The notes under the pieces: model-generated | What the model was told of the DNA's origin: nothing | Database searches by the model: none | What the model saw: only the letters and a program-made list of their open reading frames with translations | Part shown: one piece after another, positions 1 through 49,614 of the stretch | How the letters are laid out: each line of letters begins with the position of its first letter | Numbering within the stretch: the first letter of the stretch is position 1 | IMG/VR virus record: IMGVR_UViG_3300011116_000491 | Span: 1 to 49,614 of that record | Length of the DNA stretch: 49,614 bases | From: a virus | Strand: one strand, 5' to 3' | Translations under genes and position numbers: made by a program

Positions 1-80
1 TTTCGTTCAACGGCATTAACCATACTTGCCATTGTTCGTTTTACTTGTTTGGAGAGTTTAAAGTTTTTATCAGGTTTCAT
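1..80 (-). CDS. Partial gene, N-terminus only, basic protein of unknown function
   Basis: An ATG at 80-78 opens a frame that runs off the left end of the window; the visible 26 residues start MKPDKNFKLSK and are rich in lysine and arginine. A TGnTATAAT extended -10 sits just upstream (87-95). No family can be assigned from so short a fragment. The frame is supported only by its position in the co-directional gene array and by a similar MKP start in the gene at 689-859. Confidence 0.5.
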   Translation of the reverse strand, partial: MKPDKNFKLSKQVKRTMASMVNAVER

Positions 81-86
81 AGTCTA

Positions 87-95
87 ATTATATCA
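87..95 (-). promoter_or_regulatory. Extended -10 promoter element (TGATATAAT)
   Basis: The minus strand reads TGATATAAT, a TGn extended -10 with perfect TATAAT. No convincing -35 lies 17 bp upstream. It would start transcription about at the ATG of the partial gene, so either the leader is nearly absent or another promoter is used. A second GATATAAT of the same type occurs at 9523-9531. Confidence 0.4.
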
Positions 96-122
96 AAAAT
101 TTCAATCAAAGTGTGGCAATAA

Positions 123-143
123 TGGGGGTCATTGCGACCCCCA
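123..143 (-). terminator. Hairpin after the Hsp20 gene
   Basis: Perfect 8-bp stem TGGGGGTC/GACCCCCA around a 5-base loop, starting six bases past the hsp20 stop codon. In the minus direction it is followed by TTATTG, so the U-run is poor. It is a likely terminator by position and strength of stem. Confidence 0.6.
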
Positions 144-148
144 ACCGA

Positions 149-631
149 TTAGGCGACTTTCTCTTCCTGAAGAAGTTGTGGTCGGAAAGATTTTAATTCT
201 GTTCCGATTTCAATTTTCTTAGGCTTCTTGTGTTCAGGAATAATATTCTCTAAACCAATTTTGAGAATGCCGTCTTTGAATTCCGCACCCTTTACTTCAA
301 CAGTATCGGCAATACGGAGTGTTTTGGTAAAAGAACGAGTGCCAATACCTTTGTGTAGATATTGAACATCGGATTCTTTTTCTTCTTTCTCACCCTTAAT
401 GACCAAGTTACCATCATCGACAGTAATATCAATTTCATCCTTTGAAAAACCAGCAACTGCCAATTCTACAATGTAGTGGCTGTCATCCAGTTTAAGAATG
501 TTATGAGGTGGGAATGTTGAGATAGCTTTTGTAGAATTACTGTCCAACATTTTTTCAATGTCGTTAAATAATCTTTCAAAGCCAAGAGTTGCATGGTGCA
601 ACGGACCAAAAGAAATGTGTCCTAAAGTCAT
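149..631 (-). CDS. hsp20: Small heat shock protein, Hsp20/alpha-crystallin family
   Basis: This 160-aa protein is a predicted ATP-independent holdase chaperone that would keep unfolding proteins soluble in the host cytoplasm. The alpha-crystallin domain spans roughly residues 40-145, with the typical strand pattern (IVELAVAGFSKDEIDITV, then LVIKGEKEE) and a C-terminal GILKIGLEN strand before a Pro-Lys-rich tail. The ATG is preceded by AAGGAG. Hsp20 genes are known in T4-like cyanophages, where they are widespread accessory genes. Here it lies downstream of regA and the clamp-loader genes, separated by a UUCG-type hairpin and a late-promoter-like octamer at 690-697, so it may be expressed separately. 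Family assignment is firm; the client proteins are unknown. Confidence 0.93.
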   Translation of the reverse strand: MTLGHISFGPLHHATLGFERLFNDIEKMLDSNSTKAISTFPPHNILKLDDSHYIVELAVAGFSKDEIDITVDDGNLVIKGEKEEKESDVQYLHKGIGTRSFTKTLRIADTVEVKGAEFKDGILKIGLENIIPEHKKPKKIEIGTELKSFRPQLLQEEKVA

Positions 632-660
632 ATAGTTCTCCTTTATTAAGCGAGTTTACG

Positions 661-685
661 AAAATGTGACCCCGAAGGCATCACA
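661..685 (-). terminator. UUCG-loop hairpin between a 56-aa gene and hsp20
   Basis: The minus strand shows TGTGA paired with TCACA and CC with GG around a TTCG tetraloop, followed by TTTT. The internal asymmetry and short U-run suggest a partial terminator or a processing and stability hairpin 5' of hsp20. Confidence 0.5.
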
Positions 686-688
686 GCT

Positions 689-859
689 TTATTTAGTCAA
701 AACCTCATAGGCATCTTTATTGACCAAATAAATTCTTTCAGGCAATTCTGGTTTATACACTTTGATAAAAGTATACGAACTGTCTTGCACAATATCTTTT
801 ATATCCTTACAATAGACAATTTCCCCATTGTAGCGATTTTTCAACTTCACAGGTTTCAT
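689..859 (-). CDS. Small protein of unknown function (56 aa)
   Basis: This short frame has ATG at 859-857 and TAA at 691-689. It encodes 56 residues starting MKPVKLKNRYNGEIVY and ending in DAYEVLTK. It starts 14 nt after the regA stop codon with GAGA about 8 nt upstream of the ATG, in the same direction as its neighbours, and fills a gap that would otherwise be empty. The composition is charged and not repetitive, consistent with a folded small protein. No family is recognised. Its stop overlaps a late-promoter-like octamer facing hsp20. Confidence 0.65.
   Translation of the reverse strand: MKPVKLKNRYNGEIVYCKDIKDIVQDSSYTFIKVYKPELPERIYLVNKDAYEVLTK
690..697 (-). promoter_or_regulatory. Late-promoter-like octamer ACTAAATA upstream of hsp20
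   Basis: Matches the ACTAAATA variant seen upstream of structural genes at 39011 and 46352. It overlaps the end of the 56-aa gene, and a hairpin lies between it and hsp20. As a lone short motif it could be chance. Confidence 0.3.
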
Positions 860-873
860 AATCTAATCTCATT

Positions 874-1278
874 TTAATAGTCGTGTAGTTTTTTGCCAAT
901 GTTATATTTGGCAATTAATTCCCAATCATCTTTTTCTTTAAAAGAGATTATCTTAATTTGATGTAGTGGTGCAATATTGTCTTCTAACAATTTGCGGTTA
1001 AGTATCTTTACTAGACCCCATTCTTCAAGTAAGTTTGCAATTGCATTTCTTCTTTGAACATCATTCTCTGAAATGTTTGATGGTTTTCCATCAAGTGCAA
1101 ACAACTCTTTAAAATGCACAATGTAATAATGACCTTGTTTGTGCAAAATGTGGCACGATTGGTAAAGAACTTTTTCTTTGCGAGAAGATACACCAATTCT
1201 GGTAAGTGTTTCTCTTACTTTCAAAAAGTCATCTTGTTCGTTGAGTGTAACCTCAACAAACTTGCTCAAGTCTACCAT
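874..1278 (-). CDS. regA: RegA translational repressor of early mRNAs
   Basis: This 134-aa protein matches T4 RegA (122 aa) along its length. The landmarks are an N-terminal DFLKVRETLTRIG, then KVLYQSCHILHKQGHYYIVHFKELF, RRNAIANLLEEWGL and a C-terminal ISFKEKDDWELIAKYNIG. RegA binds AU-rich start regions of phage early mRNAs and blocks ribosome loading, and it also represses its own mRNA. The gene follows gp62 with a 4-nt gap, as in T4 (45-44-62-regA). The ATG has GAGG upstream (GAGGTAATAAAATG), an AU-rich site that is itself a plausible RegA target. Assignment rests on extended sequence similarity plus synteny. Confidence 0.95.
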   Translation of the reverse strand: MVDLSKFVEVTLNEQDDFLKVRETLTRIGVSSRKEKVLYQSCHILHKQGHYYIVHFKELFALDGKPSNISENDVQRRNAIANLLEEWGLVKILNRKLLEDNIAPLHQIKIISFKEKDDWELIAKYNIGKKLHDY

Positions 1279-1282
1279 TTTA

Positions 1283-1666
1283 TTACCTCTTCAATCCACC
1301 GATATCGGTTTGTTCTTTTAGTTGTTGGATTTGTTCTTTACTGAGTAGGCGTAAGACTTCAGACGCTTTGTTATCTGAAAAGCCAAAGACTTGTTTTATA
1401 CATGCTAAATCTTCACTTTTTGCAGACTTTACCCACTTCGCAAACGGCCGTTTCTGTGACCGCACGGTATTTAGTAAAAAGTCATTTTGCAACTTCTTAT
1501 CTAGGTAATGTTTAGTATTCATCTCATTTGCATACATAATACAGTCTTTGTGATAAGACAGACCCCTATTCACCATAAAGGGTGAATATTCTCTTTCTGT
1601 CTCTTCATCGACAATCAACTGCTTCTTGTTTTGCATGATTGCATTTAGATAATCAAAAGGGCTCAT
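1283..1666 (-). CDS. 62: Clamp loader small subunit (gp62-like)
   Basis: This 127-aa protein starts MSPFDYLNAIMQNKKQL and has the gp62 pattern FMVNRGLSYHKDCIMYANEMN. In T4 one gp62 joins four gp44 subunits to load the gp45 clamp at primer-template junctions. It is shorter than T4 gp62 (187 aa), as in other marine T4-like phages. Position between gp44 and regA supports the call. It overlaps the upstream membrane-protein gene by 4 nt (ATGA), so translation is probably coupled. Confidence 0.88.
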   Translation of the reverse strand: MSPFDYLNAIMQNKKQLIVDEETEREYSPFMVNRGLSYHKDCIMYANEMNTKHYLDKKLQNDFLLNTVRSQKRPFAKWVKSAKSEDLACIKQVFGFSDNKASEVLRLLSKEQIQQLKEQTDIGGLKR

Positions 1667-1947
1667 AGCATTCTCAACAATCCAATAGTGTCAATAGTTG
1701 TCAACAGTATGTAGTTAGCAAGCATCCCAAATGATTGCCGAGTATAAGCAGCCCAAGCATACATGGCACAACCACTAATCCAGATAGGATAAAGAGTAAG
1801 AAGTGGAGGATTTGGGACGGTAAATGCCATGGTAATTGAACAGCCAATACTAATAGCCCAAGCAAACAGCTCAACAATAAAACGAAACTTATTACTATAC
1901 CAGTCATCACGAATCCAATCAAAAGTTGGTTTGAATATATCTATCAT
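1663..1947 (-). CDS. Small membrane protein inserted between genes 44 and 62
   Basis: This 94-aa protein has three hydrophobic stretches (about residues 23-44, 49-69 and 75-94) and a short charged N-terminus, so it is probably an inner-membrane protein. It overlaps both neighbours by 4 nt (ATGA), making it part of the 44-62 translation unit although clamp loading is cytoplasmic. No known domain is evident. T4 has no gene here. A role in tethering replication to the membrane is possible but untested. Confidence 0.75.
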   Translation of the reverse strand: MIDIFKPTFDWIRDDWYSNKFRFIVELFAWAISIGCSITMAFTVPNPPLLTLYPIWISGCAMYAWAAYTRQSFGMLANYILLTTIDTIGLLRML

Positions 1948-2873
1948 TGAAACTCACAATTCACCATTAGTTCTGTTAAACAAGCAACCATATTAATCTC
2001 TTGGTCAGCGACAAACGCTTGTTTGTATTGATAGTCTGCGAGAATCAAAACCGCTTGAGGTATAGATTGCGGTTTCATCACTTCATACAATGCATCATAC
2101 AACTGACGGAACAGAATGTTTGCATCGATATCAGATGCACCAACCCATTTACGAATTGCACCAAAGTCTTTTGATTTGACATGTTTCACAATCTCGGAGA
2201 TTTGAACATCACCGATTTGTGCAAGGATGCCTGAATCAATTTTACCAAACTGACTGTATCGTTGCAGTTCGTTTAATGCACGGCGAAAGTCTGGAAAATG
2301 TTTCTTGATTAGTTCTGCAATAACAGGTTCTTCATACTCAACTTTTTCACTTTGCAGAATTGATTGAATTCGTTTAAAGAAGGCGCCTGCCATCTTGGCC
2401 TTCTCGCCATTCTTCAAACTGAATTCTACAACCGCACACCGTGAATGTAATGGTTCAATCAACTTGTTTTTGTAGTTACAAGTAAAGATGAAAGAACAAT
2501 TAACAGCAAACTCTTCAATAGAGTTTCGCAGAATTGCCTGTGCTTGTGGAGTTAGATAATCTGCCTCATCAAGGATGATAACTTTTCTGCCACCTGTTAG
2601 TGACATAGACGAAGCATAGTTTTTGATTTTGTATCGAATCGTATCGACACCGTTCTCATCCGAACCATTGAGAACCATAAAATCACAACCAATCTCATTG
2701 CACATTGCCTTTGCAACAGTTGTCTTACCGACACCCGCACCGCCAGTTAGCAAGAGATTGGGGATTTGTTTTTGATTAACATACTCCTGAAAGGGCTGTT
2801 TCAACCTCTCAGGCAGTATGCAGTCCGCTACCGTTTCAGGACGATATTTCTCTGTCCATAACAAATGTTCCAT
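1944..2873 (-). CDS. 44: Clamp loader large subunit (gp44-like AAA+ ATPase)
   Basis: This 309-aa protein (T4 gp44 is 319) is the motor of the phage clamp loader. It shows Walker A GGAGVGKTT (44-52), Walker B with DEAD (102-105), and the clamp-loader arginine-finger motif SRC (144-146). The C-terminal part is helical and less conserved, as in the family. With gp62 it opens and loads the gp45 ring. The start has GAGG seven bases upstream. It sits 30 nt downstream of a small unknown gene and couples by ATGA to the membrane-protein gene. Confidence 0.96.
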   Translation of the reverse strand: MEHLLWTEKYRPETVADCILPERLKQPFQEYVNQKQIPNLLLTGGAGVGKTTVAKAMCNEIGCDFMVLNGSDENGVDTIRYKIKNYASSMSLTGGRKVIILDEADYLTPQAQAILRNSIEEFAVNCSFIFTCNYKNKLIEPLHSRCAVVEFSLKNGEKAKMAGAFFKRIQSILQSEKVEYEEPVIAELIKKHFPDFRRALNELQRYSQFGKIDSGILAQIGDVQISEIVKHVKSKDFGAIRKWVGASDIDANILFRQLYDALYEVMKPQSIPQAVLILADYQYKQAFVADQEINMVACLTELMVNCEFQ

Positions 2874-2903
2874 TCACACACCTCATAATATAATATAAAA
2901 AAA

Positions 2904-3119
2904 TTAGACTTCGTTAAGTCTAGCACAAACTTCAAGGAATGATTCCTCGATTTGAAATGTTTGACCAGTTATAGTAAACAAGTTCGTAGTTGTAGATACT
3001 TCGTTTGTTTCTGGACTAACATATATTGCTTCCCAAACTGATACTACATGTGCAGGATTAATAGCAACTGATTCGTTTGCATTGCCTTTGTAAGCATTTT
3101 TAAAAAATTTAACTGCCAT
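2904..3119 (-). CDS. Small protein of unknown function (71 aa)
   Basis: This 71-residue protein starts MAVKFFKNAYKG and looks mostly beta-stranded, alternating hydrophobic segments such as AHVVSVWEAIYV and NLFTITGQTFQIEESF. Its ATG shares one base with the stop of the gene before it (TAATG), indicating translational coupling. It sits between the sliding clamp and the clamp loader. I do not recognise the family. Confidence 0.75.
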   Translation of the reverse strand: MAVKFFKNAYKGNANESVAINPAHVVSVWEAIYVSPETNEVSTTTNLFTITGQTFQIEESFLEVCARLNEV

Positions 3120-3349
3120 TATAGTGCCTTAGATAGTTCTTCAATACGGAACTTCAATACACTAATTGCAGTATTAAAATGTCCTGTACCTTCAGATTGT
3201 GGTTTATAGTAATGTTTTTCCAAAGTATCAATTTCAGATTGCAATACTGCAATATATTCTTTTACTGAAAGTTTTGGAACTTTATGTTCGACTTGTTCAA
3301 TTTGAACTAATGGAACATCTTCATCGGGAAATGCATCAGAGTATTTCAT
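3119..3349 (-). CDS. Small helical protein of unknown function (76 aa)
   Basis: A 76-aa acidic N-terminus (MKYSDAFPDEDVPLVQIEQ) is followed by a long predicted helix ending in LKFRIEELSKAL. It begins right after gp45 (2 nt gap) and its stop overlaps the next start (TAATG). It is probably co-translated with the clamp genes. No family recognised; a clamp-binding or regulatory peptide is only a guess from context. Confidence 0.75.
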   Translation of the reverse strand: MKYSDAFPDEDVPLVQIEQVEHKVPKLSVKEYIAVLQSEIDTLEKHYYKPQSEGTGHFNTAISVLKFRIEELSKAL

Positions 3350-3351
3350 AA

Positions 3352-4035
3352 TTAAGCCGCCTCAAACTTAGAACCTTGTTCAGTTGTAATCCAATACTGA
3401 AGTGGTTGTGTTTTGTGTTTGAAGTGTGAAATGCCCTTAGAAGAGATTGCAACATCATATGAACCAGCAAGAATCTTACTTAGATTTTCTGTCTTGAATA
3501 CCATACGATATTTGTTGCCGTCACCTTTAGCAATTTCGAGTGCATCGGTGTGTGCCGAATCATTTTGCAAATCGATAGTAACAATATTAATTGTTTTACC
3601 ATCAGATTCAATTGCAACTTGTGGTGAAGAAAGAACAGAAGCAGCTCGCATCACCCAATCATAGTCTTCAGCAGAAAGACTGAATTTAATCTCTGCATCA
3701 GGCATAGTCAATTGTTTCTCAGGTGGCAACTTCAACATCGTTGGTTCACAGAAACGATATTTGATTTTACTACGACCTTTGTTACCAACAATAACAACAT
3801 GTTTCTCATCAAACTCAAATGTTGGGTCATCTTTATGCAAAGATACTACCGACAAAAAGTTGTTCAAGTCATACACACCAAAGTCTGCGGGAATATCTTC
3901 TTTGATATCAACTTCAGCAAGAATGTTCTTCTGTGAAGAAACAGTTTTCAATTTCTTTCCCTTTTTGAACATGATGCCTTGATTGATTGCACCAAAGTTT
4001 TTCAAAACGGAAAGTGTGTCACTAGATAATTTCAT
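3352..4035 (-). CDS. 45: DNA polymerase sliding clamp (gp45)
   Basis: This 227-aa protein (T4 gp45 is 228) starts MKLSSDTLSVLKNFGAINQGI and shows the clamp pattern GVYDLNNFLSVVSLHKDDPTFEF and a C-terminal PLQYWITTE. The trimeric ring tethers the replicative polymerase and, in T4, also activates late transcription with gp55 and gp33. The encoded gp55 and the late octamers in this window fit that double role. A GAGAGG site precedes the ATG. Confidence 0.95.
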   Translation of the reverse strand: MKLSSDTLSVLKNFGAINQGIMFKKGKKLKTVSSQKNILAEVDIKEDIPADFGVYDLNNFLSVVSLHKDDPTFEFDEKHVVIVGNKGRSKIKYRFCEPTMLKLPPEKQLTMPDAEIKFSLSAEDYDWVMRAASVLSSPQVAIESDGKTINIVTIDLQNDSAHTDALEIAKGDGNKYRMVFKTENLSKILAGSYDVAISSKGISHFKHKTQPLQYWITTEQGSKFEAA

Positions 4036-4054
4036 ATTTAATACCTCTCATAAT

Positions 4055-4393
4055 TTAAGTTTTATCATCAACAGAATACATTATATCATGTTCGTAGAGA
4101 AACATGAGGCAACAAAGAGCATGAGCAAGGTGATTTTTTCCTGATTCAGGATCATTTTGCTCTCCTTCTTTCCATGCCCACAAATGTCTTTGCATGGCAT
4201 CAAAGTACCTTCGCTTAGAATCTGGAACATGTTTCCAATTATCTGGTTCGTATTTCTCCGCACCAAATGTTAGAATCTCTACTGTTGCTTTCAATGCAAG
4301 TGGTGGCAGTAAACCATATCTTAGTTTACCACCATCAAATTTCCTACCACCTGTCGTGGCAGTTTGTGAAGCTTTTACGATATCATCTATCAT
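4055..4393 (-). CDS. MazG-like dATP/dGTP diphosphohydrolase (DUF5664-type)
   Basis: This 112-aa protein carries the hallmark GGRKFDGGKLRYGLLPPLALKA, LTFGAEKYEPDNWK, DAMQRHLWAWKEGE and NHLAHALCCLMFLYE, matching the dATP/dGTP diphosphohydrolase N-terminal family related to MazG. The conserved Glu and Asp residues of the helices would bind the metal. Such enzymes hydrolyse dNTPs to dNMPs, and a relative (MazZ) supports 2-aminoadenine phages by removing standard nucleotides. Here it sits 19 nt from gp45 and overlaps the glycosyltransferase-like gene by 4 nt. No PurZ-like gene is visible in the window, so a simple nucleotide-pool role is more likely. Confidence 0.82.
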   Translation of the reverse strand: MIDDIVKASQTATTGGRKFDGGKLRYGLLPPLALKATVEILTFGAEKYEPDNWKHVPDSKRRYFDAMQRHLWAWKEGEQNDPESGKNHLAHALCCLMFLYEHDIMYSVDDKT

Positions 4394-5205
4394 AGTTTAC
4401 CGGTATACTGAGCAACAGCTGGCATATTACCAGTAAATGCGTAAGTGCCGATATGTTGTGTTTTCATCCAAGGACATAAGAAAATTTGTCCACCCATTTT
4501 ACGCCACATTTGGCAGAACATATAATCTTCTGACAAGTAACGGTCTGAACCACCACCTGTGATTGACTCTTTAGAATCAATTACTGTATCAAAGTAAGCA
4601 TGAATATATCGTGAACCATCAAAGTTTGCTTGACCAACATGGTCTGGTTTGTAACGGATGGTAGGATATTCTTCCTTCATCTTATCAAATACATGTCGTT
4701 TTACCATCATGTAACCAGTACCAATCTCCATCACTTCAAGTGGTTCTGTTACTTGAAACTGTTGTGTGCCTTTAACTACATTGAAAACATATTCACCAAC
4801 AAGCGCTTCAAGTTCTTTTGGTTGCATGTCTGGATGATTTCTTGCAGCTTGTGCAATGTTACTCCAGTTCATTGATTTCTTAGGATAAGGTCCACCAATT
4901 ACATCTTTGTCTAAGGCAAGGAGTGCAATAACATCTTGTGGATTGAAATGAATATCGGAATCGATAAACAATAAGTGTGTGTAATCTGTGCGAAGAAACT
5001 CATCAACAAGGTAGTTTCGAGCTCTTGTAATTAGGGATTCATTGAAGAGAAAAGAAAACTTAGTTTCAATTCCATAACGACCCATTGTTGCTTGCAAATC
5101 TAGGCAAGACTTCATGTATAAACCATGGTTCATGCCACCATACATTGGTGTGGCAATAAACAGTTTATGTTTTTTTAGTTCATCTATTTTAACTTGAATT
5201 TCCAT
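4390..5205 (-). CDS. Glycosyltransferase-like protein (GT-A fold, DxD motif)
   Basis: This 271-aa protein starts with a beta strand (HKLFIATPMYGGMN), has SLITRARNYLVDEFL, and the motif HLLFIDSDIHFNP with D82 and D84 as the DxD metal- and sugar-nucleotide-binding pair. A later region, DRYLSEDYMFCQMW, supplies acidic residues expected in an acceptor site. Homologues are common in T4-like cyanophages. Whether it glycosylates DNA, a virion protein or a host surface cannot be told. It overlaps the diphosphohydrolase gene by 4 nt, and a terminator separates it from the gene upstream. Confidence 0.75.
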   Translation of the reverse strand: MEIQVKIDELKKHKLFIATPMYGGMNHGLYMKSCLDLQATMGRYGIETKFSFLFNESLITRARNYLVDEFLRTDYTHLLFIDSDIHFNPQDVIALLALDKDVIGGPYPKKSMNWSNIAQAARNHPDMQPKELEALVGEYVFNVVKGTQQFQVTEPLEVMEIGTGYMMVKRHVFDKMKEEYPTIRYKPDHVGQANFDGSRYIHAYFDTVIDSKESITGGGSDRYLSEDYMFCQMWRKMGGQIFLCPWMKTQHIGTYAFTGNMPAVAQYTGKL

Positions 5206-5221
5206 GATATACCCATTCTAT

Positions 5222-5260
5222 AAAAAAAGGAAGCGATACTAATATATATCGCTTCCCTTT
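5222..5260 (-). terminator. Rho-independent terminator
   Basis: A perfect 10-bp stem GGAAGCGATA/TATCGCTTCC with an 8-base loop is followed on the minus strand by seven U residues. It lies after the 90-aa gene at 5279-5551 and before the glycosyltransferase-like gene. It is one of the strongest terminators in the window. Confidence 0.88.
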
Positions 5261-5278
5261 CGATTTACCTAAACTATT

Positions 5279-5551
5279 TTAGGCAAATGCACGCTCACCT
5301 TGTGAACGGATTGCAGCGATACCTGCAGCAACCATGCGCTTAGTAGGAGTACCAAGGCGATAGAAGGAAACTTTTTCACCGTTTGCGTTGATACGGCTAT
5401 TCAAGTAGATGGCATGGCCATCATTACGCAACTCATTAATGGTTGCGGATGGGTTTGCAACACCGAAAACTGACTGCATCTTGGTTGCGGTCAAAGTGTT
5501 GTAGGCGCTGTCTTTCGACAAGTAGGCAAGAACTTTAGATTTAACTGACAT
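5279..5551 (-). CDS. Small basic protein, possible winged-helix DNA-binding protein (90 aa)
   Basis: I place the start at ATG 5551 because GGAG lies eight bases upstream; a longer frame from 5611 would begin inside the mRNA leader hairpin. The 90-residue protein (MSVKSKVLAYLSKDSAYNTL) has a helix-turn-helix-like N-terminal half ending in ATINELRNDGHAIYLNSR, which looks like a recognition helix followed by a wing. It has its own consensus sigma-70 promoter and its own terminator, so it is an independent, probably strongly expressed early gene. A transcriptional regulator is plausible; the family is not identified with certainty. Confidence 0.72.
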   Translation of the reverse strand: MSVKSKVLAYLSKDSAYNTLTATKMQSVFGVANPSATINELRNDGHAIYLNSRINANGEKVSFYRLGTPTKRMVAAGIAAIRSQGERAFA

Positions 5552-5594
5552 TAGGAATACTCCATAATAAAAACGAATCGCATTAAAAAAGGCA

Positions 5595-5620
5595 TTTGAG
5601 AGGCGATTCAATCCCTCAAA
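5595..5620 (-). promoter_or_regulatory. 5' leader hairpin of the 90-aa gene
   Basis: TTTGAGAGG and CCCTCAAA pair to form a stem just after the predicted transcription start and upstream of the ribosome-binding site. It may protect the mRNA 5' end or act as an operator. Confidence 0.45.
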
Positions 5621-5629
5621 TATGTTACA

Positions 5630-5658
5630 AGTATATACTAACTAACTTACGGTGTCAA
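5630..5658 (-). promoter_or_regulatory. Consensus sigma-70 promoter for the 90-aa gene
   Basis: TTGACA at 5658-5653, a 17-bp spacer, and TATACT at 5635-5630. The -35 is preceded by GC, giving the GCTTGAC shared by five promoters in this window. Predicted start is about 5623. Confidence 0.88.
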
Positions 5659-5677
5659 GCATTAATTAGGCACAAGT

Positions 5678-5704
5678 GAAAAAAGACCCGACATTTGCCG
5701 GGTC
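5678..5704 (-). terminator. Rho-independent terminator after the CobS-like gene
   Basis: Stem GACCCG/CGGGTC with an 8-base loop followed by six U on the minus strand. It separates the CobS-like transcript from the next promoter at 5630-5658. Confidence 0.87.
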
Positions 5705-5725
5705 AAGTGCCTTACCGAAAACTTA

Positions 5726-6940
5726 TTAGAAAGGAATATCTTCAGAATCGTTCTCTTCCGAGGCAACAACTTCTGGTTCAGGTTCAGGTTGAGGTGCAAG
5801 CAACTGTTCTGCCGAAGCACCAGCATCAACTTTGGTATACAAATCAAGGAATGATGCCTTAGTATCATCATCAAAGCGGTTCAAACACAAACTAACTGCC
5901 TTGATTTTATCACCGAAGATACCGAAAGTCTCAACAATGTGGACAAGACGGCGAGTGGAAATCACTTCATCACAACCACCGTCAGCAAATGTTTTACGAA
6001 TTACATCTGCCCAAGTAACTAGTTTATCGGCAAAGTCATCATCGGAACGATTAACAGAATCCAATTCTTTACGAATGATTTTCTTTTCGGTGCCAACAGG
6101 CGGCCAATCTTGTTCGTAAGTGTTACGGAATCGTTCAAGGAAAGCCTCATTCAATACATTGGTAAACATGTAACGACCATCGTCACTACCTTTACCTTTA
6201 GTATTTGCAGTAGCAAATACGGTGAAACCAGGTGCAGGTGTAATTAGTTCACCTTTCTTTTTCAACATGAAAGGTTTACCCTCAAGCACCCGTTGCAATG
6301 AGGAAAGATTCTGAGCACCATAATCAATCTCATCAATACAAAGCACGGCACCTTGGCGAGCAGCGATAGTCACAGGACCGTCACGCCATTCCATATTTCC
6401 GTTAATCAAAACATAGTTACCAAGCAAATCACTTTCATCAGTTTCAGGTGTCATGGACACACAAACAAATTTTCGTTTTGCCTTAGCACATGCCTGTTCG
6501 ACAGACATTGTTTTACCGTTACCAGAATGACCAGTAATGAAAACAGGAAAGAAACGCATTGATTGAACAATGGAAATTACATCATCAAAGTTTCCAAAAG
6601 GAACATAGTTCTTATAAACTTTTGGAATCATATCCGAAATTTCAAGGTCGGTTGTGACATTGACAATTCGATTATCAGATTTTTCAACAGGTTTAGTCAT
6701 TGGAATAACTTGTGCTTGTAGGTTGATTGTAGCAGGTGTAGCGACATTTACTTGACCCGATACAGGCACTTTGTAAAGACCACGACCAACTTTATTACTT
6801 GGTTCTCTTGTAAACCATTGAGCACTGGAAATACCCACAGACTTACATATTTCTTTAATTTCGGATTTTGTTACAGTAGGTTTACCCAAACCAATAAGAT
6901 TTTTGATAAACTGTTCACGAACTTCGGCACGATTACTCAT
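5726..6940 (-). CDS. cobS: CobS-like MoxR-family AAA+ ATPase
   Basis: This 404-aa protein has an N-terminal region of about 110 residues (possible DNA- or partner-binding), then a MoxR-type AAA+ core: Walker A GHSGNGKT (about 135-142), Walker B VLCIDEIDYG, sensor ATANTKGKG and arginine finger ERFRNTYEQ. Annotated as CobS in cyanophages because of similarity to the cobaltochelatase ATPase, but MoxR ATPases generally remodel targets with a VWA partner, and such a partner is encoded just upstream (7028-9382). The last residues, NDSEDIPF, imitate the acidic C-terminal tip of bacterial SSB (DDDIPF). The gene has its own perfect sigma-70 promoter and terminator. Confidence 0.85.
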   Translation of the reverse strand: MSNRAEVREQFIKNLIGLGKPTVTKSEIKEICKSVGISSAQWFTREPSNKVGRGLYKVPVSGQVNVATPATINLQAQVIPMTKPVEKSDNRIVNVTTDLEISDMIPKVYKNYVPFGNFDDVISIVQSMRFFPVFITGHSGNGKTMSVEQACAKAKRKFVCVSMTPETDESDLLGNYVLINGNMEWRDGPVTIAARQGAVLCIDEIDYGAQNLSSLQRVLEGKPFMLKKKGELITPAPGFTVFATANTKGKGSDDGRYMFTNVLNEAFLERFRNTYEQDWPPVGTEKKIIRKELDSVNRSDDDFADKLVTWADVIRKTFADGGCDEVISTRRLVHIVETFGIFGDKIKAVSLCLNRFDDDTKASFLDLYTKVDAGASAEQLLAPQPEPEPEVVASEENDSEDIPF

Positions 6941-6972
6941 TATAAAAATACTCCTTCACAATTAATACAACC

Positions 6973-7001
6973 ATTATAACACAACTAAATTCAATTGTCA
7001 A
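6973..7001 (-). promoter_or_regulatory. Perfect-consensus sigma-70 promoter for the CobS-like gene
   Basis: TTGACA at 7001-6996, a 17-bp spacer, and TATAAT at 6978-6973. Both hexamers are perfect. It lies between the stop of the CobT-like gene and the start of the CobS-like gene and is preceded by a hairpin plus AGGGGC. Confidence 0.93.
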
Positions 7002-7004
7002 GCC

Positions 7005-7024
7005 CCTCTGTTGTTTTTAGGCAA
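7005..7024 (-). other. Hairpin upstream of the cobS promoter
   Basis: CTGTTG and CAACAG pair around an 8-base loop on the minus strand immediately after the CobT-like stop, followed by AGGGGCTTGACA. There is no U-run, so it is not a classical terminator. A similar hairpin plus AGGGGGCTTGAC precedes the cobT promoter. Confidence 0.55.
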
Positions 7025-7027
7025 CAG

Positions 7028-9382
7028 TTAGGCGGCAATGCCTTGTATGAACCGAGAGACAAGCACACGATTCACCACTTTCTTTTTATTCAATTTCATA
7101 AAAGCATTTTTCAATTTGTTTGAAGTAACTTTACCTTCGATTTCAAGTTCTTCATCACCAGTTTGCAAATCATTACCACCAGCAACAAGATAGAAAGCAT
7201 TGTATCGAGAATTATGAGAAACAACAAATTTTTCACTTCGCACTTGTTTGATTAGTTTTGCCAATTCATCAGTATATTTGTAGAAATTTTCTTTTCGCAA
7301 TTCTTCCATAGTTTGATTATCAGCAGTAATGTACCGATTATGAATTGCATTTTTCATCCAAGCACGGCGACTTGACAACAGGAAGAAACCAAAAATTTTC
7401 GATTGTGTTGTAACACGGAACCAATCAAAGATAGCTTCACTTAGAATTTCACTGGAATGAGCATTTGGATTATTTACCATAATTTTCTGATATTTGTTTT
7501 GCCTATCAGACAACACAACATTTGTATTACGAAAATCCATACTTCTAGCAGTAAGCATTTCTTCTTGTTTATTGGTTCTGTAATTGGTACGCAATTCTTT
7601 TGTTGCATAGTAATTGCAAGTATCAGCATCACCATCATGCACAATGATTAGACTACTCAAATCCAAATTGTTTTGTTTACGGAACTCTTTCATAATACCA
7701 GCAACAGTATATACTGCCTGAATCATTGGTGTGTTTGAAAGGTTTTCACAATCGGGGCGACCAAATTTATTCCAACGATTATCTTCATATGATTTTTTCA
7801 ACAAAACCATATTACGAATAGATTTAGAAAATTCGGCATTACTCATTTTAGAGTTAAGATATTCACGCAAGTAAACTTCACGGAAGTATACTTCACCAAC
7901 ATTTACATCAAAACAAGATTTTCTTTTTGCAAAGTAATCTTCTCTCGACAAGCCGCTATCAATTTCATGTGAAACTTCACAGTCACCGAAACCATATACG
8001 ATAAATGGAATGTTTACTTTACGGCAGAACATAGAGAGAACCAAAATCTGTTCAATCGAACCCGCCATGTTTTCACTCATAGAACCAGAACGGTCAAGCA
8101 ACAAAATCAAACCATGTGATTTGCCTTTTGGCACAATCATCACTTTACGGAAAATGTTATCGTCAAATTTATAAGTTGACAATTTGTTAATATCAATATC
8201 ACCAGTATCAGAGATTTTTGATTTACTGAAAGATTTGGCAGCCTTACGCATTTCAAATTCTTTAGCAAGCAATGACACATAACGGTCATTCTTAAATTTG
8301 AATTCATTCACGGCAGTTTTAATTTCTTCTTCCGAAAGATACATGTTAGTGATTCTTTCGTTATAATACTGACTTAAAAGCGATTGCACTCTTTTTGCAG
8401 GAGTAATAATCTGTTTATAGTTTGGTTTTGGTAAAGTAACATAAACATATTCTTTACACTTTTCATCGAGCAACATTGCTTCATTGTTGCGGAAGTTGTC
8501 ATCAGTTTGACAAGTTGGTTCGAATTGATCCCTAGAGGAAGGTTGTGAATCTTTAAAACGATTCACTTCCGATTGAATTTCATCATCAGATTCATCATCG
8601 GTATCTTCACCGTCATCACCTTCACCAGAACCATCTTTTTCATTAGAAGTTTCTTTATCGGTATCTTTTTCATTGTTTGAATTGGAATCACCATCAGAGT
8701 CCTGTGGTTCATCGGATTCTTCACCGTCTTCCATTTCATAATCACCATCACCATCATAGTCATCGCCATATGGATCAGAATCGAATTTAAGAAAATCTTG
8801 CAATTGCATATCAAATTGTTCATCTTTTGAATATGCATAAATTTCATCAGCAAGTTTTGTTACTTCATCCCAAGATTCAAGTGATTGGACTTTTTTGACA
8901 AATTCATATTCTTCAGGAGAAAAGTCAATCTTGGCAGTATATTGAGATTTGGTATAAATGTTCAATCTCTCAATAAATGCCAATGTGTTCACATCACGGG
9001 TTCCAATACCGAAGAAGTCACGCTTGTTTAGTTCAGCATAAGCATCACGGAATGATAACCGTAGACCAGGATATTTTCTTTGAATTTTTTTCTCAATGCG
9101 AGCATCTTCAATCACATTAAGGAATGATTTGTAATTCTTACCTTTAGATTTGTCGGTAGCAGCGGAGTGCCAACCTTCCGCAGGAGTCCATCGTGCATGA
9201 CCCACCTCATGTCCAGTAAGTAGGTCATACATTACTCCAGTCATATCTTGCCAGATTGGAAGATATAGAACACGGTTTTGTGGGTCAAACTTAGCAGTTT
9301 GAATTTTTTGGTGTTGTACCGTAAGATTCTCGGTTGCCATGAGTTTGGCAAGTTGAGATTTTGATTCAACTGTAAATGTCAT
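7028..9382 (-). CDS. cobT: CobT-like VWA protein with an HExxH metallopeptidase-like motif
   Basis: This 784-aa protein has three parts. The N-terminal domain contains HEVGH (residues 58-62) inside DLLTGHEVGHARWTP, followed by FLNVIEDARIE, the pattern of putative metallopeptidases that precede VWA-like domains. A highly acidic linker rich in Asp, Glu and Ser covers about residues 205-275. The C-terminal VWA domain has the MIDAS motif DRSGS near residue 430 and a later VHDGDAD. VWA proteins act with MoxR ATPases as metal chelatases or protein-remodelling machines; its partner is the adjacent CobS-like gene. The HExxH motif and lack of any other cobalamin gene argue against literal cobaltochelatase function. 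It has its own sigma-70 promoter. Confidence 0.82.
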   Translation of the reverse strand: MTFTVESKSQLAKLMATENLTVQHQKIQTAKFDPQNRVLYLPIWQDMTGVMYDLLTGHEVGHARWTPAEGWHSAATDKSKGKNYKSFLNVIEDARIEKKIQRKYPGLRLSFRDAYAELNKRDFFGIGTRDVNTLAFIERLNIYTKSQYTAKIDFSPEEYEFVKKVQSLESWDEVTKLADEIYAYSKDEQFDMQLQDFLKFDSDPYGDDYDGDGDYEMEDGEESDEPQDSDGDSNSNNEKDTDKETSNEKDGSGEGDDGEDTDDESDDEIQSEVNRFKDSQPSSRDQFEPTCQTDDNFRNNEAMLLDEKCKEYVYVTLPKPNYKQIITPAKRVQSLLSQYYNERITNMYLSEEEIKTAVNEFKFKNDRYVSLLAKEFEMRKAAKSFSKSKISDTGDIDINKLSTYKFDDNIFRKVMIVPKGKSHGLILLLDRSGSMSENMAGSIEQILVLSMFCRKVNIPFIVYGFGDCEVSHEIDSGLSREDYFAKRKSCFDVNVGEVYFREVYLREYLNSKMSNAEFSKSIRNMVLLKKSYEDNRWNKFGRPDCENLSNTPMIQAVYTVAGIMKEFRKQNNLDLSSLIIVHDGDADTCNYYATKELRTNYRTNKQEEMLTARSMDFRNTNVVLSDRQNKYQKIMVNNPNAHSSEILSEAIFDWFRVTTQSKIFGFFLLSSRRAWMKNAIHNRYITADNQTMEELRKENFYKYTDELAKLIKQVRSEKFVVSHNSRYNAFYLVAGGNDLQTGDEELEIEGKVTSNKLKNAFMKLNKKKVVNRVLVSRFIQGIAA

Positions 9383-9414
9383 AATTTAGATAATCTTTCA
9401 CTTTTGATACTACC

Positions 9415-9443
9415 ATTGTAACATAGTATGGCGGGAAAGTCAA
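9415..9443 (-). promoter_or_regulatory. Sigma-70 promoter for the CobT-like gene
   Basis: TTGACT at 9443-9438, a 17-bp spacer, and TACAAT at 9420-9415. It is preceded by GGGGGC. It lies 33 nt upstream of the ATG. Confidence 0.85.
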
Positions 9444-9447
9444 GCCC

Positions 9448-9500
9448 CCTTGTTGCGTGGAAGCAACACTCTAACTTGTTGATTTGTAAGGGGGTTTTGA
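9448..9500 (-). other. Nested inverted repeats upstream of the cobT promoter
   Basis: CCCCCTT and AAGGGGG can pair across about 40 bases, enclosing an inner hairpin of GTTGC and GCAAC. The inner hairpin and adjoining AGGGGGCTTGAC resemble the element before the cobS promoter. No U-run follows. It could be a factor-binding site, an mRNA-processing hairpin, or a remnant of a duplicated control region. Confidence 0.5.
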
Positions 9501-9522
9501 GAGAATTCTCAGTCATGGTCGT

Positions 9523-9531
9523 ATTATATCA
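9523..9531 (-). promoter_or_regulatory. Extended -10 element TGATATAAT, inside a long hairpin
   Basis: TGnTATAAT is flanked by inverted repeats (CAGTC and GACTG, and TGGTTGT and ACGACCA) between the methyltransferase stop and the cobT promoter. It is identical in core to the element at 87-95. No -35 at correct spacing was found. Confidence 0.35.
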
Positions 9532-9554
9532 CAACCAGACTGAAAAAGAGGCAA

Positions 9555-11147
9555 TTATGGTTTGTAGAATACGAATATGGGTTCGTATTTGAGCCACATC
9601 TTATCGTTGATTTTGCAGAAGTTTTTTGCTTTTGGTAAGCCTGTTTCAGTATCAATTCGATTGCCTCCAGGCATTTGTGCCAATGCCATCTTTAACTTAC
9701 CTTTATATATCATTCCTTTAGAGGTAAGTATATCAATCGAATCTTGTTCTAGTGGCAACATCTCACCACCAAATACTGCATCAGCAATATTCCATAGTAG
9801 ATATCGGTCATGGTTCAAATACTCTACACAAGTCTCTAATGTCTTGCGAAGAAAACCATCTCGCCATGCATCATACTGTGAAAACTTCTTATATGATTGC
9901 TCAGGGTCTTCTGAATATGCTTCTTTTGCAAAGTAAGGTGGTGATGTGAAAATCATATCCAACTTACCTTTATACTTTTGAAAGTTCTTGTCTTTATGAA
10001 TCTCTTCCGAACCATGTTGAAAGATTTCATATGTGTGTGTTTTTGGAAACAAACCAAATGCTCGATATGTCTTTGTATTAAAGAAGTCGGCAAACTCATG
10101 GTACTTTGTGCGACCAGGAGTTGTTGTATGGTCGGTGTTCGGGTCTGTACCAATGTAATGAATGTTTCTTTCATCATCAACAGATAGAGCACCCAACAAT
10201 CTACCACCCCAACCAGAAGATGGGTCATAGATGTTGATTTGTTCCTGTGTTTTAATATGGTCTGTATATCTCTCATACAGATATTTGGCAGTCAATGGTG
10301 GGAAATTAACTGCATACTGACAGAATGAAATACGAAATGCTTTTAGACCAACAGGAAATAACTTCTGACCTTTTTCATACAAACGAATACGAAACAATTG
10401 TGCATCTTTGTGGTCAACATTCGTAATACAATTCTTTGGAATGAATGATGGATTACTTGCATGTAATTGCAACAACTCATCTTTAGTGATACGAAGATAT
10501 GTTTGGTCTTTTAAATCTTCATTGTAACCAGTATACTCTTTATCACCAGCATTTGGTTCTAACCAATAATCATGTGTGCCATATTTTCGTGCTGATGTTT
10601 CAAACCAATTTAAGAATTCATTTGTTGATGTTGCCTTAAATCGCAATGAACCAATCTCAATGATTTGGTTTAATTTAATTGGTGTCGAGTAGTGATAGAA
10701 AGAATCTCTTTTGAAATGCCGTGATGCATAAGTGATGAATGTATCTAACAAGTCATCTTTGGCAAAGTAATCATAAATTGATTTGCCACTATTAACATCT
10801 GCCGTGTAGTTGATGCGAGTTTTCATCATGGTTGGAAACCATTGATTGACTGCATTGCCCACTACACTTGTATTCCGAATCACATCTTCTTCACCTGTGA
10901 GTTCATCTTTCACAAGAAATTTATGAACAGGAAAAGAAGTCATTTCATTAAATTGGTCGATGATTTCTTGCTCGTCATAACCAACTCTAGGTGGTTGTCC
11001 TTTTTCATCCCATAGTTTAACTACTGTCTTACGAAGGTCGATTGCCCAATCTCTGAATTCTTCCTTTGACATTGCAAGGATATCTTCAAATTTTTTATTG
11101 CAATCCGATTCTAGTAGTTCTCTATTCTTTTCGTAAAAATATTTCAT
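9555..11147 (-). CDS. DNA methyltransferase with SPPY motif
   Basis: This 530-aa protein has an S-adenosylmethionine-binding motif in DPSSGWGGRLLGAL (about 307-320) and a catalytic TSPPYF motif near residue 400, an N4-cytosine or N6-adenine amino-methyltransferase signature (SPPY is usual for N4-cytosine enzymes). The 300-residue N-terminal half is not recognisable and may give target recognition. The C-terminus (FVFYKP) closes the fold. No restriction endonuclease gene is adjacent, so it is an orphan enzyme, probably marking phage DNA against host restriction. It overlaps the GNAT gene by 4 nt and is the last gene of the operon starting at 15952. Confidence 0.83.
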   Translation of the reverse strand: MKYFYEKNRELLESDCNKKFEDILAMSKEEFRDWAIDLRKTVVKLWDEKGQPPRVGYDEQEIIDQFNEMTSFPVHKFLVKDELTGEEDVIRNTSVVGNAVNQWFPTMMKTRINYTADVNSGKSIYDYFAKDDLLDTFITYASRHFKRDSFYHYSTPIKLNQIIEIGSLRFKATSTNEFLNWFETSARKYGTHDYWLEPNAGDKEYTGYNEDLKDQTYLRITKDELLQLHASNPSFIPKNCITNVDHKDAQLFRIRLYEKGQKLFPVGLKAFRISFCQYAVNFPPLTAKYLYERYTDHIKTQEQINIYDPSSGWGGRLLGALSVDDERNIHYIGTDPNTDHTTTPGRTKYHEFADFFNTKTYRAFGLFPKTHTYEIFQHGSEEIHKDKNFQKYKGKLDMIFTSPPYFAKEAYSEDPEQSYKKFSQYDAWRDGFLRKTLETCVEYLNHDRYLLWNIADAVFGGEMLPLEQDSIDILTSKGMIYKGKLKMALAQMPGGNRIDTETGLPKAKNFCKINDKMWLKYEPIFVFYKP

Positions 11148-11578
11148 TCTTTTCCATTATCAAATTTATACACCACACCAGGTATACTACCACCTGCCCA
11201 ACTTGTATCACTTACATTCTTCATGCCATTCTTTTCATAGAAGGCTCTTGCTCTAGGATTCTCTGCACGAACAGTTAACCAAACAACTTTATGCATAGAG
11301 AAAAACTCTTTCAAAACTTTTGTTGCATTGCCTGAACCTTGTTCAATAGTGACAATCTGTCCAATATGTGCATCACCCTTTTGTGCTTCTACTTTGCCTA
11401 TTTTTTGTTTTCTTTTATAAACACCGAACACAATCACAACACCATCTTGTAGAATAACATTGTTTGCTTCTATCTTTCGTTTAAGGTAATCTTGCCGTAT
11501 ATGTGGAAAGTAAGCTTTCCGATACGGTGCGAATATAGATTCTATCACAGATAAGTCATCAAGTGTGGCAATATTCAT
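11144..11578 (-). CDS. GNAT-family N-acetyltransferase
   Basis: This 144-aa protein has the GNAT layout: N-terminal DDLSVIESIFAPYRKAYFP, a beta strand carrying HIGQIVTIEQGSGNATKVLKEFF where the acetyl-CoA pyrophosphate loop lies (GSGNAT in place of a typical Q/RxxGxG/A), and the C-terminal AENPRARAFYEKNGMKNV. The acceptor is unknown. It overlaps peptide deformylase upstream and the methyltransferase downstream by 4 nt each, so the three are translationally coupled. Candidate substrates are protein N-termini exposed by deformylation, or a modified base, but neither is shown. Confidence 0.85.
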   Translation of the reverse strand: MNIATLDDLSVIESIFAPYRKAYFPHIRQDYLKRKIEANNVILQDGVVIVFGVYKRKQKIGKVEAQKGDAHIGQIVTIEQGSGNATKVLKEFFSMHKVVWLTVRAENPRARAFYEKNGMKNVSDTSWAGGSIPGVVYKFDNGKE

Positions 11579-12144
11579 TTCTTTCGCCTTTGCATTTTCT
11601 TAATCATTTTTTCTTGCCGTTGTTTTGCTAATTGTAACGCAACTGGACCAACATGTTGGGTAAACTTAACACCATTCAAATGGTCTAGTTCATGCAAGAA
11701 ACATCTGGCAGTCAAACCCTCTAATCTGATTTGTTTAAATGCACCAGTCTCATCATAAAATTCAACATCACACCAAACAGGTCGTTCTACCTTTACATAC
11801 AAAGCAGGAAAAGACAAACAACCTTCATTGTCTTTCACCAACTCTTCTGATTGAGCAACAACTTTTGGATTGATACATGCAATCTGAAAATGTTCTGTGC
11901 CTATAACAAACACTCTTTCAAATACACCACATTGATTAGCTGCGAGTCCAACACCACCATATAACTTCATGGTCATCTTTAGTCTTGTAACTAAGTTTTT
12001 AATTGTTGGATTTGGAATTGCTTCTTTGTATTCAGGAATAGGAACACTTAACATTGGATGTTTATCACTAAACAACGGCAATGGATCCAATCTTTGTTCA
12101 GTAACAACACCTGAACCTGTGTCAATAGTTAAAATTTCACTCAT
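11575..12144 (-). CDS. def: Peptide deformylase
   Basis: The start is taken as ATG 12144, which overlaps the preceding stop as ATGA; the longer frame would need a TTG at 12159. The 189-aa product contains all three deformylase motifs: GVGLAANQ (64-71), EGCLS (107-111) with the metal-binding Cys, and HELDH (151-155) with two His ligands and the catalytic Glu. The enzyme removes formyl groups from nascent proteins. Phage deformylases are well known in marine T4-like viruses. The catalytic set is intact, so an active enzyme is expected. It is in the gp47-gp46 operon. Confidence 0.95.
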   Translation of the reverse strand: MSEILTIDTGSGVVTEQRLDPLPLFSDKHPMLSVPIPEYKEAIPNPTIKNLVTRLKMTMKLYGGVGLAANQCGVFERVFVIGTEHFQIACINPKVVAQSEELVKDNEGCLSFPALYVKVERPVWCDVEFYDETGAFKQIRLEGLTARCFLHELDHLNGVKFTQHVGPVALQLAKQRQEKMIKKMQRRKK

Positions 12145-12323
12145 ACTTTCATCACCCAATCTTCTGCAAATACTTCTGCATCTTCTTCTGATTTAAAATC
12201 TGCTCTAAAAGAAGTTCCTGTTTCATTCATCATTGAGACATAATATTTGCCATCAATTGTTTCTTTAAATACAGTTGCTTTTCTTTTTTCATCGTCACTT
12301 ACAAATATACTCATTGTAATCAT
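12141..12323 (-). CDS. Small protein of unknown function (60 aa)
   Basis: A 60-residue protein between gp46 and peptide deformylase, overlapping both by 4 nt (ATGA). An alternative ATG three codons in (MSIFVSDDEKRK) would also serve. The sequence has a beta-strand-rich first half and FKSEEDAEVFAEDW near the end, a pattern of a small alpha-beta fold. Function not recognised. Confidence 0.75.
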   Translation of the reverse strand: MITMSIFVSDDEKRKATVFKETIDGKYYVSMMNETGTSFRADFKSEEDAEVFAEDWVMKV

Positions 12324-14032
12324 TTTACTATCCTTGAAAAGTTTTTTATTTTCTCAAATCGAATGACATTACTAAACTTATCTTGTAGAATATCACCCTT
12401 ATGTGAAATAACAAAAAGATTCACACCGTCTAACATATGTAGGATTTTCATTAACTCTTCTGTTCCACCTGTATCTAGGCTTGAATCAAATACTTCATCC
12501 AGTATCAATAGATTTGTATTGGATGAATTCTTTAACTTGGCAACTGCTCGCCAAGTCAACATCAATGCCATATCAATTCGTTGTTTTTCACCTTCAGAAA
12601 AATTATTGTAAGTAAATTCATCACGGTGTCTGGACTTAATAGTTTCTTTGAACGATTCATCAAGATTAAAATTGACAAAGAAATCCAAAGATGCTAAATA
12701 CTTATTCACCAACTTGTTTATGATAGGCAGATATTGTTTGATAATCTTAGTTTTGATACCTGTATCTTTTAACAAACCAGAGGCAACTTCATAATATGTT
12801 TTATCTTGTATTAATACTCGCAACTCTTCTTGCAATAGAGACAGAGAGTCCTTTAATTCTTTTAGCTCTTGCTGTTCTTTCTCTGACACTACCTTTGATT
12901 GCTTAAGTTCTTCAATTTGTTTCTGTAACTTGGCAATATATTTGTTTGTTTCAGTTATAGAAGTATTGTTTGTAGCAATCTTAATTTGTAGTGCCTGAAT
13001 TTTCTTCTGCACTTCACTAATAGAATTTAGTTTGTTTTGTTCTGCCAACAATCTAGTTTCTAACTCTGTGAGTCCGTGTTCACATTCTGTAACTTTGGTC
13101 TGCAAAGTTTGTAATTCTGCCTCTTTAAACTCCAAGGCAATGGCTTGCCGACAGGTTGGACAATCATCATTGTGTGCAAAGAAACTAATATCTTTTCGAA
13201 ATTTGGATAGATTGCTTTCAATCTGCGATTCAAGTTTAGTAATCTTCTTGACCTTATCCTCAACCACAGTCTTTTCTGATACCAAGTTTTGATATGTTTC
13301 GACCTGTGTGGAGAGGTTAGCAATTTCTGCATGTAGGGTTTGTATGGTGTCGCTGTTGCATTGAATCTCTTCATCATATTCTTTCACCTTATCATCATTG
13401 TTTTGTTTCAATTCTTTGATATGTTTTTCTTGCATATCATATTTTTGCTGAGACAAATCTATTTCATACTTTTTGTTTGAAGTTAAATCTTTGTTGTTTG
13501 ATAGTTTATCTTTAAGAATACCATTCATAGTAGAAAAGATTTGAATATCAAGCAAGTCTTCAATGATTGCTCTGCGGTCAGATGCCGACAATTGCATGAA
13601 TGGAACAAATGATGCCGAACCAAGAATAACAATCTGCGTAAATGACTTATAATTTAATTTGAGAATTGTCTTCTCTAAAATTTCTTGATAGTCTCTTGCA
13701 GCGGCATCTTGATTCAACAACTCACCATTCTGATAAATCTCAAAGACATTTGGTTTAATACCTCTAATAACTTTGTATGATTTATTGTTTGTGTCGAATC
13801 CAATTTCAACGATACAATCTTTATTGTTGATAGAATTCAATAGACTAGGTTTGTTGATACTGCGAAATGCTTTACCAAACAAGCCAAAGCACAACGCATC
13901 AAGCATTGTGCTTTTTCCAGAACCATTGTTTCCAACAATCAAAGTATTTTGATTGCTATCTAATTTGATTTCAGTAAAATAATTACCCGTGGAAAGAAGA
14001 TTCTTCCAGCGAACATAACGAAATATAATCAT
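12320..14032 (-). CDS. 46: Recombination endonuclease ATPase subunit gp46 (Rad50/SbcC-like)
   Basis: This 570-aa protein (T4 gp46 is 560) has Walker A GNNGSGKST (34-42), long coiled-coil arms, a zinc-hook CPTC near residue 291, a signature region NFSEGEKQRIDMAL, and Walker B NLLILDEVFDSSLD. With gp47 it resects double-strand ends for recombination-dependent replication and degrades host DNA. Unusually, a 2OG-Fe(II) oxygenase gene lies between 47 and 46; the two overlap by one base (TAATG). Confidence 0.97.
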   Translation of the reverse strand: MIIFRYVRWKNLLSTGNYFTEIKLDSNQNTLIVGNNGSGKSTMLDALCFGLFGKAFRSINKPSLLNSINNKDCIVEIGFDTNNKSYKVIRGIKPNVFEIYQNGELLNQDAAARDYQEILEKTILKLNYKSFTQIVILGSASFVPFMQLSASDRRAIIEDLLDIQIFSTMNGILKDKLSNNKDLTSNKKYEIDLSQQKYDMQEKHIKELKQNNDDKVKEYDEEIQCNSDTIQTLHAEIANLSTQVETYQNLVSEKTVVEDKVKKITKLESQIESNLSKFRKDISFFAHNDDCPTCRQAIALEFKEAELQTLQTKVTECEHGLTELETRLLAEQNKLNSISEVQKKIQALQIKIATNNTSITETNKYIAKLQKQIEELKQSKVVSEKEQQELKELKDSLSLLQEELRVLIQDKTYYEVASGLLKDTGIKTKIIKQYLPIINKLVNKYLASLDFFVNFNLDESFKETIKSRHRDEFTYNNFSEGEKQRIDMALMLTWRAVAKLKNSSNTNLLILDEVFDSSLDTGGTEELMKILHMLDGVNLFVISHKGDILQDKFSNVIRFEKIKNFSRIVK

Positions 14033-14700
14033 TATCTAAATTTTGGTCCTGTCACCCATACAACAACTGACTTTCTTTTGCCCTTGGTTACTGGTGCAAC
14101 TCTATGAAGCATAAACGATGGAAAAATAATCATTCTTCCTTTTTTAGTAGGAATAGTTTCTGCTTTTTCTTCCATACTATTATTGATTTGAAATTCACCA
14201 CCTTCATACTCATCACCAGGTTCATTCACACACATTGTAATAGATAATTTTCTTACTTCATTCATATCAGCAGGAACATTCTTACCCATGATTGTATCCA
14301 TGTGATAATCATATCTACCCTTTTCGTGTGCTTCATATTCTGTATATTGAAATGTATCATATCCATTCAAATCAAAACCATAATATTGATTGTTAATAGA
14401 TTCAATTACAAAATTCATTCGTTGAAAAATCCATGCGGTATCTGCATTGGTAGGTTCCCAATTATAAAATCTTACATTTGATACACGAACATTTTCATTT
14501 GTGTCTTGTTTAACAATTTCTTTTCCATCTTTGTCAATTTCAACAGCACCAACTGTTGTGCCTCTTTCAACACCATGTGTATTAAAATAAACACACATCT
14601 TATCCAATTCTTCGTTAGTAAATGCACCATCCCAATAACACCATGGATAAAAGATTCTTTGTCTTTCTTTTGGATAATTGTAAATAGTTTTATAGTTCAT
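14032..14700 (-). CDS. 2OG-Fe(II) oxygenase (prolyl-4-hydroxylase-like)
   Basis: This 222-aa protein has the iron-binding HxD in DYHMDTI (near residue 132), a distal His in FMLHRVAPVTKGKRKSVVVW (near 199) and a following Arg or Lys that would bind 2-oxoglutarate. The layout matches the PiuC and P4H families common in marine T4-like phages. It would hydroxylate a protein or other substrate using Fe(II), oxygen and 2-oxoglutarate. It is locked between gp47 and gp46 by ATGA and TAATG overlaps, so it is made in step with the nuclease. The substrate is unknown. Confidence 0.88.
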   Translation of the reverse strand: MNYKTIYNYPKERQRIFYPWCYWDGAFTNEELDKMCVYFNTHGVERGTTVGAVEIDKDGKEIVKQDTNENVRVSNVRFYNWEPTNADTAWIFQRMNFVIESINNQYYGFDLNGYDTFQYTEYEAHEKGRYDYHMDTIMGKNVPADMNEVRKLSITMCVNEPGDEYEGGEFQINNSMEEKAETIPTKKGRMIIFPSFMLHRVAPVTKGKRKSVVVWVTGPKFR

Positions 14701-15776
14701 TCTGTTCTCTCCGTGTTCAGCGCTTCTACATATAGTTCACGCATCAATGTTTTAAGTTTTTCATTCTCGACATTCAATGTCAGATTATCAATATACTTAG
14801 AAAGAATTGTCATTGTATCTTCAGCTTGGTCAACAATTTCTTGATCCAAATCAATCAGAGTATCACTAAAATCCTCCACAATCGATAAGTCTGCAACACC
14901 TGCTTTATAGATGTTATCTAACACACTATCAAATAGGAATGGATTTTGTTTGTTTACTACAATCACTTTTACAAAGGTATCTTTGAGTGCATTGTAATTG
15001 TATTTTTTCCATGTTTCAAAATCACTCACACCGTCATCATAGGTAATTTTATAAAACATCTTATTTGGATTTTGTATGAATTCAATTTGTCTTGTCTCAG
15101 TATCAAAGACATGGAATCCTCTTGGGTCGTTATAGTCTGCCCAAGTCATTTCATATTGATTGCCAAGATATGTGATGTTACCACTTGATGATTTATGATG
15201 AAAGTGTCCAGATAAAACAATATCAAATCTATCAAATATTTTCTTATCAAGACCTTCGTGACAGATATTGCCTCGATCCATTTCAAATCCAGCAATTTCA
15301 AAATGCCCAAATACAACTTCTACTGGTGCAGTCTTCAACATTTCCATAGACTGTTCGTAATTGTCTTCACATATCCAAGGCATCAATAATATTTTTAATC
15401 CATCAAACTCAACAATTTTTGGATCCGTATAGATGAAAGGTTCATGCACACCATCATAAGTTGAACATAGATTATGAATTGCATTTACTTTGTTGGTGTT
15501 CTTATAGTATGTGTCGTGATTACCAATCATAATGTGAGTATCAATACCTTCTGTCCATAATCTTTTCATAAATCGATTTTGAAAATCAGATGCGATATTG
15601 TGATTGATAAATTTTCTGCGGTCAACAACATCACCCAAATGAATGAGTGTTTTAATATTGTGTTCTTTTAGATAAGGAAAGAATGTGTTTTCCCAAAACT
15701 TAAAAAAGAATTCGTTGAATGTTGCACTATCACCTCTTGCACCGAAGTGAGTATCATTAATCAAAGCAATTTTCAT
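14697..15776 (-). CDS. 47: Recombination endonuclease nuclease subunit gp47 (Mre11/SbcD-like)
   Basis: This 359-aa protein (T4 gp47 is 339) starts with the metallophosphoesterase motif NDTHFGARG (D8, H10), followed by HLGDVVDRR, MIGNHDTYY and LSGHFHHK, which together give the two-metal nuclease site. With gp46 it forms the Mre11-Rad50-like complex. It overlaps the YdcH-like gene upstream and the 2OG oxygenase downstream by 4 nt each. Confidence 0.97.
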   Translation of the reverse strand: MKIALINDTHFGARGDSATFNEFFFKFWENTFFPYLKEHNIKTLIHLGDVVDRRKFINHNIASDFQNRFMKRLWTEGIDTHIMIGNHDTYYKNTNKVNAIHNLCSTYDGVHEPFIYTDPKIVEFDGLKILLMPWICEDNYEQSMEMLKTAPVEVVFGHFEIAGFEMDRGNICHEGLDKKIFDRFDIVLSGHFHHKSSSGNITYLGNQYEMTWADYNDPRGFHVFDTETRQIEFIQNPNKMFYKITYDDGVSDFETWKKYNYNALKDTFVKVIVVNKQNPFLFDSVLDNIYKAGVADLSIVEDFSDTLIDLDQEIVDQAEDTMTILSKYIDNLTLNVENEKLKTLMRELYVEALNTERTE

Positions 15777-15952
15777 ACTATTTGTTTTTTAAAACTTTCA
15801 ATCTCATCTTTTAATTTCAATTTATTTTTTTTAAGTATTGCAATAACGGCACAATTACCATGATGTATTTCTTCCTCATGTAATTGTTTTTCCAACTTTG
15901 CATGTTGTTCTTGTAAATGCTTTATATGATGTTCAATCTTTTCTTTGTTCAT
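15773..15952 (-). CDS. YdcH/DUF465-like coiled-coil peptide (59 aa)
   Basis: ATG at 15952 is preferred because GGAG lies just upstream; two GTG codons precede it in frame. The 59-aa helical protein carries the DUF465 signature near its end, ILKKNKLKLKDEIESF, with a His-rich middle (HEEEIHHG). YdcH-like proteins are small cytoplasmic helical hairpins without a defined role. It is the first gene of the gp47-gp46 operon, downstream of a consensus promoter, and overlaps gp47 by 4 nt. Confidence 0.78.
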   Translation of the reverse strand: MNKEKIEHHIKHLQEQHAKLEKQLHEEEIHHGNCAVIAILKKNKLKLKDEIESFKKQIV

Positions 15953-16024
15953 CACCACTCCAAAACTTTAATTTTAAATTCAAACTTACTTGGCAAATCA
16001 TTTTTAGTTACCGCACAACTTACA

Positions 16025-16053
16025 ATTATACTACAACATAATATCATAGTCAA
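16025..16053 (-). promoter_or_regulatory. Sigma-70 promoter for the gp47-gp46 operon
   Basis: TTGACT at 16053-16048, a 17-bp spacer, and TATAAT at 16030-16025, with GC before the -35. It lies directly after the gp55 stop. The leader to the first gene is about 65 nt. It appears to serve eight overlapping genes down to 9555. Confidence 0.9.
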
Positions 16054-16058
16054 GCATT

Positions 16059-16601
16059 TTAAGGCAATTCTTCTAAGAATTTTTCGACTCCTTTAGTCTT
16101 GCCTTCCTTCTTTTTCTTTTTGTTTTCTTCAAAGTTAAATATGAATTCGGAAATGTTTTCATACAATTCAAACTGCCTCATGTTGCCTTCTGAATCTTCA
16201 AACATTTCATTTTCATCTAATATACCAAACTGTTCTGTTGCCTTGTATTTGACATAGAGTTGTTTCTTCTCTTTCATAATACGGCGAAGGAAAGCATAGT
16301 AAATAATTTGAGTAAAGTATGCAAATGGATTCTTTGATTTGGCCGGGTCAAAGTTTCTAAAATACATTAAACAATTTTCAATACCGTCTGCAATCATTTC
16401 GTCTCGGAAAGAATAAGAGATGAAGTTTGGTTTTCTTGAAAGGTGTTCTGCAATCTTTAGGAAACATTCACCAATATAATTTGGTATCTGTGGATCCTGT
16501 TTTCCTTCTTTCTTTGCAATATCACACTTCTCTCTATACTCAACAAGAGCATTTAAAAAGTCGGTATTGTTTACATAATGTTTTGGTTTCTTTTCACTCA
16601 T
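16059..16601 (-). CDS. 55: Late-transcription sigma factor gp55
   Basis: ATG 16601 (MSEKKPKHYVNNTDF) is preferred: the frame extends further upstream but only by overlapping the 2OG oxygenase. The 180-aa length matches T4 gp55 (185 aa). The core ISYSFRDEMIADGIENCLMYFRNFDPAKSKNPFAYFTQIIYYAFLRRI follows the sigma region 2 pattern that recognises the late octamer. gp55 directs host RNA polymerase to TATAAATA-type promoters and works with the gp45 clamp. The late octamers in the structural half of the window are its expected targets. Confidence 0.95.
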   Translation of the reverse strand: MSEKKPKHYVNNTDFLNALVEYREKCDIAKKEGKQDPQIPNYIGECFLKIAEHLSRKPNFISYSFRDEMIADGIENCLMYFRNFDPAKSKNPFAYFTQIIYYAFLRRIMKEKKQLYVKYKATEQFGILDENEMFEDSEGNMRQFELYENISEFIFNFEENKKKKKEGKTKGVEKFLEELP

Positions 16602-16605
16602 TTTC

Positions 16606-17196
16606 TCATACTTCACTTTCATAAAATTTAGAGATCCAATTTCTGCTATCATATTTTTGATTAGCATGTGGACCGTTCTTATCAACATAGTGCATGAATA
16701 CTTGTCCCATTCTGTAATCCGATGGACCTTCACATATTTCACGCCAATGTTCTAACTCACAGCCACGATACACTACTGCATCACCAAAGTCAAGCGAATA
16801 CGGTGTATCTACCATCCATATAGGCCAATTGTACCCGCCAGTATCAGCAAGTTTTAAGGTAACTGATATCTCGCAAGCAGGTCTATCTGTATGTTTTTTC
16901 AAGTCATCACCAGGTTTATACAATCTGGTGTAAGTGTAAGTAGGCCACAATTCCAAACCTGTAACTTCTTCCATTTTAGGCCTCATCATCTTCATCAATG
17001 TTTCCATTGCCATGTCACCATGTTTAGCATGAAACCCCATCGGTACTTGTGGGTCTGGTTTTGCTTGTCCTGTTGCAACTGCTATATGGGTAGTCAACCT
17101 CAAGTAGTTGAACAAGTATTCTGCCGTATCTCTAGGAATAAAATTCTTTACGAGAACATATTTTTGTTTTTGGAATGTTTTCACATATTCATTCAT
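16606..17196 (-). CDS. 2OG-Fe(II) oxygenase, second copy
   Basis: This 196-aa protein has HTD (H102, D104) in DDLKKHTDRPACEISVTL, a distal His at 150 in CELEHWR, and R162 as a candidate 2-oxoglutarate ligand. It resembles the phytanoyl-CoA/P4H-type oxygenases found in marine phages, and is not closely similar to the one at 14032-14700 beyond the fold. It lies immediately upstream of gp55, whose start is inside or adjacent to its end, so the two may be co-translated. The substrate is unknown. Confidence 0.85.
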   Translation of the reverse strand: MNEYVKTFQKQKYVLVKNFIPRDTAEYLFNYLRLTTHIAVATGQAKPDPQVPMGFHAKHGDMAMETLMKMMRPKMEEVTGLELWPTYTYTRLYKPGDDLKKHTDRPACEISVTLKLADTGGYNWPIWMVDTPYSLDFGDAVVYRGCELEHWREICEGPSDYRMGQVFMHYVDKNGPHANQKYDSRNWISKFYESEV

Positions 17197-17263
17197 ATTT
17201 ACCTCTTTTTGTCCTTGACAAGTGATATAGTGGCGGTGTCCTGTTTGAAGATTAGATTAGCTG

Positions 17264-17710
17264 CTAGTGTAATCTGTTTGTCTTCTTTCTGTTAATGATT
17301 TCCATCAAGTCTTCTTTAGTGAGTGAACCTTCGGGGTCTTCCTCATCATCATAATCTTCCTCTGCTTCATCAGCTGCCTCTTTCAGATTCTTAACAATAG
17401 AATCATCTTTTAACATCTTCATTTGAGAATGATTGATAACATTAGAATAGTATTCTTTTAAATCTTCCTTAGGATCAATAACAGTAAGTATATCACCAGA
17501 TTCGATAGTTGCAATATTGTCTTTGATTAGTTCAATAGGCAACCAAGGTAACATCATCATTACTGTTCCTTGTGGTGTTCTTTTAAAGATAAGATGCATT
17601 GGATTATCCAAAATAACAATCTTAGAATCTGTATTACCTGAATAACCAGCAATAATATCTTCTCCGCTTTGTAAACGGACGATTTTGATACCTTCTAAAA
17701 GATTATTCAT
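17264..17710 (-). CDS. Conserved T4-like phage protein of unknown function (148 aa)
   Basis: ATG 17710 (MNNLLEGIKIVRLQSGEDIIAGY) gives an 8-nt overlap with uvsW; an upstream ATG at 17776 would overlap by 74 nt and is less likely. The N-terminal 85 residues look beta-rich and Sm-like (LQSGEDIIAGY, KIVILDNPMHLIF), followed by an acidic tail DEAEEDYDDEEDPEGS. Similar proteins sit near uvsW in other marine T4-like phages. Function unknown; an RNA- or protein-binding adaptor is possible. Confidence 0.72.
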   Translation of the reverse strand: MNNLLEGIKIVRLQSGEDIIAGYSGNTDSKIVILDNPMHLIFKRTPQGTVMMMLPWLPIELIKDNIATIESGDILTVIDPKEDLKEYYSNVINHSQMKMLKDDSIVKNLKEAADEAEEDYDDEEDPEGSLTKEDLMEIINRKKTNRLH

Positions 17711-19166
17711 TTCTGAGTTCGATATTATAGAATTTGTAATTAAATTTTTCATCATCATATATTTTAACTCTTTCAATAAAATGTTTCAAGGTGTAATTGG
17801 TAAATTTGCCAATTCTGAAATCATCTGATATATCAAACAAGGTTGCTTCTTCTTTATTATCACCAATTCTCAGTCCTCGACCTATCGACTGAAGATTGCG
17901 AATTCTGGACTTGCTTGGGGAGGCAAATATAATATTATGAAGGTTGCGGATATTAACGCCAGTAGAGAAAGTGCCATATGAAGCAACAATAATAGCATCT
18001 CTTTCTTTTTCAGTAATAGCCCTAACTGATTCCCTAATTTCCACATCTGTCCCACCAAATACAAAAAATGTGTGTCTATTCTTAGTATGTTCTTTAATGT
18101 TTGCGTATAAGTCTTTGCCATGTTTTTCTACAAATTGAAATAATATAAGAGTATTGCCGTTAAGAGATAATGCAAGGTTTCTTATGAAATCATTTCTTGC
18201 TGTGTTCTTAACTATGTATTCAAGTTCTTGGTTATAGTCCCAAGACCGTGCCTCTTTACACACACTCTCAGGATGTTTAAGAATGAGGCACTTAATTTTA
18301 AATGCAGCTAGTTGACCTTTATCAATTAGTTCTGCCGTTGATGTTGCTTTGTAAACAGGACCAAACAAACCTTCTAATACAAGTTTGTGTGTTTGAGTCC
18401 CATCTAAAGTTCCTGTTGTCCCTATTCTATATTTAGCGTTTATACAACCAGACAATATTGTTGTAAGAGACTTTGCTTTGAATTGATGTGCCTCATCACC
18501 AAGAACAAAATCAAATTGTTCAAAGTATTCGCCAGGATTTTTGTAGATAGATTGCCAAGTTGTAATGGTAAGAAACTTGTTAGTGTGTTTTTCTTTACCA
18601 GAATATTGACGGTGACAGTATTCATCTGAATCATAACCATAATCTTCAAAGTCTTTATACATCTGTTCAACTAATGAAGTTGTAGGCACAATTAATAAAC
18701 CTCTTTTGTTTTCTAATTGCAGATAACGAATGATGCAATATAGTATGAGAGATTTGCCTGATGCTGTTGGTGATAACAACAACATTCTTTTATTTCTTAT
18801 TGCCTGAACAAAAGATTTTAATTGATAATCTCTAATCTCATGTGGCAATTTAAGTGTATCAACAAATTGTTTTGCTTCTATTAAAGAAAAGTTTTGTGTA
18901 ACTGATACATCTGAATCAATTTCTAAAGTGTAGTCTCTCTCTTTACAAAATACTTCAATGTAAGGAACAAGACCGTGATAGATGGAAAAAGTTCTAAGGT
19001 CTGCTAACCTTATTTTGCCATCCCAAACTCTAGATTTGTATGCGGGAGTAAACTGAAATCCTGGAACAAAAAAGGTAAAGTAATCCGATAACTCTTGTGC
19101 AATACCTCTATCACACTCAAATCGAATATATGCTTCATTCTTTTTATGTAGAATTAAATCAGACAC
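17703..19166 (-). CDS. uvsW: UvsW-like DNA/RNA helicase
   Basis: This 487-aa superfamily 2 helicase (T4 UvsW is 503) has Walker A SPTASGKS (132-139), DEAH (224-227), and a C-terminal helicase domain with QSIGRGLRIGDNKEEATLFDI containing motif VI. UvsW unwinds branched DNA and R-loops, and in T4 shuts off origin-dependent replication. The start is GTG at 19166, overlapping the stop of the GIY-YIG gene, with AGGAAAAG as ribosome-binding site inside the endonuclease gene. Confidence 0.94.
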   Translation of the reverse strand: MSDLILHKKNEAYIRFECDRGIAQELSDYFTFFVPGFQFTPAYKSRVWDGKIRLADLRTFSIYHGLVPYIEVFCKERDYTLEIDSDVSVTQNFSLIEAKQFVDTLKLPHEIRDYQLKSFVQAIRNKRMLLLSPTASGKSLILYCIIRYLQLENKRGLLIVPTTSLVEQMYKDFEDYGYDSDEYCHRQYSGKEKHTNKFLTITTWQSIYKNPGEYFEQFDFVLGDEAHQFKAKSLTTILSGCINAKYRIGTTGTLDGTQTHKLVLEGLFGPVYKATSTAELIDKGQLAAFKIKCLILKHPESVCKEARSWDYNQELEYIVKNTARNDFIRNLALSLNGNTLILFQFVEKHGKDLYANIKEHTKNRHTFFVFGGTDVEIRESVRAITEKERDAIIVASYGTFSTGVNIRNLHNIIFASPSKSRIRNLQSIGRGLRIGDNKEEATLFDISDDFRIGKFTNYTLKHFIERVKIYDDEKFNYKFYNIELRNE

Positions 19167-19782
19167 GCAAACTTTTCCTAATCAAATCACTCACACGCAT
19201 TTTATAATCATCATTTTGCCATCTTTCTGTTGTGGCTTTTTTTAATTTATTTCTATATTCTAAACTAGAATTTCTTTTTTCTACCGCACACTTTATACAA
19301 CAAAACTTTTTTCTTTTCTCATATCCGGGATTAAAAATAACGCCGCAATTTTCACAAGGTTTACTATGGTCTACTCTAGTTTTTCTTTTACCCGAATTGG
19401 CGGTACCTTTCATTCTTTCAGAATGTTTTTGTGCAGCCAACTTTTGTTTATCTGTTCTATCTTTACCTTTTAGAGTAGATTTCGGACTAATTTTACCTTT
19501 CCTTGATGGTGGTAAATCGCCACCTTTGTTGATGTTCCATCCTATATTTTCGGTAGGACGATATGATTCTTCCATCAATCTCGCTTGTTCTTTTGATAAA
19601 CCATCATGTAAACATATCACTTCAACATCTTCTTTTTTACAACGATTGGCCAACAGTTTATTTTTTTTGTTTGATTTATGGTCCAAAAATCGTTTTTCAA
19701 TTGTTTGTGAGGTTATACCAATATAACCTTCTTCTTTTGGATTGGTGTAATTTGGATATTTTATCCAGTAAACTTTATACAT
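19159..19782 (-). CDS. GIY-YIG homing endonuclease with zinc finger
   Basis: This 207-aa protein starts with a GIY-YIG module (KVYWIKYPN, then EGYIGITSQTIEKRFLDH, and a catalytic Glu region ENIGWNINKGG). A basic NUMOD-like middle and a Cys4 zinc finger (CENCGVIFNPG, then FCCIKC) would bind the target DNA. Such enzymes spread themselves into related phages by cutting an empty site. It lies free-standing between uvsY and uvsW, with AAGGAGG before the ATG and a late-like octamer upstream. Domains look intact. Confidence 0.9.
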   Translation of the reverse strand: MYKVYWIKYPNYTNPKEEGYIGITSQTIEKRFLDHKSNKKNKLLANRCKKEDVEVICLHDGLSKEQARLMEESYRPTENIGWNINKGGDLPPSRKGKISPKSTLKGKDRTDKQKLAAQKHSERMKGTANSGKRKTRVDHSKPCENCGVIFNPGYEKRKKFCCIKCAVEKRNSSLEYRNKLKKATTERWQNDDYKMRVSDLIRKSLRV

Positions 19783-19798
19783 AATGTCCTCCTTACAC

Positions 19799-19806
19799 CT
19801 ATTTAG
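19799..19806 (-). promoter_or_regulatory. Late-promoter-like CTAAATAG upstream of the GIY-YIG gene
   Basis: GACTAAATAGG is 17 nt upstream of the ATG. Many T4 homing endonuclease genes are expressed from their own late promoters. It is a single-motif prediction. Confidence 0.45.
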
Positions 19807-19826
19807 TCAATAAAATCTTGCAGTTG

Positions 19827-20261
19827 TTAGATTCCTTGAATAAATTTTTCCCAATCAATGAACGACCTAAGTTCCCACGCTCGATTATTTAATTCTTTTA
19901 ATATACTTTGACACACATCAACAATCTCATCATGCAGAATTTTATTTACAAGATGTTTGTTGATATCATCATCACTCTCTAAGTATGTAGTCAGTTCGGA
20001 TTTCAACACATACGGAAATGGTTCCCAACCATACTGTTTTAATTGGTCATCATCCAATTTACCTGTATAGTATTCCCATTTTAGTTTCTTCATTTTGTTA
20101 TACTTGAATTCACATTCTTTAGACAATAGACGATGCCTTGAAAGTATATTCAAGTATTTGCTATGCAATTTTGGAATGTTGATTAGTTCTTTACCTGGTT
20201 CTGTTCTATCAATATCAGAATCGGCACGCCACATCTCAAGTAAATCATCAAGTTGTTTCAT
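19827..20261 (-). CDS. uvsY: UvsY recombination mediator
   Basis: This 144-aa protein (T4 UvsY is 137) starts MKQLDDLLEMWRADSDID and has the family pattern IPKLHSKYLNILSRHRLL, KMKKLKWEYYTGKLDDDQL and a C-terminal ELRSFIDWEKFIQG. UvsY loads UvsX recombinase onto gp32-coated single strands. The ATG has AAGGAGG. It has its own sigma-70 promoter directly upstream. Confidence 0.92.
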   Translation of the reverse strand: MKQLDDLLEMWRADSDIDRTEPGKELINIPKLHSKYLNILSRHRLLSKECEFKYNKMKKLKWEYYTGKLDDDQLKQYGWEPFPYVLKSELTTYLESDDDINKHLVNKILHDEIVDVCQSILKELNNRAWELRSFIDWEKFIQGI

Positions 20262-20286
20262 GGTAAAATACCTCCTTTATTGCTGG

Positions 20287-20315
20287 AGGATACATTATAA
20301 TTTAGGAAAAGTCAA
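20287..20315 (-). promoter_or_regulatory. Sigma-70 promoter for uvsY
   Basis: TTGACT at 20315-20310, a 17-bp spacer, and TATCCT at 20292-20287, with GGC before the -35. A TATAAT also lies inside the spacer but only 10 bp from the -35. It is the only clear sigma-70 promoter in the structural half and separates uvsY from the tube-like gene. Confidence 0.72.
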
Positions 20316-20321
20316 GCCTTT

Positions 20322-20867
20322 TTAGAATAATTTTTCTACATCAAAGTAACTGTACCTAAAAGTGGCATCAGCACTCATTGTAGATTCAGGCGAATCATTT
20401 GCACCCATAACAAAGGTAGATAACGATGTTGGAAAACAATCGTAATATTTGAATTTGAAATATGGTTTATTTGAAGATGATAATATAGTTACCGATGCAT
20501 CAGAGTATTGTGGTTTATCTGAAGCAGCTTTTGTTGCCGAAGCAATTCTACTCAATCTTCCCAAATTTCTGTATTCTTCAAAATCTTTAGGGAAAGTCAT
20601 TGCACGAATCCAGTCGTGTATCTCTAACCAACCTTTTAATTCTTCGTCAACAATAAAGGTAACATTTAATACATCATAAATTGCCTTTTCACCAGGAACA
20701 TATACATCAACAAATGGTGTAAATTGAGGCACTTCAGATAAAGAGATTCCAGGCACACTTACTGACTGGCAGAAAAATTGTATGCTTGGTGCTCTACCAA
20801 AATTTAATACAAACTTATTTTGTTGTAGAAAATTTGGATTGGATGGGTTTCTATTAGTTGCTGTCAT
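20322..20867 (-). CDS. Tail-tube-like structural protein (second gp19-family copy)
   Basis: This 181-aa protein starts MTATNRNPSNPNFLQQNKFVLNFGR, with IQFFCQSVSVPGISLSEVPQFTPF and YDVLNVTFIVDEELKGWLEIHDWI, the gp19 tail-tube superfamily pattern. The true gp19 is at 27522-28067. Marine T4-like phages often carry a second tube-like protein whose role is not certain (perhaps a terminal ring or connector). It has no Shine-Dalgarno; a TATAAATA octamer ends five bases before the ATG. Confidence 0.82.
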   Translation of the reverse strand: MTATNRNPSNPNFLQQNKFVLNFGRAPSIQFFCQSVSVPGISLSEVPQFTPFVDVYVPGEKAIYDVLNVTFIVDEELKGWLEIHDWIRAMTFPKDFEEYRNLGRLSRIASATKAASDKPQYSDASVTILSSSNKPYFKFKYYDCFPTSLSTFVMGANDSPESTMSADATFRYSYFDVEKLF

Positions 20868-20872
20868 ATGTG

Positions 20873-20880
20873 TATTTATA
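20873..20880 (-). promoter_or_regulatory. Late promoter TATAAATA, leaderless spacing
   Basis: Perfect T4 late consensus. Exactly five bases separate it from the ATG of the tube-like gene. In T4 late promoters the start site is the sixth base after the octamer, which here is the A of the ATG. Confidence 0.8.
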
Positions 20881-20886
20881 AGAGAT

Positions 20887-20919
20887 AAAAAAAGAGGCCT
20901 CTTTTTACGGAGGCCTCTT
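20887..20919 (-). terminator. Rho-independent terminator after gene 23
   Basis: AAGAGGCCT and AGGCCTCTT pair around a 10-base loop, followed by seven U on the minus strand. A small GTCAC/GTGAC hairpin precedes it. It ends the major head-gene transcript. Confidence 0.92.
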
Positions 20920-20948
20920 AAAGTGTCACTCTTTACGGTGACTTTAGA

Positions 20949-22295
20949 TTACATTATGTTTGCAATCTTGAACGCACGGTAGTAGTTGTTAGCAAGACCA
21001 GTCAACGCACCAGCACCTTTTGTTGTGCCTTCTGCGAATGGGTTTGCAACTAGACCGTAACGAGTCTTGAAACCAATTTTTGGTTGGAATGTACCAGTAT
21101 CAACTGCACGAACCATTTGTAGAGGAACATATGGGCAGTAGAAAATACCAGCGTCATAAGCGTTTGAGCCTTTGTAACCAACAACTGCGAACTCGGAAGT
21201 TGCGTTTGTAGTTGCATATGGATCAATATACACTTTGATACGACCAAACATTGTACCAGCAAATGTATTGCCAGTATCGTCAACTGTTAAGTTAACTTGT
21301 GATTGCAATGCAGAGTTGTAGTCAAGCAAACCAGCCATTGCAAATGCAGAAGCAACATCTGAAGAGCAGATAACGATGTTACCTTTTCCTCTACGAGTTG
21401 TCTTAGCAATTGTATTCGCTTCTCTTTCGAGTTGGAATGCCAAACCTTTAACTTTTTCTACCATCCAACGACCGTTAGAATCTGTGTCTAAGTCGAATGT
21501 ACCAGCAGTAGTTGTACCTACTTGAGCACCTGTCTTAGCAGTAGAATAGATTGTGCGAACAACTTCACGGTTGATTTCAGCAAGAATTTCAGCAGACAAG
21601 ATGTTTGCTAATTCTGTTTCTGCATCTAGACCATGAACTGCCTTCAAGTCTTGAGCAAGTTCGATTGAGTATTCTGCTTTCAAAGCACGGGTCTTTGCAG
21701 TAACAGTAACTTTCTCAATAGAGAATGCCATTTCTTGGAAGGTGTTAGAACCGTCACCTAATGCTTCTGCAAGAGCAGTAGACATACCGGCAACGCCTGC
21801 ACCGTTTGCAACGAATGTGTTAGCAGTTGCAGAACCAACTGTCAACGCAGTTTGAGCGGTACCAAGACCAGCAAAACCTGTGTTAGCTTCGTTGTAGAAT
21901 GCTTCTGTACCTAATGCTGTTGAGTATGTAGAGCGCATTGCAAAGATAAGTCCTGTAGGACCTGTCATTGGTTGCACACCGCAAATGTCATAAGCGATTA
22001 AGTTTGGTAGTGAACGGCGAACCAAGCTAATTAAGATTGGGTCAAAACCGGCAACTGGACCCGATGCAGTAGCACCAGACGAGAAGCCTGTTGCACCAGC
22101 AGAACCTAAACCAGCAGATGCTGAGTTTGTTGGAACTGCTTCGTATAGCATGCCAGAAGCCTTTTGCATTTCTTGAGCTTGATTCTCAAGAATAACGGCT
22201 GTAACAGCTTTACGATATGGGTCTTTAATAGGGGCTAAATCTGGATGATCCAGAACGCCTTCCCATTTCTTTTGTAAATTTTCGGACAAATACAT
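20949..22295 (-). CDS. 23: Major capsid protein gp23
   Basis: This 448-aa protein (T4 gp23 is 521) starts MYLSENLQKKWEGVLDHPDL and shows PNLIAYDICGVQPMTGPTGLIFAMRSTY, typical of the T4 capsid family. It assembles into hexamers of the prohead. A gp21-type cleavage site, LYE before A53, predicts removal of the first 52 residues, comparable to E65 in T4. It has AGGAGA before the ATG. No late octamer lies immediately upstream, so it is probably read from the gene 22 promoter. Confidence 0.98.
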   Translation of the reverse strand: MYLSENLQKKWEGVLDHPDLAPIKDPYRKAVTAVILENQAQEMQKASGMLYEAVPTNSASAGLGSAGATGFSSGATASGPVAGFDPILISLVRRSLPNLIAYDICGVQPMTGPTGLIFAMRSTYSTALGTEAFYNEANTGFAGLGTAQTALTVGSATANTFVANGAGVAGMSTALAEALGDGSNTFQEMAFSIEKVTVTAKTRALKAEYSIELAQDLKAVHGLDAETELANILSAEILAEINREVVRTIYSTAKTGAQVGTTTAGTFDLDTDSNGRWMVEKVKGLAFQLEREANTIAKTTRRGKGNIVICSSDVASAFAMAGLLDYNSALQSQVNLTVDDTGNTFAGTMFGRIKVYIDPYATTNATSEFAVVGYKGSNAYDAGIFYCPYVPLQMVRAVDTGTFQPKIGFKTRYGLVANPFAEGTTKGAGALTGLANNYYRAFKIANIM

Positions 22296-22321
22296 TTTTA
22301 TCTCCTGTATTACTAGTTAAA

Positions 22322-23401
22322 TTAAATTTTTGTTTTAGAAATTGCTTGAGATACCATAGCTACGAATGGGTCATTAATGACTTTCTTTTCGTCTTCAGCA
22401 TCTTCAATCTGCTCGTGTAATTGTGCTTCTGATGCCTTTTTAGCACCTGAAGGGAAATAGTTCTCACGAATTGTTTCAAGTTTTTGTTTGTATTCGTCCT
22501 CTGTGGAGAATTCTACACTCTCTGCGAGTGATTTGATTTTTTCAACTTGAGTTGCTGTGAGACCTTCACACACTTCACGGGTCATTTCTACTTTGCGTGA
22601 TTCAACCAAAGCTTTCTTTAGTTCAACTGCACGCTCGATTTCTTCGTTAACTTGACTTTCAAGTTCTTCAACTTTACTTGCCAACTCATCAACGAGGTCG
22701 ACTTTTTCTGCTGGAACATCAATGTAGTGTTCAGCGAATAGGTTACGCATACCGGCAATAAAGTCTTCTGTCAATTCAGCACGGAGACCAGATTCGATAG
22801 CGATTTGATTATCATTCATCCATTGTTCAACAACATATGAAAGGTAGTCATCTACTTTTTCTGTTAGGTCGGCACGAATAGACTCGACTGCTTCTTCAAG
22901 CATGCCAGCATATTTTGATTCTACTTCTTCTTCAATTTGTGCAACACGGTCTTCGACACGAGCTTCAAAAATTGTAGAAACTTTAGATTTGAATTCTTCT
23001 GAGATGGTAGAATCGTCAGCAAAGAGAGCGTCAACATCTTCTTTCATCTTTTCTTTCATCTTCATTTTTTTCATCATTTCTTTGTCTTCAGATTCATCAT
23101 CATGCTTTTCACCTTCAGACATAGTTTTCTTACCGCCATCTAATTTAAGTTGAGTGTCGGCAGAAGCAGAAGAGGGCTTAGTTTTAGGCGGTTCGGCTCT
23201 TTTCGCATTTTCAGGATCTATTTTATAGTCCTTATATGGATCTTCGCCAACACGGTCTTCACCGTCTGCTGGTTTGTTAGTTGGTCCACCTAATTCTGTA
23301 TACTCAGAACCTGGTAGTTTTTGGGTTGGCATACCCGATGCGGATTTCTTGCTTCCTGCAAGAATGTCTGCTGCGGCTTCCATTAGTTTATTTGTTGCCA
23401 T
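22322..23401 (-). CDS. 22: Prohead scaffold core protein gp22
   Basis: This 359-aa protein is highly charged with long coiled-coil helices (residues about 140-330), as expected for the scaffold core that directs capsid assembly and is then degraded by gp21. The N-terminus has LME before A9, a gp21-type site. It is longer than T4 gp22 (269 aa) because of a 90-residue Lys-, Glu- and Ser-rich N-terminal part. Position between 21 and 23 confirms the call. Confidence 0.93.
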   Translation of the reverse strand: MATNKLMEAAADILAGSKKSASGMPTQKLPGSEYTELGGPTNKPADGEDRVGEDPYKDYKIDPENAKRAEPPKTKPSSASADTQLKLDGGKKTMSEGEKHDDESEDKEMMKKMKMKEKMKEDVDALFADDSTISEEFKSKVSTIFEARVEDRVAQIEEEVESKYAGMLEEAVESIRADLTEKVDDYLSYVVEQWMNDNQIAIESGLRAELTEDFIAGMRNLFAEHYIDVPAEKVDLVDELASKVEELESQVNEEIERAVELKKALVESRKVEMTREVCEGLTATQVEKIKSLAESVEFSTEDEYKQKLETIRENYFPSGAKKASEAQLHEQIEDAEDEKKVINDPFVAMVSQAISKTKI

Positions 23402-23423
23402 TAGGAATCTCCTTATGATTTCT

Positions 23424-23431
23424 TATTTATA
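23424..23431 (-). promoter_or_regulatory. Late promoter TATAAATA upstream of gene 22
   Basis: Perfect octamer between the gene 21 stop and the gene 22 start, with a leader of about 17 nt containing AAGGAG. It would express genes 22 and 23 at high level. Confidence 0.82.
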
Positions 23432-23434
23432 AAA

Positions 23435-24085
23435 TTAAAGTTTTCTGAGGTAATTTTCAAACAATTTGAGTGCAACTTCTTCGATTTGTTTAGAAGATGC
23501 TCTCTGTATTTGTTCTTTTGCGCTGTCAAAATCTGCCTCAACGAAGCGTCCTTCAACAAACATCCATTCTTTATTTTCCATGATGCCGTTTACAAAGGCA
23601 CCTGGAGCAGATGGGTCTGCAACAATGTCTGCCGCTGTTGCCAATCTCAAATCGTCTTGAACAAGATTGTAACCCTCTTTAGTTGTAACAACAGATCCTA
23701 GGGCTCTAGAAGAGACCCCAATACTTACATCGTTATCAATAAAGTTCTTGACAATCTGACCATATGGCGTTTCAAGAATTAATGCTTTCCCGTAGAATGT
23801 GTTACCATCTTCTACAAGAGAAACAATCTTATGCGACACTCTTTCTAAGTTAATAGATGGTGTGTCTGGATGACCAAGTTCACCTAATGCTCTATTGGTC
23901 TTAATATATTCTTCGTTGTATCTTTTGACTTCACCACGGAGTGTGTCCATTTTATACATACGATTATTTTTATTGATGGCTTCTCCTACAAGAAAAGTGC
24001 CTTCAATAAACAAATTTTTTTTTCCATTTTCGGATGCTTCGGTAAGATACCTTACATCTTCAATATGTTCTCTAATAAGTTTCAT
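23435..24085 (-). CDS. 21: Prohead protease gp21
   Basis: This 216-aa serine protease (T4 gp21 is 212) has a candidate catalytic His in GELGHPDTPS (H72) and Ser in SIGVSSRALGS (S125 or S126). It matures the prohead by cutting at L/I-x-E sites. It has such a site itself, LTE before A17, consistent with self-activation. It sits between the small unknown structural gene and gp22. Confidence 0.94.
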   Translation of the reverse strand: MKLIREHIEDVRYLTEASENGKKNLFIEGTFLVGEAINKNNRMYKMDTLRGEVKRYNEEYIKTNRALGELGHPDTPSINLERVSHKIVSLVEDGNTFYGKALILETPYGQIVKNFIDNDVSIGVSSRALGSVVTTKEGYNLVQDDLRLATAADIVADPSAPGAFVNGIMENKEWMFVEGRFVEADFDSAKEQIQRASSKQIEEVALKLFENYLRKL

Positions 24086-24086
24086 C

Positions 24087-24437
24087 TTACATTCCTGTTA
24101 GTGCAGTTGCATAAGTTGCTGTTTTAGTAACTTCCATAACAATTGAACCACCAGTATTAACTGTGATAACAATAGATTGAGTATTGTTATTTGCCAATGA
24201 ATGATTCAATTCATCAAGCATCATTGTACCAGCATTGTGCAACATTAATAATGGAACTGAGTTCCGAGTAATTTGAATACTACCATTAGTAGACCAAGTT
24301 AATCGTCTAATGTTAGCAGCAGTAACAGTTTCATTAGCATCAACAGCTAAGTTGGCCAAAGCAACTGTTGTTGTTCCTGCATCAGCCACTCTAATGATAG
24401 ATGCTGACCTTTGTGTATTTGTAATTTCAAATGCCAT
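24087..24437 (-). CDS. Small head-module protein of unknown function (116 aa)
   Basis: A 116-residue beta-rich protein (MAFEITNTQRSASIIRVAD, then IRRLTWSTNGSIQITRNSVPLLML), one base from gene 21 and one base from the gp68-like gene. Marine T4-like phages have a related protein here. The composition (Thr-, Ala- and Val-rich, little charge) suggests a virion surface protein, perhaps a decoration protein. This is not established. Confidence 0.78.
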   Translation of the reverse strand: MAFEITNTQRSASIIRVADAGTTTVALANLAVDANETVTAANIRRLTWSTNGSIQITRNSVPLLMLHNAGTMMLDELNHSLANNNTQSIVITVNTGGSIVMEVTKTATYATALTGM

Positions 24438-24438
24438 T

Positions 24439-24879
24439 TTATCTTAGTCCCATTGATTTGCGTCTATTCATTGACATTTTTCTTTTCAATAAAGTTCGGC
24501 GCAATTTTGCTCTTCTAGTTGTTTTCCATGACCGTTTTAATAAACGAGCCTTTTTTAATCTTGTTGTTGCAGATATTCTCTTAACAGTATTACCTGAAAT
24601 TCTATATCCTTTAATGCCAGATTTTCTTACATTCTTTTGAACAGTAATTCTACCTTTAGCATTCCTTCTAATTCTTCTACGAATCTTTGTGATTCTACCC
24701 ATCTTAATGATATTTGCATTTTTAGCTTCATCAAGTTCTTCAACTTCTTCCAACATATCTTCTGCAACATATCTTTTCGCTTCTTCTAATCTTTTAGAAA
24801 CAATCTCACTCAAACGAGTCAATATATTTTCTTTTGCCTCATTTAATTTATTTGATGCAATTAAATCTATAAAATTCAT
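24439..24879 (-). CDS. 68: Prohead core protein, gp68-like
   Basis: This 146-aa protein has an acidic helical N-terminal half (MNFIDLIASNKLNEAKENIL) and a strongly basic C-terminal half full of Arg and Lys (KIRRRIRRNAKGR, then TTRRAKLRRTLLKRK). This matches the gp68 core family of marine T4-like phages. LNE before A15 is a gp21-type site. It lies between the 236-aa unknown and the 116-aa gene, as expected for the core cluster. Confidence 0.85.
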   Translation of the reverse strand: MNFIDLIASNKLNEAKENILTRLSEIVSKRLEEAKRYVAEDMLEEVEELDEAKNANIIKMGRITKIRRRIRRNAKGRITVQKNVRKSGIKGYRISGNTVKRISATTRLKKARLLKRSWKTTRRAKLRRTLLKRKMSMNRRKSMGLR

Positions 24880-25586
24880 TTTGTGTGTTTAAAAGCAAAA
24901 TCAGCCGCTTTTCGCATATGATGTGCTGACCTTGCCACCATATCTGCAAATTTCTTTTTGTTTACATCATTCAAACTTTTATGAACAGTTAATACCGCAT
25001 GAGCAGTTTGAACATCAACTTTACTAGCAGAACCATCTTTGTGATTTACTGTGCCGTATTGATGTGTATCTTTAATCTTTTGTAGTTGATCCATTACCGC
25101 TTCTTCTAATTCAACTTCTTCTGCTTGAACATAACCTTCAATGCCTGGACCATATGGTACCGAAAAATATTTATCTAATTGTTTATTGTGATATAAAGCA
25201 ACTTTTGTTCTATCTGGATATACTCTAATTGCTTTTCTCTTCAACAATAAAACAAAAGGCGGATCTTTTAAATTATCTTGTGAATCTTCGTTTAAACTTT
25301 CAGATTCAATTATTTCGTTTTCTTCATGCACAGCTCTTCTTGCCTGTGTGAATATTTGTTTGTTATTAGAAATCAAATCTACCATTTTATTGAATAGATT
25401 TTGAAGAATCATTCTATCTGCATTATTGAATACAGGTTTTTCTTCTTGCATCTTGTCGAGAATTCTATGGATTCTTTGCATCTGTGCCTTATTGGCAAGA
25501 CCTGCTCGAACCAACATATCAAACTTTGAATAGTCTGATGACTTCTCTTCTTCAACAATAGATTTGAATTCTAATAAAGATTTCAT
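24876..25586 (-). CDS. Conserved head-module protein between 67 and 68 (236 aa)
   Basis: A 236-aa protein not present in T4 but found in T4-like cyanophages at the same place. Landmarks are FDMLVRAGLANKAQMQRIHRILDKM, then DPPFVLLLKRKAIRVYPD and a helical His-rich C-terminus. LEE before A in ELEEAVMD could be a gp21 site. It overlaps gp67 and the gp68-like gene by 4 nt each. Probably a prohead core component; function unknown. Confidence 0.82.
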   Translation of the reverse strand: MKSLLEFKSIVEEEKSSDYSKFDMLVRAGLANKAQMQRIHRILDKMQEEKPVFNNADRMILQNLFNKMVDLISNNKQIFTQARRAVHEENEIIESESLNEDSQDNLKDPPFVLLLKRKAIRVYPDRTKVALYHNKQLDKYFSVPYGPGIEGYVQAEEVELEEAVMDQLQKIKDTHQYGTVNHKDGSASKVDVQTAHAVLTVHKSLNDVNKKKFADMVARSAHHMRKAADFAFKHTK

Positions 25587-25780
25587 TGCTCTGTTTCAGT
25601 CTCTTCTGTGTCCTGAACTTCTACTGATTCTTCTTTACCAGTAAAAATTGTTTTTGCCAATTCAATCTTCTTTGCATCTAATGCTTCAAATGCTCTTGCT
25701 GATAACATATCTGTCAATACAGATTTTGCTTCTGATGCATTACCAGCACTTAAATGGTCTATAAAATTTGATGTTTCCAT
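25583..25780 (-). CDS. 67: Prohead core protein gp67-like
   Basis: A 65-residue protein with a helical N-terminus (METSNFIDHLSAGNASEAKSV, then LSARAFEALDAKKIELAK) and an acidic tail (EESVEVQDTEETETEQ). The shape and position next to the portal match T4 gp67 (80 aa), a small acidic core protein cut into internal peptides. AAGGAA precedes the ATG. Confidence 0.85.
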   Translation of the reverse strand: METSNFIDHLSAGNASEAKSVLTDMLSARAFEALDAKKIELAKTIFTGKEESVEVQDTEETETEQ

Positions 25781-25792
25781 TATGATTTCCTT

Positions 25793-27472
25793 TTATCGCT
25801 TATTTAGTCCAGTTGAATACTTTTCTACTTCTCTGTCAAGCATTGGTGTTAACGACTCCGTGGAGCCTGCTTCCTGAGTGTTGTCTTCGGGAGGGTATTG
25901 TTCTGGTGAAACTTCTGGTTGTTCTTGTCCTTGTCCTTGTCCTTGGGCACCGGCCGGGACAGTAGGACCGCCAATTCCTTTGTCTTCTTCATCTTTCATC
26001 TCCTCATCCATCTGTTCAATTTGTTCTTTTGTAAATTGAAGGATGTTTTGTTTAACCCAATTCAACGAATAGTATCTGCCAATATATGGGTCAACTAATT
26101 GCAGAACTCCCATTCTTTCTTTCAACAATTCTGCTTCACGCATTTCGGTGAAGTTATTGTCTTTCTTAAATTCGTAATATATGTCTTCTTTGAATTCGTC
26201 CCACTCTTCTTTGGTACAAATTCCTTTTAATGCCAATTGAACTTTTAATGCATCATCAAAAATTCTTGAAAACTTATTACGAAGTCTTGCAACAAATTTG
26301 GCAAACTTAACTTCATCTCTAGTAACTTCTGTTGTTCTACCAAGACCAATCATACCACCTTGTTGTGGTTCTAATCTTGAAATTGGAACATTCAATGAGT
26401 TTAAAAGTTTTTGTCTGAAGTAAACTACATCAGCTAACTCACCAAGATTTTGTCCTGCAGCCAATGTTGTAATCTCTGTGCCTTTACCACCTTCACGGCG
26501 AGGCAACCAAAAATCTTCCAACATCGACATATGTTTACGGTCATCACGGACTTCACCAGTCGCAGCATCGTAAACAATTTTGTTCTTATACTTAATCATC
26601 ACATCACGGAGATATTGTTCCGCTTTACCTTTTGGTAAATTACCAACATCAATATAGAACACTCTTCTTTCTGGTGCTCTTGAGACACGGTAAATAACAA
26701 CCGCATCTTCAATCATTCTCAATTGATTAAGTGGTTTAATCGCTTTATGTAAGTATGATATGACGAATGTATTTTTTGCATCCATCAAACCTGAATTCAC
26801 ATTTAAAATTGCTTCAGGTGCAATTCTTAAACCAGCATTTACTGAACTGGTATATGATTGTGTTACTGTGCCTTTATCATTGTAGACATAGTATTCGGCA
26901 AGAGATTGAATAATCAATGCGCCCGTTTTTGGATCTTGACCTTTTTTAATCTCTCTTACTTTACGAATCTTTCGAGGATCAATATATCTTAACTCTTGAA
27001 TACCCTCTTTTGGTTTTGTTTCATCAACAACAATATGATAGTAAATTCTACCATCAATATACCATCTCTTAAATAAATCATCTGCTAAATTACTGAAGTT
27101 TAATAGTTTGAGAATATTATCAAACTCTTCTGCAATTTTCTTTTTGATGGATTCTGGTTGTTTTAGATTGTCAAGAACAATGTCTAATGTTCTACCAGAT
27201 TCATCGTGTGTTATTGCCTCATTGACAATATCATCAATAGCCATCTCCAACTCAGGATGATTTGCCATTTCACGATATCTAGAAACTAGTTCTATTTCAT
27301 TGCGAACAGAACCTTCTAAATCGACATATGTTCCATAATGAGCGTTTTGGGTGATAGTGACTGCACCATCATCCATTGTCTCCGTTGGAAGTGCGAAAGA
27401 TGGTTGTCCAGGTTCTTGTGCCTGGACAACATCTTTTTTACCTAAGGTAAAACCGAAAAGTTTAATAGCCAT
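25793..27472 (-). CDS. 20: Portal vertex protein gp20
   Basis: This 559-aa protein (T4 gp20 is 524) has family landmarks LVSRYREMANHPELEMAIDDIVNEAI, ELRYIDPRKIRKVREI, YRVSRAPERRVFYIDVGNLPKGKAEQYL and LNVPISRLEPQQGGMIGLGR. It forms the dodecameric portal for DNA packaging and head-tail joining. The C-terminal 60 residues are Gln-, Pro- and Gly-rich. It follows a terminator after gp19. Confidence 0.97.
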   Translation of the reverse strand: MAIKLFGFTLGKKDVVQAQEPGQPSFALPTETMDDGAVTITQNAHYGTYVDLEGSVRNEIELVSRYREMANHPELEMAIDDIVNEAITHDESGRTLDIVLDNLKQPESIKKKIAEEFDNILKLLNFSNLADDLFKRWYIDGRIYYHIVVDETKPKEGIQELRYIDPRKIRKVREIKKGQDPKTGALIIQSLAEYYVYNDKGTVTQSYTSSVNAGLRIAPEAILNVNSGLMDAKNTFVISYLHKAIKPLNQLRMIEDAVVIYRVSRAPERRVFYIDVGNLPKGKAEQYLRDVMIKYKNKIVYDAATGEVRDDRKHMSMLEDFWLPRREGGKGTEITTLAAGQNLGELADVVYFRQKLLNSLNVPISRLEPQQGGMIGLGRTTEVTRDEVKFAKFVARLRNKFSRIFDDALKVQLALKGICTKEEWDEFKEDIYYEFKKDNNFTEMREAELLKERMGVLQLVDPYIGRYYSLNWVKQNILQFTKEQIEQMDEEMKDEEDKGIGGPTVPAGAQGQGQGQEQPEVSPEQYPPEDNTQEAGSTESLTPMLDREVEKYSTGLNKR

Positions 27473-27486
27473 TAATATACCATTCT

Positions 27487-27519
27487 AAAAAAATGTAAGA
27501 GGACCAAATCGGTCCCCTT
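27487..27519 (-). terminator. Rho-independent terminator after gene 19
   Basis: A 9-bp stem AAGGGGACC/GGTCCTCTT (one G-U pair) with a 5-base loop, then ACA and seven U on the minus strand. It separates tail-tube from portal expression. Confidence 0.9.
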
Positions 27520-27521
27520 AA

Positions 27522-28067
27522 TCACACTACGCCGGTCTCTACAGCATCCCACCATTGATAGGTGAGAGTTACAGAAAACTCTTCGATAGTATCGTTAGAG
27601 CCCCAATCAACATCGATTGGTGTAACATCTGTTGGGAACACGCCTACAAATTTATATTTCTTTAAAGTGTCGCCTTGTTTGCCAAACTGTGTAACAGAAG
27701 CATCAACAGCATAACCTGATGGTGCTAATGCAATTGGATTACGGATATTTAGATTGTGACTATTGATGCCGTTCATCCATCTTTCGAAAGCGTTACGGAC
27801 CGCAAAGTCTTCATCGTTAATAACTGTAATTGTCCAATCTGCAAATGTTCTATTACCTGCAAACTTTAATTCTCTGCCAAAGTATTGGACTGGCACAACA
27901 CCAATTGTTGCTCCTGGTAACTGTGCAGTCTTACACATAAATGTTAATTTTGATTGTGCATTTCCTGGCGCAGAGAACGCAGGGAAAGGCATAGAAATTT
28001 CAAACAGATTAGGACGGGCACCGTCCCCTGTCATCTGACTTCTAAATTCGTTTACTGAAAATGCCAT
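27522..28067 (-). CDS. 19: Tail tube protein gp19
   Basis: This 181-aa protein starts MAFSVNEFRSQMTGDGARPNLFEIS and contains KTAQLPGATIGVVPVQYFGRELKFAGNRTF and FERWMNGINSH, the T4 gp19 (163 aa) family pattern. It builds the inner tube of the contractile tail. A late octamer AATAAATA and AGGAGA precede the ATG. It is directly downstream of the sheath gene, as in T4. Confidence 0.96.
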   Translation of the reverse strand: MAFSVNEFRSQMTGDGARPNLFEISMPFPAFSAPGNAQSKLTFMCKTAQLPGATIGVVPVQYFGRELKFAGNRTFADWTITVINDEDFAVRNAFERWMNGINSHNLNIRNPIALAPSGYAVDASVTQFGKQGDTLKKYKFVGVFPTDVTPIDVDWGSNDTIEEFSVTLTYQWWDAVETGVV

Positions 28068-28086
28068 GTGATTTCTCCTGTTTCTC

Positions 28087-28094
28087 TATTTATT
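28087..28094 (-). promoter_or_regulatory. Late promoter AATAAATA upstream of gene 19
   Basis: Octamer overlaps the gp18 stop codon; predicted leader about 14 nt with AGGAG. Confidence 0.72.
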
Positions 28095-29778
28095 AGAACT
28101 TCCCAACAACTTCATCAAACGATACGCCTGTGCGAACCGCAACGAAGTTAAGTTGGATAAAGTTGATTGAGCGAGCAGGTTTAATGTAGATATCACCAAC
28201 AAACTCATTGCGGTCTATAATTTCACCAGTGTTATTGGATTCGTCACAAACTACTTTGAAGTCGGTAATACCACGGCGACCTTGAACATCACGCAAGAAT
28301 GGTTCTACAAGTGCAACAAACTGAGCTCTTGTGAACTGGTCGTTAAATTCAAACAATGAGAATCTAGCTGCTCTTGCAATTGACTTCTCAAGCACAATGA
28401 ATAAACGGCGAACATTGATGCGGTCAAACGCAGATGGTTTAGACAACATTGTTTTATCACCAAATAGAACTGTGCCTTCGCCTTGGAATGAAACAACAGG
28501 ATTAATGCCTTTAATATACAAATCATCTCTGTTTGTCTTTGTTGGATTCCATGCAAGTTTAATAACATTCTTAATAATACCTCTATTCAAACCACCAGGT
28601 GAATACCATGGGTCTCTTTCAAGGTCTGTTCTAGCGCATAAACCAGCAACATCACCGTTCATTGGTACCCAACGGTAAACATCTGCATACTTATCGTATT
28701 GATATTTCCAGTTAGAATCTATAACAGCATATGATGAACTTGTTAAACCGTTGCGATATGCTACAATTGATGTTGTTTCAGAACCTGCATTGTCAACAAC
28801 ATTTGATTTTGGTGGTGATAAGAATACCACACAATCTTTTCTTGATTCAGCAGTTGCAATCAAAGCAGTTGCAAGTGTTGTATCTGCTGGACCAGAAACA
28901 ATCAATGAAATATCAACTGATTCTGCATTATTGAAGTAGTCATATGCAGTTACCACATTGGCAGTTGATATTGTACCATCAACACCACCAGACAATGATA
29001 CTGTTACATTGGCAGTTAAGTTTGCAAATGCTGTTGCGTTTGCAGTAGAACCCCAAGAAGTACCTGTTGCAATTGTGGTTGGATGTGACATCCAGTGAAT
29101 GTATTTTGATTTGTTTTGTAAGACTTGTTTGTAGTAATTTGCATTACCAGAATCATCTTTAGCGTCTGATGCCTTAGATACAAAACCAAACTTCTCAAGG
29201 ACTGTGCCTCTTGTACCAGAGAACAAACCATCTTCATCAACAACAACGATATGAACTTCATCATATGTACCACCTTTGTTTGAAACATAGGTAGAAGTTC
29301 CTGGCGCTGATGTGAATTGTGAAGAGTAAGTCCAAGTAGAATAAGTGTTTGCGTCCGCAACAGAAACTTTTAATGTATTACCTAATGCACCCGCATAACG
29401 AGCAGCAGCGATACCATAAACAGTATTACCAGCAGAATAGTTATCTAACCAGTCATCCTCATTCTTAATAAGGGCAACATTGTTAGCACCATTTGCAGTT
29501 GCGTTTCTTGTTGTTGTAATATTTACCGCACGAACAATTTTAAGATTGTTTGTGTATGCTAGAAAGTTTGCTGCTGAGAACCAGTATTCATAATTATTTG
29601 AATCAGGATTGCCAAATGTAGAGGCAAGCCTTACTTCGTCTGAAATTGTAATAATTTCACCAACTGGACCCCAAGCAAACGGTCCGGCAAATGCGCCAAT
29701 TGAAGTGGCGACTGAGGGGACAATTGTAGTCAGGTCGATTTCTGATACATTTACCCCAGGTGATAGCTGAAATGCCAT
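28093..29778 (-). CDS. 18: Tail sheath protein gp18
   Basis: This 561-aa protein (T4 gp18 is 659) begins with the sheath signature QLSPGVNVSEIDLTTIVPSV, followed by GAFAGPFAWGPVGE, and ends with the conserved C-terminal region ARSINFIQLNFVAVRTGVSFDE. It polymerises around the tube and contracts on infection. It has AAGGAGA before the ATG and a late promoter upstream. Confidence 0.97.
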   Translation of the reverse strand: MAFQLSPGVNVSEIDLTTIVPSVATSIGAFAGPFAWGPVGEIITISDEVRLASTFGNPDSNNYEYWFSAANFLAYTNNLKIVRAVNITTTRNATANGANNVALIKNEDDWLDNYSAGNTVYGIAAARYAGALGNTLKVSVADANTYSTWTYSSQFTSAPGTSTYVSNKGGTYDEVHIVVVDEDGLFSGTRGTVLEKFGFVSKASDAKDDSGNANYYKQVLQNKSKYIHWMSHPTTIATGTSWGSTANATAFANLTANVTVSLSGGVDGTISTANVVTAYDYFNNAESVDISLIVSGPADTTLATALIATAESRKDCVVFLSPPKSNVVDNAGSETTSIVAYRNGLTSSSYAVIDSNWKYQYDKYADVYRWVPMNGDVAGLCARTDLERDPWYSPGGLNRGIIKNVIKLAWNPTKTNRDDLYIKGINPVVSFQGEGTVLFGDKTMLSKPSAFDRINVRRLFIVLEKSIARAARFSLFEFNDQFTRAQFVALVEPFLRDVQGRRGITDFKVVCDESNNTGEIIDRNEFVGDIYIKPARSINFIQLNFVAVRTGVSFDEVVGKF

Positions 29779-29809
29779 GGATTTCTCCTTTTGTTATCGG
29801 GTCAAATTC

Positions 29810-29817
29810 TATTTATT
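29810..29817 (-). promoter_or_regulatory. Late promoter AATAAATA upstream of gene 18
   Basis: Octamer lies in the gap after gp17; predicted leader about 27 nt. A second ACTAAATA lies at 29821-29828. Confidence 0.72.
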
Positions 29818-29831
29818 GTATATTTAGTTAT

Positions 29832-31463
29832 TTAGAAAGTTGAGGAAGTATAACTTCTTGTCGACCAAACATCACCACCATCCACTATTTCTTCTTCTTT
29901 GCGGCCGTCATCGAAGATGCCAACCGGTGCCAATTCTTCTTCTAGTAACATGTTTTGTTCTGCCAACATTAACTTTCTAATATCAATATTCGTTGATTCT
30001 TTAAAAAACGATTGTGCTGTCAACCACGCAAATAATACCAATCCCATCACCAAGTCATCATTGTTGCCTTCTTCCGCTGCATAACTATCCCTTACTCTTG
30101 TAAAAGTATTCATTTCAGCAATAGTATCAAAGTCATTAATAATTAATTTGTCATTTTCTACTAATGTCTTTAAGTTTGCACAACCAATCTTTTTGACTGA
30201 TTTTGTTGTCTTAATACCAAAACTGGTAGACCTCTTAAAACCAGAAGAGATTGCTTGACCTTTAATATGATGATGTTCTAATTTGTAGATATTTTCATAC
30301 TCTAAATCATAGTGTAGAATATCAACAACTTGTTGACCAATGTTATTGGTCTCAATCAAAGCATATGCTTCATTGTATTTTTTTGCAATCGAATAGATTA
30401 CAGTTGGAAAAAACAATAAAGGTAATTTGTTATTTCTATATTTAGCCACCTGTTTATATGGAGTTTGACTTGCATCAATTACATTGATTGTTGAATAGTC
30501 TTGTTCAACACCTTCTGCACAATCAACTGTGGCAATATACAGCCGGTCTTTTACAGGCTCTTCGTATATATCTAATCCGTCTATTGAAGATATTGGATTG
30601 TGGAAAGCAAGACTTCTTAGTTTTGCACCAGAAATCAATGTTGCCGATGAACCAATAAATTCTGTTTCAAACTCTTGTCTAAATTGTTCTTCACTAGTGT
30701 TTCTAATAGTCTCATTTTTCCAAGCTTCATCTCTGCCTGGAACTTGAGACCAATGAACTTCAAGTGGTTTGTAAGTAGACCTACCTTCAACAGCGTCAAC
30801 CCACATCTTATAGAACATGTTTAGACCATTAGGGGTCGAAACAATAATAACTTTTGTAGTCTTACCTGATGATATAACAGGGTAAGTAGAAGTAAAGAAA
30901 TCTTGCGCCATGTTATGTTGAACGAAAGCAAATTCATCCAAGAAAACTAGGTTGTAAGTACCTCCACGAACACCTGATGCAGAAGTCGCATATGCAAAAA
31001 TCATTGAACCATTTTCTAATTCAATGTTACCTTTATTCCAAGTTTTAATGCCTTGTTGCAACCATAGAGGTAAATACTCATATGCATACTGAATTCTACC
31101 AAGAATCTCTCTTGCTAAAGAACCTTTGTTGGCAAGAATTGCAATCTTATAATCGATATTGAATAGAACACACCACAACATATAACCAACTGTTGTGGTT
31201 GTTTTACCAACTTGTCGAGGCATCTTACAGATAGAGAATCGGTTTTCGTGAAACTCTTTAACCATATTCTCTTGGAAAGGCCACATGTCAAACGGAACAA
31301 GACCTTTGTCCACATTGACAATCTTTACATAATTTTTAATAAAGTAAATTGGGTCTTCAGAACACTTTACAATTTCTGCAACTTGTTCTTCGGTGTAGGA
31401 TATCTCTACACCTAGTCTTTTTAGACTTGCATTACCATTATAACCACCACCTAAATCAGACAT
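29832..31463 (-). CDS. 17: Terminase large subunit gp17
   Basis: This 543-aa packaging motor (T4 gp17 is 610) has Walker A MPRQVGKTT (81-89), Walker B LVFLDEFAF with E177, coupling motif VSTPNG, and a nuclease domain with Asp in ATVDCAEGVEQDYS, Glu in LIETNNIG, and Asp in NNDDLVMGLV. It uses ATP to package DNA through the portal and cuts concatemers. It starts one base after the Dps-like stop. All catalytic residues appear present. Confidence 0.97.
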   Translation of the reverse strand: MSDLGGGYNGNASLKRLGVEISYTEEQVAEIVKCSEDPIYFIKNYVKIVNVDKGLVPFDMWPFQENMVKEFHENRFSICKMPRQVGKTTTTVGYMLWCVLFNIDYKIAILANKGSLAREILGRIQYAYEYLPLWLQQGIKTWNKGNIELENGSMIFAYATSASGVRGGTYNLVFLDEFAFVQHNMAQDFFTSTYPVISSGKTTKVIIVSTPNGLNMFYKMWVDAVEGRSTYKPLEVHWSQVPGRDEAWKNETIRNTSEEQFRQEFETEFIGSSATLISGAKLRSLAFHNPISSIDGLDIYEEPVKDRLYIATVDCAEGVEQDYSTINVIDASQTPYKQVAKYRNNKLPLLFFPTVIYSIAKKYNEAYALIETNNIGQQVVDILHYDLEYENIYKLEHHHIKGQAISSGFKRSTSFGIKTTKSVKKIGCANLKTLVENDKLIINDFDTIAEMNTFTRVRDSYAAEEGNNDDLVMGLVLFAWLTAQSFFKESTNIDIRKLMLAEQNMLLEEELAPVGIFDDGRKEEEIVDGGDVWSTRSYTSSTF

Positions 31464-31464
31464 T

Positions 31465-31899
31465 TTACTTTACGATACTTCTTAGCATCCATGCTTTCTT
31501 CTGGTGAGCACCAAGAAGGTCTTGTAAAAAATTTGATACGGCAGGTTCACCTGCTTGTTCTGCTAAAACAATACCTGCTCTTAATTGCATAATGTATTTG
31601 TCGTTATCTGCTTTTAATGTAATAAACATTGTATGTGCATCAGGCACAGTTGTTGCTTCTTCAACAGCAGATAGTTCTAAAAATCTTGTAAATGAACCTG
31701 GTGCATATGCGTTTAATTGACGAATATGTTCTGCAATATCGTCTGATTGATTCCAAACATCGTTGTAAAATCCATCTAGGAAAGAATGATATTGTGGAAA
31801 ATCTTGACCTTCAATATTCCAATGATAGTTGTGAGATTTCAAATACAAACCAAAATTTGTACCTAAAATTACTTTGAGTTGTTCAATTAATTGTTCCAT
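31465..31899 (-). CDS. dps: Dps-like ferritin-family protein
   Basis: This 144-aa protein carries the Dps pattern LKSHNYHWNIEGQDFPQYH and NQSDDIAEHIRQL. The intersubunit ferroxidase set H26, H38, D53 and E57 keeps the canonical spacing of 12, 15 and 4 residues. Dps proteins form 12-mers that oxidise and store iron with peroxide and protect DNA. Here the gene is wedged between the terminase subunits, eight bases after gp16 and one base before gp17, so it is a late product and may even be virion-associated. A late octamer is just upstream. DNA binding is not visible: the N-terminus is short and not Lys-rich. Confidence 0.9.
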   Translation of the reverse strand: MEQLIEQLKVILGTNFGLYLKSHNYHWNIEGQDFPQYHSFLDGFYNDVWNQSDDIAEHIRQLNAYAPGSFTRFLELSAVEEATTVPDAHTMFITLKADNDKYIMQLRAGIVLAEQAGEPAVSNFLQDLLGAHQKKAWMLRSIVK

Positions 31900-31906
31900 A
31901 GTATTC

Positions 31907-32290
31907 CTATTTATTGTTCTTTAAAAATTTAACTAATTCTGTTGTAGATCCAACAAAGACTGCCTTATCTACATTTATGTTTTTTGCATTTTGTGTTTCA
32001 CCACTCAAGTCTTTTTTTCTTTTCTGAACTTCAAGTAAGTCTTTATTCAAGTCTGAGAGATTTTTTATTAAACCAGCAGCAACTTCATATGCTCTTGGAT
32101 GTTCTGATTCTTTGGCAACATGCAAAAGATTATCGATTGCTGTGTTACCTTTTTCAATTAAGTTTCTGATATTTTGCCTTGCAAATTCAGAATCATCTTC
32201 AACAGGAGTTTTTATTTCTGCTGGTAAAGTTTCAAATTGTATTGGTTCTACATCCAACACTTCTGATAATTTTGTATTCAAGTTATTCAT
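31907..32290 (-). CDS. 16: Terminase small subunit gp16
   Basis: This 127-aa protein has the gp16 core FARQNIRNLIEKGNTAIDNLL and SEHPRAYEVAAGLIKNLSDLNKDLLEVQKRKKDL, a helical oligomerising region. It recognises concatemeric DNA and stimulates gp17. It overlaps gp15 by 4 nt. The Dps-like gene separates it from gp17, unlike in T4. Confidence 0.92.
   Translation of the reverse strand: MNNLNTKLSEVLDVEPIQFETLPAEIKTPVEDDSEFARQNIRNLIEKGNTAIDNLLHVAKESEHPRAYEVAAGLIKNLSDLNKDLLEVQKRKKDLSGETQNAKNINVDKAVFVGSTTELVKFLKNNK
31908..31915 (-). promoter_or_regulatory. Late promoter AATAAATA upstream of the Dps-like gene
   Basis: The octamer overlaps the last codons of gp16. Eight bases separate it from the Dps ATG, so the predicted transcript would have only a three-base leader and lack the GGAAT. 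Confidence 0.65.
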
Positions 32291-33300
32291 ACTATATTAG
32301 GAAATTCTGTAATCGTTTCTGAGAAACCAAATTCATCATCTGGTTGTGCGGTAATTGGATTTGGTGTTGTAACAACCAATACAGATTTTAATGGATTGGT
32401 ATCTAATGAAACAACACTATATGATGCATTACTTGTATCACCAACAATTTTATCACCAACTTTTAACAAGTCAGTTAGATATCCAACAATAACTGAAGCT
32501 GTATTTCCTGTTGAATTGTTTGAGTTACTGAAGTATAATAGTTCACCAGTAATGCCTCTATTCTCAACTCTTACAGTTTCACCAGTAGATATAAAATATC
32601 CTGTTCCATTTGCATAGTCAACATAAACTTTCTGTGCATCTTTAGTTCTTGTTTCCAAATACAGACTTGTATTTGCTTGTCTAATAACTTCACCAGAAAG
32701 AACTGGTGGCCAAATATATGCTTTTGCAGTAAACTCTAAATTCCAAATGATTAATCTGGTGTTCATTAAATCACCTTCATAATCAGTTTGATTTGATACT
32801 GAATTCAATATAACAGGCATATCATATTTTTTGCCCATACTAGGAATAAAATCAATTGTCACATTAAAGTCTGGTGTAAAAAATGGCAAAATTTGTTCTA
32901 GTATTTGTGTTCCGTCTTCCGTATTTCTAACATAGATTGATAATGAAAATTGAAAATCATATGGTACAGGAACAAACTGTGTTTTAACCGAAGTTGAAGT
33001 TTCGTGTGCAAAATTTCTTACAGTAGATGGTAATTTTCTTGATGAATCATATGTCATTCCTGTCAAATCAAAAGAAATTCTAGGAACAGTTGTTGCAATA
33101 GATTTTGTTAAAGTTGGGTCGGTAGTTAATCTAGTTAAATATTTTTCTTTAGCACCATAGTTCAAAGGTACTTTAAACTTTTCATACTCTGTTGTTCCAG
33201 CTTTATTATATCTAATAACATGAATGTCATTAAACATTGTACCAAACGCAACAACTACTTTGCGAATGGTGCGATTATAAAAATGTTCATTACCTAACAT
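32287..33300 (-). CDS. 15: Tail terminator / sheath stabiliser gp15
   Basis: This 337-aa protein starts LGNEHFYNRTIRKVVVAFGTMFNDIHV, the gp15 signature, and continues with YDFQFSLSIYVRNTEDGTQILEQILPFFTPDFNVTI. It caps the tail and binds the neck. It is about 65 residues longer than T4 gp15 (272) with an extra beta-rich C-terminal part. It shares one base with gp14 (TAATG) and overlaps gp16 by 4 nt. Confidence 0.95.
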   Translation of the reverse strand: MLGNEHFYNRTIRKVVVAFGTMFNDIHVIRYNKAGTTEYEKFKVPLNYGAKEKYLTRLTTDPTLTKSIATTVPRISFDLTGMTYDSSRKLPSTVRNFAHETSTSVKTQFVPVPYDFQFSLSIYVRNTEDGTQILEQILPFFTPDFNVTIDFIPSMGKKYDMPVILNSVSNQTDYEGDLMNTRLIIWNLEFTAKAYIWPPVLSGEVIRQANTSLYLETRTKDAQKVYVDYANGTGYFISTGETVRVENRGITGELLYFSNSNNSTGNTASVIVGYLTDLLKVGDKIVGDTSNASYSVVSLDTNPLKSVLVVTTPNPITAQPDDEFGFSETITEFPNIV

Positions 33301-34205
33301 TATGGTTCACCAAAAGGATTGTGTTCTGAGAAATCAATAATTGCATCTGATTCTGTTTCTATTCTAGTATTATCAACCACATCCTCAAATGCGTTATTGT
33401 CGAATGTTGTATCATCTGGTAGAGTTGAAGCAGTCCAATTTGCACCAGAAGTTGATCCAATTATTGCTGTGTTATTAGCAAATGTTCCCATTGGTCTAAC
33501 AACATCCAAATATCTATTGGTACTATCCCAAGAATGTACCGTTGCCTTTGCTGTTGCTGCAGCTAAACTTGCACCTTGATATACTGTCTCATCTTGTAGA
33601 TATGTGCCTGAACCACCAACAGACATTGTGATTCTTTCTCTTTGATATGCATCTCTAATTTGTTCATCAATCTCTTCAATACCGGTATGTACCAATTCTT
33701 GTGAGAACACAAACTGTTTGCAATGTAATGCATAAACATAAACATTGTTATTTCTACCTCTGCCTAATGTATAGAACATTGCTTGATTATTTTCATGCTC
33801 TACCATTGTAATTTCAAAAAAGTTTTGAATTAAAGGCACATAAATTAAATCACCTTCTCTTGGTCTAAACAGATTTGATGCACCAGTAGTGTATTTAAAT
33901 CTACGGCGAGAAACTAATAAAGTAATTTCATCTCTAATCTCTAAACCAAATTTAGAAATGAAATCACCTTCACCATCCATACCAGTAATATTTTCAAGAT
34001 ACATTTCAATACTATATGCAGTAGTGTATCTTTTTAATGAATCTTCACCATATAACATATCTTCAGAATCACCTGATGTTCTTGGTAAATAGAATACATC
34101 CATACCATGAATTTGCATCGCTTCAATAACCAAATCCTCTACCAGCAGTTGTTCACTGGTAATTTGCTCAGAGGGAAAGTTATTGAAGTAAAAATTTGTA
34201 GACAT
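33300..34205 (-). CDS. 14: Neck protein gp14
   Basis: This 301-aa protein (T4 gp14 is 256) has the family start FYFNNFPSEQITSEQLLVEDLVIEAMQIHGMDVFYLPRT and GDLIYVPLIQNFFEITMVEHE. It forms part of the neck joining head to tail. The C-terminal 40 residues are acidic and end in DFSEHNPFGEP. Confidence 0.95.
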   Translation of the reverse strand: MSTNFYFNNFPSEQITSEQLLVEDLVIEAMQIHGMDVFYLPRTSGDSEDMLYGEDSLKRYTTAYSIEMYLENITGMDGEGDFISKFGLEIRDEITLLVSRRRFKYTTGASNLFRPREGDLIYVPLIQNFFEITMVEHENNQAMFYTLGRGRNNNVYVYALHCKQFVFSQELVHTGIEEIDEQIRDAYQRERITMSVGGSGTYLQDETVYQGASLAAATAKATVHSWDSTNRYLDVVRPMGTFANNTAIIGSTSGANWTASTLPDDTTFDNNAFEDVVDNTRIETESDAIIDFSEHNPFGEP

Positions 34206-34207
34206 AA

Positions 34208-35167
34208 TTAACCAGTAAAGATTTCGCTTGGCAAGCTACCCATAGTATACATTTCTTCTTCCATCTTATTAATCTCTTCAAGTGCTTCTTGCATGATTCT
34301 TGGACCGTCAAATGTTACACCACCTGGCATTTGAATACCAGCAAACTTAGATAGGTTTGAACCCCATTGATATTTAATCTTTGCGGTTGCGTATGCCTTT
34401 AAGAATCTATCATTCCAAATATCTGTGATACCAGTTTTTGTTATAGTTTCTGAGGTTACATTTGCAGTAAGAGTGGTTGCACTAACTGTCAGTTCAGTTG
34501 GTGATTTAATTCTTTGCACTTGATATTCTGCACCAGAAGACAATAAAATAATATCATTCTCTAAAAGTTCTTGGTCGAATATTGTACCTGTGCCAGTTAA
34601 AGTGTTTGCAGAAGTATTGCCCGTTACTGTACCTGTAATGTTAATTGTATCAGGTATTAATTTTCTATAACATTCAATAACAACATAATCACCAACTTCA
34701 AAATCTCTAGACCAATCAACATCTAAGAATAATCTATTTTGGTGTCTATTAAATCTAAACTGTGGAGTACCAGAGAACAATAAATTCAAAGTGCGAATAT
34801 GTTGCATGGTAATTTCATATGACACATAAGATACGGATGTAAAGTCATACAAATCATGCAATCTTAATTGATATCTCAAATCAAACATGTTAACTGAAGA
34901 ACCAGATTGGTCAAATGGAATAATTCCTGTAACAAAGTTTACTGCATCAGGGCAGTAAATCCATCTTCTATCAATATCGGTTTGTGTAATTTGATGCTTC
35001 ATAAAAATCTTTTCGGTGCCATCATAGTGATAGTCAGAATAGAAAGACAAAGCATCGTCAATACGGTCATCAACTTGGTCATCATCCACATTAATTTGAA
35101 TAACAGGATGTCCAAGTCTTCTTAGACAGTAATCTTTAAATTGTGCTCTTGTTGTAGGTTTTGCCAT
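34208..35167 (-). CDS. 13: Neck protein gp13
   Basis: This 319-aa protein (T4 gp13 is 309) has LRRLGHPVIQINVDDDQVDDRIDDALSFYSDYHYDG, typical of gp13, and a C-terminal QEALEEINKMEEEM. It closes the filled head with gp14. The ATG has no Shine-Dalgarno, and a GATAAATA octamer ends only four bases upstream. Confidence 0.95.
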   Translation of the reverse strand: MAKPTTRAQFKDYCLRRLGHPVIQINVDDDQVDDRIDDALSFYSDYHYDGTEKIFMKHQITQTDIDRRWIYCPDAVNFVTGIIPFDQSGSSVNMFDLRYQLRLHDLYDFTSVSYVSYEITMQHIRTLNLLFSGTPQFRFNRHQNRLFLDVDWSRDFEVGDYVVIECYRKLIPDTINITGTVTGNTSANTLTGTGTIFDQELLENDIILLSSGAEYQVQRIKSPTELTVSATTLTANVTSETITKTGITDIWNDRFLKAYATAKIKYQWGSNLSKFAGIQMPGGVTFDGPRIMQEALEEINKMEEEMYTMGSLPSEIFTG

Positions 35168-35171
35168 TTTT

Positions 35172-35179
35172 TATTTATC
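35172..35179 (-). promoter_or_regulatory. Late promoter GATAAATA, near-leaderless for gene 13
   Basis: Four A residues separate the octamer from the ATG. The predicted start site falls on the ATG itself. Confidence 0.65.
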
Positions 35180-36197
35180 CTAGTGCTATTGATAGCGCTA
35201 ATACATCACCAATTGTTGCACCACTTGTTGTTATTGCAGTATTTGTGACCGATGTTACTCTACCATATGCATCCGTTGTAATGACAGGAACATAAGAAGC
35301 ATTACCATATGTACCTGCCGTTCCTGTATTAGCAAGAGATACGATTGCAGTTCCATTTGAAGTTAATAATGCGCCAGTCGTATATGAGGCAGCATTAGTT
35401 CCGCCTTGTGCAAATGTATGAATGCCAGAAACAGCAGTTGCTGAGATTGAAATTGCTGTATTGACGATTGAAGAAACACGACCATTAGCAGCTAATGTTG
35501 TTACTGGAACAAAAGATGCATTACCATATGTGGTCGCAGTTGCAGAGATTGTTGTGTAATCTGTATTAGCAAATGCAGCATTGGCAAAAGAAGCACTATT
35601 TAATCCATCAAGTAAGTCAGCATCAAGACCTGAACCTAAACCATCGACAGTCAATAAACCTGCAAGAATTTGATTATTTGATACGGCACCAGTTGCGCCA
35701 GCAACAGAAGTTACAGCAGCCGATCCAGAAATTAAATTGGTGCTTACACCTGCACCAGCACCATTGGCCAAATCGATATAAACACCACGATTAGTACCAC
35801 CAGTCTCAAAAATTCTTATTCTATTTTGATAAACATCAATTGCAACAGAACCACCTGCAAGTGTTGTATTTGTTGCAGAAGTCGCTAAATCTAATTGACC
35901 ACCTTCATCGCCAGCTGATTGTGTTGATTTTAAAAGTGTAGTGCTTAATAAACCAGTAGTTTTATTAAATGTGAAGTTGGAATTGGAACCAAAAGAACCG
36001 GCATCGTTAAACTGAATTTCAGTTGTTAAACCGGAAGGCTGAGTAGTGCGAATCGAACCAAGAGTGTTCGATGAAGTTTTATAATAAAGAATACCATCGG
36101 CATAGTTAAGAGATAACTCACCGTTTGCGATAACACCGAGTGAAGGAGTTCTACTGGTTGTACCAGAACTGCGAATCGCAATGACTGTATTTGCCAT
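35175..36197 (-). CDS. Tail fibre-like structural protein (340 aa)
   Basis: This 340-aa protein is Ser-, Thr-, Ala- and Gly-rich with low complexity and fibre-type repeats such as GTYGNASYVPVITTDAYGRVTSVTNTAIT and GGTNAASYTTGALLTSNG, close to repeats in 36770-38383. It begins VIAIRSSGTTSRTPSLGVIANGELSLNYADG, a motif found at the N-terminus of phage fibres. Probably a trimeric fibre or neck whisker. It follows the coiled-coil gene by 2 nt. Confidence 0.8.
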   Translation of the reverse strand: MANTVIAIRSSGTTSRTPSLGVIANGELSLNYADGILYYKTSSNTLGSIRTTQPSGLTTEIQFNDAGSFGSNSNFTFNKTTGLLSTTLLKSTQSAGDEGGQLDLATSATNTTLAGGSVAIDVYQNRIRIFETGGTNRGVYIDLANGAGAGVSTNLISGSAAVTSVAGATGAVSNNQILAGLLTVDGLGSGLDADLLDGLNSASFANAAFANTDYTTISATATTYGNASFVPVTTLAANGRVSSIVNTAISISATAVSGIHTFAQGGTNAASYTTGALLTSNGTAIVSLANTGTAGTYGNASYVPVITTDAYGRVTSVTNTAITTSGATIGDVLALSIALG

Positions 36198-36199
36198 CT

Positions 36200-36736
36200 T
36201 TAGAACGATCCGCCATTAGCAATTTCTTTCAATGAAACATTATTTTGTTTTGGTGTTTTGTCAGTTACTTTTATCTCTTCAACATCTTCTTTTGGTGTGT
36301 CAATTGGTTCTAAACCTAATTTTTTTCTTTTTGAATTTGGCAACATGTCTTCCAGCTGTTTAACATATTCTGTTTTTGATTTGATTTCATCTTCAAAATT
36401 ACCAATGCGAGTTTTTAATTTTTCAATCTCTTGTGCTTGTGTGTTTAATGCAGTTTGAAGTCTATGTCTATCTGCATCAGCATTATTTGCACTTTCAATA
36501 AGTCTGTCTTTAGTTTGTATATCATCTTTCAAAACATCAATTTGATGTAAGCAATTATCTTTCTCATGCATCAAATCATCATATTTAATTGCTTTTTCTC
36601 TAAGAGAATCTAACTCATTTACCTGTTCTTGAAGAAATTTAATTTGTGTTTGAAACATAAAATTCTGTTTTAATACAGAATTAAAGTTGTCTAAAATTAC
36701 CTCATTGTAGGCATTTATAAAATTTACATCGGTCAT
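36200..36736 (-). CDS. Coiled-coil protein with C-terminal NGGSF (178 aa)
   Basis: Long helical heptads span residues about 20-130 (FLQEQVNELDSLREKAIKYDDL and later IEKLKTRIGNFEDEIKSKTEYV), followed by an acidic tail ending LKEIANGGSF. It is next to fibre genes and shares its C-terminal five residues with the fibre at 36770-38383. It could be a fibritin-like or assembly coiled coil. Family not recognised. Confidence 0.75.
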   Translation of the reverse strand: MTDVNFINAYNEVILDNFNSVLKQNFMFQTQIKFLQEQVNELDSLREKAIKYDDLMHEKDNCLHQIDVLKDDIQTKDRLIESANNADADRHRLQTALNTQAQEIEKLKTRIGNFEDEIKSKTEYVKQLEDMLPNSKRKKLGLEPIDTPKEDVEEIKVTDKTPKQNNVSLKEIANGGSF

Positions 36737-36769
36737 AATAAAACCCTTTCATAGTGTACCAATTATATA

Positions 36770-38383
36770 TTAGAAGCTTCCACCATTCAACATACCAAAT
36801 GTCGGAATGCCAGATGTGTTAATTTGTAAAACATGTCCTTCGGTTGAAGAAGCGACTGACAACAATGCAGAAGTCGAAGTTAAACCACCATAGATAACAC
36901 CGTTTGCAGTAAACGATGCAGAACCTGTACCACCTCTTGTTACACCCAATGTGCCAGAAGTAATTGCAGAAGTATCGATTGCGATTGCAGTATTCGTTAC
37001 AGCAGAGACACGACCATATGCATCAGTAGTAATAACAGGAACATAAGCAGCATTTGCGTAAGTACCAGCAGTACCAGTGTTTGCTAATGTTGCAAGTGAA
37101 GTTCCATTGTATGCAACAATACCATTTGTGAATGAAGTTTGGTTTGTACCGCCTCTTGCAATAGGTAAAGTACCTGATGTTACTTGACCAGCATCAATTG
37201 CGATAGCAGCACCGGTGTATGTAGTAATATCTCCATATGCATTGTATGTAATTGAAGAGATTGTGTTTGCAGTAGAAAGACCACCAGTTACAGTAGTTGT
37301 TGTGTTAGCAATAGAAACAAGGTTTGTACCATTGTAACCAACTCTTTGACCAGCAGTAAACGATGTTGCACCAGTACCACCATCTGAAACTCCAATTGCA
37401 GAAGCAAGACTTGAAACTGTACCACCAGTTAAGTTTGCACGAAGGGTAGCGGTGTTTGCAGCGGTTGCAGAACCTGTTGCAAGTGCGTTAGTTGTTGGGT
37501 CATTTGGAATGTTTTGAAACAAGAAGAAGTTGCCACCAGCTTGTTTAACAAGACCAGTATACTTTGTTGTGCCAGAAACATATTTACCAACGAAACCAAT
37601 ATCAATCGCATCAGCAGCATTATTTGCAGCTAATGTAATTAGAGAATCTTCTGTTCGAATTGTTTCAACATCTTGTGTGATTGTATTACCAGAAATAACC
37701 AAATTACCAGTAACTGCCAAATCACCAGAAATTGTTCCGCCTGTTGTTCTAACAACAGTAGCATCTACTGCAACACCGAATGTGTCAGTTCCATCAGTAA
37801 ATGTTGTTGTAATACCACCACCGTTTGTACCAACGATTGTTACTGTACCACCAGTTGAAGTAGTACCAGTGCCTGTATTACCCGCAAAGTTGAATGTTGT
37901 TGATAGTGCCACATTTGCAGCTGAAGTGATACGACCTTTTGCATCAACAGCAAAAGTAGGAATTTGTGTTGAACCACCATATGTTCCTGCTGTAACACCT
38001 GAGTTACCAAGTGTTAATGGAATATTTGCGTTTGCAGAACCATCGATAGAAACTGTTCCGTTGGCATCACCAGAGACACCAATCGTTCTTGCAGTTTGCC
38101 ATGCAGCCGCAGTATTTGCGTTACCATACAAAGATGCTCTAACTGCCGTTGCAGAGAATATACCTGATGCATCTCTTTTAACAATCGCAGAAGCAGTATT
38201 CGCATCAGTAGCTGCATCGATTAAACCGGTATAGTATGAACCACCAATGGCAACAATAGAACCACTGCTTAAACCAATGAACAACTTGTTAGAGTTATTT
38301 GAGTAAGCGGTTTCACCTTGTGCAAGTGATACTGGCGTTGCTGTGGCGTTGGAATACTTTAACTGAATTGTAGTATTTGCCAT
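36770..38383 (-). CDS. Repetitive tail fibre-like protein (537 aa)
   Basis: This 537-residue protein has an N-terminal module TIQLKYSNATATPVSLAQGETAYSNNSNKLFIGLSSG typical of marine phage fibres, then many repeats (GGTNQTSFTNGIVAYNGTSLATLANTGTAGTYANAAYVPVITTDAYGRVSAVTNTAI). It ends in GMLNGGSF. The repeats suggest a long trimeric beta shaft. Strong AAGGAA precedes the ATG. A long plus-strand open frame across it is a shadow. Confidence 0.85.
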   Translation of the reverse strand: MANTTIQLKYSNATATPVSLAQGETAYSNNSNKLFIGLSSGSIVAIGGSYYTGLIDAATDANTASAIVKRDASGIFSATAVRASLYGNANTAAAWQTARTIGVSGDANGTVSIDGSANANIPLTLGNSGVTAGTYGGSTQIPTFAVDAKGRITSAANVALSTTFNFAGNTGTGTTSTGGTVTIVGTNGGGITTTFTDGTDTFGVAVDATVVRTTGGTISGDLAVTGNLVISGNTITQDVETIRTEDSLITLAANNAADAIDIGFVGKYVSGTTKYTGLVKQAGGNFFLFQNIPNDPTTNALATGSATAANTATLRANLTGGTVSSLASAIGVSDGGTGATSFTAGQRVGYNGTNLVSIANTTTTVTGGLSTANTISSITYNAYGDITTYTGAAIAIDAGQVTSGTLPIARGGTNQTSFTNGIVAYNGTSLATLANTGTAGTYANAAYVPVITTDAYGRVSAVTNTAIAIDTSAITSGTLGVTRGGTGSASFTANGVIYGGLTSTSALLSVASSTEGHVLQINTSGIPTFGMLNGGSF

Positions 38384-38406
38384 TTTATTTCCTTGTTATT
38401 ATTATT

Positions 38407-38655
38407 TTAAAATAGTCCACCATTTACATTGGTGATATTGTTTGCGTCTAAAGTAAATGTTTGAGATTCGTATTTACCTGTAGCGGCATTGTAAATTAAT
38501 GCCTGTCCATTTACAGAGTTGGCAACATCTACATTTGTTAAATCACCAAGAGCAACATTTGATGCTGGTCTAACAGAAACAGTTGCAACCGTTTTGTTAG
38601 AAGGTTTTAATGCAACTGTTGCCGCTGGGGTGTTTATTATAGTTACTGTTGCCAT
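38407..38655 (-). CDS. Small structural protein ending NVNGGLF (82 aa)
   Basis: An 82-residue Ala-, Thr- and Val-rich protein. Its second half, VANSVNGQALIYNAATGKYESQTF, is the fibre-type motif seen in phage tail proteins. It shares its stop and start region with the 110-aa gene upstream. Its C-terminal NGGLF parallels the NGGSF of the next two genes. Probably a fibre component. Confidence 0.75.
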   Translation of the reverse strand: MATVTIINTPAATVALKPSNKTVATVSVRPASNVALGDLTNVDVANSVNGQALIYNAATGKYESQTFTLDANNITNVNGGLF

Positions 38656-38987
38656 TATCTCGTAACTGATGGTAGAACTGTTGCGATACCCTCAACAACT
38701 CTTGTTTTAACATTTGCAGGGCTTGTAATAAGCAAATCATAAACATATCGACCTGGTGTTATGTTAGCTGTATTTGCCGCTGTCATAGACATAGTAATTT
38801 CACCATTAGCCGCATTACTAACGACTACTGTAAAACTATTTGCTGTGGATGAATAGTATGACTTGCGAATCTGAGATGCACAAGTATAAGAAGTTAAATT
38901 TTGGGGAGAACCAGATGCATCATTTACAGTTATTGTTGTCGAATAACTAGCGCCTTGTTCTATCGTTAATTCTGCAAAACCAGCCAT
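38655..38987 (-). CDS. Ig-like/BppU-like baseplate or fibre protein (110 aa)
   Basis: A beta-rich protein starting GFAELTIEQGASYSTTITVNDASGSPQNLTSYTCASQIRKSYYSS, with the pattern of the N-terminal BppU-like domain (a beta sandwich found in phage receptor-binding assemblies), and a C-terminal YDLLITSPANVKTRVVEG strand pair. GAGGG precedes the ATG and a late-like octamer is upstream. Confidence 0.75.
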   Translation of the reverse strand: MAGFAELTIEQGASYSTTITVNDASGSPQNLTSYTCASQIRKSYYSSTANSFTVVVSNAANGEITMSMTAANTANITPGRYVYDLLITSPANVKTRVVEGIATVLPSVTR

Positions 38988-39010
38988 TATGCCCTCTTTT
39001 GTTTATTGTC

Positions 39011-39018
39011 TATTTAGT
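39011..39018 (-). promoter_or_regulatory. Late-promoter-like ACTAAATA upstream of 38655-38987
   Basis: Octamer in the gap after the terminator; predicted leader about 18 nt, including GAGGG. Confidence 0.55.
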
Positions 39019-39040
39019 CAATCTAGGTATTATGGAAACA

Positions 39041-39066
39041 AAAAACCCCACCGAAGTGGGGTTTTC
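39041..39066 (-). terminator. Rho-independent terminator with TTCG loop
   Basis: ACCCCAC and GTGGGGT pair around a TTCG loop on the minus strand, flanked by A-run and U-run. It ends the transcript of the first 116-aa cassette. It could act in both directions. Confidence 0.88.
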
Positions 39067-39083
39067 TTTAACTATTATGTTTG

Positions 39084-39434
39084 TTATTCTACTGAATCCC
39101 AAGACTGTGTGGATTCGTTCCATTTGTAACCTTCACCATTACTATTTGGGTGAGGAACTGGTGCTTCCCATAAACATGTAGTCTCATTTAAGACCCAAGA
39201 ATTAAATTCTTTTGGTGGTATAAATGCATCTCTTTGTGCATCGTATGTGTAACCGACCCCAGCAAAATTTTTTCTTAATGGTGTGCCACCTAGAATATGA
39301 ACACCACCTCTTGTGTTATATGAAGTTTGAATCCAATTTCCAGGTTCAGTATCTACAAATGAATTGATATAATCTTCATCTGCAACGATTACTTTTAAAA
39401 CTCTACCTTGGTCTACTTTTGCGTAATGTGCCAT
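39084..39434 (-). CDS. Fibre-associated 115-residue family, copy 1 (116 aa)
   Basis: A 116-residue protein starting MAHYAKVDQGRVLKVIVADEDY, with WIQTSYNTRGG, GTPLRKNFAGVGYTYDAQRDAF and a C-terminal YKWNESTQSWDSVE. Two close paralogues lie at 40991-41338 and 46364-46711. The family is common in T4-like cyanophages; its function is not known. Each copy directly follows (in transcription) a glycine-rich fibre gene, here 12 nt away, suggesting a chaperone, tip protein or adhesin partner. It is rich in Trp and Tyr. Confidence 0.82.
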   Translation of the reverse strand: MAHYAKVDQGRVLKVIVADEDYINSFVDTEPGNWIQTSYNTRGGVHILGGTPLRKNFAGVGYTYDAQRDAFIPPKEFNSWVLNETTCLWEAPVPHPNSNGEGYKWNESTQSWDSVE

Positions 39435-39446
39435 ATATTTTCTCTA

Positions 39447-40688
39447 TTAAGCGGTATAAGTGCCTGTACCAGTAAATGTCAAAACAGTATTCGCACCGTT
39501 TGTTGTAACTGTAACTGCTGGGGCAGGAGAATATGTTCCTGTATAGAGTGCAGTTGCAACAGAAATATATCCAACACCAGAACCACCACTTCCACCGTTA
39601 CCAGTAGTACCACTATATGACCCACCACCACCGCCACCACCGCCAGTATTGGTTGTTCCTGTCATCAGAGGAGCAGGAGAACCAGAAGTGTTGTATCCTT
39701 CACCACCGCCATAACCTTTACCAGTTGATGGGGCTGGATTTGTTGGTGATGGATAATTTCCATAACTTCCACCTGCAGCACCACCACCGCCACCGCCTGC
39801 AACATTAGTTGGTGTGCCTGTTAAACCTACTGTAACACCAATGCCACCGTTACCACCATAATTAGGTGCTGGTGAATTTGCAGGATTTCTGTCACCAGTT
39901 TGTCCTACAGCACCGGCACCACCGCCGCCGCCACCACCTTCAGTTGCACCGGCACCGCCATTGAATCCTTGACCTGGAGTTCCAGAACCCGCAGAGCCAC
40001 CTGGTGTTCCACCGCCACCGCCCGAACCTCCTGGTCCACCAGCGGAAGTTGGTGAACTATAACCCGCTCTAGCACCATAACCGCCAGCCGTTGCTGTTAT
40101 GGTTGATAATCCTGAACCAGTAATAGTTGATGGATTACCGACATAACCAGCTGCACCACCACTACCAACGGTTACTGTGTATGTTGTCCCACTTACAAGA
40201 GTTGTTGTGCCTGAAACATAACCTCCTGCACCACCGCCACCCGCCATAACACCAGGACCTGATGGTGAACCACCACCTCCACCAGCAACTAATGCGTATG
40301 TTGCAATAATTGGTGCTTGTTTAACTGTTGTCCAATTTCCATTTAAATAAGCTTCAAATGAAAGAGTTGTTGAATTGTATCTTATCATACCATCAGTTGC
40401 AGACGATGGTCTCTGTGCAGTAGTTCCTGATGGGATAGTTAAAGACCCCGTGCTACTAATTATTGTATTTCCGTATAGTGTTGCATTTGGAACAATTTGT
40501 GAACTTGCAATGTTGCCTGTAATCTGTGTATTAGCAACTGAAGTAATCTGTGAACTGATAATATTGCCAGTAATCTGAGTATTGGCAATAGACACAATTT
40601 TAGCTGCTGTGATTGTACCATCAGCAATATCGGCTGCTACAACTGCGTTGTTTGCGATTGCTGCTGAATTTATTCTAGATAATGGCAT
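39447..40688 (-). CDS. Glycine-rich tail fibre protein, copy 1 (413 aa)
   Basis: N-terminal fibre module SAAIANNAVVAADIADGTITAAKI with repeated NTQITGNIISSQI, a short IPSGTTAQRPSSATDGMIRYN module, then from about residue 135 a glycine-rich domain (GGGGGSPSGPG, VSGTTYTVTVGSGGAAGYVG). The Gly-rich domain resembles those with polyglycine-helix cores in phage adhesins. The ATG lacks a Shine-Dalgarno; a late octamer is five bases upstream. Likely receptor-binding. Confidence 0.83.
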   Translation of the reverse strand: MPLSRINSAAIANNAVVAADIADGTITAAKIVSIANTQITGNIISSQITSVANTQITGNIASSQIVPNATLYGNTIISSTGSLTIPSGTTAQRPSSATDGMIRYNSTTLSFEAYLNGNWTTVKQAPIIATYALVAGGGGGSPSGPGVMAGGGGAGGYVSGTTTLVSGTTYTVTVGSGGAAGYVGNPSTITGSGLSTITATAGGYGARAGYSSPTSAGGPGGSGGGGGTPGGSAGSGTPGQGFNGGAGATEGGGGGGGAGAVGQTGDRNPANSPAPNYGGNGGIGVTVGLTGTPTNVAGGGGGGAAGGSYGNYPSPTNPAPSTGKGYGGGEGYNTSGSPAPLMTGTTNTGGGGGGGGSYSGTTGNGGSGGSGVGYISVATALYTGTYSPAPAVTVTTNGANTVLTFTGTGTYTA

Positions 40689-40693
40689 GACTT

Positions 40694-40701
40694 TATTTAT
40701 T
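40694..40701 (-). promoter_or_regulatory. Late promoter AATAAATA, leaderless spacing
   Basis: Exactly five bases separate the octamer from the ATG of the glycine-rich fibre at 39447-40688, placing the start site on the A of the ATG. Confidence 0.72.
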
Positions 40702-40975
40702 CTCTATTCTGTTTAAAATACTCTATGCACTCTGCAATTGTTTGTTGTCTAACATACTCATCTCTAATTTCTCTAGAGGTTGGTGGTTCAAGATAACATT
40801 GTTTCTCTTCTGACCATTGGTTTTCTTCCCAATGGGTAATAATAAAATCACCACCTCTTGCTTCTAACTGATACAAACATCCTGGTCTTAAAATACCCAT
40901 TACGGAATTTAAACCCCAAGAAAAACCATGTTCATTAGTTAGTGCTTCTATTGTCTTCTCTACACTCAAACTCAT
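40697..40975 (-). CDS. Small protein of unknown function in the fibre module (92 aa)
   Basis: A 92-residue protein starting MSLSVEKTIEALTNEHGFSW with SREIRDEYVRQQTIAECIEYFKQ near the end. It is charged and mixed alpha-beta, unlike the low-complexity fibres around it. It sits between cassette copy 2 and copy 1. No family recognised. Confidence 0.72.
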   Translation of the reverse strand: MSLSVEKTIEALTNEHGFSWGLNSVMGILRPGCLYQLEARGGDFIITHWEENQWSEEKQCYLEPPTSREIRDEYVRQQTIAECIEYFKQNRE

Positions 40976-40990
40976 AATTAATTTCCTATT

Positions 40991-41338
40991 TTATTCTATT
41001 GCATCCCAAGATTGTGTGGTTTCGTTCCAATTATATACTTTTCCATCATCAGGCATTGATGTTGGTGCTTCCCATTGGCAGGTATCTTCATTTAATGTCC
41101 AAGATGGATATGGTTTAGGTGCATAAAAAGCATCTCTTTGTCTATCGTAGGTGTAACCAATCGCAGCAAAGTTTTTTCTTAAAGGAACACCACCAGCATT
41201 ATGTTGACCAGCTAATGTGTTAAATGATGTTTGAACCCAATCTTCAGAATCTTCTAAACTAAAAATGTGTGCTTGTGTAGCAACAATAACTGCTTCAACA
41301 ATATTTGTTTGTTTGTTTACTTTTGCAAAATGCGCCAT
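40991..41338 (-). CDS. Fibre-associated 115-residue family, copy 2
   Basis: Paralogue of the proteins at 39084-39434 and 46364-46711: MAHFAKVNKQTNIVEAVIVATQ, WVQTSFNTLAGQHNAGGVPLRKNFAAIGYTYDRQRDAFYAPKPYPSWTLNEDTCQWEAP, and YNWNETTQSWDAIE. It lies 13 nt after the glycine-rich fibre at 41352-42575. Differences among copies are concentrated at the N-terminus and around residues 45-50, hinting at partner-specific surfaces. Confidence 0.82.
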   Translation of the reverse strand: MAHFAKVNKQTNIVEAVIVATQAHIFSLEDSEDWVQTSFNTLAGQHNAGGVPLRKNFAAIGYTYDRQRDAFYAPKPYPSWTLNEDTCQWEAPTSMPDDGKVYNWNETTQSWDAIE

Positions 41339-41351
41339 AAAATTCTCTTAA

Positions 41352-42575
41352 TTAAGGTGTAGTATATCTAACAATAACAATACCAGAACCACCTGCAGCA
41401 CCAGCTGAAGCAGGAGGAGCATTCGGAGAGTTTCCTCCACCACCGCCACCTGAACCTGTATTTGTTGTTCCCGCAGTTGCAGCAGTTCCAAAATTTGGAC
41501 CAGAACTTCCGCCTGTGCCGCCAATGCTTGATCCGCCAGCGGCACCAAATCCACTATCTACTGCGCCTGCACCACCGCCCCCAGCATAATACGCTGGTGA
41601 TCCAGATAATGAGTAAGCTAAACCAGCTCCGCCTGTTCCAGTAGCACCAGCTTGTGGTCCAGTTCCTGCTGTTCCTGCAGCACCGGCTCCACCGCCACCG
41701 CCTGCTTTGTAACTTCCTGCGCCTGCTGCGGGACCACCAGAATTACCATATCCTGTTCCGCCACCTGAAGGTGATTGTGTTGCTGAACCGCCTGTACCTG
41801 GACCGCCTGCGCCACCGCCAGATCCGCCAGGTGCACCATTATTATTTGCTGGTGCTGAACCACCTGCGCCACCACCAACAGCTGTTATACTACCAAATAC
41901 AGATGGATTTCCTGGATTTTGTGTTGTTGAACCAGCGCCAGCTGAAGCTCCACCAGAACCAACTGTTACAGTATAATTTCCAGAAGTCAATGTTAGTCCA
42001 GAATGATATACTAATCCACCGGCGCCGCCTCCGCCTCCTCTATCCCAAGCTCCAGCGCCACCACCAGCAACAACTAAAACTTCAGCTGAAATTGTTCCAC
42101 TAAGAACAGTAAGAGTGCTAGAAGATGTGAAGGTGTGAATTGTATAACTCCCAGCAGTTGTCATTGTACCACCAATTGCTGAAAATACACCAACACCAAG
42201 CCAAACGGAATTATTTGCATCCCAATATTCAATAGCGTTTCTTGTAGAATTAAATCTGATATATCCAGCACTATTCGATGTTGGCCTTTGTGCAGTAGTA
42301 CCAGTAGCAATCTTAGTAAAACCTGTGCCACTAACTGTTAAGTTGCCATTAAGTGTTTGGTCTGGTGCAATCTGAGAACTAATGATGTTACCAGTAATCT
42401 TTGTGTTTGCAACAGAAAGAATCTTATCATTCGTAATTGCAGTAGCACCAATAGAGTTTGCAACATCGATACCTGTTGTATTAGCAGTAAATAAAGTTGT
42501 GCCAGTATTAGAACGAATAGTAAAACTATTATCGGTATCTGTTGTTATATTGCTGACGATTAATGTTCCGGCCAT
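41352..42575 (-). CDS. Glycine-rich tail fibre protein, copy 2 (407 aa)
   Basis: N-terminal module AGTLIVSNITTDTDNSFTIRSNTGTTLFTANTTG, then SVANTKITGNIISSQIAPDQTLNGN and GTTAQRPTSNSAGYIRFN, and a glycine-rich C-terminal 240 residues (GGGGAGGLVYHSG, YTVTVGSGGAS). The middle module is nearly the same as in copy 3, including a 90-bp DNA repeat. It ends in GSGIVIVRYTTP. A probable receptor-binding fibre. Confidence 0.83.
   Translation of the reverse strand: MAGTLIVSNITTDTDNSFTIRSNTGTTLFTANTTGIDVANSIGATAITNDKILSVANTKITGNIISSQIAPDQTLNGNLTVSGTGFTKIATGTTAQRPTSNSAGYIRFNSTRNAIEYWDANNSVWLGVGVFSAIGGTMTTAGSYTIHTFTSSSTLTVLSGTISAEVLVVAGGGAGAWDRGGGGGAGGLVYHSGLTLTSGNYTVTVGSGGASAGAGSTTQNPGNPSVFGSITAVGGGAGGSAPANNNGAPGGSGGGAGGPGTGGSATQSPSGGGTGYGNSGGPAAGAGSYKAGGGGGAGAAGTAGTGPQAGATGTGGAGLAYSLSGSPAYYAGGGGAGAVDSGFGAAGGSSIGGTGGSSGPNFGTAATAGTTNTGSGGGGGGNSPNAPPASAGAAGGSGIVIVRYTTP
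42325..42414 (-). repeat. 90-bp imperfect direct repeat, copy in glycine-rich fibre 2
   Basis: Aligns without gaps to 47701-47790 (13 mismatches counted by hand). It encodes the shared ANTxITGNIISSQIAPDQTLNGN module. Such repeats permit recombination between fibre genes. Confidence 0.85.
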
Positions 42576-42597
42576 ATTTCTCTCTTAGTTAATATTC

Positions 42598-42605
42598 TAT
42601 TTATC
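42598..42605 (-). promoter_or_regulatory. Late promoter GATAAATA upstream of glycine-rich fibre 2
   Basis: Octamer overlaps the end of the previous gene; predicted leader about 17 nt with AAGAGAG. Confidence 0.62.
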
Positions 42606-43692
42606 AGCGGGCGTTACTAAACTTAAAGGGCGCTTCGGCAAATGCCATATATATGTAATTTGATGATGACTCATTTGAATTGGATCCAGATGACCGTATT
42701 TTGAATCCATTGCTTAAATAATCAATAAAGTTACCTTCAAATGATCCTGCGCTAACTTGAGGTTCAAGACTAGTTAAATTTGCCGCTAAAGTTGCGTAAT
42801 TACTTGCGTTGTATGTTTCACGACTTGTGTCTTGCATCAACCAATTTGAATTTGTTGAATTGCTAGTTTTTTTCAACATCAAAAATCTAGGTCTAAACCC
42901 CGTGTAGATGAATGGTCCATCAGTAGACCCGTTACCCGTGTATGACCCAAAGGTTGAATACCCTGCTACTGCGGCAAAGAAATAACCAACATAAGTGCCA
43001 CCATTTAAGTTGCAGTTGTCGGTAGTTCCTAGAGACATTACAGTCGAAGTTGGTGCTGTGTTGTTCCAAATGTCTGAGAATGTCTGTTTTGCTTCTGTTG
43101 TATTTAAATACAAAGCAGAGGTTGCTGTCATAGACACATGGTATACAAGCCAATTAGAACCGCTTGTGCTTCTTCTTTTAATGATTGCCATACTAGGCGC
43201 AACACCAAGTCCATGCCCAATTGTTGCCGCCACACCTGTGCCTGTATAAGTAACAACACTAAATCCAGCAGTTGGGTTTGCAGATACTTGTGATGAAATT
43301 GTACCACTAGTATTTGTTACTGCTGTGCCGCCTGCTTTCCATGTCCATCCAACATAAGTATCACCAGATTTATTCCAATTATCAAAAGTTGATGTTCCAT
43401 TTGTTACTGTAAAACCACCAGAATCTAAAGAAGATAACCAACCATATAAAGATTCTGTATTGGCAGGATTAGGTTCTGCGCCAGTAGAATTTGATGCAAG
43501 AACTTTATTTTGTCCAACACCACGAACAGAATCTAGTAATTGATGATTTGTGCCAGAAGTTCTAGCTTTTTCCCAAATTAAATCTGGTTGAAAGTTTAAT
43601 CCTGTGATTGACCTTGTTGCACCAGAAGAACCGCCAGTGCCTGACCAAGTTAATACATCAAAATGTTGATTTGGTAAATTGATTGCTGGCAT
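42604..43692 (-). CDS. DUF7483-like tail fibre/adhesin (362 aa)
   Basis: A beta-rich protein starting FDVLTWSGTGGSSGATRSITGLNFQPDLIWEKARTSGTNHQLLDSVRG, a pattern repeated in its second half (YTGTGVAATIGHGLGVAPSMAIIKRRSTSGSNWLVYH, and YTGNGSTDGPFIYTGFRPRFLMLKKTS). These are internal repeats of one beta domain. The type is common in marine phages and metagenomes (DUF7483), with no assigned function; a surface-binding fibre is likely. It is 3 nt from the lectin-like gene. Confidence 0.82.
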   Translation of the reverse strand: MPAINLPNQHFDVLTWSGTGGSSGATRSITGLNFQPDLIWEKARTSGTNHQLLDSVRGVGQNKVLASNSTGAEPNPANTESLYGWLSSLDSGGFTVTNGTSTFDNWNKSGDTYVGWTWKAGGTAVTNTSGTISSQVSANPTAGFSVVTYTGTGVAATIGHGLGVAPSMAIIKRRSTSGSNWLVYHVSMTATSALYLNTTEAKQTFSDIWNNTAPTSTVMSLGTTDNCNLNGGTYVGYFFAAVAGYSTFGSYTGNGSTDGPFIYTGFRPRFLMLKKTSNSTNSNWLMQDTSRETYNASNYATLAANLTSLEPQVSAGSFEGNFIDYLSNGFKIRSSGSNSNESSSNYIYMAFAEAPFKFSNAR

Positions 43693-43694
43693 GA

Positions 43695-45119
43695 TTATGG
43701 CAGATTAAAAGTGTTGAGAGATTTGAAGCCGGATGGTGGGGTGTAGGAGAATGGGCGTTGACCAAAATTAGCTACCCAAGCGCCTGTATTGTTGTATATT
43801 GAAACAGCTGGTAAAAATGTTGTTTCTGATCCAGAGTAAGTAAATAATGCGTTTGTTCCAGAAGATGGATTTCCTACACCACCAGCAGCAGTATTCCAAG
43901 TTCCATTTTGTCCAACCCACATTTTCTTAGCATCAGCATCATATGCAATCATAATTGTTGCACTTGATGTAAATGCTGGAGCAGTTCCACTAGAAGCCCA
44001 ATTTCCACCAACATAATAATTTCCTGTTGAAGTATTATAACCCCATCCAGCACTATCTCCTAAACCACCAACATAATTATTAAAAGTGGATATAGAACTA
44101 GGAATAACACCAATAATATCCACATTAGAGGAATTATTAACTACAGCTTCCCAATACCATTTTCCAGTTGTCATACCCATAGTTCCAACAATAGCTCTAT
44201 GACTAGCTTCAACACCACCATTATTTACTGATAAATTGCCACTAGTAGTAACTAGATTTGATCCTTTTGCTAATGGATTCCAAGTGCAATAATTACTTGC
44301 AGCTGCACTTCTTGTTGGTGAATCAATCATTGCATCATAAGTCACACCAGAAGTCACAGAGATATTGTTTGGTGTCCAGTTGTTTCCGTTACCAGAAGAA
44401 TCTTTACCAATTGCAGCAGCCGTTGCAGCTGATGCATCTGCAAACTTTAAATAGAATCCGTTTGTGCCGTAAGTGCCTGCAAACTTTTTAGGAACCCATT
44501 GACCTGTTCCGTTATCTGTTTTACCAAATGAAGATGGAGTTAATGCTTGGCCATCGATGAAGTTGATTTCGGTTAGGTAGCCGTCTGAATATACTGAATC
44601 AAGATTGTTGCCACCAAGAAAATGTATGTTTGTGTTGTTGACATAACTATCAAAATTTAACGAACAATCAACAGAAGAACTAAATGAAGTTACCTGTGAT
44701 CCATTTACAAACAGTTTTGTTCTATTTGATGCAGTTGCTTGTGTTGTGTCCAACACAGCGACAATGTGATACCAAGCAGACGGGTCCCGATAGACAGCCG
44801 TTGTCTGTCTTCGGTACGAATCAACACCACCATTTTGTCCAAAGAAGTAGATGGTATCGTCAGAATTCCAACGAATCATATCGTAATTTGAACCATTGTT
44901 GCGCCCCATAAAAAGATGTTGATTTGAACCTAGTGAACCTCGTTTAACCCATGCGCTCCATGTCCAAGTCTTGCGATTAGTTGCGCTTGCAGGAGTTCTA
45001 TTCAAATAACCACTTGCACTACTACGGAATCTCAAACTATTCTTAATAAAATAGCCTAAGTTGGCTTGACCGCCATATTGTTTTACACTACCACCACCAG
45101 TTGTACCAAGAAAAGGCAT
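43695..45119 (-). CDS. LamG/concanavalin-like lectin and SPRY-like tail protein (474 aa)
   Basis: The N-terminal domain (residues about 30-220) has the LamG/concanavalin pattern NRKTWTWSAWVKRGSLGSNQHLFMG, AWYHIVAVLDTTQ and LFVNGSQVTSF. The C-terminal domain has TTGKWYWEAVVNNSSNVDIIGV and AYDADAKKMWVGQNGTW, an SPRY-like pattern. Two carbohydrate- or protein-binding domains on one chain suggest receptor binding. It ends FSYTPPSGFKSLNTFNLP, typical of this marine phage family. Confidence 0.85.
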   Translation of the reverse strand: MPFLGTTGGGSVKQYGGQANLGYFIKNSLRFRSSASGYLNRTPASATNRKTWTWSAWVKRGSLGSNQHLFMGRNNGSNYDMIRWNSDDTIYFFGQNGGVDSYRRQTTAVYRDPSAWYHIVAVLDTTQATASNRTKLFVNGSQVTSFSSSVDCSLNFDSYVNNTNIHFLGGNNLDSVYSDGYLTEINFIDGQALTPSSFGKTDNGTGQWVPKKFAGTYGTNGFYLKFADASAATAAAIGKDSSGNGNNWTPNNISVTSGVTYDAMIDSPTRSAAASNYCTWNPLAKGSNLVTTSGNLSVNNGGVEASHRAIVGTMGMTTGKWYWEAVVNNSSNVDIIGVIPSSISTFNNYVGGLGDSAGWGYNTSTGNYYVGGNWASSGTAPAFTSSATIMIAYDADAKKMWVGQNGTWNTAAGGVGNPSSGTNALFTYSGSETTFLPAVSIYNNTGAWVANFGQRPFSYTPPSGFKSLNTFNLP

Positions 45120-45129
45120 TATCTATTCC

Positions 45130-45888
45130 TTATGCGTATTGGGTCTGTGAACCTAATACTGTGTATGTATTTGCTGCTGTCTTAATAATTGTGAAAGCAT
45201 ACAAGTCGATTGATGTAGCATTACCCGCAGATGGTGCAGTACCACCTTGCCATTTTGGTGTAACAGAAGTTCCATCGATTTGCATTGCAGATTGATAGTA
45301 AGTATTTGAAGACAACTGAGTTGCCAAATAAGCAACAGTCATACTCTCACCAGTTGACATTATTGCATCTAGTCTTATGGATGAGTTTGCACGGACATTC
45401 ATAGTCCAGTTAGCTGCATTGTTAGCAGTATAATAGTTAATTGAATTTTCAAGCACATTAATGTTTTGTGTGCCAGTTAATGCAGTTGCAGTAATGTTTG
45501 CATTTTCAATTACTGAACCAATATCAATACCTGTATTGAATGTAAATGCCTTGGTTGTATTTGACCAAGTCAATGTTTTGTTGGTAGAACCCTTAATTGT
45601 GATACCTGCACCATCTGCAAGAGCATCAGTAGGAGTAGCAGAGTTGGCAATCTCAATGTTCTTATCTGACACAACAAGAGTAGTTGTATTAACAGTAGTT
45701 GTTGCACCTGATACAGTTAAGTTACCACCGATAGTTGCATCACCAGTTGTATTGAATGTTGATTGCACATTCATTGGCACGGCAACATTCCATGATGCAC
45801 CGCCTACGGTGATGTAGGTTGTCTCACCAATATTAAGTTTTAACTGTGATTCACCTTGTATGGTGTCTGCTTTAATTTTTCCTGCCAT
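45130..45888 (-). CDS. Tail fibre-like structural protein (252 aa)
   Basis: Starts MAGKIKADTIQGESQLKLNIG and contains TVSGATTTVNTTTLVVSDKNIEIANSATPTDALADGAGITIKGSTNKTLTWSN, a widespread marine T4-like fibre module. The C-terminal half, YYTANNAANWTMNVRANSSIRLDAIMSTGESMTVAYL, is a distinct globular domain. Likely a trimeric fibre segment; precise role unknown. Confidence 0.82.
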   Translation of the reverse strand: MAGKIKADTIQGESQLKLNIGETTYITVGGASWNVAVPMNVQSTFNTTGDATIGGNLTVSGATTTVNTTTLVVSDKNIEIANSATPTDALADGAGITIKGSTNKTLTWSNTTKAFTFNTGIDIGSVIENANITATALTGTQNINVLENSINYYTANNAANWTMNVRANSSIRLDAIMSTGESMTVAYLATQLSSNTYYQSAMQIDGTSVTPKWQGGTAPSAGNATSIDLYAFTIIKTAANTYTVLGSQTQYA

Positions 45889-45906
45889 TTTAGATTCTCT
45901 TTAAAA

Positions 45907-46329
45907 TTAAAATACTGTAAAGGTTGAGTTATTGCTAACCATTAGTGTGACATTATTTGCAATGGTAATCGGACCAGCCGCACTTGCATTATAACCATCA
46001 CTAATTGTTGTATTTGTTGTTAGTGTTTGTGGATTAATTCTGATTAATCCGTATGTATCTGCTGACAGATAAGGTGTTGTTACTACTGAACCACCAAGGT
46101 AAATAACTTCAACATTGTCTGTGCCACTTGGTGGTGCAGTTGAAAAAACTATTTGACCATTGATTACTGCATAGGAATCAGTCTTTTGTTTAACACCAGT
46201 GATAAAGACTAATACGGATGCTTCATTGCCATATTCATATGACAAATTGAAAGTTGTGGCTGCTCCTGTTCCTGAAAAGAACTGACTTCTAATTGCACCA
46301 CTTACCGGGGAATTTCCAATATATGACAA
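45907..46329 (-). CDS. Fibre-type structural protein (140 aa)
   Basis: Begins MSYIGNSPVSGAIRSQFFSGTGAATTFNLSYEYG, a common N-terminal module of marine phage fibres and tail proteins, followed by VEVIYLGGSVVTTPYLSADTYGLIRINPQTL. Short, beta-rich, probably trimeric. AGGAAA precedes the start and a late-like octamer lies upstream. Confidence 0.82.
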   Translation of the reverse strand: MSYIGNSPVSGAIRSQFFSGTGAATTFNLSYEYGNEASVLVFITGVKQKTDSYAVINGQIVFSTAPPSGTDNVEVIYLGGSVVTTPYLSADTYGLIRINPQTLTTNTTISDGYNASAAGPITIANNVTLMVSNNSTFTVF

Positions 46330-46351
46330 TTTGTTTTCCTAAGTTATTCTT

Positions 46352-46359
46352 TATTTAGT
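46352..46359 (-). promoter_or_regulatory. Late-promoter-like ACTAAATA upstream of 45907-46329
   Basis: Octamer in the gap after cassette copy 3; predicted leader about 17 nt. Confidence 0.55.
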
Positions 46360-46363
46360 TGAG

Positions 46364-46711
46364 TTATTCTACTACATCCCAAGACTGTGTGGATTCATTC
46401 CAACCATACATTTTATCATCTTGTGGTTTTGCAGTTGGTGCTTCCCATAACCAAGTTGTTTGATTTAATGTCCAAGATGGATAAGGTTGAGGTGCATAGA
46501 ACACATCATGTTCACGGTCGTATGTGTAACCAACACCAGCAAAATTGCCTCTTAATGGAGTACCACCATTTAAGTGTTGATTACCTTTTGTATTATATGA
46601 AGTTTGAATCCATTCCCCAGGTTCAGTATCAATGAATGTATCAAAGAATTCTGATTCAGCTACAATAACCTTAATTACTTTATCTCTATCTACTTTTGCA
46701 AAATGTGCCAT
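46364..46711 (-). CDS. Fibre-associated 115-residue family, copy 3
   Basis: Third paralogue: MAHFAKVDRDKVIKVIVAESEFFDTFIDTEPGEWIQTSYNTKG, GTPLRGNFAGVGYTYDREHDVFYAPQPYPSWTLNQTTWLWEAP, YGWNESTQSWDVVE. It lies 10 nt after the glycine-rich fibre at 46722-47933. It is closest in its first half to copy 1 and in its second half to copy 2. Confidence 0.82.
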   Translation of the reverse strand: MAHFAKVDRDKVIKVIVAESEFFDTFIDTEPGEWIQTSYNTKGNQHLNGGTPLRGNFAGVGYTYDREHDVFYAPQPYPSWTLNQTTWLWEAPTAKPQDDKMYGWNESTQSWDVVE

Positions 46712-46721
46712 CTAAAATTCC

Positions 46722-47933
46722 TTAAGCCGTAAATGTGCCAGAAGTTGTAAAAGTATGAATTGTATTTCCTGATGAAGATGATACAGTACCTCCACTTCCC
46801 TTTTGGACTCCGCTGTATGAAATAATAACAATTCCTGAACCACCAGAACCAGCACCAGTTGAAGAAGCTTTTCCGCCACCGCCACCGCCGCCAGTATTGG
46901 TTGTTCCTGGAGTGCCTGCGCCAGTGCCAGGACTTGCAGGATTTCCACCAACGCCACCACCACCTGGACCACCAGATGTTGGAGCAACATAGTTTCCAGA
47001 ACCTGAACCTCCACCAGCATATGTTACTGCTGAACCACTAAGTGATGATGCAACACCTACTCCACCACCTCCACCAACACCCGATGGAGCTGTAGGTGAA
47101 TTTGTAGCATTTCCGCCTACTCCACCTGCGCCGCCGCCACCGCCACCGCCTTCCCAAACTCCAGGAAAATGAGCTCCTGATCCACCAGCATAACCTTGTC
47201 CAGGAGTTCCACTACCACCAGGATAAGGTGTGCTATTATTAACTGAACCGCCGCCACCGCCAGACCCTCCAGGACCGCCAGGAAATCCAGTTCTTCCACC
47301 ACCTCCACCACCTGTTGCTGTGACACTCAAAGGTGATCCAATTGATGACGGTGAACCAGAAGATGCATAAGTTCCAGGTGTTGATGATGAATCGCCTGTC
47401 GCACCAGCACCAATAGTTACACTATATGTTTGTAATGGTATAACGGTAGTTGTTCCAGTAACTAATCCTCCAGCACCACCAGCACCGCCAGAATTAAGTC
47501 CAACACCACCTGCTCCACCACCTGCAACAATTAAATAATTGATTGTGTATAAAGCTGCTGTCAGGTTGAAAGAAGTCCACAATCCATTAGTTGCATCGTA
47601 CCACTCAGGATATCCTAGATTAGTGTTAAAACGAACATATCCTGCTGTATTTGAAGTTGGTCTTTGTGCAGTAGTGCCGGATGGTAGTTTTAAGAATCCT
47701 GTACCACTAACTGTTACATTACCATTAAGTGTTTGGTCTGGTGCAATCTGCGAACTGATAATGTTACCAGTGATTAAAGTATTTGCAACACTCAATGCAT
47801 TGTTCGATGCGCCAGTGATAACACCATTGCTATCGAATGTCAACGAAATGGTGTTAGCAGAACCACCAACGGTAACTGATGTTATATTATTCGATACTTG
47901 GAATAATGCCGGAGATACACGGGTTAAAGCCAC
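46722..47933 (-). CDS. Glycine-rich tail fibre protein, copy 3 (403 aa)
   Basis: GTG start at 47933 (ALTRVSPALFQVSNNITS) with AGGA eight bases upstream, inside the end of the HNH gene. The middle module SVANTLITGNIISSQIAPDQTLNGNVTVSGTGF and SGTTAQRPTSNTAGYVRFN matches copy 2. The glycine-rich domain covers about residues 137-370. It ends with GTVSSSSGNTIHTFTTSGTFTA. Copy 2 carries a similar stretch (AGSYTIHTFTSSSTLTV) before its Gly-rich domain, so this block has been shuffled. Confidence 0.83.
   Translation of the reverse strand: MALTRVSPALFQVSNNITSVTVGGSANTISLTFDSNGVITGASNNALSVANTLITGNIISSQIAPDQTLNGNVTVSGTGFLKLPSGTTAQRPTSNTAGYVRFNTNLGYPEWYDATNGLWTSFNLTAALYTINYLIVAGGGAGGVGLNSGGAGGAGGLVTGTTTVIPLQTYSVTIGAGATGDSSSTPGTYASSGSPSSIGSPLSVTATGGGGGGRTGFPGGPGGSGGGGGSVNNSTPYPGGSGTPGQGYAGGSGAHFPGVWEGGGGGGGAGGVGGNATNSPTAPSGVGGGGGVGVASSLSGSAVTYAGGGSGSGNYVAPTSGGPGGGGVGGNPASPGTGAGTPGTTNTGGGGGGGKASSTGAGSGGSGIVIISYSGVQKGSGGTVSSSSGNTIHTFTTSGTFTA
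47701..47790 (-). repeat. 90-bp imperfect direct repeat, copy in glycine-rich fibre 3
   Basis: Partner of 42325-42414, gap-free alignment with 13 mismatches counted by hand. Confidence 0.85.
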
Positions 47934-48628
47934 GATTGAATCCTATTATTTTTTGATTTAGTTGTATAACCAGAAGACTTTAATTCTTGCCATTGTTTGA
48001 TAGCATGTTGTTTCATTTTTTGACTATAATCTTCTGTTAAATGTTTTCTACTTGTACCTTTTGTCCAACCGTTCAAAAGATAATCACTAATTTTTTCGTA
48101 TGTTACCTTAGTTTGAATTCCATTTCTATTCATCCAAATTTTAGGAACATGATTTGCTTTTTTACTAGCAATCATTTTTTGTTTATGTTCTTCACTCATT
48201 GGTCCACGAACAATACCTTTTAGTTTTTCTGAAAGATTTTTCTTGTGTTCTTTGGTCCATCTTTGAGTTTCACTAACATATTTAGAACACTTGATTTTAG
48301 CTGTCTCATATAAACGAGAATTCATATATCTATTGTCTGTGTTATGTCTACTCATCATTGTGGTAGCTTTCAACATCATTCCATAACCTTTAGAATTGTA
48401 TTCAAACATTCTATACAATAACATATGAGCAATAAAATGTTTTCTGGCACTTAATTTAACTATGTTCCATTTACATTTTGCAAATTCTGGATACAAACTT
48501 TTTGGTAAAATATGGTGTCTTTCGACATAATCATCGTTGCAATCTTTTGAAACTAGTTCCATATACCATTTAGAATATTTGTTATCTAAAAATGGTTTAT
48601 GATTGTCAATAGCTTCCTTTAATGCCAC
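47924..48628 (-). CDS. HNH homing endonuclease (234 aa)
   Basis: GTG start at 48628. The HNH core is VERHHILPKSLYPE (H38, H39) and NIVKLSARKHFIAHMLLYRMF, a standard family pattern, followed by a NUMOD3-like basic segment (RGPMSEEHKQKMIASKKAN) that would contact DNA. It is free-standing and overlaps the start of the fibre gene by 10 nt. The bases around its own start are almost the same as those around the fibre start. Domains appear intact. Confidence 0.9.
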   Translation of the reverse strand: MALKEAIDNHKPFLDNKYSKWYMELVSKDCNDDYVERHHILPKSLYPEFAKCKWNIVKLSARKHFIAHMLLYRMFEYNSKGYGMMLKATTMMSRHNTDNRYMNSRLYETAKIKCSKYVSETQRWTKEHKKNLSEKLKGIVRGPMSEEHKQKMIASKKANHVPKIWMNRNGIQTKVTYEKISDYLLNGWTKGTSRKHLTEDYSQKMKQHAIKQWQELKSSGYTTKSKNNRIQSWL

Positions 48629-48652
48629 GATGTGTTCTCTCTATTAATCTTT

Positions 48653-48660
48653 TATTTATT
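48653..48660 (-). promoter_or_regulatory. Late promoter AATAAATA upstream of the HNH gene
   Basis: Octamer at the end of the previous gene; leader about 20 nt with GAGAGAA. It may be the original promoter of the fibre gene now behind the endonuclease. Confidence 0.6.
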
Positions 48661-48931
48661 AAGGCTTTGGATACTTAGCTTTAACTGCTTGGCAAGCCGC
48701 AATATAAGCATCAATCTGTGATTGGTCACCTTTGACTACACCATCAAGGTAATCTGTGATTGGTGGGTACTCGGCTTGGCGTTTCTCTATGTAGGCATGA
48801 GCATCAATGTATGCTTGAACTGTTGCTTCGTTATAGGTAACAATATTTCCTTGAGCATCGTAGGCTACATCATCATCAATAACCTTGACAACATTTGGAT
48901 ATAAAGAAAATATAGCTTTTGCTTTAATCAT
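48659..48931 (-). CDS. Small tail-module protein, XkdW-like (90 aa)
   Basis: Starts MIKAKAIFSLYPNVVKVIDDDVAYDAQGN and ends QIDAYIAACQAVKAKYPKP. The pattern (a short beta hairpin region followed by helices with YIEKRQAEYPPITDYLDGVVK) resembles the XkdW-like family linked to phage tail fibres. It overlaps the upstream fibre gene by 4 nt, so co-translation is likely. Role unknown. Confidence 0.75.
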   Translation of the reverse strand: MIKAKAIFSLYPNVVKVIDDDVAYDAQGNIVTYNEATVQAYIDAHAYIEKRQAEYPPITDYLDGVVKGDQSQIDAYIAACQAVKAKYPKP

Positions 48932-49614
48932 GCTGAAATCTCCATGACGGTAATAGATGACATACTACGAGAAGAATAAGCATTATTCGCATCGCCACTT
49001 GCATAATTAATATAATATGTGCCTGAGCCAGCGCCACTATCACAATATGCTTGAATCTTATATGTAGTGGATGATGTTGTTGCTGGAGAATCTAAAAATT
49101 GATTCATCATCATTGTTGTTCCGTTAGCATTACTTGGAATAGCCGCATTTCCCGCACTTACCTGTTGCCTAGAACCGTCAGCATTACCAACGCCAACAAC
49201 AGTTGCGCCACGCAAAATTCTGAAATATAAATTATTTTCTCCATCACAATTTACAACAAAAGAAACTAATATTTTGCTACTAGCACTTGTTGGAGTAATT
49301 GATACTGATAATGAAGTCACATCAGCCCATGCTGATGTACCACTAACCGCCTGAGTACCAGTAAGAGTGGCTTGCACCACTTGCAACACAGTACCCGTTG
49401 GTAATCTAGTTTTTGGTAATGTACCAGAAGTAACTAAACTAGCATTAGCAGAACCAATTTGTGCAGCTTCAATTAAACCAGTCAACTGAGTGTTAGCCAC
49501 CGATGTAATCTGTGAACTAATGATGTTACCAGTAATAGCAGTATTAGCGACTGACACAATATCAATCGCTGACACCGCACCGTCTTGTATAATACCACTT
49601 GTAATTTTTTGAAT
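48928..49614 (-). CDS. Tail fibre-like protein, N-terminus beyond window
   Basis: The frame is open to the right edge: 13 codons before the first possible GTG at 49575 read IQKITSGIIQDGAVSA, matching the start of the fibre at 39447-40688, so the gene continues outside. The visible C-terminal 229 residues contain SVANTAITGNIISSQITSVANTQLTGLIEAAQIGS, then a beta-rich domain (LSVSITPTSASSKILVSFVVNCDGENNLYFRILRG) common in phage and environmental fibres. It shares the ITGNIISSQI module with the Gly-rich fibres. Confidence 0.8.
   Translation of the reverse strand: MQKITSGIIQDGAVSAIDIVSVANTAITGNIISSQITSVANTQLTGLIEAAQIGSANASLVTSGTLPKTRLPTGTVLQVVQATLTGTQAVSGTSAWADVTSLSVSITPTSASSKILVSFVVNCDGENNLYFRILRGATVVGVGNADGSRQQVSAGNAAIPSNANGTTMMMNQFLDSPATTSSTTYKIQAYCDSGAGSGTYYINYASGDANNAYSSRSMSSITVMEISA

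Follow-up and report, generated by a model that had tools for sequence, protein, structure and literature searches.

Three gene pairs in a 49,614-nucleotide stretch of DNA (the window; IMG/VR record IMGVR_UViG_3300011116_000491) from a T4-like marine phage infecting bacteria each probably encode a receptor-binding tail fibre together with its own folding chaperone, a reading to which we assign a probability of about three in four. The glycine-rich fibre and the small partner gene are paired far above chance, as seen from conserved families, Pfam and PHROG matches and large-scale linkage. Fibre tip and partner are also exchanged together between near-identical phages, and their predicted folds are matched, strongly for the fibre and weakly for the partner, by the two halves of a solved fibre-chaperone complex.

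Organisation of the locus

In agreement with the original prediction, the three pairs share a common gene order and short spacing: all six ORFs were recovered on the minus strand (Table 1), with fibre-to-partner gaps of 10, 13 and 12 nt in pairs 1, 2 and 3, respectively, and with SD-like GGAA/GAGAA motifs in these gaps. The pairs are located in the host-recognition region, an island of tail-fibre genes that lies upstream of the neck genes and has been delimited in pelagimyophages (PMC7029224). In blastn comparison, relatives were up to 90% identical downstream and the similarity ended at ca. 35.2 kb, placing the array within a variable or hypervariable part of the genome. Contigs of the close relatives of this phage seldom span the array.

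Table 1. Fibre and partner genes and other features of the host-recognition region in the window.
Feature	Position (nt)	Strand	Product and matches
Fibre 1	46722..47933	-	403 aa; PF21722 E 9.1e-16, 59.0 bits; phrog_2295 E 8e-51
Partner 1	46364..46711	-	115 aa; phrog_7759 E 5.2e-30; proposed chaperone of fibre 1
DUF7483 fibre-type gene	42604..43692	-	PF24299 E 1e-113; adjoins fibre 2 on its upstream side
Fibre 2	41352..42575	-	407 aa; PF21722 E 3e-20, 73.6 bits
Partner 2	40991..41338	-	115 aa; phrog_7759 E 3.8e-31; proposed chaperone of fibre 2
92 aa ORF	40697..40975	-	between partner 2 and fibre 3
Fibre 3	39447..40688	-	413 aa; PF21722 E 2.2e-10, 41.4 bits; phrog_2295
Partner 3	39084..39434	-	116 aa; phrog_7759 E 2.2e-34; proposed chaperone of fibre 3
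Host-recognition region	35175..49614	-	holds all three pairs; blastn

The three pairs do not form a contiguous array: four other fibre-region genes separate pairs 1 and 2, and the 92 aa ORF separates pairs 2 and 3. This ORF had no match in the Pfam/PHROG profile search; by eye only, it resembles small ORFs that adjoin phrog_7759 genes in S-MS29, P-RSM4 and L140 (LRPxAxW motif). Triplication of the cassette, as originally proposed, was not demonstrated, since the window trio was grouped with a support of only 33 in the partner tree, and partner 1 had up to 73% identity to partners from other phages, as close a relation as to its paralogues.

Fibres and partner proteins

The predicted glycine-rich C-terminal domains were confirmed by matches to PF21722 (Gly_rich_2), which in all three fibres exceeded the curated Pfam cut-off of 24.3 bits (Table 1). 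Fibre 1 is built of a variable N-part, a GTTAQRP module, the Gly_rich_2 domain (aa 121-373) and a C-terminal extension with the end ...NTIHTFTTSGTFTA; fibre 2 of a GTTAQRP module and a beta-sandwich with the glycine-rich domain, ending in ...GSGIVIVRYTTP; and fibre 3 of SVANT repeats, a GTTAQRP module, the glycine-rich domain and a C-terminal extension with the end ...TVLTFTGTGTYTA. Homology of the N-terminal modules held for a common block of ca. 70 aa (SVANTxITGNIxSSQ...GTTAQRP), while the first ca. 45 aa differ; the N-side module was also seen as a direct repeat (D6) of 170 nt. The three tips are divergent, with 34-50% identity at non-glycine positions.

The second genes, described beforehand as paralogous and 115 residues long, are all members of phrog_7759 with 59-63% mutual identity and full-length matches (profile positions 1-121 of 125), although partner 3 has one residue more. 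The widespread phage protein family phrog_7759 carries no functional annotation, and the chaperone role is proposed here as the most likely one: no Pfam model, NCBIfam model or PHROG annotation was found for it, and a literature search returned no paper naming PF21722 or phrog_7759. Sequence searches of the PDB gave nothing significant for either fibre or partner.

The partner is not glycine-rich; the glycine-rich domain belongs to the fibre, whose C-terminus it forms. Conservation of the partner is 62%, against 39% at the non-glycine positions of the fibre tip. A partner more conserved than its client tip fits a chaperone and not a receptor-contacting tip, and the suggestion that the small protein might be the adhesive tip is not supported.

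Linkage across phages

An unbiased scan placed 76 of 79 partner relatives (96%) directly behind a glycine-rich fibre, as against 56/951 other genes (5.9%) and, in the size-matched control, 5/164 other genes of 90-135 aa. The linkage was found in 14 of 17 named phages; isolates with such pairs include Melnitz, HTVC025P and CRP-143. In an independent set of bacterial contigs the partner stood directly behind a glycine-rich fibre in 28 of 40 cases, several others being incomplete or interrupted by an inserted ORF. For two apparent exceptions, phiPsal1 and Greip, a glycine-rich ORF was found upstream.

Partners regularly lacking a glycine-rich neighbour, named in the original prediction as contrary evidence, were thus mostly not encountered, apart from a minority of loci. 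In L202, L309 and L310 a DUF7483 fibre directly precedes the phrog_7759 gene; AMG-type genes separate the partner from the fibre in S-MS29, P-RSM4 and L063, the partner being several genes distant in the first two; and a handful of contig segments carry a phrog_7759 gene but no glycine-rich fibre. Furthermore, 23 of 106 glycine-rich fibres (about one fifth) had no partner on the same contig, and in 18 cases a single partner closed a run of at least two tandem glycine-rich fibres.

The DUF7483 neighbours, the tandem runs closed by one partner, and the distant partners of S-MS29 and P-RSM4 would suit a general accessory factor of tail fibres that is not confined to glycine-rich tips and whose position reflects cassette history and not a dedicated client. 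With adjacency so far above the 6% background, and with the joint gain and loss in the Melnitz phages described below, we regard such a general factor as improbable.

Covariation of fibre and partner, which had been proposed as a check, was weak along the fibre, and a sliding-window scan was too noisy to count as evidence. The Mantel value was 0.42 with the glycine-rich part and 0.32 with the N-part. The C-end class of the fibre clustered equally well by N-part as by partner, and is therefore uninformative.

Cassette exchange in Melnitz phages and host range

Melnitz-2 and Melnitz-3 share 99.8% identity as far as a breakpoint within a fibre gene, past which Melnitz-2 has a glycine-rich C-terminus and a partner, and Melnitz-3 neither; 3 kb beyond the breakpoint the arrangement is reversed. 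Fibre tip and small gene have thus been gained or lost jointly at two places in near-identical genomes. Melnitz-3 gp183 is a glycine-rich fibre with no adjoining partner.

An array of alternative or mixed fibres that switches or widens the host range, as first suggested, would be compatible with chaperone function, and three divergent tips within a hypervariable host-recognition region point in its direction. It was nevertheless not borne out and is unlikely: Melnitz variants with differing cassettes did not differ in host range on three OM43 strains (PMC9004378), the inverted repeats in the array were only imperfect and widely spaced, none of them convincing, and no invertase was present among the window genes scanned, the window being an incomplete 49.6 kb fragment so that a distant recombinase is possible. 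A Mu-type invertible host-range switch, characterised by inverted repeats and an invertase, was thus not recognised in the array and the window genes scanned.

Structural models

Each half of the pair was modelled with AF2, and the two models were compared one at a time with the PDB (350,542 chains for the partner search). The top match of the fibre 2 tip (model pLDDT 92.3) was 7ypx_A, gp24 of cyanophage Pam3 (E 4.2e-5, prob 1.00), and that of partner 1 (pLDDT 95.3) was 7ypx_a, Pam3 gp25, whose N-terminal beta-sandwich fold the partner may share, a weak match (E 0.82, TMq 0.36, prob 0.57) followed by matches with prob of at most 0.06. Both halves therefore share one top entry, 7YPX, which is a solved 3:3 complex of a glycine-rich fibre and its chaperone (PMC9608196). 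The partner 1 model is all-beta over its 115 aa save one 4-residue helix, and has no C-terminal helical trimerisation domain of the gp25 type.

Precedents exist in Mu Tfa, which is retained at the tip of its fibre, and in the chaperones of Alteromonas phages A5 and V22, which may be transient caps (PMC10579305). As proposed for such proteins, the partner might instead stay attached to the virion, capping the glycine-rich fibre or forming its distal tip and contributing to receptor binding, in line with the same gene order and a small, all-beta protein. This is unlikely, because the partner shows higher conservation than the tip to which it would attach, the fibre already has a receptor-type tip of its own, and the structural relative gp25 is absent from Pam3 virions (PMC9608196). 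That the small gene merely hitch-hikes with an unrelated function, as the handful of loci lacking a glycine-rich fibre might hint, is very unlikely in view of its place next to the fibre in phages of diverse types and hosts, the Melnitz co-swap, and the fact that fibre and partner each hit the corresponding half of a single solved complex.

Proposed role of the pairs

The linkage, the Melnitz exchange and the shared 7YPX match instead favour a role of the small protein as a chaperone dedicated to the glycine-rich adhesin, as originally inferred. The beta-sandwich and glycine-rich domain at the fibre end would form the host-contacting tip, to which the 115-residue protein, produced from the next cistron, would bind while the tip is nascent. 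The partner may prevent misfolding of the glycine-rich loops and aid the register of the three fibre chains, and would then probably be released, like gp25 in Pam3. One partner would serve one fibre, and the phage would carry three tip-chaperone cassettes amid other fibre genes of its host-recognition region. Tip and chaperone would be exchanged as one cassette because the chaperone is fitted to its tip.

More tentatively, phrog_7759 could constitute a minimal class of fibre chaperones in its own right, with a single all-beta domain that lacks trimerising helices and serves only glycine-rich adhesin tips. It would be used in tailed phages infecting SAR11, OM43, roseobacters and cyanobacteria, and the phage described here would display three such tips at once per virion; we consider this possible but doubtful.

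A testable function is hereby proposed for a widespread family, and glycine-rich tips are marked as the likely site of receptor binding in many marine phages with "hypothetical" fibres, including isolates infecting SAR11, OM43, roseobacters and marine cyanobacteria. Should the pairing prove obligatory, the fibres would need co-expression with the partner for study, which would make the receptors of very abundant ocean bacteria directly testable.

Comparison with known fibre-chaperone and adhesin systems

The glycine-rich receptor-binding tip recalls gp38 of Salmonella phage S16 and of T2, to which Pam3 gp24 has been reported to be similar (PMC9608196). In S16, however, the glycine-rich adhesin is a separate protein on the fibre, whereas in the window pairs it is the C-terminus of the fibre; with a partner that is not glycine-rich, a separate adhesin of the gp38 type was ruled out.

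In order, size and spacing the pairs agree with the known fibre-chaperone operons Mu S-U and V22 gp26-gp27. As with Tfa (U of phage Mu), the gene lies directly behind the fibre, is of a similar size class and is swapped along with the fibre C-terminus; the S/U versus S'/U' exchange in the Mu G segment likewise moves fibre C-terminus and chaperone together. Unlike Tfa, the partner has no helical C-terminal domain and no similarity at sequence or profile level: PF02413 (Tfa/Caudo_TAP) matched none of 98 phrog_7759 members at E<1, nor anything at the array of the window record, and profile-profile comparison with Tfa (hhalign) gave a probability of 0.3%, so Tfa membership was rejected. In Alteromonas phage V22, a marine phage fibre (gp26) needs a small downstream chaperone (gp27) for receptor binding (PMC7289586); gp27 is a 21.8 kDa DUF4376 protein, set apart from the window partner by family description.

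Pam3 gp25 has 162 aa, a C-terminal helical trimerisation domain and a Tfa-like sequence, in contrast to the 115 aa, nearly all-beta window partner with no detectable Tfa similarity. Pam3 and the window pair nevertheless share a glycine-rich distal domain on a TNF-like beta-sandwich and an adjoining small gene, which in Pam3 encodes the chaperone.

Fibre-partner cassettes and their genomic setting

The window is a 49.6 kb fragment from a T4-like myovirus whose portal, sheath, capsid and neck genes relate it to marine cyano- and pelagimyophages. All six genes of the predicted cassettes, each pairing a glycine-rich fibre with a small partner, were located at the predicted positions on the minus strand. 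The fibre-partner gaps were 10, 13 and 12 nt in pairs 1 to 3, each containing a Shine-Dalgarno-like GGAA/GAGAA motif. The three partners matched phrog_7759, a family without assigned function, gave no match in Pfam and NCBIfam searches, and shared 59–63% mutual identity; all three fibres matched PF21722 (Gly_rich_2) above the curated cut-off, with 50–61% identity in their glycine-rich domains and only 34–50% at the non-glycine positions. The original prediction of a repeated cassette of fibre and dedicated partner was correct, with the amendments that partner 3 has 116 aa, the expected 115 residues applying to partners 1 and 2, and that the three cassettes of this region do not form one tandem array, since other fibre-region genes separate the pairs.

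Features of the window and of compared loci (L-numbers)
Feature	Position	Remarks
Fibre 1; partner 1	46722–47933; 46364–46711	pair 1
Fibre 2; partner 2	41352–42575; 40991–41338	pair 2
Fibre 3; partner 3	39447–40688; 39084–39434	pair 3
Fibre with 90 aa small gene, other type	48659–48931 with 48928–49575	phrog_6942 with phrog_9114/2687; 4-nt overlap
HNH homing endonuclease gene	47924–48628	phrog_655; 10-nt overlap with fibre 1 start, in variable fibre region
DUF7483 gene	42604–43692	directly before fibre 2
92 aa ORF	40697–40975	between partner 2 and fibre 3; LRPxxxxxL...W...PPTxxEI pattern
110 aa gene	38655–38987	downstream of pair 3; weak LtfC matches (phrog_3304; PF23926 below cut-off)
DUF7483 fibres with partner	L202 7773–9223; L309 2960–4339; L310 2918–4366	
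phiPsal1 (MG835450) fibre ORF	L088 3012–3908	298 aa, glycine-rich; called as other small ORFs
Greip gp59	L093 2–421	"gp10-like DNA stabilization protein"; C-terminal glycine-rich adhesin-type domain
Genes between fibre and partner	L095 3262–3882; L169 9567–10175; L063 5445–8026	also in S-MS29, P-RSM4
CRP-143 tandem fibres	L085 2949–6727	

The location of the cassettes, upstream of the neck genes, corresponds to that of the hypervariable host recognition cluster of pelagimyophages (PMC7029224). In contigs sharing as much as 90% identity with the window over the neck and sheath region, similarity ended at ca. 35.2 kb, which is the edge of the host-recognition region. Switching of host range, which had been proposed as a possibility, is not indicated, because the array region contained no convincing inverted repeats and no invertase was found among the window genes scanned.

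Small ORFs of similar appearance to the 92 aa ORF adjoin phrog_7759 genes in S-MS29, P-RSM4, L140 and L325. LtfC is the L-shaped tail fibre assembly protein of phage T5, and Melnitz proteins annotated as "tail assembly chaperone" resemble the small protein of the other-type pair.

Linkage of the partner to glycine-rich fibres

A scan of viral contigs that used only the partner as query gave 80 loci. A glycine-rich fibre was directly upstream of 76 of the 79 partners having an upstream gene, against a background of 56/951 other genes and 5/164 genes of similar size; as the loci are related to one another, the Fisher p-value is indicative only. Among named phages, which include those of SAR11, OM43 (Methylophilales), roseobacters and Synechococcus, 14 of 17 partners directly followed such a fibre. 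Contigs from bacterial genomes, examined as an independent set, had 28 of 40 partners directly adjacent, several of the remainder being truncated or separated by one intervening ORF.

In phiPsal1 and Greip a glycine-rich reading frame is present upstream of the partner under different labels, both probable misannotations. In S-MS29 and P-RSM4 the glycine-rich ORF lies further upstream, with carbamoyltransferase, oxygenase and ferrochelatase genes intervening. Intervening genes of this kind, which may be cargo that modifies the fibre or the surface, include ferrochelatase, 2OG-Fe(II) oxygenases (some annotated, others oxygenase-like) and ORFs resembling sulfotransferases or kinases. True exceptions were L202, L309 and L310, where the partner comes directly after a DUF7483 fibre and the contig segment contains no glycine-rich ORF; DUF7483 fibres are a possible second client type.

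From the fibre side, 106 fibres with a GG(S/T)GIV(V/I)IRY end were counted. The partner was the next gene in 53, closed a tandem run of glycine-rich fibres in 18, was within 4 kb for 8 and elsewhere on the locus for 4; 23 had no partner on the locus. In CRP-143 and in pelagiphage-like contigs such as L112, L130 and L163, two or three glycine-rich fibres stand in tandem and often share one partner, which suggests that one chaperone can serve several tips.

Natural exchange of tip and partner

Melnitz-2 and Melnitz-3 are near-identical phages of the same host (PMC9004378). Their DNA was 99.8% identical as far as a point ca. 290 nt past the start of gene 175, beyond which Melnitz-2 encodes a glycine-rich C-terminus with a phrog_7759 gene after it, and Melnitz-3 a C-terminus that is not glycine-rich, and no partner. 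Identity returned at 98.6% and ended again just past the start of gene 181, where the arrangement was reversed; tip and partner therefore differ together in two places. Four Melnitz variants had identical host range on three OM43 strains (PMC9004378), so there the cassette exchange occurs without visible host-range change.

Proposed function and comparison with known systems

On the reading with the best support, the 115-residue proteins would be intermolecular folding chaperones, each binding the glycine-rich tip of the fibre gene ahead of it, presumably specific for its own fibre and most likely leaving the fibre before maturation. Adjacency, co-exchange and folds are what was observed; the chaperone half of the predicted "chaperone or tip" is probably right. 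A receptor-contacting tip is argued against by the partner being more conserved than its client's tip (62% vs 39% at non-glycine positions).

The partner 1 model, built from an alignment of 98 partners (mean pLDDT 95.3, 115 residues), was nearly all beta. Its top match among 350,542 PDB chains was 7ypx_a (probability 0.57; other listed matches ≤0.06), a weak one (E-value 0.82, TM-score 0.36) to a chain of 162 residues, the length of the chaperone Pam3 gp25. The fibre 2 tip model, from 85 fibre tips (mean pLDDT 92.3), had as its closest PDB likeness 7ypx_A, the glycine-rich fibre Pam3 gp24 of the same complex (E-value 4.2e-5, probability 1.00). Bxb1 tail-tip proteins came next and then, as weak matches, the glycine-rich domains of ALK/LTK. 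The strongest argument from structure is that independent searches with the two predicted models appear to reach both members of a single solved complex of fibre and chaperone.

The partner is not to be classed as a Tfa protein or a gp25 orthologue, because gp25's helical trimerisation domain is missing from it and a comparison with Tfa gave no detectable similarity. The literature searched appears to contain no description of the partner family or of its consistent tie to glycine-rich tips in many aquatic phages; fibre-chaperone cassettes are themselves of an already known kind. Pam3 gp25, undetected in virions, is required for good soluble fibre yields and forms a 3:3 complex with gp24 (PMC9608196).
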